Source of the DNA: Candidatus Omnitrophota bacterium
Lineage (GTDB): Bacteria > Omnitrophota > Gorgyraeia > Gygaellales > Profunditerraquicolaceae
DNA length: 41,198 nucleotides
NCBI GenBank assembly: GCA_026387405.1
Contig: JAPLLV010000050.1
Coordinates: 1 to 41,198 of the forward strand
Direction: 5' to 3'
Under the pieces are notes generated by a model. It made no database searches, was not told where the DNA came from, and worked only from the letters and a program-made list of their open reading frames with translations. Numbering within the stretch: the stretch's first letter is position 1; every line of letters starts with the position of its first letter. Both the position numbers and the translations under genes were made by a program. Positions 1 through 41,198 of this stretch are shown here, piece after piece.

Positions 1-507
1 GAGATCGGCACCATGGAGCAGTTGATAGTCTCTCCCATTAAGCCCATTGAGCTTATTTTAGGCAAGATGGCGCCATTCGCAGTGATCAGTTTCATTGACC
101 TTGCCTTTATTGCCTGTTTAGGAGTGCTCTGGTTTAAGGTCCCGATAAGAGGAAGCATCCTATTATTGGTTGGCACAACCTGCATTTATTTACTGACTAC
201 TTTGGGCGCAGGATTATTTATTTCGACGGTCTCTTCCACGCAGCAGGAGGCGGCGATGTCTCTGTTCTTATTTTTATTTCCGATGAACCTGCTTTCGGGA
301 TTTGTTTTCCCCATCTCCAGCATGCCGCAGCCGGTGCAATATGTTACCTATTTAGTGCCCTTAAGATATTACTTAGAGATTTTAAGAGGAATATTTTTAA
401 AGGGGGTAGGCGTTCAAATCCTCTGGCCGCAGATCTTAGCCCTCCTTGTTATAGGAATAACCGTAATTTCTTTAAGCTCGCTGAGATTCCATAAAAGATT
501 GGGGTAA
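1..507 (+). CDS. ABC-2 type transporter permease, C-terminal part
   Basis: Inner-membrane permease of an ABC exporter. The reading frame is open from base 1, so the true start lies upstream of the window and only about the last 168 residues are present. The visible part has the ABC-2 family layout: a polar stretch around TMEQLIVSPIKPIELILGK, then five or so hydrophobic segments, with the family-typical LLSGFVFPISSMPQPVQ and LVPLRYYLEILRGIFLKG segments before the last helix. It would pair with an ATP-binding subunit and a second permease or adaptor encoded upstream. The substrate cannot be told. It ends with TAA, 44 bases before the next gene. Confidence 0.85.
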   Translation, partial: EIGTMEQLIVSPIKPIELILGKMAPFAVISFIDLAFIACLGVLWFKVPIRGSILLLVGTTCIYLLTTLGAGLFISTVSSTQQEAAMSLFLFLFPMNLLSGFVFPISSMPQPVQYVTYLVPLRYYLEILRGIFLKGVGVQILWPQILALLVIGITVISLSSLRFHKRLG

Positions 508-551
508 AAGTTAGGAAATTAGTTTCCAACAAAAAAGCCTTTTAGGACATA

Positions 552-1262
552 ATGAATTTAATCGATTCCGGATTTCAGAATTCAAATCTTTTCGTGCATA
601 TGCCGCTTTTTGACGAAATTTTATATATCGGGCATAATGAGGAAAAAGTCCGCCAATATAAAGCGATCCGCGAAGATCAGGCCTGCAATCTTTTGGCCTT
701 GAATTTTATCCGAAATGATGAAAAGATCCTCTGGGACGCGGTAGAGGATTTTGTGAAGCGCAGCACCATCGATGCCGCGTTCAGGGTACGCGGCGTTTAT
801 ACATTTGACCTTCTGACTATTGATATACACAAAGAAATCAAAACATTTAAACATACCGAGTTTACCACCGTCATTATAAATGTGGCCGGTAAATTAGCTC
901 CGGGTGAAATTAAGATGATTAAGTATTCTTCTGCCTACGCGCTTATTCGTAAAACCGTTGCTTCCGATTGGGGGAAGATCACTTTTAAGACTGCCGTGAA
1001 CGTATTCAAAGACAAACCGGATTATTTAGACATCCTTATCAAGCAGCTTTTGCAGGATTATGTATTTTCACATGATCCGGTAATCATTTTATTGAACGAT
1101 CTCAGTCAAAATCCCGTTTTTGACCTGCAAAATCAAACGCAGCAGGCGCGATTAAAAAAAGTCATGGCCGATCTTATCCCCAACTCGATCGAATTTATCC
1201 CTGAAGTTTATATTCAAGACAAGAATGGGGCAAGAGAGCTTCTTTCCGGGTCTAAGTTATAG
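552..1262 (+). CDS. hypothetical protein, 236 aa
   Basis: I do not recognise this protein. It is soluble-looking: no signal peptide and no membrane segment. The middle has alternating hydrophobic strands (residues about 75-115, ending in TTVIINVAGKL) and the C-terminal half looks helical. An AGGA box lies six bases before the ATG. It sits between an ABC permease and an S4-domain gene on the same strand, which does not reveal a role. Length and codon use look like those of a real gene, and the opposite-strand frame at 621-854 is a shadow of it. Confidence 0.7.
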   Translation: MNLIDSGFQNSNLFVHMPLFDEILYIGHNEEKVRQYKAIREDQACNLLALNFIRNDEKILWDAVEDFVKRSTIDAAFRVRGVYTFDLLTIDIHKEIKTFKHTEFTTVIINVAGKLAPGEIKMIKYSSAYALIRKTVASDWGKITFKTAVNVFKDKPDYLDILIKQLLQDYVFSHDPVIILLNDLSQNPVFDLQNQTQQARLKKVMADLIPNSIEFIPEVYIQDKNGARELLSGSKL

Positions 1263-1287
1263 TTTTTAGAATTTAAAGAAGGTGGTT

Positions 1288-1503
1288 ATGGATTTCCAAC
1301 TTAAGCTTGGGTTTATTGAGCTGGATAATCTGTTAAAGGCGGTTGGCCTTGCTGCCAGCGGGGCTGAGGCCAGGCAATACATCCTGGCCGGTTCAATTAA
1401 AGTCAATGGGCAAGTTGAAACACGCATTCGCCGGAAGGTGCGATCGGGAGATTCTGTCGAATTCGCAGATCATCAGATCAGCATCGTTGGACAGAAAGGA
1501 TAG
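1288..1503 (+). CDS. S4-domain RNA-binding protein (YbcJ/YaaA type)
   Basis: Small protein of 71 residues made of almost nothing but an S4 domain, the fold that binds structured RNA in ribosomal protein S4, pseudouridine synthases and Hsp15. The signature is ELDNLLKAVGLAASGAEARQ followed by the turn GSIKVNGQVETRIRRKVRSGD. The best hit by memory is the YbcJ/YaaA group, whose RNA target is not established. I chose the ATG at 1288 because AGAAGG ends five bases before it; the GTG at 1282 overlaps that box. The next gene starts five bases after its stop, so the two are probably co-translated. Confidence 0.85.
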   Translation: MDFQLKLGFIELDNLLKAVGLAASGAEARQYILAGSIKVNGQVETRIRRKVRSGDSVEFADHQISIVGQKG

Positions 1504-1507
1504 GGAT

Positions 1508-2002
1508 ATGGCAAACTTTTCTTTTGATATTGTATCTGAGGTGGATTTGCAGGAGATGGACAACGCGGTAAATCAGGCGAACAAAGAACTCTCCCAGCGC
1601 TATGATTTTAAGGATAGCAAGGCTTCTATCGTTTTTGACCGTAAAGAAAAAAAGGTCACCCTTGTCGCGGATAACGAATTCAAATTGCGCGCCCTTACCG
1701 ATATCCTGTTCACCCGCATGGCGAAAAGGCAGATCTCTCTAAAAAGCCTCAAATTTAACGACCCGGAAAAGGCATTTGAAGGGTATCTTCGCCAGACAGT
1801 GGAAATACGCATGGGTATTGATAAGGAAAAGGCAAAGGAGCTGACAGGTATCATAAAAGGCCTTAAATTAAAAGTGCAGACTCAAATCGAAGGGGAGAAG
1901 ATAAAGGTAAGCTCGGCCCAGAAGGATGAGTTGCAGGCAGTTATCGCGCATATAAGGGGGATGGAGTTTTCTATACCGCTTCATTGTTGTAATTACCGCT
2001 AA
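1508..2002 (+). CDS. yajQ: YajQ family nucleotide-binding protein
   Basis: 164 residues, the normal length of YajQ/DUF520. Clear family marks are the N-terminal FSFDIVSEVD, the segment ANKELSQRYDFKDSKASIVF, the middle LKSLKFNDPEKA, and the ending ELQAVIAHIRGMEFSIPLHCCNYR. The family folds as two RNP-like halves. In some bacteria it binds cyclic di-GMP or viral tRNA, and its general cellular role is still poorly defined. It follows the S4 gene by four bases. The last nine residues deviate slightly from the common IPLQFxNYR ending. A longer frame beginning at 1343 only overlaps the S4 gene and is not needed. Confidence 0.93.
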   Translation: MANFSFDIVSEVDLQEMDNAVNQANKELSQRYDFKDSKASIVFDRKEKKVTLVADNEFKLRALTDILFTRMAKRQISLKSLKFNDPEKAFEGYLRQTVEIRMGIDKEKAKELTGIIKGLKLKVQTQIEGEKIKVSSAQKDELQAVIAHIRGMEFSIPLHCCNYR

Positions 2003-2032
2003 GGGGAACATTTTATTTAATGAAGTAATACA

Positions 2033-2060
2033 TTGACAAAGCGTGATATAGTGCTATACT
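2033..2060 (+). promoter_or_regulatory. sigma-70-type promoter of the cold-shock gene
   Basis: TTGACA at 2033-2038 and TATACT at 2055-2060 are separated by 16 bases. TG stands just before the -10 box (TGCTATACT), giving an extended -10. Transcription would start near 2067 and leave a leader of about 160 bases before csp. Confidence 0.75.
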
Positions 2061-2062
2061 TA

Positions 2063-2137
2063 TAGCGTAAAAGTTTAGAAGTCTTAGCCGTAAGGACAGG
2101 ATTATCTGGCCTTACGGTTTGTTTATTATGTCATTGT
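2063..2137 (+). ncRNA. structured leader RNA of csp, copy 1
   Basis: A hairpin pairs 2088-2095 (CCGTAAGG) with 2110-2117 (CCTTACGG), with a short inner stem CAG/CTG and an A-G mismatch between the two stems. A related sequence at 6389-6463 keeps the flanks (TAGCGTA, CATTGTTT), the inner stem and the mismatch, and changes T-A to C-G within the outer stem, so the pairing is preserved. It lies in the untranslated leader of a cold-shock gene, where thermosensing or autoregulatory structures are common. I do not recognise a known RNA family. T-rich bases follow the stem, so partial termination is possible. Confidence 0.55.
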
Positions 2138-2227
2138 TTGCCCGGTTAGGAATCCAATTCTAGCAGGTAAAAGTGATATGGATTTCTAACACAGTTTACA
2201 AATTTCAGAAGAAGGAGGTAACAAGCA

Positions 2228-2428
2228 ATGGCAAAAGGAACAGTAAAGTGGTTCAGTGATCAGAAAGGTTATGGATTTATCACTCCGGAGAACGGGAAAG
2301 ATGTATTTGTGCATCATTCCGCAATTCAGGGTGAAGGTTACAAGTCTTTAGCTGAAGGCGCCCAGGTTGAGTTCGAAATCGAACAAGGCCCTAAAGGCGA
2401 ACAGGCTACGAATGTAGTTAAACTTTAA
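2228..2428 (+). CDS. cold-shock domain protein (CspA family)
   Basis: 66-residue single cold-shock domain, the usual size. It binds single-stranded RNA and DNA and acts as an RNA chaperone in the cytoplasm. The start [18 protein letters not shown] contains RNP1 (KGYGFI), and VFVHHSAI is RNP2. A strong AAGGAGG box lies upstream of the ATG. Its own promoter, a long structured leader and an intrinsic terminator make it a single-gene unit. The leader suggests control at the RNA level, as in other csp genes; that is inference here. Confidence 0.96.
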
Positions 2429-2440
2429 TCCTGAACTAAA

Positions 2441-2482
2441 AAAAGGGCCCGGCATCTTTTTTATATCCGGGCCCTTTCTTTT
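2441..2482 (+). terminator. intrinsic terminator after csp
   Basis: AAAGGGCCCGG at 2442-2452 pairs perfectly with CCGGGCCCTTT at 2467-2477 around a 14-base loop, followed by CTTTT. The A-rich and T-rich flanks make it work in both directions. It lies 13 bases after the csp stop and before uup. Confidence 0.85.
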
Positions 2483-2500
2483 GTAGAAAAAGACAAAATT

Positions 2501-4393
2501 ATGGCATTAATCAGTATACAGGAAGCTACTTTTAAATTTAGCGGCCCGCTTATCTTTGACCGGTTAAGCCTGCAGCTTGAGCCTGGGGAGCGGATTGCCC
2601 TGCTTGGCCGAAACGGCGCCGGTAAAACCACGCTGATGAAGGTGATGGTCGGCCAGCTTGCGCTTGATGAAGGAAAAATCATCTGCCAAAAGGGTATCCA
2701 GATCACGCATCTGCCGCAGGAAGTCCCGGTTGATATGGAGGGAAGTGTTTTTGATATTGTTCTCTCCGGCCTGGGAGAGCGCGCCAATCTTTTAAGCCGG
2801 TACCACCGATTAACTCATCGGCTTCATACGGAACACGCTCCGGAATTGCTAAGACAGCTTGATGAGCTGCAGGCTGAGTTAGACCATACCAATGGCTGGG
2901 ATGTGAATAATCAGGTCGAATATGTTATTGATCGTATGAAGCTTGACGGGGAGACGGATTTCAAGAGTCTCTCCGGCGGACAGAAACGCCGGGTGCTTTT
3001 AGCCCGCGCTCTCGTGTTAAAGCCTGAGGTTTTGCTCCTTGATGAACCCACCAATCACCTGGATATCGATTCAATTAATTGGCTGGAGGGATTTCTTTCT
3101 AGTTATCCGGGAACAATTTTTTTTGTTACCCATGACCGGATGTTCATGGCGCATTTAGCCACAAGGATCGTCGAGCTTGACCGCGGGAAGATTTACAGCT
3201 GGGCATGCGATTACAATACTTTCATTGAGCGCAAACAAGCGGCATTGGATATTGAAGAATCAGCATGGAATCATTTTGATAAAAAATTAGCCGAGGAAGA
3301 AATATGGATCCGTCAGGGGATCAAGGCCAGGAGGAAGCGTAATGAAGGAAGGGTTAATGCCCTGGAACGGTTGAGGCAAGAGAAGAAAGCTCAGCGCAAG
3401 CAGGAAGGCCAGGTGCGTATGCGCGCGCAAAAATCCATTCTTTCCGGACACAAGGTGATCAAGGCAGTTCAGCTAAAGTTCGGCTACAACGATAAGTGTT
3501 TGATCCGGGATTTTTCCACTCAGATCATGCGTCAGGATAAAATCGGGGTGATCGGCCCCAATGGCAGCGGCAAGACTACGCTGCTGCGTATTCTACTGGG
3601 GAAGCTCAGTCCTCAAAGAGGGAAAGTCATCCTGGGAACAAACTTAGAGATCGCTTATTACGACCAGCTGCGCGAGCAGTTGGATGAAGATAAGACGGTT
3701 GCCGAGAATATAAACGGCGCAAGCGAAACTATAATCATTAACGGTAAGCCCAGGCATATCCTGGGATATCTGCAGGATTTTCTTTTTGCTCCCGACCGGG
3801 CTCGTACACAGGTAAAAGTCCTCTCCGGCGGAGAACGCAACCGCCTGCTTCTGGCGCGGCTGTTTTCCAGGCCTTCTAATGTGCTGGTAATGGATGAGCC
3901 TACCAATGACCTGGATATAGAGACTTTGGAGCTTCTTGAGGAATTGCTCCTTGAGTATCCCGGCACGCTGCTTTTAGTCAGCCACGACCGCGCTTTCTTG
4001 AATAACGTGGTTACTTCGACCATTGTTATGGAAGGCGACGGGATAATCAATGAATATCCCGGAGGCTATGATGACTGGTTGAGCCAGCGTCCTCCGATAT
4101 CAAAACCTGATCCGCCAACGATCAAAGCCAAAAAAGATCCTGCAAAGAAAGTAAAACCTATCGTCCCGCGTAAGCTTAACTTTAAAGAACAGCAGGAGTT
4201 AGACAAACTTCCTTTAAAAATTGAGAAATTAGAAGAGGAACAGAAAACGCTCTACAGTTTGTTGGCTGATTATTCTTTTTACCAGCGAGACGCCGTGGAA
4301 ATCAGCCAAACCAAAGCCAGATCCGCATTCCTGTCCGAGGAACTGCAAAAGGCGTACGAGCGATGGGATTATCTGGCAGAATTAGCAGAATGA
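2501..4393 (+). CDS. uup: ABC-F family ATPase, Uup type
   Basis: 630-residue soluble protein with two ABC ATPase domains and no membrane part, the ABC-F arrangement; such proteins act at the ribosome. Domain 1 has Walker A GRNGAGKTT, signature LSGGQKRR and Walker B VLLLDEPTNHLD. Domain 2 has GPNGSGKTT, LSGGERNR and VLVMDEPTNDLD. A lysine/arginine-rich linker joins them (residues about 255-315). The last 80 residues, after a proline/lysine stretch, form a coiled coil ending in YERWDYLAELAE, which is the Uup C-terminal domain known to bind DNA in E. coli. The start has only a weak ribosome site. The stop overlaps the next start (ATGA). Confidence 0.94.
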   Translation: MALISIQEATFKFSGPLIFDRLSLQLEPGERIALLGRNGAGKTTLMKVMVGQLALDEGKIICQKGIQITHLPQEVPVDMEGSVFDIVLSGLGERANLLSRYHRLTHRLHTEHAPELLRQLDELQAELDHTNGWDVNNQVEYVIDRMKLDGETDFKSLSGGQKRRVLLARALVLKPEVLLLDEPTNHLDIDSINWLEGFLSSYPGTIFFVTHDRMFMAHLATRIVELDRGKIYSWACDYNTFIERKQAALDIEESAWNHFDKKLAEEEIWIRQGIKARRKRNEGRVNALERLRQEKKAQRKQEGQVRMRAQKSILSGHKVIKAVQLKFGYNDKCLIRDFSTQIMRQDKIGVIGPNGSGKTTLLRILLGKLSPQRGKVILGTNLEIAYYDQLREQLDEDKTVAENINGASETIIINGKPRHILGYLQDFLFAPDRARTQVKVLSGGERNRLLLARLFSRPSNVLVMDEPTNDLDIETLELLEELLLEYPGTLLLVSHDRAFLNNVVTSTIVMEGDGIINEYPGGYDDWLSQRPPISKPDPPTIKAKKDPAKKVKPIVPRKLNFKEQQELDKLPLKIEKLEEEQKTLYSLLADYSFYQRDAVEISQTKARSAFLSEELQKAYERWDYLAELAE

Positions 4394-5787
4394 TGAGAAA
4401 AATGTTCAGAATAGCCTTTCTTCAGTGTCAGATCGTCAAGGAACTGCCTCATATGAATATGCCTCTTTTTGTTAATGATATAAAGGCCCTTGGCTGTGGT
4501 TTTGAGTGTATATGCGCATCACGCAGTAAATTGGAAGATCTAATCAAATACCTGAAGAAAAAGAAATTTGATTTGATCGCGGTAGATTACACTTTTCCCG
4601 TAGTATTCCTCAATGAATTAAAAGATATTTTCTCCAAAAGTAAATTTGTTATAGGAGGAAATGGATTTTTAGATACTTTTTTAAAGAGTAAGATAGATTT
4701 TGCTGTGATAGGAGCGGGGAGACAAAGTTTTTTAGGGTTAGTAAAAGCTTTAAAGAACAAAAGCGATATATCCATGATCCCGAATTTATTTTTTAAAACT
4801 AAGAAAAACAATAGAACGTTTATAGATTATTCTGGGAAGAATCTGAATTTTGATCTAAAGAGAGAGTTGTTCCCGTATCATCCATTTCTTAAATGGAAAT
4901 ACATCGGTTTTACCGGAAGGGACAAGGTTGTTGATCCGCCTTCAATTATTGCAGAATTTGGATGTGCCTACCGATCTGGAAAATTAAATCATTATTATGA
5001 TAATCTCTCCAAAGGAGCGTTGAGCAGGAATGATTTTGGCGCAAAAGCAAGAAAAAGGATCATGGATCTATTTGAGGAGCGGATGCGCGGAGGATGCAGC
5101 TTCTGTACGTGTACGGGCACGCATGTTTTTTTGCCCATTAAAGAGACAATTGCCTGTTTGATGGAGCAGATCCATTTTTTGCAAAAAACATATAGATTTA
5201 AAAGTTTTGCGATCGTGAGCGAGTATCCGTTTAGATTTATTGAGCAGCTGATCCATCAGATGGTGGAAGAAAACATTGACATAGAGATATTGGCCATACG
5301 CAGCAGGGTGGATTGGGCTAACAAAAATAAAAGAACATTGCTTAAAATAGTAGGTTTAGCTAAAAAAAATAACTTTATGATCAGCTTGCAGCAATTAGGT
5401 TTTGAGAGTTTTATTCAAAACGATCTTGATATATATAACAAGGGATACAGGATAACTGAAAATTTTAAAGCAGTAGAATTAATACGGAAACTAAAAAGTA
5501 TCGCGCCGGGTAATTTTCAAGATGGAGGGCATGGTTTTATCGGTATTAGTCCCTGGATAACGCTGCGGGATCTGGAAAAGTATTGTGAATCGGCGGAACA
5601 TGCGCATTTTCTATTTGACTTATTTAATTTTGGCAATGGTTTGGTCCTGTACGATAGCTGTCTGCCTATTTATCAGAAATTAAAAAAAGATCGGCTGTTG
5701 ATTGAGCATAAAACCGATTTAGACTGTTGGAGATTTAAAGATAAAAATATATCGCGCTTCATTAACGATTTTCATAATGGGCTTTAG
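4390..5787 (+). CDS. radical SAM protein with N-terminal B12-binding-like domain, split cysteine motif
   Basis: About 465 residues. The first 130 resemble a cobalamin-binding Rossmann fold of B12-type radical SAM proteins (DLIAVDYTFPVV, then FVIGGNGF and DFAVIGAG). The TIM-barrel part follows. The expected CxxxCxxC cluster motif is not intact: one cysteine is in EFGCAYR and the pair CSFC comes 43 residues later in MRGGCSFCTCTG. The insert between is polar. Later segments (ISLQQLGFESF, GHGFIGISPW) fit a radical SAM barrel. ATG at 4390 overlaps the uup stop as ATGA, so translation is coupled. By eye the gene is richer in A and T than uup, which may mean transfer. Substrate unknown. Confidence 0.65.
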   Translation: MMRKMFRIAFLQCQIVKELPHMNMPLFVNDIKALGCGFECICASRSKLEDLIKYLKKKKFDLIAVDYTFPVVFLNELKDIFSKSKFVIGGNGFLDTFLKSKIDFAVIGAGRQSFLGLVKALKNKSDISMIPNLFFKTKKNNRTFIDYSGKNLNFDLKRELFPYHPFLKWKYIGFTGRDKVVDPPSIIAEFGCAYRSGKLNHYYDNLSKGALSRNDFGAKARKRIMDLFEERMRGGCSFCTCTGTHVFLPIKETIACLMEQIHFLQKTYRFKSFAIVSEYPFRFIEQLIHQMVEENIDIEILAIRSRVDWANKNKRTLLKIVGLAKKNNFMISLQQLGFESFIQNDLDIYNKGYRITENFKAVELIRKLKSIAPGNFQDGGHGFIGISPWITLRDLEKYCESAEHAHFLFDLFNFGNGLVLYDSCLPIYQKLKKDRLLIEHKTDLDCWRFKDKNISRFINDFHNGL

Positions 5788-5847
5788 GTTTAAGACATAA
5801 ACTATAAAAGTACAAGGTTCCTCATCGGCGAATACGATAGCGACCCT

Positions 5848-5870
5848 ATTTGCCGATTTTATGATATAAT
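5848..5870 (+). promoter_or_regulatory. extended -10 promoter, copy A
   Basis: TATAAT at 5865-5870 is preceded by TG at 5862-5863. The 23-base block 5848-5870 recurs with one change at 13891-13913, before the second zinc-ribbon gene. No good -35 box is seen at the usual distance, so the shared upstream block may be a regulator site. Confidence 0.65.
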
Positions 5871-5916
5871 TCAAGGGTGTGTCGCCGTGCGGGATGAGCC
5901 AGGATAAAAGGAGGAC

Positions 5917-6075
5917 ATGTTGGCAAGAGATAATTATTCATATAAAAAGTATCAGAAAGAATTAGCCAGGAAAAAGAAGGCAGAGGAAAAAAAACAAAGA
6001 AAACTGGAGAAAAAAGCGGTGGAGGCCGCGCCTGAATCCGGGCAGGCCCCCAATGATCAGGCCGCATTAGAATAA
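5917..6075 (+). CDS. small lysine-rich coiled-coil protein, 52 aa
   Basis: Starts MLARDNYSYKKYQKELARKK, continues as a run of Lys, Glu and Arg that should form one charged helix to about residue 36, then ends in a short Pro/Gly/Ala tail. AAAGGAGGA lies two bases before the ATG, and a good extended -10 promoter is 47 bases upstream. I have a memory of similar short proteins starting with DNYSYKK-like text in Geobacter-type genomes, without a known function. Charge suggests nucleic acid or ribosome contact, which is only inference. Confidence 0.7.
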   Translation: MLARDNYSYKKYQKELARKKKAEEKKQRKLEKKAVEAAPESGQAPNDQAALE

Positions 6076-6083
6076 AGAAACAC

Positions 6084-6111
6084 TTGCAGTTTTTTTTAAA
6101 AGCCCTATAAT
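6084..6111 (+). promoter_or_regulatory. promoter and leader hairpin of zinc-ribbon gene 1
   Basis: TTGCAG at 6084-6089 and TATAAT at 6106-6111 with a 16-base spacer. The leader then holds a perfect 7-bp hairpin, CCAAACA (6154-6160) with TGTTTGG (6169-6175), ending 11 bases before the ribosome site GGGGAGGG. Confidence 0.6.
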
Positions 6112-6198
6112 TACAACTCAAGGGTAAATCTTTAGCAGAAATAAAAAAGGCATCCAAACATAAGGGATTGTTTGGTGCGCATAACTAGGGGAGGGAAC

Positions 6199-6366
6199 AT
6201 GGGGTATCAGGGTGGCGGTGGTGGTGGATTTGGCGCTCCGCGGGAGATGCACAAGGCAATTTGTTCGGAGTGCAAGAAAGAGTGCGAAGTCCCGTTTAAA
6301 CCCAGAGAGGATCGTCCGATATACTGCAAGGATTGTTATTCAAAGCGCAAGAACGAAGGCCGTTAA
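6199..6366 (+). CDS. CxxC-x17-CxxC zinc-ribbon protein, copy 1
   Basis: 55 residues. A glycine-rich N-terminus (MGYQGGGGGGFGAPRE) leads into CSEC, 17 residues, then CKDC, the CxxC-x17-CxxC zinc-ribbon pattern (TIGR04272-like). A further Cys (CSECKKEC) and a basic tail SKRKNEGR follow. Such small proteins are common in Omnitrophota, Lentisphaerae and relatives; their role is unproven, with RNA binding likely from the basic tail. I chose ATG 6199 because GGGGAGGG precedes it and the paralogue at 13965 starts at the same residue. The two copies are about 90% identical. Confidence 0.88.
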   Translation: MGYQGGGGGGFGAPREMHKAICSECKKECEVPFKPREDRPIYCKDCYSKRKNEGR

Positions 6367-6388
6367 CTGTACAGAGGGATACAATAAA

Positions 6389-6463
6389 TATAGTAATAGC
6401 GTATAAGTCTAAAACCGCAAGGACAAGATACTTGGCCTTGCGGTTTTCTATTTGCCATTGTTT
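6389..6463 (+). ncRNA. structured RNA element, copy 2
   Basis: Homologue of the csp leader element at 2063-2137. It begins at a -10-like TATAGT (6389-6394), shares TAGCGTA and CATTGTTT, and forms a hairpin AAAACCGCAAGG (6411-6422) with CCTTGCGGTTTT (6436-6447), plus inner CAAG/CTTG and the same A-G mismatch. Here the A-rich and T-rich flanks make it look like an intrinsic terminator for the zinc-ribbon gene too. No csp gene follows, so it may be a small RNA or a 3' end. Confidence 0.5.
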
Positions 6464-6481
6464 CTTTGATTATGAAGCTTT

Positions 6482-6513
6482 ACCCCGTTACACCCCGCGG
6501 GGTGTAACGGGGT
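6482..6513 (+). repeat. perfect 32-bp palindrome
   Basis: A perfect inverted repeat whose left arm is ACCCCGTTACACCCCG, with no spacer between the arms. No T-run follows, so it is not a standard terminator. It could be a dispersed REP-type element, though only one copy is in this window. Confidence 0.7.
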
Positions 6514-6544
6514 TGACTGAAGTTCGTTAAAAACCTTAATAATA

Positions 6545-6580
6545 TGCTATAATAACATATCGTAAGGACAGAGTCTTAGG
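6545..6580 (+). promoter_or_regulatory. extended -10 promoter and partial third leader element
   Basis: TGCTATAAT at 6545-6553 is an extended -10 box. Just after it CGTAAGGACA (6561-6570) matches the csp leader element over ten bases, but the long outer stem is not formed; only TAAG/CTTA can pair. This would be the promoter for the four-gene operon beginning at 6658. Confidence 0.55.
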
Positions 6581-6657
6581 ATGCTTAATATATGCTTCCC
6601 AGCAGGAGCAGGACAGATATAGTTTTTGTACCGTGCGGGCAAAAAGGAGGAATAAAA

Positions 6658-6795
6658 ATGAATAGTTGTATCAGATGCGGAGAGAAATTATCACATAATT
6701 ATTTGGTAGCAATGTTCAGGATTATAAATGAAAAAAGAGAAAGAGTAATAGTATGTTTAAAATGCAAAGAAATTTTAAATAAAAAAGGAAAATAA
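6658..6795 (+). CDS. small double-CxxC zinc-ribbon protein, 45 aa
   Basis: Two metal-binding pairs, CIRC near residue 4 and CLKC near residue 33, sit around a short strand-rich core (VAMFRIINEKRERVIV) and a lysine tail. This looks like a free-standing zinc ribbon. AAAAAGGAGG is placed well before ATG 6658, which excludes the upstream TTG/ATG starts. The NUDIX gene begins seven bases after its stop, so it is the first gene of that operon. I do not recognise a named family. Confidence 0.75.
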   Translation: MNSCIRCGEKLSHNYLVAMFRIINEKRERVIVCLKCKEILNKKGK

Positions 6796-6802
6796 TATAA
6801 GT

Positions 6803-7249
6803 ATGAACGAAAAACCTTATAAATTAGCAACGCGGGTAGTAATTAACGATAAGCTTGGGCGTTGTCTATTGCTTAAGCGTTCCGCGATCTCCAAAAGTAA
6901 TGCCGGAAAATGGGAATTTCCGGGGGGCAAGGTTGACGAAGGAGAGAGTTTTGACGCAGCAATGCGGCGTGAAGTTACAGAAGAAACAGGCCTTGAGGTT
7001 TCATTCCGGCGTGTTGTCGGAGCGATTGAGATCGAGATGCCGAATTTTAAAGTAGCCCAGATTATACTGGAGGCAGATGCGGAATCAGGCGCGGTAATCC
7101 TTAGCAGCGAGCATGATGAATATGTTTGGGTTAAGCCGCAGGACTTGCTTAATATGGATTTATCGCCATATCTTGTGTCTTTCATCAAAGATTACATTAA
7201 GGTTATTATTTCGAAGCAGAAGTTACCTTCTAGTGGAGAGTTTTTATGA
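6803..7249 (+). CDS. NUDIX hydrolase
   Basis: 148 residues, the size of a single NUDIX domain, which hydrolyses nucleoside diphosphates linked to another group. The full NUDIX box is present: G42-x5-E48-x7-R56-E57-V-T-E60-E61-T-G63-L, so it should be active with magnesium. The N-terminus (ATRVVINDKLGRCLLLKRS) resembles MutT/8-oxo-dGTPase or ADP-ribose-type enzymes, and I cannot pick a substrate. Its stop overlaps the start of the RelA/SpoT-SLOG-RyR gene (ATGA). That suggests its substrate is a nucleotide made or sensed by the neighbouring proteins. Confidence 0.92.
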   Translation: MNEKPYKLATRVVINDKLGRCLLLKRSAISKSNAGKWEFPGGKVDEGESFDAAMRREVTEETGLEVSFRRVVGAIEIEMPNFKVAQIILEADAESGAVILSSEHDEYVWVKPQDLLNMDLSPYLVSFIKDYIKVIISKQKLPSSGEFL

Positions 7250-9744
7250 AGCGTAATATAAAGCAATCTGCGTTCAGTTGGGAGCGGGAACAAATAGAGA
7301 GATACATAATCATCTCCCCCCTGTATAAACAATACGCGGAGGTTATCAAATCAATATTAGATAAAGTCGCCCAGAGATACACTCCTTTAGCCATTGTGCA
7401 GGCAAGGCCTAAGTCTATCTCAAGCTTTGCTGAGAAAATTCAACGTAAAAGGTCTCTTTATAAAAATGCCGTAAAAGATATGACTGATTTATGCGGGGCA
7501 AGGATCATTGTTCATACCCAGGATGAGGTGAGGGTTCTTTGCGATTTTATTGAGAATAATTTTGAGATCGACTGGGAGAATAGCATTGATGTTACCCAGC
7601 GACTTAAGCCGCTTGAGTTCGGGTATCGTTCCGTTCATTACATCGTTAAATTTAAACGCGGCGTTTTCCCCGGAAAAAATATTGATGTAGAAATTCCCAA
7701 AACACTGTTTGGCTTAAAGGCCGAAGTACAAATAAGGACGATCCTGGAACATGCCTGGGCTGATTTTACTCATGACCGGACATATAAAAGTTCCTGCTGT
7801 ATACCGCAGGCTTGGCTTCGCGAATTTGCCGCCATTGCCGCAGTATTGGAGAGCGCAGATAAAGAATTCTGCAGAATGGAATCAAGGCTTAAGGCCTATA
7901 CTGCAAATTACGGCAGGTATATGAGTCCGGAAGAGATACAGGAAGAGATCAGGAAATTAGAGTTAGTGCTTCAATACGACCGGCATAACGTGGAGTTGGT
8001 CAGCCGTATCGGTAAACTGGCGATCACCGCCGGCGATTGGAAAAAGGCCGTCAATGTCCTCTCTCCTTATGTTAGTTCTAAATATCAGCCTATTCTCAGG
8101 GATTTGGGTATAAGTTTATGTAAATTGCACAAAAATAAACCAAAAAGCCGGCAATATCGCGAAGGGCAGGCGTATTTAGAGGCAGCAAGCGCCAGCCCAA
8201 ACCGTGACGTGGACGCAGTGGCTTCTCTCGCCGGGACATGGAGGGGCATTGATGAAGAAAAAGTCCGTAATCTTTACCGGCAGTCCTTTGAGATCGATCC
8301 TACCGATCCTTATGCGCTGCAGAATTATTTAGACTATGAGATCAGCTATAGGAGAGATGCATCTATTGTCGCTTCCGTAAGGCCGCTGATTGAAACGGCT
8401 GTTCAAAAATGCCGTAAACAGATAGAAATGGATATTAATCTCCCGTGGGCATTTTACAACATAGGCAACTTTTATCTGTTGTTGGGCAAGCCCTATGAAA
8501 GCTTGAGCCATTATGCTAAGGCTATCCAACTGAGTTCTTACAATTGGATGCTTGAAAGGTCCTTAAGTTCTTTGGATAAGATTGCTCCGGTTGAAAAAGA
8601 AATTCCCGGTTATGCCTGGGTACGTAAATTATTGCTTTTGGGTAATACGCTTAAATTTAAAAATGATTTAAGTCATGAGTTCAAGCCGGAGAGAAGAGAT
8701 ACCGCCGGGGTGTATCAGCCTATAACCGGGCCGGTAATCATATTGGCCGGGAGCTGTGAAAAAAACAGCCATAAACAGATAGGGTTATATCGACGGATAT
8801 TTTTAGAGGCATTTCGTGGTTTCAGAGGCACGATTATCTCCGGGGGGACTACCGTGGGTATCAGCGGGATAGCGGGAGAGTTGCAGAAGAAGTATCCGCA
8901 TGCTATTCATACTATAGGATATGTCCCCCGGAAGATCCCCTCTGATGTAACCGTTGACCGCCGTTATAGCGAAATACGTATGACCGCAGGCGATGATTTT
9001 ACTCCCCTTGAAGCTTTACAGATGTGGGTCGATCTTACTTCTTCCGGCATAAATCCCGGGGAAATTAAACTGATCGGTATTAACGGCGGCATTAATTCAG
9101 CTGCGGAGTACCGTTTGGCGCTTGCCTTTGGCGCTTATGTCGCGATAATTAAAGAAAGCGGGCAAGAGGCAGGGAAATTGCTTTCTGATCCTGACTGGTC
9201 TAACGCGAAGAGGTTAATGCCCCTTTTTGCGGACGCGTTAACATTAGAGGCTTTTGTCTGCGGCAAGAACGAGCATTTTTTTACTCCCGTGGCAAGAGAA
9301 AAAGTCGCGCAGGCCTTCCATGAAAATCACCGCCGGGATAAATCTCAGGAAATTTATAAAAAAGAACCCGCGATGTTAGATTGGGATAGGCTGCCGGATA
9401 ACCTTAAAGAATCAAACCGGCAGCTTTCGGACAGTATAGGAGAAAAACTTGATAAAATCGGTTACGCAGTGAAAAAGGGATCCGAAAAAGTTCCGGTTAA
9501 TTTTACTTCCGCGGAGATAGAAATATTGGGGGAGATGGAGCACGCGCGCTGGGTAATCGAACGTCTTCTTGACGGATGGAAGCTGGGCGAAGTAAAAGAT
9601 ACAAGTAATAAAATCAGTCCGTATTTAGTTCCCTGGTCAGAGCTTCCCGACAGCATTAAAGAATGGGACCGTATCGCAGTACATAAGATACCGCAATTTT
9701 TAGCAGAATCCGGTTTAACGCTTGTTCGGAAAAGAAGAAAATGA
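7246..9744 (+). CDS. RelA/SpoT - TPR - SLOG - RyR multidomain protein
   Basis: 832 residues with four parts. Residues about 25-190 are a RelA/SpoT nucleotidyltransferase domain: KDMTDLCGARI (77-87), FGYRSVHY (125-132), and AEVQIRTILEHAWADFTHD (159-177), including the catalytic-type Glu160. Residues 230-455 are TPR-like helices. Residues 495-670 are a SLOG/LSDAT Rossmann domain with PVIILAGS and the glycine loop ISGGTTVGISG, related to the TRPM-channel nucleotide sensor. Residues 755-825 are a RyR domain (MEHARWVIERLLDGWKLGE, then YLVPWSELPDSIKEWDR). No membrane segment. Known family facts: RelA/SpoT domains make pyrophosphorylated nucleotides; SLOG and RyR are predicted nucleotide-ligand domains in conflict systems. 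A role as sensor-synthase upstream of the TIR protein is inference. Overlaps both neighbours by ATGA. Confidence 0.88.
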   Translation: MKRNIKQSAFSWEREQIERYIIISPLYKQYAEVIKSILDKVAQRYTPLAIVQARPKSISSFAEKIQRKRSLYKNAVKDMTDLCGARIIVHTQDEVRVLCDFIENNFEIDWENSIDVTQRLKPLEFGYRSVHYIVKFKRGVFPGKNIDVEIPKTLFGLKAEVQIRTILEHAWADFTHDRTYKSSCCIPQAWLREFAAIAAVLESADKEFCRMESRLKAYTANYGRYMSPEEIQEEIRKLELVLQYDRHNVELVSRIGKLAITAGDWKKAVNVLSPYVSSKYQPILRDLGISLCKLHKNKPKSRQYREGQAYLEAASASPNRDVDAVASLAGTWRGIDEEKVRNLYRQSFEIDPTDPYALQNYLDYEISYRRDASIVASVRPLIETAVQKCRKQIEMDINLPWAFYNIGNFYLLLGKPYESLSHYAKAIQLSSYNWMLERSLSSLDKIAPVEKEIPGYAWVRKLLLLGNTLKFKNDLSHEFKPERRDTAGVYQPITGPVIILAGSCEKNSHKQIGLYRRIFLEAFRGFRGTIISGGTTVGISGIAGELQKKYPHAIHTIGYVPRKIPSDVTVDRRYSEIRMTAGDDFTPLEALQMWVDLTSSGINPGEIKLIGINGGINSAAEYRLALAFGAYVAIIKESGQEAGKLLSDPDWSNAKRLMPLFADALTLEAFVCGKNEHFFTPVAREKVAQAFHENHRRDKSQEIYKKEPAMLDWDRLPDNLKESNRQLSDSIGEKLDKIGYAVKKGSEKVPVNFTSAEIEILGEMEHARWVIERLLDGWKLGEVKDTSNKISPYLVPWSELPDSIKEWDRIAVHKIPQFLAESGLTLVRKRRK

Positions 9745-10823
9745 AACCTAGCCAGGTATTTGTGAGTTATTCATCGAAAGACAGAAAGGCCGCTTATGAA
9801 ATTTGCGCCTTTCTTGAAAAATGCGGTTTTGGCTGCTGGATCGCCCCGCGCGATTCGCGTCCCGGAGAGGATTACGCGGAAGGGATCATTAACGCTATTG
9901 AGAAAGCGCAATTATTGGTTATTCTGCTCTCGGCAAATGCGAATTTCTCCTTTCACGTCAAAAATGAAGTAGAAAGGGCGGTAAGCAAAAGAAAGCCTAT
10001 TGTGACCCTGCGTATTGAAGATGTGCAGCCATCTAAGGCGCTTGAACTTTTCGTTTCTTCCTACCACTGGATTGATATTTTTGTGCCTCCGCGCGAGGAA
10101 AAGCTTCATCAACTGGAGCAGGCTGTTCAATGTGTCTGCTGCGCGGAGCCTGAAGCCGCCGTTTTCCCTGGTCCGGGTTCAGGAAAAGCAAAACAAACCG
10201 GCATAAAAATTAAAAGCAGCTTGATTTTTGCAATCACAGTAATTTTCTTGCTCATCGGGGCGGGGATAAAGGCCGGTTTAGATAAAAAAACTCCGGCGCG
10301 CGCGGCTGTATCTGATTCGCGCAGCCTCAATGAGGATAAGCCGGATTTGAAAAAAGAGATCGTGGCGGTTAATGTTAATGTGGAACCTAAAGAAAGGGTT
10401 GATCCGGTAAGCCGGGTCGTGGAGAAATCCCCTCAAGAGGAAGCGGCTGTAACGCAATTAATCCAGCAGTTGAAGGATGAAGATTGGAGTACCCGGAAAG
10501 CGGCAGCCTGTGCCCTTGGTGAGATCAAAGACCCCCGCGCCGTCGAGCCGTTGATCGCTTTGTTAAAAGATAAATACTGGTCTGTCCAGAAGGCAGCGGT
10601 CTATGCCCTTGGTGAGATCAAAGACCCCCGCGCCGTTGAGCCGTTGATCGCCTTGTTAAAAGATAAAGATTGGCTTGTCCGAGAAGCAGCAGCCTGCGCC
10701 CTTGGCGAAATCCGGGATGTCCAGGCTGTCCCGGCACTGATGGTTGTGCTGAATAGCGATACGGATAAGGATGTCCGGATGAGCGCAACAGGGGCTCTAA
10801 GGAAAATAAAAGAAGAAAAATGA
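9741..10823 (+). CDS. TIR domain - transmembrane - HEAT repeat protein
   Basis: 360 residues. Residues 4-115 form a TIR domain (VFVSYSSKD, GCWIAPRDSRPGEDYAEGI, HVKNEVERA); Glu76 is in the position of the NADase glutamate of active TIR domains. A single membrane helix lies at about 158-178 (SSLIFAITVIFLLIGAGI). A polar linker leads to HEAT-like repeats from about 235 to the end, with a 31-residue unit (ALGEIKDPRAVEPLIALLKD) present nearly twice over. TIR domains in bacteria often cleave NAD or make cyclic ADP-ribose signals when triggered; the HEAT part probably binds a partner or trigger. It overlaps the RelA/SpoT-SLOG-RyR gene by ATGA and ends the operon. Confidence 0.9.
   Translation: MKPSQVFVSYSSKDRKAAYEICAFLEKCGFGCWIAPRDSRPGEDYAEGIINAIEKAQLLVILLSANANFSFHVKNEVERAVSKRKPIVTLRIEDVQPSKALELFVSSYHWIDIFVPPREEKLHQLEQAVQCVCCAEPEAAVFPGPGSGKAKQTGIKIKSSLIFAITVIFLLIGAGIKAGLDKKTPARAAVSDSRSLNEDKPDLKKEIVAVNVNVEPKERVDPVSRVVEKSPQEEAAVTQLIQQLKDEDWSTRKAAACALGEIKDPRAVEPLIALLKDKYWSVQKAAVYALGEIKDPRAVEPLIALLKDKDWLVREAAACALGEIRDVQAVPALMVVLNSDTDKDVRMSATGALRKIKEEK
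10511..10667 (+). repeat. 93-bp tandem DNA repeat within the HEAT region
   Basis: A 64-base stretch starting at 10511 recurs at 10604 with about two changes, offset 93 bases, which is 31 codons. The near-identity at DNA level shows recent duplication of a HEAT unit. Confidence 0.85.
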
Positions 10824-10953
10824 TGAGGGCGGCGTTAAAAAATAATAGGCCGAGCAGTGATAATTTTTAATGCAATATTTTTTTGTTGCGGTATAATATT
10901 AGCGTATAATTGAGATATGCGGCGGGTTTTATAACCAAGAAGGAGAGTAGGAA

Positions 10954-11346
10954 ATGGGGAAGAAGCTTTTATTAATTTTGTCGGTATTTTTGTTCGCCGG
11001 TTGTGCCTCCGGTGGTAATTCCGGTGGCGATTCCAACGGCTCCATAATGAGCCGCAGTTTTTCTTCCTCCCAGGTAACATTAGATAAAAATAACTTTCGT
11101 ATGGTTAAGGCGAACGCGCAGGGGGCAAGCAGCGGTTTTTATCTGTTCGGGATCATCCCTTTCGTCTCGCCGCATCGCACCGTAGCCATGGCTAGATTAT
11201 ATGAAAGCGGGGGGATCCGGGATGCGAAGGCATACGCTTTAATCAATGTTGATCAAGAGAGGTCAAGTACTTATCTAATATTGTTTTCCGTTCCGACATA
11301 CAGGGTGAGAGCGGATATTGTTGAATTTATCGACTCCGGAAAATAA
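10954..11346 (+). CDS. predicted lipoprotein, DUF6567-like
   Basis: 130 residues. The N-terminus MGKKLLLILSVFLFAGCASG is a lipoprotein signal with lipobox FAGC, so the mature protein would be lipid-anchored at the cell envelope. After a Gly/Ser linker comes a compact domain (VTLDKNNFRMVKANAQG, then LFGIIPF, YALINVD, RVRADIVEF) that resembles DUF6567-type lipoproteins of unknown function. A ribosome site AAGGAGAG precedes the ATG. A -10 box TATAAT at 10892-10897 suggests its own promoter. Confidence 0.75.
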   Translation: MGKKLLLILSVFLFAGCASGGNSGGDSNGSIMSRSFSSSQVTLDKNNFRMVKANAQGASSGFYLFGIIPFVSPHRTVAMARLYESGGIRDAKAYALINVDQERSSTYLILFSVPTYRVRADIVEFIDSGK

Positions 11347-11374
11347 TAAATTTCTTGGGTAGTTGTTGTATCTT

Positions 11375-12112
11375 ATGCCTTGGCACACCTACATCATCGA
11401 ATGCCGCGATAACACTCTCTATACGGGAATTACCAACAACCTTCCTCGTCGATTAAAAGCCCATAATTCAGGAAACGGCGGCCGCTATACCAAATACCGC
11501 CGGCCGATGAAACTCATTCACTGCGAAGTATCTTCTACCAGATCCGAAGCGCTAAAGCGGGAGGCCTACATTAAGGGCCTTCCCAGAGAAAAGAAACTGC
11601 AGCTGTGCGGAAGGAAAATAGAAACGGTTCCTTTAGTCTCAATGAATGATAAAAAATTCATGGAATTTGCCATAAATGAGGCACGTAAGAACTTTAAGGC
11701 TTTATCGGGCGGGCCTTTTGGCGCCTGTATAGCAAGAAGAGGGCGCGTAATTGCTGTCTCCAGAAATACGGTTTTAAAAAATGATGCGACCTGCCACGCG
11801 GAGATCAATGCAATAAGGAAAGCCTCCAGAACATTAGGGACTTATGATCTTTCCGGATGTGTAATATATTCTACCACGGAGCCTTGCCCGATGTGTTTTG
11901 CTGCGATACACTGGGCAAGAATAAAACGGATAATTTACGGCACGAAAACGGGCGACGCAAAAAAAGCAGGTTTTAATGAATTGAATATTCCCGATGTCAA
12001 GCTGGCGTCTCTAGGCAAGAGCAAGATTAGGTTTACGGGGAGTGTGCTTGTAAATGAGTGCAAGGGCCTTTTAAAAGAATGGTCTGTTCTGGCGAATAAG
12101 GTGTTCTATTAA
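11375..12112 (+). CDS. GIY-YIG domain fused to GuaD/TadA-like deaminase
   Basis: 245 residues in one open frame. Residues 1-80 are a complete small GIY-YIG nuclease-like protein (MPWHTYIIECRDNTLYTGIT, R25/R26, KREAYIKGLPREKK). Residues 90-245 are a complete zinc deaminase of the guanine deaminase/tRNA adenosine deaminase family: HAE at 141-143, PCPMC at 170-174, and an ending SVLANKVFY close to that of B. subtilis GuaD. The GuaD-like features (GPFGACIARRG, GTKTGDAKKAGF) favour guanine or nucleoside deamination over tRNA. An internal ATG at 11642 coincides with the usual deaminase start, so two products are possible. The first start lacks a good ribosome site; I chose ATG 11375 because the family begins MPW. 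Confidence 0.85.
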   Translation: MPWHTYIIECRDNTLYTGITNNLPRRLKAHNSGNGGRYTKYRRPMKLIHCEVSSTRSEALKREAYIKGLPREKKLQLCGRKIETVPLVSMNDKKFMEFAINEARKNFKALSGGPFGACIARRGRVIAVSRNTVLKNDATCHAEINAIRKASRTLGTYDLSGCVIYSTTEPCPMCFAAIHWARIKRIIYGTKTGDAKKAGFNELNIPDVKLASLGKSKIRFTGSVLVNECKGLLKEWSVLANKVFY

Positions 12113-12181
12113 GAGCTGGGGGATGTTCTCTAAAATAAAGGGACTGTTTCTATACTTCATAGCCGGATATTCAATGATCCT

Positions 12182-12691
12182 ATGCATATAAACGCGGTTA
12201 AAATACTGCGCAGCAAAAAAAGAAGGCGCACCGTAAGTGCCCGGGTGTTAAAGGATATTCTTATTGTCAGGGCTCCGGAAAGTATTTCGGAAAGCCGTTT
12301 GCAGAAGGTTATCACTGAGCTTAAAGCAAGAATAGAGCGAAAGCATCTCAAAGATGAATTGAATAAAAGTGAAGACCTCGCGCATAGGGCAAAGGAATTG
12401 AGCGCGCAGTATTTTGAAAATAAGCTTAGCATTAACTCCATTGAATATGTCACTGACCAGAATTCCAAGTTCGGCTGCTGCAATTACCGCACCGGCTGCA
12501 TCCGTATTTCTCACCGCATAAGCGCCATGCCGCAGTGGGTAAGAGATTATGTCATTATTCACGAATTGGCACATTTAGAAGTCCCCGATCATAGCAAGGT
12601 ATTCTGGGACACAGTAAACCGTTATAAACTCGCCGAGAGGGCAAGAGGATACCTTATTGCTGTAGGGGGATTAGAGGAACAACAAGGGTAA
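12182..12691 (+). CDS. YgjP-like metallopeptidase domain protein
   Basis: 169 residues. The zinc motif HELAH (127-131) with a third ligand His137 in HLEVPDHSKVFW is the YgjP/SprT-like (DUF45) pattern. Upstream parts (KKRRRTVSARVLKDILIVRAP and LSINSIEYVTDQNSKFGCCNYRTG) also fit this family. Soluble, no signal peptide. Members are predicted zinc peptidases and are often near restriction-modification or DNA-repair genes; here the neighbours are a deaminase and secreted proteins, which does not define a role. Confidence 0.88.
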   Translation: MHINAVKILRSKKRRRTVSARVLKDILIVRAPESISESRLQKVITELKARIERKHLKDELNKSEDLAHRAKELSAQYFENKLSINSIEYVTDQNSKFGCCNYRTGCIRISHRISAMPQWVRDYVIIHELAHLEVPDHSKVFWDTVNRYKLAERARGYLIAVGGLEEQQG

Positions 12692-12790
12692 AGGGGGAAC
12701 GTTCCCATATTATGGCCGGTTCGGGCGTCCGGTCACAGGAAGGGTATCCATATTTCATCAAGTTATTTTTACAAACCAAGGAGGTGTCAG

Positions 12791-13213
12791 GTGAGGCTAA
12801 AAACAGTTTTGATTTTAACGGCAGCATTCTGTTTTATGTCCATAGGCGCAACTTATGTCTTTAGTCAGGAAGAATCCATCCAGGGACAAACAGGGGGAGA
12901 TATCGGAAGCGAAGCAAAAACGCAGTCGTTTTCAGGAGATGTCGTTTCGGTAGATGCTCAAAGTAAAATGATAGTGCTTAAGCACCTTAATTCTGAAACA
13001 GGCCAGGATGAAGTAATTAATATTTACGCAGATGAAAAAACAGTATATCAAAATGTAGGCTCTTTCGAAGGAATAAACCCGAAAGACAACTTAAGCATAG
13101 ATTATATTGTTAATACTGAAGGGAAAAATATCGCAAAGAATGTCAACTTAGCAAAACAAGAAGTATCGATTCCCGAAGCGGCACCAAGCAACGATACAGT
13201 CGTTACCCCGTAA
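12791..13213 (+). CDS. secreted hypothetical protein, 140 aa
   Basis: Starts with GTG 12791 after a strong AAGGAGGTG at 12778-12786. Residues 1-25 form a signal peptide (KTVLILTAAFCFMSIGATYVFS-QEE). The mature part has a small beta domain: FSGDVVSVDAQSKMIVLKH, EVINIYADEKTVYQN, IDYIVNTEGKNIAKNVNL. This layout resembles small OB-like or copper-tolerance-like periplasmic domains, though I cannot name the family. The next gene also encodes a secreted protein, 38 bases on. Confidence 0.75.
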   Translation: MRLKTVLILTAAFCFMSIGATYVFSQEESIQGQTGGDIGSEAKTQSFSGDVVSVDAQSKMIVLKHLNSETGQDEVINIYADEKTVYQNVGSFEGINPKDNLSIDYIVNTEGKNIAKNVNLAKQEVSIPEAAPSNDTVVTP

Positions 13214-13251
13214 ATTAAATCATAGAGACTTAAGAAGAGAGGATGATATCC

Positions 13252-13800
13252 ATGACACAACAAATACTAAAAAGCAAACTTTTGGCAGTTGTCGTTCTTC
13301 TTTTGGCATTCACAGTACCTTGTTCATCGAATGCGTTTGCCTGGGGAGGCCACGGAGGTCATGGCCATTACTATTATCGCGGCGGCCGCTGGCATGATAC
13401 TGGATGGTTCTGGGGCAGCTTTGCAACCGGGATTGCAATCGGCACGATAGTCGCAACGCTTCCTCCCTACCACGAGACCGTTTATGTAAGCGGTGCCCCA
13501 TATTACTATTATGACAGTATCTACTATAGGCCATGTCCTTCCGGATATATCGTTGTTCCGGCACCGGCAACTACTACTGTTGTGACGGTTCCTGCCGCCG
13601 CTACTGTTGTGACTGCGCCTGCTGTTACACAGCCTAAAGAGATACTTGGTGAAACGGTAGTAATCAACGTCCCTAATTCAGGCGGCGGATACACCCCAGT
13701 TACATTAATCAAATACAAGACTGGTTACATAGGCCCGCAAGGGGAATATTATGAAGGGCATCCGACAGTCAAGCAATTAAGGGTTTTCTATGGGAATTAA
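13252..13800 (+). CDS. secreted Gly/His/Tyr-rich protein, DUF6515-like
   Basis: About 182 residues. Signal peptide up to AFA (residue about 29), then a Gly-His and Tyr-rich stretch (WGGHGGHGHYYYRGGRWHD), a hydrophobic glycine segment (GSFATGIAIGTIVATLPP), a Tyr-rich part (YYYYDSIYYRPCPSGY), Val/Ala/Thr/Pro repeats and a C-terminal strand domain (GGYTPVTLIKYKTGYIGPQG). The overall pattern resembles DUF6515-type envelope proteins of unknown role. The ribosome site AGAAGAGAGG fits ATG 13252 better than ATG 13243. Confidence 0.72.
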   Translation: MTQQILKSKLLAVVVLLLAFTVPCSSNAFAWGGHGGHGHYYYRGGRWHDTGWFWGSFATGIAIGTIVATLPPYHETVYVSGAPYYYYDSIYYRPCPSGYIVVPAPATTTVVTVPAAATVVTAPAVTQPKEILGETVVINVPNSGGGYTPVTLIKYKTGYIGPQGEYYEGHPTVKQLRVFYGN

Positions 13801-13815
13801 GATAATCGGTTATAT

Positions 13816-13862
13816 ATAGGACATTTTAATCTTGCTAGAAATAGGACATTTTAATATTGCTA
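13816..13862 (+). repeat. two tandem 22-bp repeats, transposon-end-like
   Basis: ATAGGACATTTTAAT plus seven more bases occurs at 13816-13837 and again at 13841-13862 with one change. Repeated AGGACATTTTAA-like motifs recall the multiple transposase-binding sites at ends of IS21- or IS481-type elements. No transposase gene is nearby, so this would be a relic. Confidence 0.5.
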
Positions 13863-13890
13863 ACGCACCCCCTTAAAATACCTGGATACC

Positions 13891-13913
13891 ATTTACCGAT
13901 TTTATGATATAAT
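13891..13913 (+). promoter_or_regulatory. extended -10 promoter, copy B
   Basis: Same 23-base block as at 5848-5870 with one change, ending in TGATATAAT (TATAAT 13908-13913). It drives zinc-ribbon copy 2 with a leader of about 45 bases. Confidence 0.65.
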
Positions 13914-13964
13914 CCTACTCAAGTGACAATCAAGAGGTGAGTCAAACTAAAAAGGAGGTATAAT

Positions 13965-14132
13965 ATGGGATATCAACAAGGCGGTGGTGGATTCGGGGGG
14001 GCTCCTCGGGAGATGCACAAGGCGATTTGCGCAGATTGTAAGAAAGAATGCGAAGTCCCTTTTAAACCCAGAGATGACCGTCCGGTATACTGCAAGGATT
14101 GCTATTCAAAGCGTAAGAACGAAGGTCGTTAA
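13965..14132 (+). CDS. CxxC-x17-CxxC zinc-ribbon protein, copy 2
   Basis: 55 residues, a paralogue of the protein at 6199. It begins MGYQQGGGGFGGAPREMHKA, has CADC and CKDC spaced by 17 residues, and ends SKRKNEGR. AAAGGAGGT lies before ATG 13965. The differences between copies are mostly in the glycine tract and a few conservative changes (S/A, E/D, I/V). Because the promoter is also duplicated, the pair probably arose from one gene and stayed under the same control. Twelve bases later the YkgJ-like gene begins. Confidence 0.88.
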   Translation: MGYQQGGGGFGGAPREMHKAICADCKKECEVPFKPRDDRPVYCKDCYSKRKNEGR

Positions 14133-14143
14133 TAGGAGAATAA

Positions 14144-14482
14144 ATGAGGAAGGTTGATTGTTTGAAATGCAAACAACAGACTTCTTGTTGTGATTTTGGA
14201 GCGTGGGTGGATTTGGAAGAGGCTAAAAAAATATTGTCCCTTGGCTTAAAAGGAGATTTCTATCATCTTGAAGAGGATAAAGATTTTCCTTCCGGATATA
14301 GGGTCGGCACGAGCTATGAAGATAACCCCTGTTCTTTTCTGACTCCCAAAGGGTTATGTTCTATCCACAAGGTCGATTATAATTTGAAGCCGCTTCACTG
14401 CAGAGAATTTCCGTATGAAAACGGTAAACCATCTCCGTTTGCGGACGTATTATGCGTCGCGGTTAAATCCCAAAAAAAATAG
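14144..14482 (+). CDS. YkgJ-type cysteine cluster protein
   Basis: 112 residues. The cysteines CLKCKQQTSCC near the start, NPCSFLTPKGLCSIH in the middle and LHCREFP near the end match the YkgJ/UPF0153 family, thought to bind zinc or an iron-sulfur cluster. Its biochemical role is not known. GGAG precedes the ATG, and the gene directly follows the second zinc-ribbon gene. Confidence 0.85.
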   Translation: MRKVDCLKCKQQTSCCDFGAWVDLEEAKKILSLGLKGDFYHLEEDKDFPSGYRVGTSYEDNPCSFLTPKGLCSIHKVDYNLKPLHCREFPYENGKPSPFADVLCVAVKSQKK

Positions 14483-14504
14483 AGTCTCACCAGGGCAGAT
14501 CAAT

Positions 14505-15110
14505 ATGAATATCTTTGTGGGTAATTTGTCGTTTGACGCCATTGAAGCGGATGTAAAGAAGCTCTTTGAGGGGTTTGGGAATGTGCTTTCAGCGGCGATC
14601 GTGATGGAGAAGGAGAAGAAGGCGCCCAAGTCAAGAGGTTTTGGTTTTGTAGAGATGCCTGATGAGCAGCAGGCGCTCGCCGCGATAGCCGTCTTGAACG
14701 GCAAGGAATTTATGGGGCGCGCCCTTAATGTAGCTCCGGCGCGCCCTAAAGCAGAGACTCAAGCGGTAGTTGAGGTAAGAAAGAGGAGCCCTGCGGCAAC
14801 ACCCAATCCTAGCGGAGGGATTGGCGTGCCGCTTTCTGCGGCAAAAAAAGCCTGGTATAGACCTGTTTTTAAAAAAACGGCTAGATATAAAAGCGGCAGG
14901 CGCACGCATAGCTATATGAAGCGGCAGGCTTTAGCCGGAGTGCAGGTAGATGCCAAGCCGCGGCGGAGCAGCCAAGACAATCCTTTGCGCTGGCTTAAAA
15001 AGAAAAATCAGGCAAAGCCCTGGCAGAAGAGTATGGGCGAGCATAAGCCTTGGAAGAAATCCGCAGGAGATGCTAAGCCCCGGAGAAAATCAGCCGGCTA
15101 TAAACGATAG
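14505..15110 (+). CDS. RRM RNA-binding protein with basic repeat tail
   Basis: 201 residues. Residues 1-80 are one RNA recognition motif: RNP2 is NIFVGNLS, RNP1 is SRGFGFVEM, and the third strand is RALNVAPARP. The rest is a long Lys/Arg/Pro tail with rough repeats (KPWQKSMGEHKPWKKSAGDAKPRRKSAG), likely disordered and RNA-binding. Single-RRM proteins in bacteria (Rbp type) are often glycine-rich and cold-induced; the long basic tail is unusual. I chose ATG 14505 because the RRM starts there; earlier codons overlap the YkgJ gene. The ribosome site is weak, so translational coupling is likely. Confidence 0.88.
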   Translation: MNIFVGNLSFDAIEADVKKLFEGFGNVLSAAIVMEKEKKAPKSRGFGFVEMPDEQQALAAIAVLNGKEFMGRALNVAPARPKAETQAVVEVRKRSPAATPNPSGGIGVPLSAAKKAWYRPVFKKTARYKSGRRTHSYMKRQALAGVQVDAKPRRSSQDNPLRWLKKKNQAKPWQKSMGEHKPWKKSAGDAKPRRKSAGYKR

Positions 15111-15164
15111 GAACCAGCTTTATCCATCCTGTTTCAAACCCACGATTTTATTAAATATTTTTTA

Positions 15165-15212
15165 TTGACACCAGCGTATAATATGTTACGATTTTTATGA
15201 ACATATGTTCAT
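15165..15212 (+). promoter_or_regulatory. promoter and palindromic operator of the arsenic operon
   Basis: TTGACA at 15165-15170 and TACGAT at 15187-15192, 16 bases apart. Over the expected start site lies a perfect 16-bp palindrome, ATGAACATATGTTCAT (15197-15212). It resembles ArsR/SmtB-type operators (TGAAC..GTTCA), yet the first gene of the operon encodes a DUF134 protein. Confidence 0.7.
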
Positions 15213-15230
15213 AATGACTGAGAGGATCTC

Positions 15231-15545
15231 TTGAGACCTAAGAAAACAAGATGGGTTAAATGTGTTCCCGGTGAGCGCTGTTTCAAGCCACAATGTAAGG
15301 CGTTAAGCAAGTGCGAAGGCGTTTATTTGTCTCTTGACGAATTTGAGGCAGTGCGGCTTGCTTGTCTTGAAGAGTTAAAGCAGGTTGACGCCGCAAAGCT
15401 TATGAAGATATCCCGACCGACTTTCTCAAGGATCTTAACTTCAGCCCAGAGAAAGATCGCAGACGGATTAGTAAACATAAAAGCTATCCGTATTGAAGGA
15501 GGCTGTTGTGAAATCATCAAAAATAAAGATAAATGTGAGCTATGA
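15231..15545 (+). CDS. DUF134 (UPF0251) helix-turn-helix protein
   Basis: 104 residues. The start MRPKKTRWVKCVPGERCFKP is typical of DUF134. A sigma-factor region-4-like helix-turn-helix follows (LDEFEAVRLACLEELKQVDAA, KLMKISRPTFSRILTSAQRK), and the C-terminus has IRIEGGCCEII with a Cys pair. The start is TTG at 15231, preceded by GAGAGGA. Known: DUF134 proteins are predicted DNA-binding proteins linked to redox and metal genes. Inferred: it is the local repressor or activator of this operon and may sense thiol-reactive metal through its cysteines. It overlaps the permease start by ATGA. Confidence 0.88.
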   Translation: MRPKKTRWVKCVPGERCFKPQCKALSKCEGVYLSLDEFEAVRLACLEELKQVDAAKLMKISRPTFSRILTSAQRKIADGLVNIKAIRIEGGCCEIIKNKDKCEL

Positions 15546-16492
15546 TTAAACCGCTTATTGATCTATTTGTTTACGACATATTGAAGATGCGGCAAGGGTA
15601 TCTTTTTTCCGAAGCCCTGGTTTTTTTTCTCTATGACACAATTAAAATATTCCTGTTGCTTACGGTCATTATTTTCATTGTGTCTTTTATCCGCACCTTT
15701 TTTTCTCCTGAAAGGACCCGGGCTATCCTGAGCCATAAGCATAAATATACAGGCAATGTTTTGGCCGCACTTTTAGGAATTCTGACGCCCTTTTGTTCAT
15801 GTAGTGCCGTTCCTTTATTTTTGGGTTTTATCGAAGCGGGGGTTCCCCTAGGGGTAACCTTTTCATTCTTAGTCGCCTCTCCCATGATCAACGAAGTTGC
15901 TCTGGTTATGTTATGGGGGATTTTCAGTTGGAAGATCGCGTTGATTTATATCGGAAGCGGGCTTATGATCTCAATCTTTTCCGGTGTCGTTATTGGGAAG
16001 CTAAAGGTTGAAGATTTAGTTGAAAAGTTCAACCATAAAAAACCATTATGTTGTGCGCAAGGGACGACGCAGATATTTAAAGACAGGATTAAATTTTCCC
16101 GAGATTATACTAAAGATATTCTTAAGGCGGTCTGGTTTTATGTGGTTATTGGCATAGGAGTGGGAGCGTGGATTCACGGTTACGTACCTGCAGGTCTTCT
16201 TGCTAAATACGCGGGAAGAGATAATTGGCTGGCCGTGCCTTTTGCGACACTGGTAGGTATTCCGCTCTATTCGAATGCAGCAGGCGTAATTCCCTTGGTG
16301 AGCGCGCTTACTGAAAAGGGCGTGGCTATGGGCACTGCTTTGGCATTTATGATGGCGGTAACAGGGCTTTCCTTGCCGGAGTTTCTGATACTAAGGAGAG
16401 TGATGAAGCCCAAGTTACTCATTATTTTTGCTACAGTCGTTGGTGTAGGAATTATTATTACCGGATATTTATTTAATCAGATTTTGCATTAA
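15542..16492 (+). CDS. UPF0718 permease, ArsP type
   Basis: 316 residues with about eight membrane helices. The family marks are LGILTPFCSCSAVPLFLGF in the first half and VPFATLVGIPLYSNAAGVIP in the second. UPF0718/DUF318 permeases include ArsP, which exports trivalent methyl- and aryl-arsenicals; the Cys pair in FCSCS is a conserved mark of the group. The middle loop holds a Cys pair (KKPLCCAQG). It is second in the operon after the DUF134 gene. Substrate by context: organic arsenicals. It may also handle other soft metals. Confidence 0.88.
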   Translation: MIKPLIDLFVYDILKMRQGYLFSEALVFFLYDTIKIFLLLTVIIFIVSFIRTFFSPERTRAILSHKHKYTGNVLAALLGILTPFCSCSAVPLFLGFIEAGVPLGVTFSFLVASPMINEVALVMLWGIFSWKIALIYIGSGLMISIFSGVVIGKLKVEDLVEKFNHKKPLCCAQGTTQIFKDRIKFSRDYTKDILKAVWFYVVIGIGVGAWIHGYVPAGLLAKYAGRDNWLAVPFATLVGIPLYSNAAGVIPLVSALTEKGVAMGTALAFMMAVTGLSLPEFLILRRVMKPKLLIIFATVVGVGIIITGYLFNQILH

Positions 16493-16508
16493 TGAAGGAG
16501 CATATTGT

Positions 16509-16742
16509 ATGAAGATTGAGATCTTGGGGGTCGGCTGCCCTAAATGCAAACACCTTATTGCTAATGTACAGGCAGCGGTTGAGGAATTAAACGTTACTGC
16601 CGAAATTGCCAAGGTCACCGATATTGATAAAATAACTGAATACGGGGTTATGATTACTCCGGCGTTAGCGATTGATGGTAAGGTGGTTTCGGTCGGAAAG
16701 GTGCTTGCTAAAGATGAGATTAAGTATCTTTTAGAAAGGTAA
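16509..16742 (+). CDS. MTH895-type redox-active thioredoxin-like protein
   Basis: 77 residues, a minimal thioredoxin fold with an N-terminal CPKC motif (GVGCPKCKHL), a beta-alpha core (TAEIAKVTDIDKITEYGV) and the cis-proline segment MITPALAIDGKVVSVG. This matches the TM0996/MTH895 redox protein family. It lies between the permease and ArsF, so it may be the ArsE partner that supplies electrons; that assignment is from position and size. GAAGGAG precedes ATG 16509. Confidence 0.88.
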   Translation: MKIEILGVGCPKCKHLIANVQAAVEELNVTAEIAKVTDIDKITEYGVMITPALAIDGKVVSVGKVLAKDEIKYLLER

Positions 16743-16751
16743 GGAGTCCGC

Positions 16752-17168
16752 ATGTTTAAAAAAGCATTATTGGTTCTATGTGTTCTTAGTTTTGCTGCGG
16801 CTTCCTTTGCCCAGGATAATCCTTCAGGTAGTAAAGTGTATGTGTATTACTTTCACGGCGCTATGCGTTGTCCTGCTTGTTATAAGCTGGAGCAATATTC
16901 GAAGGAGACAATAGAAACTAACTTTAAGGATGCGCTTGCGTCCGGAAAGCTGGAGTTTAAAGTCATAAACATAGAAGATAAGGGTAATGAGCATTATGGA
17001 AGCGATTACCAGCTTTATACCAAGGCGCTTATTTTGTCTTTAGTCAAAGACGGCAAAGAAATAAAATGGAAGAATCTTGATAAGATATGGGAGTATGTTG
17101 GCAATAAGCAGAGATTTATTGATTACGTGAAAAGTGGGGTTGGCGATTTATTGAAGGAAGCACAATGA
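16752..17168 (+). CDS. arsF: ArsF-like exported thioredoxin-fold protein
   Basis: 138 residues with a signal peptide (MFKKALLVLCVLSFAAASFAQ). The mature part begins VYVYYFHGAMRCPACYKLEQ, with a CPAC redox motif, and continues as a thioredoxin-like fold. It matches the nitrophenyl-compound nitroreductase subunit ArsF. In the literature ArsE and ArsF together reduce the nitro group of nitroaryl arsenicals and ArsG exports the product; the same order occurs here. Its stop overlaps the ArsG start by ATGA. Confidence 0.85.
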   Translation: MFKKALLVLCVLSFAAASFAQDNPSGSKVYVYYFHGAMRCPACYKLEQYSKETIETNFKDALASGKLEFKVINIEDKGNEHYGSDYQLYTKALILSLVKDGKEIKWKNLDKIWEYVGNKQRFIDYVKSGVGDLLKEAQ

Positions 17169-17854
17169 CAGCTATAATTATAGGCTTTGCATCAGCTTTG
17201 TGGCTGGGCATATTAACTTCAATAAGTCCTTGCCCTTTAGCCTCCAATGTGGCAGCGGTATCATTTCTCTCTAAGAAAATAGCGCATCCGGCGCTTGTGT
17301 TTATTTCAGGGTTGGCGTATACGCTGGGGCGGATGGTTTCTTATGCTGTCTTGGGATGGATTATCATTAGTTCTCTTTTAAGCGTTCCCCAAGTTGCTCA
17401 GTTTTTACAGAAGTACACGGGCAAAGCTCTGGGTCCGCTTTTAATTCTTGTCGGGCTTATTTTGTTAGAAATAATTACTATTCGTTTGCCGGGAGTGTCG
17501 CTTTCACAAATACATCATAATAGGCTTGCAGAATCCGGAGCGCCGGGCGCTTTTTTACTTGGTTTTATTTTTGCTCTGGCGTTTTGCCCTATCTCTGCTG
17601 CGTTATACTTCGGGAGTCTTATTCCTTTGGCGATTAATAGTAAGAGTGGTATTGTCCTGGCATTCATTTACGGAATTGGTACAGGGTTACCGGTTCTTGT
17701 ATTTGCTGTTGCCATTGCTTTGGGCGTGACATCTTTGAGCCGTTGGTTCCATAGGATCACACGGCTTGAATACTATACTCGAATGATTACCGGAGTTGTA
17801 TTTATCCTTGTCGGTCTGTACTATACAAGGGTATATATTTTGAAATTATTTTAA
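17165..17854 (+). CDS. arsG: ArsG-like CcdA/DsbD-family membrane transporter
   Basis: 229 residues with six or seven membrane helices and the DsbD/CcdA two-fold pattern: TSISPCPLASNVAAVSFL near the start and ALAFCPISAALYFG in the second half, each with a conserved Cys-Pro. Annotated relatives are the ArsG aromatic aminobenzylarsenical efflux permease. The paired cysteines could also pass electrons across the membrane to ArsF, as in DsbD. Both roles are compatible with the sequence. Confidence 0.85.
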   Translation: MTAIIIGFASALWLGILTSISPCPLASNVAAVSFLSKKIAHPALVFISGLAYTLGRMVSYAVLGWIIISSLLSVPQVAQFLQKYTGKALGPLLILVGLILLEIITIRLPGVSLSQIHHNRLAESGAPGAFLLGFIFALAFCPISAALYFGSLIPLAINSKSGIVLAFIYGIGTGLPVLVFAVAIALGVTSLSRWFHRITRLEYYTRMITGVVFILVGLYYTRVYILKLF

Positions 17855-17863
17855 GGTGATCAA

Positions 17864-18673
17864 TTGGAAATAGACAAAAACAATCAGTATGAAATTATCG
17901 TTTTTCCTAATCAAGACGAAGGCTTAAAAGCTCAGCGAGTTTTAGTTGCTAAGGGCGATGATTTTAAACATATCTCTACTTTGGCAGTAGTTGTTCCTGA
18001 AGAGCATAAAGAGGCAGCATGCCGAGCCATTATTTATGAGAATGTACTGATCAGCGGGCATTATCCGTTTTTATATCGTGATTACGAAGAAGATTTCTTT
18101 AAGAGAGCGCAAGAATATAGGGTTTCGGAATCAAGCGGTGAATTTTTAAAGAGTATCACGTTATGCTATGTGGCGCCCTGTATGGCTGATGAGAAAAAGA
18201 TACGCTTGATTGCATATTTTGACCACGATATTTCGGAACTTTTGCCCTATCTTAATGCCATTATAAAAGGAGCGTCGTATAACAAGAATGCGCCGACGCT
18301 CACCTACGCCAAAGAGCGCCGGCTTATCAATCTTTATAGCATTAAAATTACGATTGCTAAGGCAGATGACATTATCGATGCCTGGAAAATATTGGATGAG
18401 GTTAAAGAGCTCATAAATAGAACTTATAAAAACAAGGATACAATAAAACCAAATTATGAAGGGAAAGTTAAAGTGACTGCCTTGCAGATATATGGTTGGC
18501 TTCCTAAAAGCAATTGTAAGTTTTGCGGCGAGGCAACGTGTCTTGCATTTGCGGTGAAGCTGTTGCTGGGAGAGCAAAAGATTTCAAAATGCGCACCTCT
18601 GTCAACAGAATCAAGATTTTCCGAGAATAAAAAAATTATGCAGGAGATGGCAGAAGCATTAGGTGTTGCCTGA
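17864..18673 (+). CDS. 4Fe-4S binding protein of the arsenic operon
   Basis: 269 residues, soluble. The last 70 contain [20 protein letters not shown] and a later C, a Cx2Cx4Cx16C motif of the PF04060 Fe-S domain seen in the corrinoid protein CdhD and RnfB. The first 200 residues are a duplicated alpha/beta region I cannot name (residues 1-110 and 115-200 with strand patterns LNYEIIV... and [10 protein letters not shown]). It starts with TTG at 17864 after AAGGTGAT. Such a protein beside ArsF/ArsG suggests an electron donor. Its stop overlaps the possible Acr3 start at 18673. Confidence 0.8.
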
Positions 18674-18693
18674 TGAAGAAAAAGGAGATGGGT

Positions 18694-19740
18694 ATGAGCG
18701 GCGGTATTGTAAAAAAACTATCTTTTTTGGACAGGTTTCTGACCCTGTGGATATTTTTGGCTATGGCAATAGGGGTTTTGTCGGGTTATTTTTATCCACA
18801 GATCGTGAGTTTTTGGAATAAGTTTCAGGTGGGGACGACTAATATCCCGATCGCTATCGGCCTGATTCTTATGATGTATCCGCCTTTAGCCAAGGTTAAA
18901 TACGAAGAGATGGGAGATGTTTTTCGTAACACGAAAGTGCTCTGGATTTCGCTTATCCAGAACTGGGTGATCGGGCCGGTTCTTATGTTTATACTCGCGG
19001 TAGTTTTTTTACGGGGGTATCCTGAATACATGGTTGGGCTCATTTTGATCGGGCTTGCGCGATGTATCGCCATGGTTATTGTTTGGAATGAGCTGGCAAA
19101 AGGAAATACTGAATACTGCGCAGGGTTGGTGGCATTTAATTCAGTCTTTCAGGTGTTGTTCTATTCTGTGTATGCGTGGTTTTTTATTACCGTATTGCCG
19201 ACGTGGCTTGGTCTTAAAGGGGTAATAGTGAGTATTACGATCGGCCAGATCGCAGGAAGCGTTTTTATTTATCTGGGGATACCTTTCCTTGCCGGGGTTA
19301 TCAGCCGCTTCAGCTTGATCAAACTTAAAGGTAAAGAGTGGTTTGAGGAGAAGTTTCTCCCCCGGATCAGCCCTTTGACGCTTGCCGCGTTGCTTTTTAC
19401 CATCGTAGTTATGTTTTCTCTTAAAGGCGAATATATTGTAAAAATCCCGCTCGATGTTGTGCGCATAGCGATCCCGCTTGTCATCTATTTTCTTGTCATG
19501 TTTTTGGTGTCTTTCTATATGGGCAGCAAAGCTGGGGCGGATTATTCAAAAACAGCTACGCTTTCATTTACGGCAGCAAGCAACAATTTTGAGCTTGCCA
19601 TCGCTGTAGCGGTAGCGGTTTTTGGGATCAATTCAGGCGTGGCATTTGCGGCTGTAATCGGCCCCTTGGTAGAGGTGCCTGTCCTGATAAGCCTGGTAAA
19701 TCTTTCGCTTTATTATAAGAAGAGGTATTTTGCGGTATAA
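18694..19740 (+). CDS. acr3: Acr3 arsenite efflux transporter
   Basis: 348 residues from ATG 18694, about ten membrane helices. ACR3 marks are the start [33 protein letters not shown], the helix with the essential cysteine [16 protein letters not shown], and [18 protein letters not shown]. It exports arsenite using the proton gradient. AAGGAG fits ATG 18694; the ATG at 18673 overlaps the previous stop and lacks a ribosome site. It ends the operon. There is no arsenate reductase (ArsC) and no ArsR here. Confidence 0.95.
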
Positions 19741-19747
19741 TTAAACC

Positions 19748-19776
19748 TTGACCGATGCTTTATAGGAGAATATAAT
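19748..19776 (+). promoter_or_regulatory. promoter of the PurF-like/carB unit
   Basis: TTGACC at 19748-19753 and TATAAT at 19771-19776 with a 17-base spacer. The leader is about 175 bases and holds a terminator-like hairpin. Confidence 0.75.
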
Positions 19777-19855
19777 AATTTCCAAGAAATATTAAATAAT
19801 TCGACAGGGTCACGGCTTAATGTTTTTACAATTAAAGGCACAGTATGGAAGTCCC

Positions 19856-19892
19856 AGGCAACTCTTGTAACCAGAGGGTTGCCTATTTTTTT
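19856..19892 (+). terminator. terminator-like hairpin in the PurF-like leader (attenuator candidate)
   Basis: AGGCAAC at 19856-19862 pairs with GTTGCCT at 19878-19884, followed by ATTTTTTT. It lies 75 bases downstream of the start site and 65 before the start codon, so it would end transcription early unless an alternative structure forms. Upstream bases 19801-19855 (CAGGGTCACGG ... GGAAGTCCCAGG) may be the controlling part. Confidence 0.6.
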
Positions 19893-19956
19893 ATCTATCC
19901 CTGCCTGAAATTTGAGCATTTCCCGTGCGAATTTAATCAAATAAGGAGGTTAGCTC

Positions 19957-21411
19957 ATGAGCGGAATATTCGGCGTTAGTTCAAAGAATGAGTGCGCGCA
20001 CACTTTATTTTGCGGAACGGATTACCATACCCACCTGGGAACGGAGTATGGAGGTATGGCGATCTTAGGGGATGAATTCAACCGCCAGATACATAATATT
20101 TCGCAGAGCCAATTTAAGTCCAAGTTCTACGAAGACTATAAGCATATGCAGGGGAATAGAGGTATCGGGGTCATCAGTGATTCGGATGAGCAGCCGATCT
20201 ATTTGAATTCCAAATTCGGGCCGTTTTGTATCGTTACCGTAGGCCTGATCGAGAATAAAGAAGAATTAGTGCGGGATTTATTAAATAGAGGCGTATCTTT
20301 CAGCGAAATGACCAAGGGGACGGTCAATTCTACCGAACTCATCGCCAAATTGATAAACCAGGGGAAGAGTATTGTTGACGGGATCGAGATGATGTTTGAT
20401 GCCATCGAAGGGTCTTGTTCGCTTTTACTGCTTAGTAAAGATGGGCTTTACGCTGCGCGGGATAAATGGGGATACACACCGCTGGTTTTGGGAAAGAAAG
20501 GCGACACCTGGGCGGTGACATCAGAGACAAGCGCTTTTTTCAATATAGGTTTTACGATAGAAAAATATCTTTTGTCGGGAGAGATCATCTTGCTTAATGA
20601 GGGCGGTTTGGTGCAGCGTAAGCCCGGCAGTAACAGGAGCCAGATTTGCACATTCTTGTGGATTTATACCGGTTTCCCAGCTTCAAGTTATGAAGGTATC
20701 AATGTCGAGGCGGCGAGAGAAAGATGCGGCAGGTTTTTGGCTAAGCGCGATAAAGATATTGAAGTGGATGTGGTTTCGGGTGTCCCTGATTCGGGGATCG
20801 CCCACGCCATCGGATACGCGATCGAGTCCAAAAAGCCGTATAAGCGTCCTCTGGTTAAATATACGCCCGGTTACGGCAGAAGCTATACTCCACCTTCGCA
20901 GGAGAAAAGGGATCAAATCGCCTCCATGAAATTAATACCCATCAAGGAAATAATCGAAGGCAACAGAATCATTGTATGCGAAGATTCGATAGTCAGAGGC
21001 ACGCAGCTGAAGAATTCTACGGTCAAGAAATTATGGGATTGCGGGGCAAAAGAGGTGCATGTGCGTCCGGCCTGTCCGCCTCTTATGTATCCGTGCAAGT
21101 TTTGTCTTTCCACGCGCAGTATCAATGAGCTGGCGGCGCGCCGCGCAATAAGGGCCTTAGAAGGCGATGATATTCTGGATGTATCGGAATACATCGATCA
21201 TACTACCGAAAAACACAAAAAAATGGTGGATTGGATCACCAAAGACCTTACCCTTACCACTTTAAGATACCAGACCGTAGATGATATGGTAAAGGCGATC
21301 GGTCTGCCCAAAGAGAAGCTTTGTCTGTATTGTTGGACCGGAGTTTGCCCGCAATCAACAGGGAGGGAGGATTTTGTATGCCAAGAAGAAAAGATATCAA
21401 AAAAGTTTTGA
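19957..21411 (+). CDS. PurF-like amidophosphoribosyltransferase with inactive glutaminase domain
   Basis: 484 residues with the PurF layout: Ntn-hydrolase domain (1-235) and phosphoribosyltransferase domain (240-460). The PRPP loop IIVCEDSIVRGTQ is intact, and cysteines in ACPPLMYPCKFC and CLYCWTGVC could hold the Fe-S cluster of Bacillus-type PurF. The glutaminase site is gone: residue 2 is Ser instead of the nucleophile Cys (MSGIFG), HRGQ[DE] becomes HTHLGTE, the Arg of the VRYPT segment is lost (GIGVISDSDEQP), and the HNGN oxyanion segment becomes TVGLIEN. The start is fixed by AAGGAGG at 19943-19949. It should use ammonia directly or act in regulation. Ends 34 bases inside carB. Confidence 0.88.
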   Translation: MSGIFGVSSKNECAHTLFCGTDYHTHLGTEYGGMAILGDEFNRQIHNISQSQFKSKFYEDYKHMQGNRGIGVISDSDEQPIYLNSKFGPFCIVTVGLIENKEELVRDLLNRGVSFSEMTKGTVNSTELIAKLINQGKSIVDGIEMMFDAIEGSCSLLLLSKDGLYAARDKWGYTPLVLGKKGDTWAVTSETSAFFNIGFTIEKYLLSGEIILLNEGGLVQRKPGSNRSQICTFLWIYTGFPASSYEGINVEAARERCGRFLAKRDKDIEVDVVSGVPDSGIAHAIGYAIESKKPYKRPLVKYTPGYGRSYTPPSQEKRDQIASMKLIPIKEIIEGNRIIVCEDSIVRGTQLKNSTVKKLWDCGAKEVHVRPACPPLMYPCKFCLSTRSINELAARRAIRALEGDDILDVSEYIDHTTEKHKKMVDWITKDLTLTTLRYQTVDDMVKAIGLPKEKLCLYCWTGVCPQSTGREDFVCQEEKISKKF

Positions 21412-23102
21412 TCATTGGATCCGGGCCTATCATCATCGGCCAGGCCTGCGAATTTGATTATTCAGGGACCCAGGCTTGCAAGGCCCTGCGCGAGGAAAGT
21501 TATGAAATAGTGCTGGTGAATTCCAACCCGGCTACGATCATGACTGACCCGGGTATGGCTGATCATACATACATTGAGCCGCTGACGGTAGAAAGCCTGA
21601 CTAGGATCATTGTCAAGGAAAAGCCTGACGCGCTCCTGCCGAACCTGGGAGGCCAGACCGGCCTGAATCTGTCCTCGGCCTTGCATAAGGCAGGCGTATT
21701 GAAAAAATACAATGTAAAGATAATAGGAGTCAAGGCCGATGCCATAGAGCGCGGAGAGGACCGCGAGGCATTCAAGGATACGATGAAGAAGCTCGGCATA
21801 CCCGTGCCTCGTTCCGAGATCTGCCTCTCTGAAGAAGATGCCTTGAAAGTAGCCGGAAAATTAGGTTATCCGGTAGTGATTCGTCCGGCATATACGCTGG
21901 GCGGGACCGGAGGCGGTATCGCTTATAATAACGAGGACCTGCGCGTCTTGTCCAGGCGCGGACTGAATGCCAGCCTGATACACCAGGTTTTGATCGAAGA
22001 GGCAGTGATCGGTTGGGAGGAATTGGAGCTTGAGGTGGTGCGTGATGAAAAGAATCAGAAGATCACGGTCTGTTTTATCGAAAATATCGATGCTATGGGC
22101 GTGCACACCGGGGATAGCTTCTGCGTAGCGCCGATGTTGACCGTACCGCAAGCCTTGCAGAAAAGGATGCAGGAACTTTCCTATAAAATAGTGGATGCTA
22201 TCGGAGTGGTCGGCGGAACCAATATACAGTTTGCGCACAATCTTAAAGACGACCGATTGGTCGCTATTGAGATCAATCCGCGCACTTCGCGCTCATCCGC
22301 GCTTGCCTCTAAGGCCACCGGATTCCCCATTGCCCGCGTTTCCACGAAATTAGCCGCCGGGCTCACCCTTGATGAGATCCCCTACTGGAGAAAAGGGACG
22401 CTTGATAAATACGAACCCTGGGGTGAATACGTGGTGATCAAGTTTGCCCGCTGGGCCTTTGAGAAATTCCGTCAGGCCAAGGACATACTGGGTACGCAGA
22501 TGAAGGCCGTGGGTGAGGTAATGAGCATTGCCAAGACATTTAAAGAGGCGTTCCAGAAGTCGATACGTTCCCTGGAGATCGGAAGGTACGGATTAGGATT
22601 TGCCAAGGACTTTAATGTTCTGCCTTTAGAGGATCTGAAGTTGAGGCTTGCCTATCCTTCCAGCGAGCGTGTTTTTTTAATGTATGAGGCCTTGCGTAAA
22701 GGGATCAGCGTGGATGAGTTGCATGGTCTTACCTATATAGGTAAATGGTTTATCAAGGAAATGCAAGAGATGGTGGAGTTTGAAGAGGAGATGTTAATAT
22801 CCGGCTGGGAGAAGATATCTGATGATACCTTGCGTAAGGCCAAGGAGTGGGGATTTAGCGACAGGTATTTGGCTAAGATATTCAAGGTTAAAGAGCAGGA
22901 CGTGCGCATCCGCAGGAAGAAGGTTGTGGGTAATGCCCGTTTTGAGCCGGTGCCGGTAAGCGGCGTCAAAGAGGCGGCGTATTATTATTCCACCTATACC
23001 GCCTATCGGCGCGATCGTGCAGTTTGGCGGCCAGACCCCGTTAAATATCGCCGCGGAGCTGGAGCAGAACGGCGTAAAAATACTCGGAACAAGCACTCGT
23101 AG
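21378..23102 (+). CDS. carB: carbamoyl-phosphate synthase large chain, N-terminal part (disrupted carB)
   Basis: Starts MPRRKDIKKVLIIGSGPIII at ATG 21378, right after GGGAGGGAGG, inside the end of the PurF-like gene. It covers the first pre-ATP-grasp and ATP-grasp units (GQACEFDYSGTQACKAL, PVVIRPAYTLGGTGGG, EINPRTSRSSALASKATG) and the oligomerisation domain to YYYSTY at about 22994. After that the frame runs on as a non-homologous tail (AYRRDRAVWRPD) and stops at 23102. CarB makes carbamoyl phosphate for pyrimidine and arginine synthesis from bicarbonate, ammonia and 2 ATP. Without the second half this product could only do the carboxyphosphate step. Confidence 0.9.
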   Translation: MPRRKDIKKVLIIGSGPIIIGQACEFDYSGTQACKALREESYEIVLVNSNPATIMTDPGMADHTYIEPLTVESLTRIIVKEKPDALLPNLGGQTGLNLSSALHKAGVLKKYNVKIIGVKADAIERGEDREAFKDTMKKLGIPVPRSEICLSEEDALKVAGKLGYPVVIRPAYTLGGTGGGIAYNNEDLRVLSRRGLNASLIHQVLIEEAVIGWEELELEVVRDEKNQKITVCFIENIDAMGVHTGDSFCVAPMLTVPQALQKRMQELSYKIVDAIGVVGGTNIQFAHNLKDDRLVAIEINPRTSRSSALASKATGFPIARVSTKLAAGLTLDEIPYWRKGTLDKYEPWGEYVVIKFARWAFEKFRQAKDILGTQMKAVGEVMSIAKTFKEAFQKSIRSLEIGRYGLGFAKDFNVLPLEDLKLRLAYPSSERVFLMYEALRKGISVDELHGLTYIGKWFIKEMQEMVEFEEEMLISGWEKISDDTLRKAKEWGFSDRYLAKIFKVKEQDVRIRRKKVVGNARFEPVPVSGVKEAAYYYSTYTAYRRDRAVWRPDPVKYRRGAGAERRKNTRNKHS

Positions 23103-24360
23103 TATTGCCTTTGCCGAAGACCGGGAGTTGTTCCGGCAGAAGATGATCCAATTAGGGATACGCCAGACCGAGGGCGGGACTGCTTTTTCGCTGGATGAGG
23201 CCATAAAGATCGCGCAAAAGTTAGGTTATCCGGTAATGGTCAGGCCTTCTTTTGTCTTGGGCGGCAGGGGGATGGAGGTAATCTATGATGAGGCGATGCT
23301 GTTAAAATATGCCAAAGAGGCGATACAGGTGAGCCCGGAATACCCCATGCTTATCGACCGTTTCCTGGAGAATGCCGTTGAATGCGAGGTGGACGCGCTT
23401 TCTGACGGTGAGGAAGTTTTTGTGGCAGCAGTAATGGAGCATATCGAACATGCCGGGATACATTCCGGAGATTCGGCCTGCAGCATACCTTCCCGCACTT
23501 TAAAACCGGAGCATTTAAAGACTATCGCCGAATGGACAAGACTTATCTCCCGGGAATTAAAAGTAATGGGTTTGATCAATATCCAGTTCGCCGTCTGCGA
23601 AGACCTGATGTATATACTGGAGGCCAACCCGCGCGCTTCACGCACAGTGCCGCTGGTCTCTAAGACCATCGGTATACCGTTGGCGCGCATTGCCACCCTA
23701 TTGATGCTGGGCAGGAAATTAAGCGATTTTCCTGAGTTGATACACCGTAAACTTCCCTATGTTTCGGTCAAGGAGGCGGTATTCCCTTTTAATATGTTTC
23801 CGGAAGTAGACCCTGTGTTGGGGCCGGAGATGCGCGCTACGGGCGAGGTAATGGGCATTGACCAGGATTTTGGATTGGCTTTTTTCAAGGCCCAGGAATC
23901 CTCGGGCACCAGGCTGCCTACGGAAGGAAACGTGCTGGTGACGGTTACCGATAAGGATAAGCCCGAGCTTTTTCCCATCGCGGCTAAATTAACGCAGCTG
24001 GGTTTTAAGATCATGGCTACGGAAAATACCCACCGTTTCCTGAAAGAAAAAGGGGTCGATTCCACGCTGGTTAAGAAGCTGCATGAGGGCAGGCCAAATA
24101 TCTCCGATGAGATCAAGAACAGGCAGATACACTTGATCGTGAATACACCTATCGGCAGGATGAGCGTGTATGATGATAGTTACATCCGTATGCTTGCCAT
24201 TCAGTATAAGATACCATATGTGACTACAATGTCTGCCGCCCGGGCAACCGTAGACGGGATCGCTGCCGTAAAGAAAAGGCAGGGACAGGTAAATTCGCTT
24301 CAGGAATATCACGCAATGTTAAAGGAGTGCGAGGTGCAAAATGTGCGCGTCGAAAGCTAA
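23017..24360 (+). CDS. carB: carbamoyl-phosphate synthase large chain, C-terminal part (disrupted carB)
   Basis: A different frame from the N-terminal part. The homology begins at about 23002 with PIGAIVQFGGQTPLNIA and runs through the second ATP-grasp (PVMVRPSFVLGGRGMEV, EANPRASRTVPLVSKTIGIP) and the allosteric MGS-like domain (NVLVTVTDKDK, IVNTPIGRMSVYDDSYIR). Compared with E. coli CarB about 85 residues are missing at the junction, including GGGPNRIGQGIEFDYCCVH of the second half. Adding them to the about 993 coding residues gives the normal length near 1075. The piece has no ribosome site of its own at GTG 23017. So carB is deleted and frameshifted here, or the assembly is wrong at this point. 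Confidence 0.9.
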   Translation: MQFGGQTPLNIAAELEQNGVKILGTSTRSIAFAEDRELFRQKMIQLGIRQTEGGTAFSLDEAIKIAQKLGYPVMVRPSFVLGGRGMEVIYDEAMLLKYAKEAIQVSPEYPMLIDRFLENAVECEVDALSDGEEVFVAAVMEHIEHAGIHSGDSACSIPSRTLKPEHLKTIAEWTRLISRELKVMGLINIQFAVCEDLMYILEANPRASRTVPLVSKTIGIPLARIATLLMLGRKLSDFPELIHRKLPYVSVKEAVFPFNMFPEVDPVLGPEMRATGEVMGIDQDFGLAFFKAQESSGTRLPTEGNVLVTVTDKDKPELFPIAAKLTQLGFKIMATENTHRFLKEKGVDSTLVKKLHEGRPNISDEIKNRQIHLIVNTPIGRMSVYDDSYIRMLAIQYKIPYVTTMSAARATVDGIAAVKKRQGQVNSLQEYHAMLKECEVQNVRVES

Positions 24361-24479
24361 TGGAGGCCAATATGCCGCAGGCATAGGTATGGAAGCGGTA
24401 TAGAGAAGAGAGTTTCGGCAAAAAAGTGAAGTCCGCCCGACCTAAAGCCCGGGGCACCTGACGGCGGAATGCAAATTTA

Positions 24480-25769
24480 TCACCTTAAAAAGTTCAGTCT
24501 TCTTACCGTGAAATAGGTAATGGTGAAGATCCCCGCCTCGATGACCAGCGTCGCTACGGCCGCTCCCACATAAGAAAAAGAATCTATCAGGAGGAATATC
24601 AAAGGCAGGCCCACCATGGCCATGATCACGTGGATCCTGGAATAGATATGGGTTTTGCCGCAGACGAGCAGGAATTGTACCCGGAAGGCATTGGCCGAGA
24701 TAAAGAAAACGGAGATAATCAAGAGTCTCAAGGATAAGACCGTTTCGTAGTAATTGCCGCCACAGACAGCTTTTACAATTAAATGCGCGAGAACAAAGAC
24801 TACAGGCAGGCATATCAAAGCGATGATGGTGGTGATCTGCTGTATCCGCTGCATCATCTTAAGCGCCTTAGCCTTGTTTTTTTGGAATATCTTGTTTAAG
24901 CGCGGGAAAATCGCCTGGGAAAAAGAACTTAAAGGGAACGTCTGGCAGGCGTTGGCGATCTTTTCCGCGATGGAATAGAATCCCGTGATGTTGTTATTGG
25001 TAAGAAGCCCGAGTATAAATACGCGCGTAGTCGTATAGGCATTTATGGCGGCGATAGAGATAAAGATATCCCAGCCTGCTTTTAGCTGTTGCCTGAGATT
25101 TTTATACCCTTCCCATTTGAATGCTACCCGGAACCTCCTGAAAACTATGTATTGTCCCATAAACCCGGTTATTAAAAATACCAAGGAGTTTGCAAGCGGG
25201 ACCAGGAGGTAGTCCTGCGGCCCTTTTATGAAGAAGAAAATAAAAAGCGCCAGGAGTACTCCCCCCACGATGTTCAGATTGGTGATATAATTCATTTTTT
25301 CCGTGCCCTGGAAGAACCAGACAGGGAAAAGGGTGCTTCCCAGGACCGTGCCAAAACTGAGCACGTAGACCATCCAATCGTTCCTGAACTTAGGGATAAA
25401 ATATACGATAATGCCAAGTACGATAAAACTTAAAGTAGCCAAGACGATCTTTACGATCATGACTGAAGAGAAGGCCCTGGAGATCTTAGCGTGTTCGTTC
25501 CGGCAGAGGGAAATTTCTTTTGTGGCGGTGATGCTGAACCCGTAATCCGTCAGGATCACGAAATACTGGACAAAGGCCTGCGCAAAGGCGATCAGGCCGA
25601 ATTTATCCGGTCCCAACACCCTGAAGAGATAAGGGATGATCACGAGCGGCAGAACGTAGGTTATGGCCTGCAGGGCCGAGAGGGAGACGACATTATTCAT
25701 GACTACCTTGCGCTCCCGAGGGTGAGACATTTTGTAAGTTTTTCGGATCAGCTTGAATAAATATTGCAT
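24480..25769 (-). CDS. Wzx-type polysaccharide flippase
   Basis: 429 residues with about 12-14 membrane helices, polysaccharide transport (PST/MOP) family. Family marks are the N-terminal NNVVSLSALQAITYVLPLVIIPYLFRVLGPDKFG, then QYFVILTDYGFSITATKEIS, and GFYSIAEKIANACQTFP later. It should flip lipid-linked sugar repeats to the outer face of the inner membrane. No glycosyltransferases are next to it, so it is a stand-alone gene here. The start at 25769 is close to an AAAGG box (spacing only one base); the alternative MSHPRE start at 25730 has none. It is divergent from the GH1 gene. Confidence 0.92.
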   Translation of the reverse strand: MQYLFKLIRKTYKMSHPRERKVVMNNVVSLSALQAITYVLPLVIIPYLFRVLGPDKFGLIAFAQAFVQYFVILTDYGFSITATKEISLCRNEHAKISRAFSSVMIVKIVLATLSFIVLGIIVYFIPKFRNDWMVYVLSFGTVLGSTLFPVWFFQGTEKMNYITNLNIVGGVLLALFIFFFIKGPQDYLLVPLANSLVFLITGFMGQYIVFRRFRVAFKWEGYKNLRQQLKAGWDIFISIAAINAYTTTRVFILGLLTNNNITGFYSIAEKIANACQTFPLSSFSQAIFPRLNKIFQKNKAKALKMMQRIQQITTIIALICLPVVFVLAHLIVKAVCGGNYYETVLSLRLLIISVFFISANAFRVQFLLVCGKTHIYSRIHVIMAMVGLPLIFLLIDSFSYVGAAVATLVIEAGIFTITYFTVRRLNFLR

Positions 25770-25810
25770 ACCTTTACTCTATATCATTTTGTGTTTTAAG
25801 TCAAGCATGG

Positions 25811-25823
25811 TATAATCTTATCA
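25811..25823 (+). promoter_or_regulatory. -10 box placed for a leaderless GH1 message
   Basis: TATAAT at 25811-25816 ends six bases before ATG 25823, so transcription should begin at or next to the A of the start codon. No ribosome site exists. The -35 (TTGTGT at 25789-25794) is weak. Confidence 0.55.
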
Positions 25824-27055
25824 TGATAAAATTCCCGCGGGATTTCCTTTGGGGGGCAGCGACTTCTGCTTATCAGGTAGAAGGCGGCAATTTTAATTCT
25901 GATTGGTGCCGTTGGGAGAAGGAAGCCGTAAAAGAGGAGTGCGGGGCTGCCTGCCGCCACTACGAATTATATAAGAAAGATTTTGACCTTGCCAAAAGCC
26001 TTCATCATAATGCCCATCGTTTCTCGATAGAGTGGAGCCGCATAGAGCCTAAGGAAGGAAGATTTTCCCGGAAGGAATTAAAGCATTATCTTGACGTAAT
26101 CCTGGCCTTGCGCAAGCGCGGGATCGAACCGATAGTTACGCTGCATCATTTTACTAACCCCGCATGGTTTGCCGAATCAGGGGGATGGGTGGAGGCGCGT
26201 TCTGTGGATCGCTTCCTGCGTTACTGTGAGTTCCTCACCCGGGTCCTGGCAAGGCATGTCCGTTATTGGATCACCATAAATGAGCCTACCATATATTTAT
26301 CCCATGCCTATATTATCGGCGTCTGGCCGCCTCAGGAGAAGTCATATCCCAAGGCCGCGGCAGTAGAAGAAAATTTGGCTTCCGCGCATATCAGGGCATA
26401 CCGCGCGATGCATAAGATCTACAAAGGGCTGGGCCTGGGTGAACCTTGCATAGGCATCGCCCAGAATGTAATAGCCTTTGTGCCGTACAAACGCAAGCTA
26501 AAAAACCGGTTCACTGCTTTCTTGAGGGATAGGGTGTTTAATTTAGGGTTTATTGAAAGAATAATGCGCCAGGGTATTCTGCCGCAAAAAAACATGGATT
26601 TTATCGGGGTCAATTATTACTCGCGGCAATTGATAGAATTAAAGGAATTTGGGCTGGGAAACCTGGCTACGGATGTCTGCGATAACACCCGGAGCGAGAA
26701 GAATTCACTTGGTTGGGATATCTACCCCAAAGGATTATACGACGTGCTGATGGAACTCAAAAAATTCAAGCTTCCCATCATGATAACGGAAAACGGCATC
26801 TGCACATCCCGCGATAACCTGCGCTGGAAATATATATACGACCACTTAAAGAATATCCACCGCGCCATGAAAGGGGGAGTTTCTGTCACAGGTTACCTTT
26901 ACTGGTCGCTGCTGGACAATTTTGAATGGGATAAGGGTTTTGGCCCGAGGTTCGGCTTAATCGGCGTAGACCGCAAGACCTATAAGAGAACGGTCAAAAG
27001 AAGCGCGAGGAAATTTGCCCAGGTGTGTAAAACAGGAATCTTGAAAGGGGGATAA
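25823..27055 (+). CDS. glycoside hydrolase family 1 (beta-glucosidase-like)
   Basis: 410 residues, slightly short for GH1. Both catalytic glutamates are present: the acid/base Glu154 in TINEP and the nucleophile Glu323 in MITENGI. Other marks are FLWGAATSAYQVEGG at the start, HRFSIEWSRIEP, VTLHHFTNPAWF, DFIGVNYYSR, and the C-terminal WSLLDNFEWDKGFGPRFGL. No signal peptide, so it acts in the cytoplasm on small beta-linked sugars. It is followed after one base by a cyclic-nucleotide-binding protein gene. Confidence 0.95.
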   Translation: MIKFPRDFLWGAATSAYQVEGGNFNSDWCRWEKEAVKEECGAACRHYELYKKDFDLAKSLHHNAHRFSIEWSRIEPKEGRFSRKELKHYLDVILALRKRGIEPIVTLHHFTNPAWFAESGGWVEARSVDRFLRYCEFLTRVLARHVRYWITINEPTIYLSHAYIIGVWPPQEKSYPKAAAVEENLASAHIRAYRAMHKIYKGLGLGEPCIGIAQNVIAFVPYKRKLKNRFTAFLRDRVFNLGFIERIMRQGILPQKNMDFIGVNYYSRQLIELKEFGLGNLATDVCDNTRSEKNSLGWDIYPKGLYDVLMELKKFKLPIMITENGICTSRDNLRWKYIYDHLKNIHRAMKGGVSVTGYLYWSLLDNFEWDKGFGPRFGLIGVDRKTYKRTVKRSARKFAQVCKTGILKGG

Positions 27056-27056
27056 T

Positions 27057-27518
27057 ATGGAGACGCTGGAACCTATCTTAAAGCAGCACCCATTTTTCAA
27101 AGATCTGCCTGCGCAATATATCGACTTTCTTATGGGCTGCACCTCTCACGTGGTATTCAAGGCAGGAGAGGTCATTCTAAAAGAAGGGGAGCCTGCGGAT
27201 AAATTTTATGTGCTGCGCAGCGGCCACGTAGCTGTTTATATTAACCAGAGCCATCTAACCATACAGACTATTCATGAAGGCGATATCCTGGGATGGTCGT
27301 GGCTTATCCCGCCGTACCGTTACCGTTTTAGCGCCAAGGCCGTGGAGAATACGCGGGCTTTGGCCCTGGACGGAAAATGCCTGAGAGAAAAATGCGAGAA
27401 TAATCCTGACTTGGGATACGCGTTATTGAAGAAGATCGTCAATATCTTGACCGAACGCCTTGAGGCGACAAGGGTGCAGGTCATGGATATCTATAACGTA
27501 AAATCCGAAGATAAATAA
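27057..27518 (+). CDS. cyclic-nucleotide-binding domain protein
   Basis: 153 residues, one cNMP-binding domain and no DNA-binding domain. The fold is clear: HPFFKDLPAQYIDFL, KAGEVILKEGEPADKFYVLRSGHVAVYI, IHEGDILGWSWLIPPYRYRFSAKA. The usual phosphate-binding RxA motif is replaced by RYRFSAKA, with Arg and Ala still in place. It may bind cAMP or another ligand, or only serve as a structural CRP-like domain. AAAGGGGG precedes ATG 27057, and the stop is followed by a very strong terminator. It is likely co-transcribed with the GH1 gene. Confidence 0.9.
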   Translation: METLEPILKQHPFFKDLPAQYIDFLMGCTSHVVFKAGEVILKEGEPADKFYVLRSGHVAVYINQSHLTIQTIHEGDILGWSWLIPPYRYRFSAKAVENTRALALDGKCLREKCENNPDLGYALLKKIVNILTERLEATRVQVMDIYNVKSEDK

Positions 27519-27538
27519 AGCATAGAGGTCGGCTATTT

Positions 27539-27578
27539 AAAGGCCCTCCTCCGGTATACCGGAGGAGGGCCTTTTTTT
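27539..27578 (+). terminator. intrinsic terminator after GH1/cNMP unit
   Basis: A perfect 16-bp inverted repeat (27541-27572, left arm AGGCCCTCCTCCGGTA) with no extra loop beyond the central bases, flanked by AA and followed by TTTTTT to 27578. Confidence 0.93.
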
Positions 27579-27582
27579 GGGC

Positions 27583-27644
27583 TTGACAAACGCAGAGAGT
27601 TAGCATATACTTTATTTAGTGAATAGTTAGTATTCCTAACTATT
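27583..27644 (+). promoter_or_regulatory. promoter and MarR-type operator
   Basis: TTGACA at 27583-27588 and TATACT at 27606-27611, spacer 17. Over the start site a perfect palindrome with arms AATAGTTAG (27622-27630) and CTAACTATT (27636-27644) and a 5-base centre matches the size of MarR family operators. The gene it precedes encodes a MarR protein, so autorepression is the natural reading. Confidence 0.8.
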
Positions 27645-27650
27645 AGGCAC

Positions 27651-27765
27651 CCCGCGTTAATCATGTACCTGGCCCAGATGGCGCCCGGCGCTTATCTGAA
27701 TTGCGCCGGTGTCCCCTCGCGGGGAATTTAGGCCAGTGTTCACCTTGTGGTGAAAATTACGCGGG
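27651..27765 (+). ncRNA. folded leader RNA of the marR-efflux operon
   Basis: CCCGCGT-T-AAT (27651-27661) pairs with ATTACGCGGG (27756-27765) to close a domain of about 115 bases. Inside are CTGGCC/GGCCAG (27669-27674 with 27731-27736), CAGAT/ATCTG (27675-27679 with 27694-27698), CCCC/GGGG (27713-27716 with 27721-27724) and TTCACC/GGTGAA (27739-27744 with 27749-27754). It is inside the 5' untranslated leader. I recognise no riboswitch class. No T-run follows, so translation control is more likely than termination. Confidence 0.5.
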
Positions 27766-27791
27766 TACGCCCTTTCCGGGCAGGAGGTAAA

Positions 27792-28238
27792 ATGAATAGC
27801 GAACTCTTTGCCAAAAGGATGCTTGAGTTGTTGCCTTACTTCGTCAGGAGCGTTGCGCGGCATGAGCACAACGACCTTACCAAGGGAGAACTGTCCCTCC
27901 CGCAGTTTTGGGCCATGGATTACCTCTACAGGACCGGAGAGGATAAAATGAGCAATCTCGCGCATTACCTTAATATTTCCCCGGCTTCAACCACGGGATT
28001 GATCGACCGGCTTATAGCCAGAAAACTGGTAGTACGGAAAAATGACGCAGAGGATAGGCGCATCGTGCGCATCGACCTGACCCCCAAGGGCAAAAGTATA
28101 ATTTGCAGCATCAGGGAGCAAAAGATCCGCACCCTGACAAAAATCTTTGGCCGGGTTTCACCCGGAGAGAGGGAGCATTTCTTGAATATTCTTGCGCAGG
28201 CGGTAAAAATAACCAATTCCCTGCCGGGCGGGACATAA
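27792..28238 (+). CDS. MarR family transcriptional regulator
   Basis: 148 residues with the MarR winged helix: LTKGELSLPQFWAMDYLYRTG, MSNLAHYLNISPASTTGLIDRLIARKLVVR, and the wing NDAEDRRIVRIDLTPKGK. It starts at ATG 27792 after AGGAGG. It probably represses the promoter at 27583-27611 and so its own operon with tolC and the RND gene, releasing DNA on binding a drug-like or phenolic ligand. No Cys-based switch is visible. Confidence 0.93.
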   Translation: MNSELFAKRMLELLPYFVRSVARHEHNDLTKGELSLPQFWAMDYLYRTGEDKMSNLAHYLNISPASTTGLIDRLIARKLVVRKNDAEDRRIVRIDLTPKGKSIICSIREQKIRTLTKIFGRVSPGEREHFLNILAQAVKITNSLPGGT

Positions 28239-28262
28239 ACCGGCCATTAAACGGAAGTGAAA

Positions 28263-29516
28263 ATGAAGAGACTTTTTGCGTATTTGATTATTATGAGTTT
28301 ATTCCCTGTTCTTGGGTTTGCTCAAGATCCTCCCCTTACCCTTAAGGATTGTTATGCGCTGGCGCTTAAGCAAAGCGAGGTCATTGCTATGGACGCCGAA
28401 AAGATCAAGCAGGCAGAGGCCCATTTTCTGCAAGCCCTGGGAACGATAATGCCTCAGGTTTCCTTTTCCCGGGTAGAAACCAGGCAGCATTCCCAGGTGT
28501 CTCCTTCTTACAACAAGACCTTTGAACAGAAATTTATTTTCACCCAGGCGCTTTTTTCAGGGTTCAAAGAATTTGCCGGGATTGCCGCCGGTAAGCTTGA
28601 GAAGAAACAGCGCGAAAATGAAAAGATACGCGCCCAGCAACTCCTTTTTGTAGATGTGTCCGACGCTTTTTACCTTCTTTTGGAGGAGAGGGAAGACCTG
28701 AAGACTTTAGACGCGATTAAAAATGCCTTCATTAACCGCATTGAAGAACTAAAAAACCGGGTGGATTTAGGTAAATCCAGGAACAGCGAAGTGGTGAGTA
28801 CCGAGACCCAGCTTTACAGTCTGGAGGATGTGATCGAATCGGTAAAGAGCCAGGAACAGATCGCCCGTCAGCTTTTGGAATTTTTGACCGGCAGGCCGAT
28901 AAACGAGATCAGTGAATCAGGGGCAGAGCTTTCATTAAGGCCGGAATCAGAATACATGGTCAAGGCAGCTGCGCGCACGGACGTTCAGGCAGCCAACTTT
29001 GCCTGGCAGGTAGATCAAAAAGGCATAAGTATTGCCAGGAGCGGTTTTCTCCCCAGCGTGAACCTTGAGAGTGATTATTTTAGCCATCGGTTCTCTGCCC
29101 CCACGGACAGCAGATGGAAAACCCTGCTTACCTTTGATGTCCCTATCTTTGAAGGGACGACGACTTACGGACAGGTCAAAGAGGCTGTCTCCAAGGCCAG
29201 GGAGAGCGAGCTGCAGTTTAACCTTACGGCAAGGAGCGCCTTGCAGGATATCCATGATTCTTATGTTAATGCTCAGACCGCATATTTGCGCAAAGGCGTC
29301 CTGGATAAGGCCTTGAGATCCGCCGAGAAAAATTATGACCTGCAGTTACAGGATTATAAGTTAAGCGTAGTAAATAACCTGGATGTCTTGACCGCGATAC
29401 AGAGTCTGGAGGATATCCGGAGGAACTTTAACCACGTCTCTTACGAAGGCAAACGTTTTTACTGGCAGTTGCAGGCAGCTGCCGGAGAAATAGACCTGAA
29501 TGGAAAACAACTCTAG
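28263..29516 (+). CDS. TolC family outer-membrane efflux protein
   Basis: About 417 residues. A signal peptide (MKRLFAYLIIMSLFPVLGFA) is followed by the TolC/OEP repeats: LTLKDCYALALKQSEVIAMDAEKIKQAEAHFLQALGTIMPQVSF in the first half and ADRTDVQAANFAWQVDQKGISIARSGFLPSVNLESDY in the second. It forms a trimeric channel through the outer membrane and periplasm. ATG 28263 has GGAAG five bases before it; the GTG at 28257 overlaps that box. It is between MarR and the RND pump; the usual adaptor gene is not there. Confidence 0.92.
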   Translation: MKRLFAYLIIMSLFPVLGFAQDPPLTLKDCYALALKQSEVIAMDAEKIKQAEAHFLQALGTIMPQVSFSRVETRQHSQVSPSYNKTFEQKFIFTQALFSGFKEFAGIAAGKLEKKQRENEKIRAQQLLFVDVSDAFYLLLEEREDLKTLDAIKNAFINRIEELKNRVDLGKSRNSEVVSTETQLYSLEDVIESVKSQEQIARQLLEFLTGRPINEISESGAELSLRPESEYMVKAAARTDVQAANFAWQVDQKGISIARSGFLPSVNLESDYFSHRFSAPTDSRWKTLLTFDVPIFEGTTTYGQVKEAVSKARESELQFNLTARSALQDIHDSYVNAQTAYLRKGVLDKALRSAEKNYDLQLQDYKLSVVNNLDVLTAIQSLEDIRRNFNHVSYEGKRFYWQLQAAAGEIDLNGKQL

Positions 29517-29600
29517 GGCATGCCCATTCAGTGACATCGCCGCAGAAGGTGGCGCACCAATCCATCCGATAGGATTGGGTGCCTCCGCAGAAGGCGGGGC
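29516..29600 (+). repeat. hairpin-rich spacer between tolC and the RND gene
   Basis: Contains a 10-bp palindrome GGGCATGCCC (29516-29525), a stem GCACC-AATCC with GGATT-GGGTGC (29554-29582), and the direct repeat CCGCAGAAGG at 29540-29549 and 29585-29594. This compact set of inverted and direct repeats fills the site where an adaptor gene would usually be. Confidence 0.55.
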
Positions 29601-29616
29601 AATCTAACATAAAGAT

Positions 29617-32600
29617 ATGACACTCTCCGACCTATCGATTAAAAATCCTGTTTTTGGCTGGATGCTTATGATCGGCATCCTGGTTTTTGGCTGGATCGGT
29701 TTTTCGCAGTTAGGGGTCAGCCAGCTCCCGGACGTGGATTTTCCCGTGGTATCGGTGTCAATAACCTGGGAGGGCGCGGCTCCCGAGATCATGGAAACAG
29801 AAGTAACCGATATTGTCGAAAACGCGGTAATGAGCGTGGAAGGTATCAAAGAGGTTACTTCTGTATCGGCGCAGGGCTCGACACAGATTTCCATAGAATT
29901 AAATCTCAACCGCAATATCGATGTTGCCGTGCAGGAGGTCCAGACTAAGATCGCCCAGGCGCAGAGGAACCTGCCGAAGGACATCGATCCTCCAATCGTG
30001 ACCAAGACTAACCCCGAAGACCAGCCTATAATGTATGTAGCCGTTTCAGGGGACCGGCCGATCAAAGACATAAATCACTATGTCAGCGATACCCTGAAAG
30101 ATCAGTTTACCACTGTTCCCGGCGTAGGCGATATCAGACTGGGAGGATTTGTCGATCCGAATCTCAGGGTCTGGCTGGACGCCAACAAGATGCGGGAAAA
30201 AGAGTTGACGGTTGAAGATGTCTTGAACGCCATCAATTACCAGCACGCCGACCTCCCGGCGGGTTATATCGATACGGGCCCTAAGGAGATCAATATCCGC
30301 GTCTATGGCGAGGCCTCATCGCCGAAAGAATTCGAGAACCTTATTATTCCTCAACGCGTAGGAGGGGGGCCGATCTGGAAATCTCTGCGCGTCGGGGATG
30401 TCGGTACGGTTGAAGACGGCCTGGCGGATATCCGGCGCATCTCCCGCAGCTGGGGCCAGCCCTCAGTTGGCTTAGGCATTATCAAACAGCGGGGTTCGAA
30501 TGCCGTGGAAGTCGCCAATGCCGTGAAACGTAAGATGCAGGAAATAACAAAGACTTTGCCCGCGGGAATGCAGCTGCGAGTTGTCTTTGACAGCACACAG
30601 TTTATCAAGGATTCCGTAAATGAGTTGAAATTCAACCTGCTGCTCTCGGTTATTTTAACTTCGTTTGTCTGCTATTTATTTTTAGGCTCCTGGACCGCGA
30701 ATATCAATGTCTTGTTGGCTATACCCACTTCGCTTATGGGGGCTTTCCTGGTCCTTTATTTCCTGGGATTTACTGTCAATACATTTACTATGTTGGGGTT
30801 GTCCCTGGTCATAGGTGTTGTCGTAGATGACGCGATCATGGTCTTGGAGAATATTTCGCGTTATCAGGAGCAGGGGAAAGCCCGCGTAGAGGCAGCCTTG
30901 ATAGGGGCGCGCGAGATCACCTTTGCTGCGCTGGCGGCATCCATAGCTATCCTGGCTATTTTCGTGCCGGTTATCTTTATGCAGGGCGTAGTAGGTAAGT
31001 TCTTTTTGCAATTCGGCGTAACTATCTCTGTGGCGGTGTTATTTTCACTACTTGAGGCCCTGACCATAACACCAATGAGGTGTTCGCAATTCCTGGTCGT
31101 AGGGCATACGACTAAATTGGGGAACTTTGTGGATAAGCTTATGAAGTGGACAGCTAAGCGCTATCGTTCTGTCCTTGATTTCCTGTTGGACCGGCCCAAG
31201 ATGGTATTGTTTATTACAACCCTTGTTTTCTTGTCTTCTTTGGCCTTGAGCAAGGTCTTGAAAAAAGAATTTATCCCTCCCCAGGACCAGAGCCGGTTCC
31301 TGGCCCGGATAAACCTGCCCCTGGGGTCTTCGATCGAAAAGACCGATAGTGTCTTTAAGGAGGCAGAGGCGCTGTTGATGAAGATGCCCGAGATAGAAAC
31401 TTATTACAGCGTAGTGGGCAGTTTTACCGGAGCGCAGGTGAACCAGGGATTTATTTTTATTACCATGAAACCGCCCAAAGACCGTCCCAGGCTTAAAGGT
31501 CATCATGAAACCCAGCAGGAATTTATGCAGGTGATCCGTAAAAAGTTCAATGCTATCTCGGGAGTTGACCGCGCGGTAATGCAGGACCTTTCTCTTACGG
31601 GTTTTACCGCGCAGCGCGGATTTCCCATTGAATTCACGGTCCGCGGTCCGGATTGGGGAAAGCTGGGCAGTTTCAGCCAGGAGATCATGAAGAAGATGAA
31701 GGCGTCAGGGTTCATGACCGATGTGGATACCGACTATCAACTCGGTATGCCGGAATTACAGGTTTCTCCCGACCGTCAAAAGGCGGCAGACCGGGGGGTC
31801 AACGTCCTTTCAATAGCCAATACCATCAATTCGATGATGGGAGGGATCCGTAACGGAAAATTTACCAGTAACGGAAAACGCTATGATATTCGCGTCCGCC
31901 TGGCTGAGGCCGACCGCTCCAGCCCCGCAGACATCGGAAAGATGTGGGTGCGCAATGAATTCGGAGAGGTTGTGCCTTTATCCGAAGTCGTGACTTCAGA
32001 CGTCCAACCTTCATTATTTTCCATAACCCGTAAAAACCGCGAACGCGCCATTAGTATTTACGCTAATCCCGCGCCCGGGCATTCTCAACAGGAGGCCTTG
32101 GACGTTGTCTCTAAAATAGGAAAAGAAGTTCTTCCCAACGATTACCACCTGATATTTTCCGGAGGCTCCCAGGCTTTCAAAGAGTCTTTCCAGAGTTTGA
32201 TCTTTGCCCTTATCCTGGGGATATTCGTGTCCTACATGGTCCTCGGCACGCAGTTTAACAGTTTTATCCACCCCTTTACCGTGCTTTTAGCCCTGCCTTT
32301 TAGCGTGACCGGGGCATTCCTGTTTCTTTTCTTAAGCCGGAATTCGCTGAATCTTTATAGTATGATCGGGCTGATCCTCCTGATGGGTATTGTGAAGAAG
32401 AATTCTATCCTCCTCGTTGATTTTACGAACGTGCGGCGCAACCAGGGGATGGGGGTGCGCGAGGCGCTTTTGGACGCCTGTCCTATCCGCCTCAGGCCGA
32501 TCCTTATGACCTCGGTTGCCATGATCGCCGCTGCTGTACCCGTGGCCCTGGCGATTGGCCCGGGATCAGAGACCATGGTGCCCATGGCAGTTGCCGTTAT

Positions 32601-32706
32601 CGGGGGAGTAACGCTTTCTACGATCCTTACCCTCTTCGTTGTTCCCTGCGCCTACGAGATATTTTCTAAGTTTGAACACATGCAGCCGCAGCAACCCAAG
32701 GCTTAG
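29617..32706 (+). CDS. RND efflux pump, AcrB/HAE1 type
   Basis: 1029 residues, full length, with 12 membrane helices in two sixes and two large periplasmic loops. Marks: MTLSDLSIKNPVFGWMLMIGI at the start, LPDVDFPVVSVSITWEGA, the TM4 proton-relay GVVVDDAIMVLENISRY, and LILLMGIVKKNSILLVDF in the second half. It is a proton-driven exporter of the AcrB/MdtB class for drugs or bile-like compounds. It needs a TolC partner (present) and a membrane-fusion adaptor (absent). The start ATG 29617 has no clear ribosome site. The convergent cstA gene ends 17 bases away. Confidence 0.94.
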   Translation: MTLSDLSIKNPVFGWMLMIGILVFGWIGFSQLGVSQLPDVDFPVVSVSITWEGAAPEIMETEVTDIVENAVMSVEGIKEVTSVSAQGSTQISIELNLNRNIDVAVQEVQTKIAQAQRNLPKDIDPPIVTKTNPEDQPIMYVAVSGDRPIKDINHYVSDTLKDQFTTVPGVGDIRLGGFVDPNLRVWLDANKMREKELTVEDVLNAINYQHADLPAGYIDTGPKEINIRVYGEASSPKEFENLIIPQRVGGGPIWKSLRVGDVGTVEDGLADIRRISRSWGQPSVGLGIIKQRGSNAVEVANAVKRKMQEITKTLPAGMQLRVVFDSTQFIKDSVNELKFNLLLSVILTSFVCYLFLGSWTANINVLLAIPTSLMGAFLVLYFLGFTVNTFTMLGLSLVIGVVVDDAIMVLENISRYQEQGKARVEAALIGAREITFAALAASIAILAIFVPVIFMQGVVGKFFLQFGVTISVAVLFSLLEALTITPMRCSQFLVVGHTTKLGNFVDKLMKWTAKRYRSVLDFLLDRPKMVLFITTLVFLSSLALSKVLKKEFIPPQDQSRFLARINLPLGSSIEKTDSVFKEAEALLMKMPEIETYYSVVGSFTGAQVNQGFIFITMKPPKDRPRLKGHHETQQEFMQVIRKKFNAISGVDRAVMQDLSLTGFTAQRGFPIEFTVRGPDWGKLGSFSQEIMKKMKASGFMTDVDTDYQLGMPELQVSPDRQKAADRGVNVLSIANTINSMMGGIRNGKFTSNGKRYDIRVRLAEADRSSPADIGKMWVRNEFGEVVPLSEVVTSDVQPSLFSITRKNRERAISIYANPAPGHSQQEALDVVSKIGKEVLPNDYHLIFSGGSQAFKESFQSLIFALILGIFVSYMVLGTQFNSFIHPFTVLLALPFSVTGAFLFLFLSRNSLNLYSMIGLILLMGIVKKNSILLVDFTNVRRNQGMGVREALLDACPIRLRPILMTSVAMIAAAVPVALAIGPGSETMVPMAVAVIGGVTLSTILTLFVVPCAYEIFSKFEHMQPQQPKA

Positions 32707-32723
32707 CTATTGAATATTCCCGC

Positions 32724-34493
32724 CTATAATTCTTTTCGCAGCCTGAAGGCAGCTCTCGCCGATTCGAAAAATATGATTATTACCAGCGCGAGCATAACTA
32801 TGGAAAGAAGCGTATTGATATTTCCCTGGAGGGTGTGTTTGGGCAGGTAGTTGTGCAGGATGTTATCTATTCCGGCAACAAGGGTGGTAATGAACATAAA
32901 TATTCCCGGGACAAAGGTAATCAGCCCATACTGCCAGATGCGTGTGTGTTTTAATATGAATATGGTGCCGATAAAAAGGGCCAGGGCGGCCAAAAGTTGA
33001 TTTGCCACGCCGAACATCGGCCAGATAGTGGATATATCCCCGTTATAAACCAGATATCCCCATAAGAAACTGATCACCGCGCTGCTTACGATTATTCCCA
33101 GCAGTTTGTTTTTCCTTCCCATTCTCGGATTAACGAATTTCATCATCTCCTGCAGGATGTAGCGCGCGACCCGCGTGCCCGTATCTACCGTGGTTAAGAT
33201 AAAAAGTGCCTCGAACATTATGGCAAAATGATACCAATAGCCCATGAGGTGTTTCATTCCCTTTATGGAAGAGAGGATCACCGACATCCCCGCGGCAAGC
33301 GATACTGCGCCGCCCGCCCTTCCCGCAAGCGTCTCTCCGGTCATACGTTCGATCTCGCTTAGATTGGTTGTGTGTAATCCTAATTTGGCAAAAATCGCCG
33401 GCGAAAGGTTGATCGCGAAATAGTCTCCCGGCAGCATCACCGTGGCGGCGATCAAGGCCATAATGGATACCACGGCTTCTACCAGCATCGCGCCGTAACC
33501 GATAAACTGTATATCGGATTCGCTGTTTATCATTTTGGGCGTGGTCCCGGAAGCTACCAGGCTGTGGAATCCGCTTATCGCGCCGCAGGCAATGGTTATG
33601 CAGACAAAAGGCCAGACCTTTCCCGGTATTATAGGTCCTCCGCCATGAACGAACTGGGTGAACATCGGCATATGGATCGTCGGGTTTACCGCGAATATGC
33701 CCACGATGAGGAGCAGGATGGTTCCTATCTTCATATAAGAACTTAAGTAATCGCGCGGGCAGAGGAGCAGCCAGACAGGGAGGATAGAGGCGATGAGGCC
33801 ATAAATAGGAAGGATGATCGAAAGCATGGGTTTTGAAAAAAGGAAGAAAGAACCAAATCCTGTTTTTGATAAAGGTTCACCCATTACCACTCCGGCGGTA
33901 ACTATAGCTACTCCGATGAGCGAGGCCTCCACGATCTTGCCCGGCCTTATCTTATACATATACAGCGCTACCAAGAGCGCGGCAGGGATGGTTACCGCTA
34001 TGGTAAAGGTTGCCCAGGGGCTTTCATTTAAGGCGTTTACCACCACCAGCGCGAGGCCTGCCAGCGCGGTTATAATGATAAAGAGTATGGCAAAACCCGT
34101 GGTGATCCCCGCGGTTGAACTTATATGTTTTTTGGCCAGGCGCGTCAGGGACTGGCCTTTCATCCTCACAGAGGCAAAGAGGATGACCAGATCGTGCACT
34201 GCGCCGCCAAGCACCGCCCCGATAAGTATCCAAAGATAGCCCGGGAGGAATCCGAATTGCGCTGCCAGGACCGGCCCTACCAGCGGGCCTGCCCCGGATA
34301 TGGCCGCAAAATGATGGCCGAAGAGCACGAATTTATTCGTAGGATGATAATCTTTTCCGTCGCGTAAGGTATGTGCCGGGGTTTTGCGCAGGGTATCTAA
34401 AACCAGGACCTTGGTAATGATGAATTTAGCGTAGAACCTGTAGGCCAGGGCGAATACCAGAAGGCTTATTATGATAAACGTCAAGGCATGCAT
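32724..34493 (-). CDS. cstA: carbon starvation protein CstA
   Basis: 589 residues with about 16 membrane helices. The CstA marks are the N-terminal YRFYAKFIITKVLVLD and TPAHTLRDGKDYHPTNKFVLFGHHFAAISGAGPLVGPVLAAQFG, and GAVLGGAVHDLVILFASVR. CstA/BtsT proteins import peptides or pyruvate during carbon limitation; which substrate applies cannot be told. The short C-terminal charged tail is normal. It stands alone on the minus strand, and its -10 box lies only six bases from the start codon. Confidence 0.95.
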   Translation of the reverse strand: MHALTFIIISLLVFALAYRFYAKFIITKVLVLDTLRKTPAHTLRDGKDYHPTNKFVLFGHHFAAISGAGPLVGPVLAAQFGFLPGYLWILIGAVLGGAVHDLVILFASVRMKGQSLTRLAKKHISSTAGITTGFAILFIIITALAGLALVVVNALNESPWATFTIAVTIPAALLVALYMYKIRPGKIVEASLIGVAIVTAGVVMGEPLSKTGFGSFFLFSKPMLSIILPIYGLIASILPVWLLLCPRDYLSSYMKIGTILLLIVGIFAVNPTIHMPMFTQFVHGGGPIIPGKVWPFVCITIACGAISGFHSLVASGTTPKMINSESDIQFIGYGAMLVEAVVSIMALIAATVMLPGDYFAINLSPAIFAKLGLHTTNLSEIERMTGETLAGRAGGAVSLAAGMSVILSSIKGMKHLMGYWYHFAIMFEALFILTTVDTGTRVARYILQEMMKFVNPRMGRKNKLLGIIVSSAVISFLWGYLVYNGDISTIWPMFGVANQLLAALALFIGTIFILKHTRIWQYGLITFVPGIFMFITTLVAGIDNILHNYLPKHTLQGNINTLLSIVMLALVIIIFFESARAAFRLRKEL

Positions 34494-34499
34494 GCTAAT

Positions 34500-34505
34500 A
34501 TTATA
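34500..34505 (-). promoter_or_regulatory. -10 box for a leaderless cstA message
   Basis: TATAAT on the minus strand, six bases before ATG 34493. Upstream -35 sequence is weak. No ribosome site fits in the remaining bases. Confidence 0.5.
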
Positions 34506-34584
34506 CTCATATCTCGCTTTTTTTCTACAAGAAAATCATTGTTTTTAGGCTTTAGAATGATGCAAAAATACCCTCCTTGTGCGC

Positions 34585-34613
34585 TTGACAATCACCTGTT
34601 CATAGGTTATACT
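34585..34613 (+). promoter_or_regulatory. promoter of the secreted FN3 protein gene
   Basis: TTGACA at 34585-34590 and TATACT at 34608-34613, spacer 17. Start near 34620, leaving a 165-base leader. Confidence 0.82.
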
Positions 34614-34643
34614 TAAACATTAAATTAATTTATAAAGATGTAT

Positions 34644-34736
34644 AAAATCCGGTGGTCCTGAATATGGAGGTATTTAGGATTGCCACGGAAGTTTATGATC
34701 CGGATTGACAAAAAATTGGTCAATACCGGATTTTTT
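34644..34736 (+). ncRNA. riboswitch-like transcription attenuator
   Basis: A two-part element. Upstream domain: CCGGTGG (34649-34655) with CCACGG (34683-34688), enclosing CCTGAATA (34657-34664) with TATTTAGG (34671-34678). Terminator: ATCCGGATTGAC (34698-34709) with GTCAAT-A-CCGGAT (34719-34731), then TTTTTT. The 5' bases AAAATCCGGT (34644-34653) are a perfect 10-base complement of ACCGGATTTT (34725-34734) in the terminator's 3' arm, so an antiterminator competes with the terminator. I recognise no published ligand class. Confidence 0.65.
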
Positions 34737-34784
34737 GTTACGGGTAGGATAAAGCATTTTCTAATATTGAGGGGGATCATAAAA

Positions 34785-37700
34785 ATGAGTAGATTAAGAA
34801 AAATATTTTCATTGGCAGTTTTTGTCCTGGGGATTACAGCGGGGCTTAATAATGTTTTCGCTGGATCCGAGGATCCCCGCATCACCTGGTTAAAGGTAAA
34901 TACAAGCAAAGATACCGGTCTCCCCTATAGTTTTCAGTTGCCTGCGGACCCTGATAGGCGTAAACAGATTTTAGAAGGGATAACCGCGGACAAGCCGAAA
35001 GATGCGATTATTGAGCGGGTGATCGTGAGTCAGGGATTGGAGGTCTATGACGGCGCTTGCTGGCAGATCGCGCTTGTGGCAACCGGCGATAAGGAGACAA
35101 ATCTGCCATTGGCACGTGTACCAATAGATAAATATTGGGATGGCGATTTACCCCATCTTTGGGCTATCAGGGGCGGTTATTCTAAAATAAATTCCAACCA
35201 GCAGTTTGTCTATGATCCGAAAAATCCAGGCGTAATATCGGAGGGTCCGTATAACCCCGGCTCCCGCGGTTTTATCTTCCGTATTATCGATGCTGATGGG
35301 AGATGGGAAACGCCGGATCCTTTAGACGGTAAAACGCATTCACCAGACTTTCCCGGGCCTGAATATGACAAGGGTTTAATTGTCTGGCAGGATTGGAGAC
35401 CTATTGCCGGAGAGAATGCCTGGGTGGTAATGGCTGCCCTGCAGCGCTTCCACGCCAAATATTACGATGCGATAAATAAAAGGTACAGCGTACCTTCTCA
35501 AGATATAATCACCTATGTTACCGACCGGACAATGCGGGAAGCAAAAGAATCAGCCTTAGTTAGAGAATTGGCCCGCTGCGCATTGATCCTTCAGGCGGAT
35601 AATGGCGGCATCCGCGTGGCTCCTATCGGAACCTATTATGCCCCCGGTAGCGGCGACGATTGGTATTATAATGAGATCTTCACGGAAAACAATTGTTCCT
35701 GGTATGCCGCTTTTCGCATGCTCTACGCGGTTACCGGGGATGGGCAATACAAAAATGCGATGGACGGAATTGAGCGTTATTTGAAATCAGCCTGGGACCC
35801 CCAGGATAAGATCTTTTATCAGGGCACGCATTATAACAACGGCGCATGGGAGTTTAATATTGCCACGCCCTTTGCCGTTGATTGCCAGACCTGGGCTATC
35901 TGTGTCTTAGGCCCGGAGCGGATCGATTCCTGGTTTGGCGAAGGCTCGGCCTATAATATGTGGCAAAAGGCCAAGCAGCTTTCCGGTTATACTGTCCAGG
36001 GAAAACTATTAGGCGTAGGCTATTCTACCGAACATGACCGTATGTCCATTGAATGGACCGCAGGAGCAGTGTTGGCCTGCAGGATAATGTCGGACTATTA
36101 TAAAAATACTCATCCGGATTGGTCATTGCAGGCAAGTCAAGATGCGCAGAGCATGCGAGAAGGTATTGATGGAGACGGTACTAATGTTTTTAAACATCAG
36201 GTTGCCGCAGATCAGGTTGGCTATTCCTATTCTTCCAAACGGGCTCCCATACCATTTGGCTGGAATTCGCTTGACCCTGATGTGTTAAGCACAACTTCTA
36301 CTGCCTGGGTGTATTTTCTGGATTCAGGATTCAATCCCTTTATACTGGGAGGTAAGACAGCGTTTACTCCCAGTGATTGCACTCCTCCTTCTACCCCCAG
36401 GGTAAGCGTAAGCATAAATACTGTTTTAATCGATCAACTTTATGCCTCCTGGAGGTCCCAGGATTTGGAGTCGGGTATTCTGGAGTATCGGTATAAAATA
36501 ACCGAAGGGAGCATTGATGGTTTGGTCGTAAGGGATTGGACAAGAGTGAGGGGAGTTAATTATGTTACTGCCGGGGCATTGAACCTTACCATAGGCAAAA
36601 CTTATTATTTTTCCGTGCAGGCAGAGAATAACGTAGGTTTGTGGAGCCAGACCGGATATTCTTCCGGCACAACCGTCATCGCCAAAAAACCTCCGCAGCC
36701 GATGGCGGATCTTTTTGCAGCGGGAATTTCTACCAGCGAAATAAAGCTATTAATGATGGATAATGTTCTTAACCAGAAGGACGGGGTGAAGATCGAACGC
36801 AGCATAGACGGCCAGGCGTTTACCCAGATAGCGAATATTAGCCCCTATGCCGGCTTTATTGATTCTGGCCTAGAGGCAAACAAGACATATTTTTACCGCT
36901 GCCGGCTCTATAATTCGGCGGGGGAATCTTCTTATACGCCCGGTCCTGGTGAACCTTTAGCATCAGCAACGACCTTTGCGCCTTTAGATACCACAGCGCC
37001 AAGCACCCCGGTGGTCCGTGACGACGGAGATTTTACGGAGAATACGAAATCCCTGACCGCCTCGTTTACATCTGAAGATAAGGAATCAGGCGTAGTGCAG
37101 TATATGTATCGCATCACTAAGGATATGCCTACGGGTGAAGCAATTACGGATTTTAAATTCGTGGATAAGCAACCCGGAATAGGTATTGTAGTTTTACAGT
37201 CAGGATTGAGGTTAACCGAAGGCAAGACCTATTATTTCGCAGTGAGAGCCAAAAACGGAGCAGGCCTTTGGAGTGAAACAGGGTATTCAGATGGCATAAC
37301 TATCCGCACCGTACCCGCTACTCCCACTGGACTCACTGCCGGCGCTGTATCCACAAGCCAGATAAAATTAAGCTGGAAGGATAACGCAAAAAATGAGACA
37401 GGCTTTAAGATTGAGCGCAGCTTAAGTGCCAATTCAGGTTTTACCCGGATAGCCAGCGTAGGCGCTAATGTCACCACTTACAACAATACCGGGCTTAAGT
37501 CCGGCACCGCCTACAATTACCGGGTACGTGCCTATAACTCAAGTGGCAATACCGCGTATATCGCCACAAACACCACTACCCTGACTGTTGCCGCGCCCAC
37601 TAATTTAACTGCCAGCGCGGTGTCCACAAACCAGATAAAATTAAGCTGGAAGGATAACGCAAATAATGAAAGCGGCTTTAAGATCGAGCGCAGCTTAAAA

Positions 37701-37871
37701 GCCAGTTCAGGTTTTACCCGGATAGCCAGCGTAGGCGCTAATGTCACCACTTACAACAATGCCGGCCTTAATCCCGGCACCACCTACTATTACCGGGTAT
37801 GTGCCTATGATAGCAGCGCAAATTCTGCGTATTCCAATTCGGTGAGTGTTACCACAAGCAAAAAAAAGTAA
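34785..37871 (+). CDS. secreted protein with helical-toroid-like domain and five FN3 repeats
   Basis: 1028 residues from ATG 34785 (GAGGGGGAT upstream; earlier starts lie in the leader RNA). A signal peptide ends near VFAGS. Residues about 30-520 are Trp/Tyr-rich with the look of an (alpha/alpha) toroid enzyme: RELARCALILQADNGGI, NCSWYAAFRMLYAVTGDGQY, STEHDRMSIEWTAGAVLACR. Then come FN3-like modules at about 532-630, 634-730, 734-840, 844-933 and 935-1026. It is probably secreted and polysaccharide-acting, but I recognise no catalytic family. There is no sorting signal at the C-terminus. It has its own promoter and attenuator. Confidence 0.78.
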   Translation: MSRLRKIFSLAVFVLGITAGLNNVFAGSEDPRITWLKVNTSKDTGLPYSFQLPADPDRRKQILEGITADKPKDAIIERVIVSQGLEVYDGACWQIALVATGDKETNLPLARVPIDKYWDGDLPHLWAIRGGYSKINSNQQFVYDPKNPGVISEGPYNPGSRGFIFRIIDADGRWETPDPLDGKTHSPDFPGPEYDKGLIVWQDWRPIAGENAWVVMAALQRFHAKYYDAINKRYSVPSQDIITYVTDRTMREAKESALVRELARCALILQADNGGIRVAPIGTYYAPGSGDDWYYNEIFTENNCSWYAAFRMLYAVTGDGQYKNAMDGIERYLKSAWDPQDKIFYQGTHYNNGAWEFNIATPFAVDCQTWAICVLGPERIDSWFGEGSAYNMWQKAKQLSGYTVQGKLLGVGYSTEHDRMSIEWTAGAVLACRIMSDYYKNTHPDWSLQASQDAQSMREGIDGDGTNVFKHQVAADQVGYSYSSKRAPIPFGWNSLDPDVLSTTSTAWVYFLDSGFNPFILGGKTAFTPSDCTPPSTPRVSVSINTVLIDQLYASWRSQDLESGILEYRYKITEGSIDGLVVRDWTRVRGVNYVTAGALNLTIGKTYYFSVQAENNVGLWSQTGYSSGTTVIAKKPPQPMADLFAAGISTSEIKLLMMDNVLNQKDGVKIERSIDGQAFTQIANISPYAGFIDSGLEANKTYFYRCRLYNSAGESSYTPGPGEPLASATTFAPLDTTAPSTPVVRDDGDFTENTKSLTASFTSEDKESGVVQYMYRITKDMPTGEAITDFKFVDKQPGIGIVVLQSGLRLTEGKTYYFAVRAKNGAGLWSETGYSDGITIRTVPATPTGLTAGAVSTSQIKLSWKDNAKNETGFKIERSLSANSGFTRIASVGANVTTYNNTGLKSGTAYNYRVRAYNSSGNTAYIATNTTTLTVAAPTNLTASAVSTNQIKLSWKDNANNESGFKIERSLKASSGFTRIASVGANVTTYNNAGLNPGTTYYYRVCAYDSSANSAYSNSVSVTTSKKK
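37320..37862 (+). repeat. 273-bp tandem duplication coding for the last two FN3 modules
   Basis: Stretches such as ACCAGATAAAATTAAGCTGG recur with a 273-base offset (91 codons) and few changes, showing recent duplication of one FN3 module. The start and end limits are approximate. Confidence 0.8.
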
Positions 37872-38009
37872 TAGTTCCCTTTGATTCTAAAGTTGCCTGT
37901 TTTTAGTCTCCTGTATTGAATCGCCTCTTGAGAGATAACCTGCGTCTCCGAGCCCATCTAAGAATAAACCTTTTTCGATAAAGAATGTTGGAAGCTTTGC
38001 TAAAATAGC

Positions 38010-38038
38010 TTGCCTGATCCAGGCTATTATGGTATCTT
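38010..38038 (+). promoter_or_regulatory. promoter of the DUF47-pit unit
   Basis: TTGCCT at 38010-38015 and TATCTT at 38033-38038, spacer 17. It is 62 bases before the DUF47 start codon. The rest of 37872-38009 shows no gene or clear structure. Confidence 0.6.
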
Positions 38039-38099
38039 AGCAGCGTGGAAAATAACTCTGAGCAGGATACATAAACTTATTATAGGAGGAGCGTATAAT

Positions 38100-38726
38100 A
38101 TGTTTTTTAAATTCCTTCCCCAAGCAGTAAATTTCTACGATCTTTTTGATAAGCAGGTTGACTACGCCGTTGACGCGGCAAAATATTTCAAGGAATTGGT
38201 GTCAAAGGGCGCCATAGATGATGCGTCCCTGGAGAAAATGGGGACCATTGAGCATCAGGGGGATGAGGTCGCGCATGATATTTTCAACCATTTAAATAAA
38301 ACTTTTATTACCCCGTTCGATAGAGAAGATATACATGCCTTAGCCAAGGAGCTGGACAATATAACCGATATGATAAATACCATTGTCAGCCGGTTGGTGA
38401 TCTATAAACTTAACTCTGTGGATAAAAATCTTATCCAGTTTTCTCTGGTGATCGAAGAGTCGGTCAATGCAGTAGCCTGCGCGGTCAAGGGTTTACGCAA
38501 TATAAAAAATTCCAAGAGTATCCAGGATTCGTGCGTTGAGATAAACCGGCTGGAGAATGTCGGTGACGCAATGCGAGACACGGTGTTGGCAGAGCTTTTT
38601 GAAAAAACAAAAGACCCCATTGCCGTGATCAAGTTAAAAGAGATATATCAGGACGCAGAAACAGTCCTTGACGTATGCGAAGACGTAACCCACGTGGTTG
38701 GGGCAATCCTCTTAAAACAAGCCTAG
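38100..38726 (+). CDS. DUF47 (PhoU-like) family protein, Pit accessory
   Basis: 208 residues, all-helical: FFKFLPQAVNFYDLFDKQVDYAVDAAKYFKELV, then MGTIEHQGDEVAHDIFNHLNKTFITPFDREDIHALAKELDNITDMI and EINRLENVGDAMRDTVLAELF. The ExxGDE and D-x3-D metal-binding positions are kept. DUF47 proteins are encoded beside Pit transporters and are thought to modulate them. The start is ATG 38100 with TAGGAGGA upstream; the frame 38010-38099 has no start support. It is four bases from pit. Confidence 0.92.
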   Translation: MFFKFLPQAVNFYDLFDKQVDYAVDAAKYFKELVSKGAIDDASLEKMGTIEHQGDEVAHDIFNHLNKTFITPFDREDIHALAKELDNITDMINTIVSRLVIYKLNSVDKNLIQFSLVIEESVNAVACAVKGLRNIKNSKSIQDSCVEINRLENVGDAMRDTVLAELFEKTKDPIAVIKLKEIYQDAETVLDVCEDVTHVVGAILLKQA

Positions 38727-38730
38727 TATA

Positions 38731-39714
38731 ATGATTTTTGTCATCCTTCTTTTGATAGGCCTCGCGCTTATCTTTGATTTTTTAAACGGCTTCCATGATT
38801 CCGCCAATTCTATCGCCACGGTTGTTTCCACTCGCGTACTCTCCCCGCGCATAGCCGTTATCTGGGCGGCATTCTTTAATTTTATCGCCTTTCTTTTCTT
38901 CGGGCTTCACGTTGCCAACACCATCGGCAAAGGGATAATCGATATCACGATCTTGGATAAGGGCGTTATCTTTGGGGCGCTTGTCGGCGCCTGCGGTTGG
39001 GATATTATTACCTGGTATTTTGGCCTGCCTACGAGTTCTTCTCACGCGCTCATTGGCGGAATGATCGGTTCCGCGCTGGTCAAGGCCGGCCCGAAATCAC
39101 TTGTCTGGAGCGGCATTTTAAAAACAGTTACCTTTATATTTGTTTCCCCGATAGCCGGGCTTATTTTGGGTTTAACGTTTGGTTTTATAGTTTACTGGAT
39201 ATTTAGAAATAGCGCGCCGTTAAAAGTAGACCATATTTTTAGAAAAGGGCAGTTAGTATCAGCGGCTTTCTATAGTATGGGCCATGGAGGCAATGATGCG
39301 CAAAAAACCATGGGTATCATTGCCAGCCTGCTTTTTAGCGCCGGCCTATTGGGCGGGAAATTCTACGTTCCTTTCTGGGTTGTAATCGCCTGCCACAGCG
39401 CGATTGCATTAGGCACGATGTTCGGCGGTTGGCGCATTGTCAAGACTATGGGGCAGAAGGTAGTCAAGCTTAAGCCCGTGGATGGATTCTGCGCAGAGCT
39501 TGGGGCCGCCACCACATTATTTATATCTACCGCATTCGGTATCCCCGTAAGCACCACGCACACCATTACCGGCGCTATTATGGGCATAGGGTCATTCAAG
39601 CGCGTGAGCGCGGTGCGCTGGGGCGTGGCCGGAAACATCATCTGGGCCTGGATATTGACCATTCCCTGCGCGGCAGCAATATCGGCCTTAGCTTATCTTC
39701 TTATCAAAAGATAG
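38731..39714 (+). CDS. pit: inorganic phosphate transporter, Pit family
   Basis: 327 residues with about ten membrane helices and two copies of the Pit signature: FLNGFHDSANSIATVVSTRV near the start and MGHGGNDAQKTMGI in the middle; LPTSSSHALIGG and IPVSTTHTITGA are the partner motifs. It imports metal-phosphate with protons or sodium. It is four bases after the DUF47 gene and convergent with the next gene. Confidence 0.95.
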   Translation: MIFVILLLIGLALIFDFLNGFHDSANSIATVVSTRVLSPRIAVIWAAFFNFIAFLFFGLHVANTIGKGIIDITILDKGVIFGALVGACGWDIITWYFGLPTSSSHALIGGMIGSALVKAGPKSLVWSGILKTVTFIFVSPIAGLILGLTFGFIVYWIFRNSAPLKVDHIFRKGQLVSAAFYSMGHGGNDAQKTMGIIASLLFSAGLLGGKFYVPFWVVIACHSAIALGTMFGGWRIVKTMGQKVVKLKPVDGFCAELGAATTLFISTAFGIPVSTTHTITGAIMGIGSFKRVSAVRWGVAGNIIWAWILTIPCAAAISALAYLLIKR

Positions 39715-39727
39715 CCCTTGCGTCTTA

Positions 39728-40699
39728 TTACCACCTGAAGCCTATTCCTGCGACAAGCGAGATTTCTCTTCCTTCTTTAAGCGCTTCTATATACGCCTGG
39801 CCCAGGCCTTTTAAAAAAGTCCGGGAGAGTTTTAAATCCATTCCCATGTCCTCGTGCCGGTTATTTTTCAATTTTAATTCCAGGTTATAATCTTTATTAA
39901 GCTTGCAGGTTGCTCCCAAGATGATCTCTTGATTTTTTCCTCCCTCGACAGGCATCTCGAATGTCAGGCCGAGCCTTTCGTTCAACTTCCATGCGCCAAA
40001 GAGCAGGATCTTCTTTCTGGCGCCGCCAGCCCCGATACCTATCTCATACTGCAGGCCTCGATCTACGGGTTTTCCCAGGCTCACCCTGAAGTCAAGCCTT
40101 GAACCTATTTCTTTGTTCAGGACATAAGATATCCGGTTCTTCTCATTGATATCCCAGAAGCCCTTGAAGGTGAGCAGGCGGGTGAGTTTGTCTTTTGTCT
40201 TTAAGCCGGCCTGGGTATAGGTATAGATAATTTGATTATGGCGATCCACCTCCCATGAGCCGAGGAAGGTGAGTGTGTCAATTATATCTGTTTCCTTGGA
40301 GACCAGGAAGTTCAGGCGGTTATATTCATCTACCTGCCACCTGCCGCCGAGTTTAAGCAAATAAAAGTGCGTTCCTTGACTGCAGTCTTTGGTGGCCAGG
40401 CTAAACGTCAATTCATCTGCCTTGGCGTCAATGATCTCGCCTGTCAGGGTAAGCTTGTCTCCCTGCCGCTGGTTATTTTCTTTGTCCAGGATGAGCATGA
40501 GATTGTGATCTTTATCCAGGGTCCAGTTTCCCGAGAGTTTAAGCTGCTGAGGAGGGGAGGAGGAAGGAGCCTTTACGCGGTAACAAAGGAGATTGTTTTT
40601 ACTGACCCGGAATTCCCCGTCCAGTATTGTCCTGAATCGTGGGATTATGACCCTGTTGAAAGGGTCGATCTCATACCTGATCTTTTCGTTTTTACGCAC
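39728..40699 (-). CDS. hypothetical beta-repeat protein
   Basis: 323 residues without signal peptide or membrane helix. From about residue 50 it is a chain of strand pairs with a repeating frame LxGxWxxDxxNxLxYxL, seen in LKLSGNWTLDKDHNLMLIL, LKLGGRWQVDEYNRLNFLV, LTFLGSWEVDRHNQIIYTY, LTFKGFWDINEKNRISYVL and LFGAWKLNERLGLTFEM. It ends AGIGFRW. This looks like an extended beta-sheet or barrel; I recognise no family. It starts with GTG at 40699. A promoter lies immediately upstream, so the message may be leaderless. Confidence 0.65.
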   Translation of the reverse strand: MRKNEKIRYEIDPFNRVIIPRFRTILDGEFRVSKNNLLCYRVKAPSSSPPQQLKLSGNWTLDKDHNLMLILDKENNQRQGDKLTLTGEIIDAKADELTFSLATKDCSQGTHFYLLKLGGRWQVDEYNRLNFLVSKETDIIDTLTFLGSWEVDRHNQIIYTYTQAGLKTKDKLTRLLTFKGFWDINEKNRISYVLNKEIGSRLDFRVSLGKPVDRGLQYEIGIGAGGARKKILLFGAWKLNERLGLTFEMPVEGGKNQEIILGATCKLNKDYNLELKLKNNRHEDMGMDLKLSRTFLKGLGQAYIEALKEGREISLVAGIGFRW

Positions 40700-40704
40700 G
40701 ATTT

Positions 40705-40734
40705 ATGATAACATACTTTTTACGGCTGTGTCAA
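40705..40734 (-). promoter_or_regulatory. promoter of the beta-repeat protein gene
   Basis: On the minus strand TTGACA (40729-40734) and TATCAT (40705-40710), spacer 18. The -10 box ends five bases before the GTG. Confidence 0.6.
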
Positions 40735-40773
40735 CAGGAGTTGCTTTTTTCATCCCGCCTTCCAATAAAAACC

Positions 40774-40803
40774 TTGCTATAAACAGGTGGTTTCATATAT
40801 AAT
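40774..40803 (+). promoter_or_regulatory. promoter of the 40876 gene
   Basis: TTGCTA at 40774-40779 and TATAAT at 40798-40803, spacer 18. It faces away from the beta-repeat gene promoter. Confidence 0.55.
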
Positions 40804-40875
40804 TGTGTGTACCAAGTTCCGATAGAGTACTTTGTTCACTACAAAGGGGTAAACACCTAATTCTAAGGAGGAGGT

Positions 40876-41198
40876 ATGTCCATTAGAGAGGCAGGGCGTA
40901 ATGCGTTAGTGCTTATTGTTATATCATTCTCTTTTCTATTATCAAGCGCCTGCGCGCAGGATAGCGAAGAAGATCATCACCATGAGGTGGACGGTTACGT
41001 GAGAAACATGCCTTCCAGTTCGGTTAAGGCGCAATCAGGCAGCGTGCGCATCACCGAATCAAAGTTGGATTATACCTATAAATTCAAGTTATTTGATAAA
41101 TTACCCGTAGACCTCTCGGTAACCCCCGGTTATACCTACATTTATAAGACTGTCTCGCTGGCCCTGCCCGTGCATCTGACCGAATTCTCAACCGATAT
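40876..41198 (+). CDS. secreted hypothetical protein, N-terminal part
   Basis: About 107 residues are visible before the window ends. AAGGAGGAGG gives a strong ribosome site for ATG 40876. The signal peptide MSIREAGRNALVLIVISFSF...SSACAQ ends near residue 27; the Cys could be a lipobox though LSSAC fits only loosely. A short acidic/His stretch (DSEEDHHHEVDG) follows, then alternating beta-type sequence (YTYKFKLFDKLPVDLSVTPGYTYIYKTVSLALPVHL), like an outer-membrane barrel. Family not identified. Confidence 0.75.
   Translation, partial: MSIREAGRNALVLIVISFSFLLSSACAQDSEEDHHHEVDGYVRNMPSSSVKAQSGSVRITESKLDYTYKFKLFDKLPVDLSVTPGYTYIYKTVSLALPVHLTEFSTD

Follow-up and report, generated by a model that had tools for sequence, protein, structure and literature searches.

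A leader RNA with a conserved GGAGG hairpin loop, a probable transcription attenuator of exported-protein genes in Omnitrophota

We found that the leader of an exported-protein gene in a Candidatus Omnitrophota genome is, on comparative sequence evidence, a member of a previously undescribed cis-regulatory RNA family in one lineage of the Omnitrophota, a common and largely uncultured phylum. Comparison of the homologues established a hairpin with a GGAGG loop, an intrinsic terminator, competing pairings, a promoter and a link to genes for exported proteins. We consider it likely that the element is a transcription attenuator of these genes, in which termination would be the default and readthrough would occur when a factor recognising the GGAGG hairpin stabilises an antiterminator.

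Results

Architecture of the leader

The leader was identified in the window, by which we mean the whole 41,198-nt stretch of contig JAPLLV010000050.1 that was analysed. It precedes a gene for a protein with fibronectin type III (FN3) domains and contains the following features.

34585..34613, plus strand: sigma-70 promoter, TTGACA (34585-34590), 17-nt spacer, TATACT (34608-34613)
34646..34652, plus strand: antiterminator strand AATCCGG, whose partner is the terminator 5' arm (34700-34706) or, via CCGG, the hairpin lower stem
34649..34688, plus strand: putative recognition hairpin, from the fold and the covariation of its upper stem
34653-34664 with 34671-34682, plus strand: hairpin upper stem
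34651-34652 (GG) with 34683-34684 (CC) and 34649-34650 (CC) with 34687-34688 (GG), plus strand: hairpin lower stem, AC 34685-34686 bulged
34665..34670, plus strand: apical hexaloop UGGAGG, with the near-invariant GGAGG at 34666-34670
34682..34687, plus strand: GCCACG at the hairpin base (alignment columns 82-93), GCC paired in the lower stem and AC bulged
34698..34736, plus strand: intrinsic terminator, loop 34710-34718, T-run 34731-34736
34698-34709, plus strand: terminator 5' side, ATCCGGATTGAC
34700-34709, plus strand: terminator 5' arm, CCGGATTGAC, which includes CCGGATT (34700-34706)
34719-34731, plus strand: terminator 3' arm, GTCAATaCCGGAT, A34725 bulged, followed by T's
34785..37871, plus strand: controlled gene, 1028-aa exported protein with signal peptide MSRLRKIFSLAVFVLGITAGLNNVFA and C-terminal fibronectin type III domains

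The promoter matches the consensus at 11 of 12 positions, and from its location the transcript should start near 34620 (predicted start about 34619-34621). The GGAGG of the hairpin loop is a perfect Shine-Dalgarno-like sequence. The gene itself has a ribosome-binding site at about 34769-34775 and its product matches Pfam fn3 (8.4e-24). Folding of the leader gave -39.8 kcal/mol, compared with a mean of -27.25 for shuffled sequences (z = -3.49), and none of 200 dinucleotide shuffles folded as well. A TTG at 34680, nine bases past GGAGG, opens a reading frame of 1063 aa that crosses the terminator and continues into the FN3 gene; one homologue (L101) has a comparable start in frame with its downstream gene. 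The in-frame TTG in the window is probably a coincidence.

An earlier note, made from the letters of the window, had described a riboswitch-like or protein-binding attenuator before the FN3-protein gene, and the presence of mutually exclusive structures that match no Rfam class agrees with this description. The terminator with T-run that it placed at 34698-34736 is present in the sequence. It also proposed a 10-base antiterminator pairing; we found that AAAATCCGGT (34644-34653) is indeed exactly complementary over 10 bases to ACCGGATTTT (34725-34734), and that the hairpin at 34649-34688 overlaps bases of this pairing, as had been pointed out. The Rfam search that the note suggested matched the leader to no known class: neither the whole window nor any of 20 homologous loci gave a hit to the 4227 models of Rfam 15 at gathering thresholds, and a permissive scan of the window returned two matches only, both at chance level.

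Distribution of the family

A BLASTN search covering 98 genomes gave matches in ten, the nine besides the source genome all belonging to other genera; identities were 73-80%, in other genera and families. The convincing matches resemble the window copy in loop, CCGG strand and terminator, and one match (L011) was set aside as it looks spurious. A first covariance model, seeded with three copies found by BLASTN, was positive at E<=0.01 in 60 of 147 related genomes, a single genome holding as many as seven copies. The source genome holds a second copy (G000:C58:1807-1919, minus strand; L044). A second model was rebuilt from 64 copies and applied to 384 genomes drawn from the phylum, of which 36 carried the element at E<=1e-5, nearly all from one family and its order. 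When 84,980 named species were scanned with an exact pattern, six matches were obtained. Four of them are Omnitrophota and all score with the model; the other two, in Acidobacteria (Bryobacterales), do not score with it and were rejected as chance matches. Every named genome with a confirmed match belongs to the Omnitrophota.

A large number of copies are no more than about 300 bases away from a contig end (for example at G119:C6, G119:C16, G103:C13, G103:C22, G099:C59 and G024:C62), which suggests that long repeated genes behind the element break assemblies.

Conservation of hairpin, loop and terminator

Over hairpin and terminator, 94.2% of cells formed standard pairs in 65 aligned copies and the covariation score was 0.583, figures that are flattered by the model-fitted alignment but lie far above the controls (0.217 shuffled, at most 0.108 with slid partners). 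Double changes were found in 21 of 23 pairs. In the upper stem all ten pairs had changed on both sides, with 95.9% of cells paired, and across the family the 3' strand of the helix between loop and bulge measures between about 8 and 14 nt. The loop, flanked by this freely varying stem, reads GGAGG in 56 of 66 copies, AGAGG and GGGGG being the commonest exceptions; each of its G/G/A/G/G columns is conserved in 60-64 of 65 copies. GCCACG at the hairpin base is missing in some members that have a different antiterminator (L052, L054, L102, L089).

The terminator helix was 96.0% paired among 65 members. In the 5' arm CCGGATTGAC there is hardly any variation, least of all in CCGGAT, while the opposite 3' arm drifts through wobble pairs; the stronger constraint on the 5' arm is what would be expected if this arm has two partners. 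The distance from hairpin to terminator varies, extra hairpins being inserted in four copies (L044, L063, L065, L082), and a promoter comparable to that of the window lies upstream of most homologues.

Competing pairings

The antiterminator pairing put forward in the earlier note, with the terminator 3' arm, is exact in the window but was not conserved: in 65 homologues 68.4% of cells were paired, 474 of 500 shuffles scored as high, and one of its seven pairs was unpaired in 57 of the 65. The covariation check that the note called for did support the hairpin, the terminator and a different pairing, that of AATCCGG (34646-34652) with CCGGATT (34700-34706) of the terminator 5' arm. Here 79.2% of cells were paired in 65 homologues, and the covariation score and the count of pair types were each matched by four of 500 shuffles. 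Compensating changes were found in L053 (CCGC/GCGG), L079 and L073 (AATTTGG/CCGAATT), L075 (AGTTTGG/CCAGATT), and L070 (TATCTGG) and L076 (TATTCGG), both with CCGGATA. Three copies of one genome (G063) have no CCGG and form a longer substitute pairing to the same 5' arm. For 33 of 66 copies the duplex of the pre-hairpin region with the 5' arm surpassed shuffled sequences at p<=0.05; that of the window copy was no better than shuffles (p = 0.18). The antiterminator was undetectable in about 5-8 of 66 members (L050, L057, L060, L064, L067, L068, L078, L100). Support for a conserved antiterminator that would exclude the terminator is moderate.

Pairing of CCGG within the hairpin lower stem also covaries, with none of 500 shuffles as high. 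As CCGG pairs both in the lower stem and in the antiterminator, the strand 34646-34652 can serve in only one of the two at a time, and the terminator 5' arm likewise enters either the terminator helix or the antiterminator. When folding was limited to transcripts ending with the 5' arm, this arm usually paired with the pre-hairpin strand, typically with AATCCGG. In these folding calculations 70% of members had the 5' arm paired upstream with a probability greater than 0.5 before the 3' arm was made, and in the complete transcript the terminator probability averaged 0.92. With the 5' arm paired upstream early and the terminator dominant late, an ON type fits at least as well as the OFF type that had been proposed, which is therefore not established. 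We lean towards an element that would be turned on by its factor.

Genes behind the element

Gene context was counted for the 58 copies that are followed by 300 nt or more of sequence. In 57 of them a same-strand gene begins within 400 nt of the element (median 73 nt). A start resembling a signal peptide, called by a simple hydrophobicity rule, was present in 51 of these 57 genes compared with 24 of 95 control ORFs (25%; p = 2.7e-15), the copies being not fully independent as several downstream genes are homologous, though distinct families are involved. One operon recurs behind the element (L124 (G045:C90), L096, L092, L049, L085). Its first gene encodes an exported protein of ~470 aa, its second a pilin-like protein of ~220 aa that is weakly DUF4402-like, and its third an exported protein of ~210-290 aa (VRLSIPPG), followed in L124 by a TPR/SdrD_B protein; the operon looks like an uncharacterised surface appendage. 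Other targets are a polysaccharide exporter (L093), FN3 adhesin-like proteins and exported proteins of large size (about 870 to 3000 aa).

Five of the downstream genes (L119 (G063:C28), L120 (G063:C29), L121 (G069:C72), and L127 and L128 (G024)) encode long, apparently exported proteins that combine an N-terminal signal peptide with later parts matching central-carbon enzymes, namely phosphoglycerate kinase, triosephosphate isomerase, fructose-1,6-bisphosphatase, phosphoglucomutase and 4-alpha-glucanotransferase.

Candidate readers of the loop

CsrA/RsmA sites present GGA in an apical loop, and GGA likewise lies within the apical loop of the Omnitrophota element. Unlike the setting of CsrA/RsmA leaders, the CsrA family (PF02599) was found in only one of 58 genomes, which was neither the source genome nor one of the element-rich genomes searched, and CsrA was rejected as reader of the loop. 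A reader of the BglG/SacY type, which acts on RAT leaders, was also rejected, as its CAT-RBD domain (PF03123) was found in none of 14 element-bearing genomes.

ANTAR proteins of the EutV/NasR/AmiR type bind two tandem small hairpins whose hexaloops have A at position 1 and G at position 4 (PMC3369931). The Omnitrophota element resembles ANTAR leaders in that a hexaloop hairpin lies upstream of a terminator and an antiterminator, protein-stabilised in the ANTAR case, overlaps the terminator 5' side (PMC3369931). It differs in having one long hairpin with a UGGAGG loop (U first, A fourth) and no second hairpin; a conserved second loop between hairpin and terminator was sought in the alignment and none was found. 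The element was therefore rejected as an ANTAR target. ANTAR-domain proteins occur in most of these genomes, one or two in each, and in none of 14 well-known control genomes. The source genome encodes two, of about 235 aa (G000:C23:4784-4942 and G000:C82:8819-8974). An ANTAR reader was rejected, since the protein is absent from the element carriers G018, G019, G024, G032, G062, G103 and G105, of which G024 is 96% complete and has six copies of the element and G103 is its congener.

LoaP is a NusG paralogue that recognises a UNCG-type loop in the dfn/mln leader hairpins (PMC12691694). As in LoaP leaders, a 5' leader hairpin is followed by an intrinsic terminator in front of long genes; unlike in those leaders, the loop is GGAGG and the host genomes have a single NusG. 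One PF02357 match was found in each of 50 of 51 element-positive genomes, and in the remaining genome two matches, at contig starts and to different parts of the profile, represent one split copy. A NusG paralogue of the LoaP/RfaH type was thus rejected.

A family of 106-aa proteins (MRDLLFKNLTS...RRHFVC...FFCRIKGS) is represented by G000:C58:2004-2321, next to L044 on the minus strand, and 16 homologues (alignment A6). Of 147 relatives, 103 carry a single copy of the gene, which in many cases immediately precedes the element and the 470-aa operon. No convincing match to Pfam, NCBIfam or PDB was found for this family. It was rejected as regulator because it is single-copy, is common as well in relatives in which no element was detected, and is missing in the carriers G024, G103, G044 and G053. 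A leader peptide was rejected as well: a start codon at the proper distance after GGAGG was present in 21 of 66 copies, which is about the chance rate as we estimated it by considering three start codons at nine positions, and the lengths of the frames differ.

Discussion

Proposed mechanism

An intrinsic terminator stands between promoter and gene and is conserved in the homologues, and a conserved alternative pairing that would exclude it has moderate support; both are marks of an attenuator. In the mechanism that we favour, RNA polymerase would start at the strong promoter, about 45 nt ahead of the loop, and AATCCGG, the GGAGG-loop hairpin and the terminator 5' arm CCGGATTGAC would emerge in that order. 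The 5' arm would pair back to AATCCGG with the hairpin enclosed, forming the antiterminator. The emerging 3' arm, gaining a foothold on the unpaired GAC of the 5' arm, would tend to displace this structure, and transcription would then stop about 50 nt short of the gene. If something that recognises the GGAGG loop were to stabilise the antiterminator, polymerase would read through. As the finished transcript strongly favours the terminator, the default is probably termination, and readthrough would need the antiterminator to be held. An intact lower stem would also favour termination, since it uses the same CCGG as the antiterminator.

What we infer from this arrangement is that a factor would exist, what kind it would be and which way the element would respond. 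The GGAGG loop would offer an obvious handle for such a factor, which would most likely be an RNA-binding protein. As the upper hairpin is present in both states, a factor binding the loop would also have to contact the hairpin base or the polymerase.

Alternative explanations

The element resembles riboswitches that terminate transcription in that an aptamer-like hairpin overlaps an antiterminator competing with a terminator, and it differs from them in matching no Rfam class and in consisting of one simple hairpin. The GGAGG hairpin with its GCCACG base could still be an aptamer, e.g. for a second messenger, whose ligand would choose between lower stem and antiterminator. The conservation of loop and bulge against a freely covarying helix, an expression platform with alternative pairings, a scattered regulon and the failure to identify a trans-acting protein among the NusG, CsrA, ANTAR and BglG/SacY candidates all point in this direction. 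We nevertheless regard a small-molecule riboswitch as unlikely, given a single hairpin with a six-base loop, in which no conserved junction or pseudoknot was found, and a helix between loop and bulge whose variable length leaves no single fixed pocket. GCCACG is moreover absent from part of the family, and what the targets have in common is export and no metabolic pathway. The ribosome could also be the reader, with the anti-Shine-Dalgarno sequence of the 30S subunit binding the geneless GGAGG, opening the hairpin and favouring the antiterminator, which would tie expression of the costly exported proteins to free ribosomes. Unlike each protein candidate tested, the ribosome is present in every genome; the anti-Shine-Dalgarno CACCTCC is canonical in the three relatives where it was found, and besides the 56 of 66 loops with GGAGG, variants such as GGGGG could still wobble-pair. 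But a six-base loop held by a stable stem is ill suited to forming a helix of 5-6 bp, start codons follow at a useful distance about as often as by chance (21/66), and we know of no ribosome-sensing attenuator of this design, so that we judge this explanation to be improbable.

Processive antitermination, in which the hairpin would load a LoaP-like factor onto RNA polymerase and the terminator would be read through with the alternative pairing unimportant, appears to us just as improbable. It would account for the LoaP-like layout of hairpin and intrinsic terminator before long genes (PMC12691694), for the flexible spacing between them with inserted hairpins in four copies, and for the often very long downstream genes. 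It would leave the invariant terminator 5' arm and its covariation with the upstream strand unexplained, and apart from the one split copy each genome has a single NusG-family gene. The own promoter and strong terminator would also suit an independent trans-acting small RNA of about 115 nt with a GGAGG seed, to which the gene behind would be incidental, and one copy (L006) has a further promoter-like sequence past the terminator. This we consider very improbable: in 57 of 58 copies a same-strand gene follows directly, at a median of 73 nt, these genes have export signals in common, and up to seven diverged copies per genome in front of different genes fit a cis element better.

Significance

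An attenuator stabilised by a loop-binding factor remains our preferred reading, and we would place the element among the transcription attenuators, as a new family within that known category. A bolder proposal, which we put forward as speculative and rather doubtful, is an RNA sensing system devoted to the exported proteome of this uncultured phylum, in which a GGAGG-loop attenuator would be read by a new class of RNA-binding antiterminator protein or directly by the ribosomal anti-Shine-Dalgarno, switching on large exported proteins together. Among the papers searched, none names both Omnitrophica and riboswitches. The family yields a named regulon, in which a common RNA switch would stand before pilus-like operons, a polysaccharide exporter, and FN3 adhesin-like and very long proteins, and it raises the testable question of which factor reads a bare Shine-Dalgarno-like loop with no start codon behind it.
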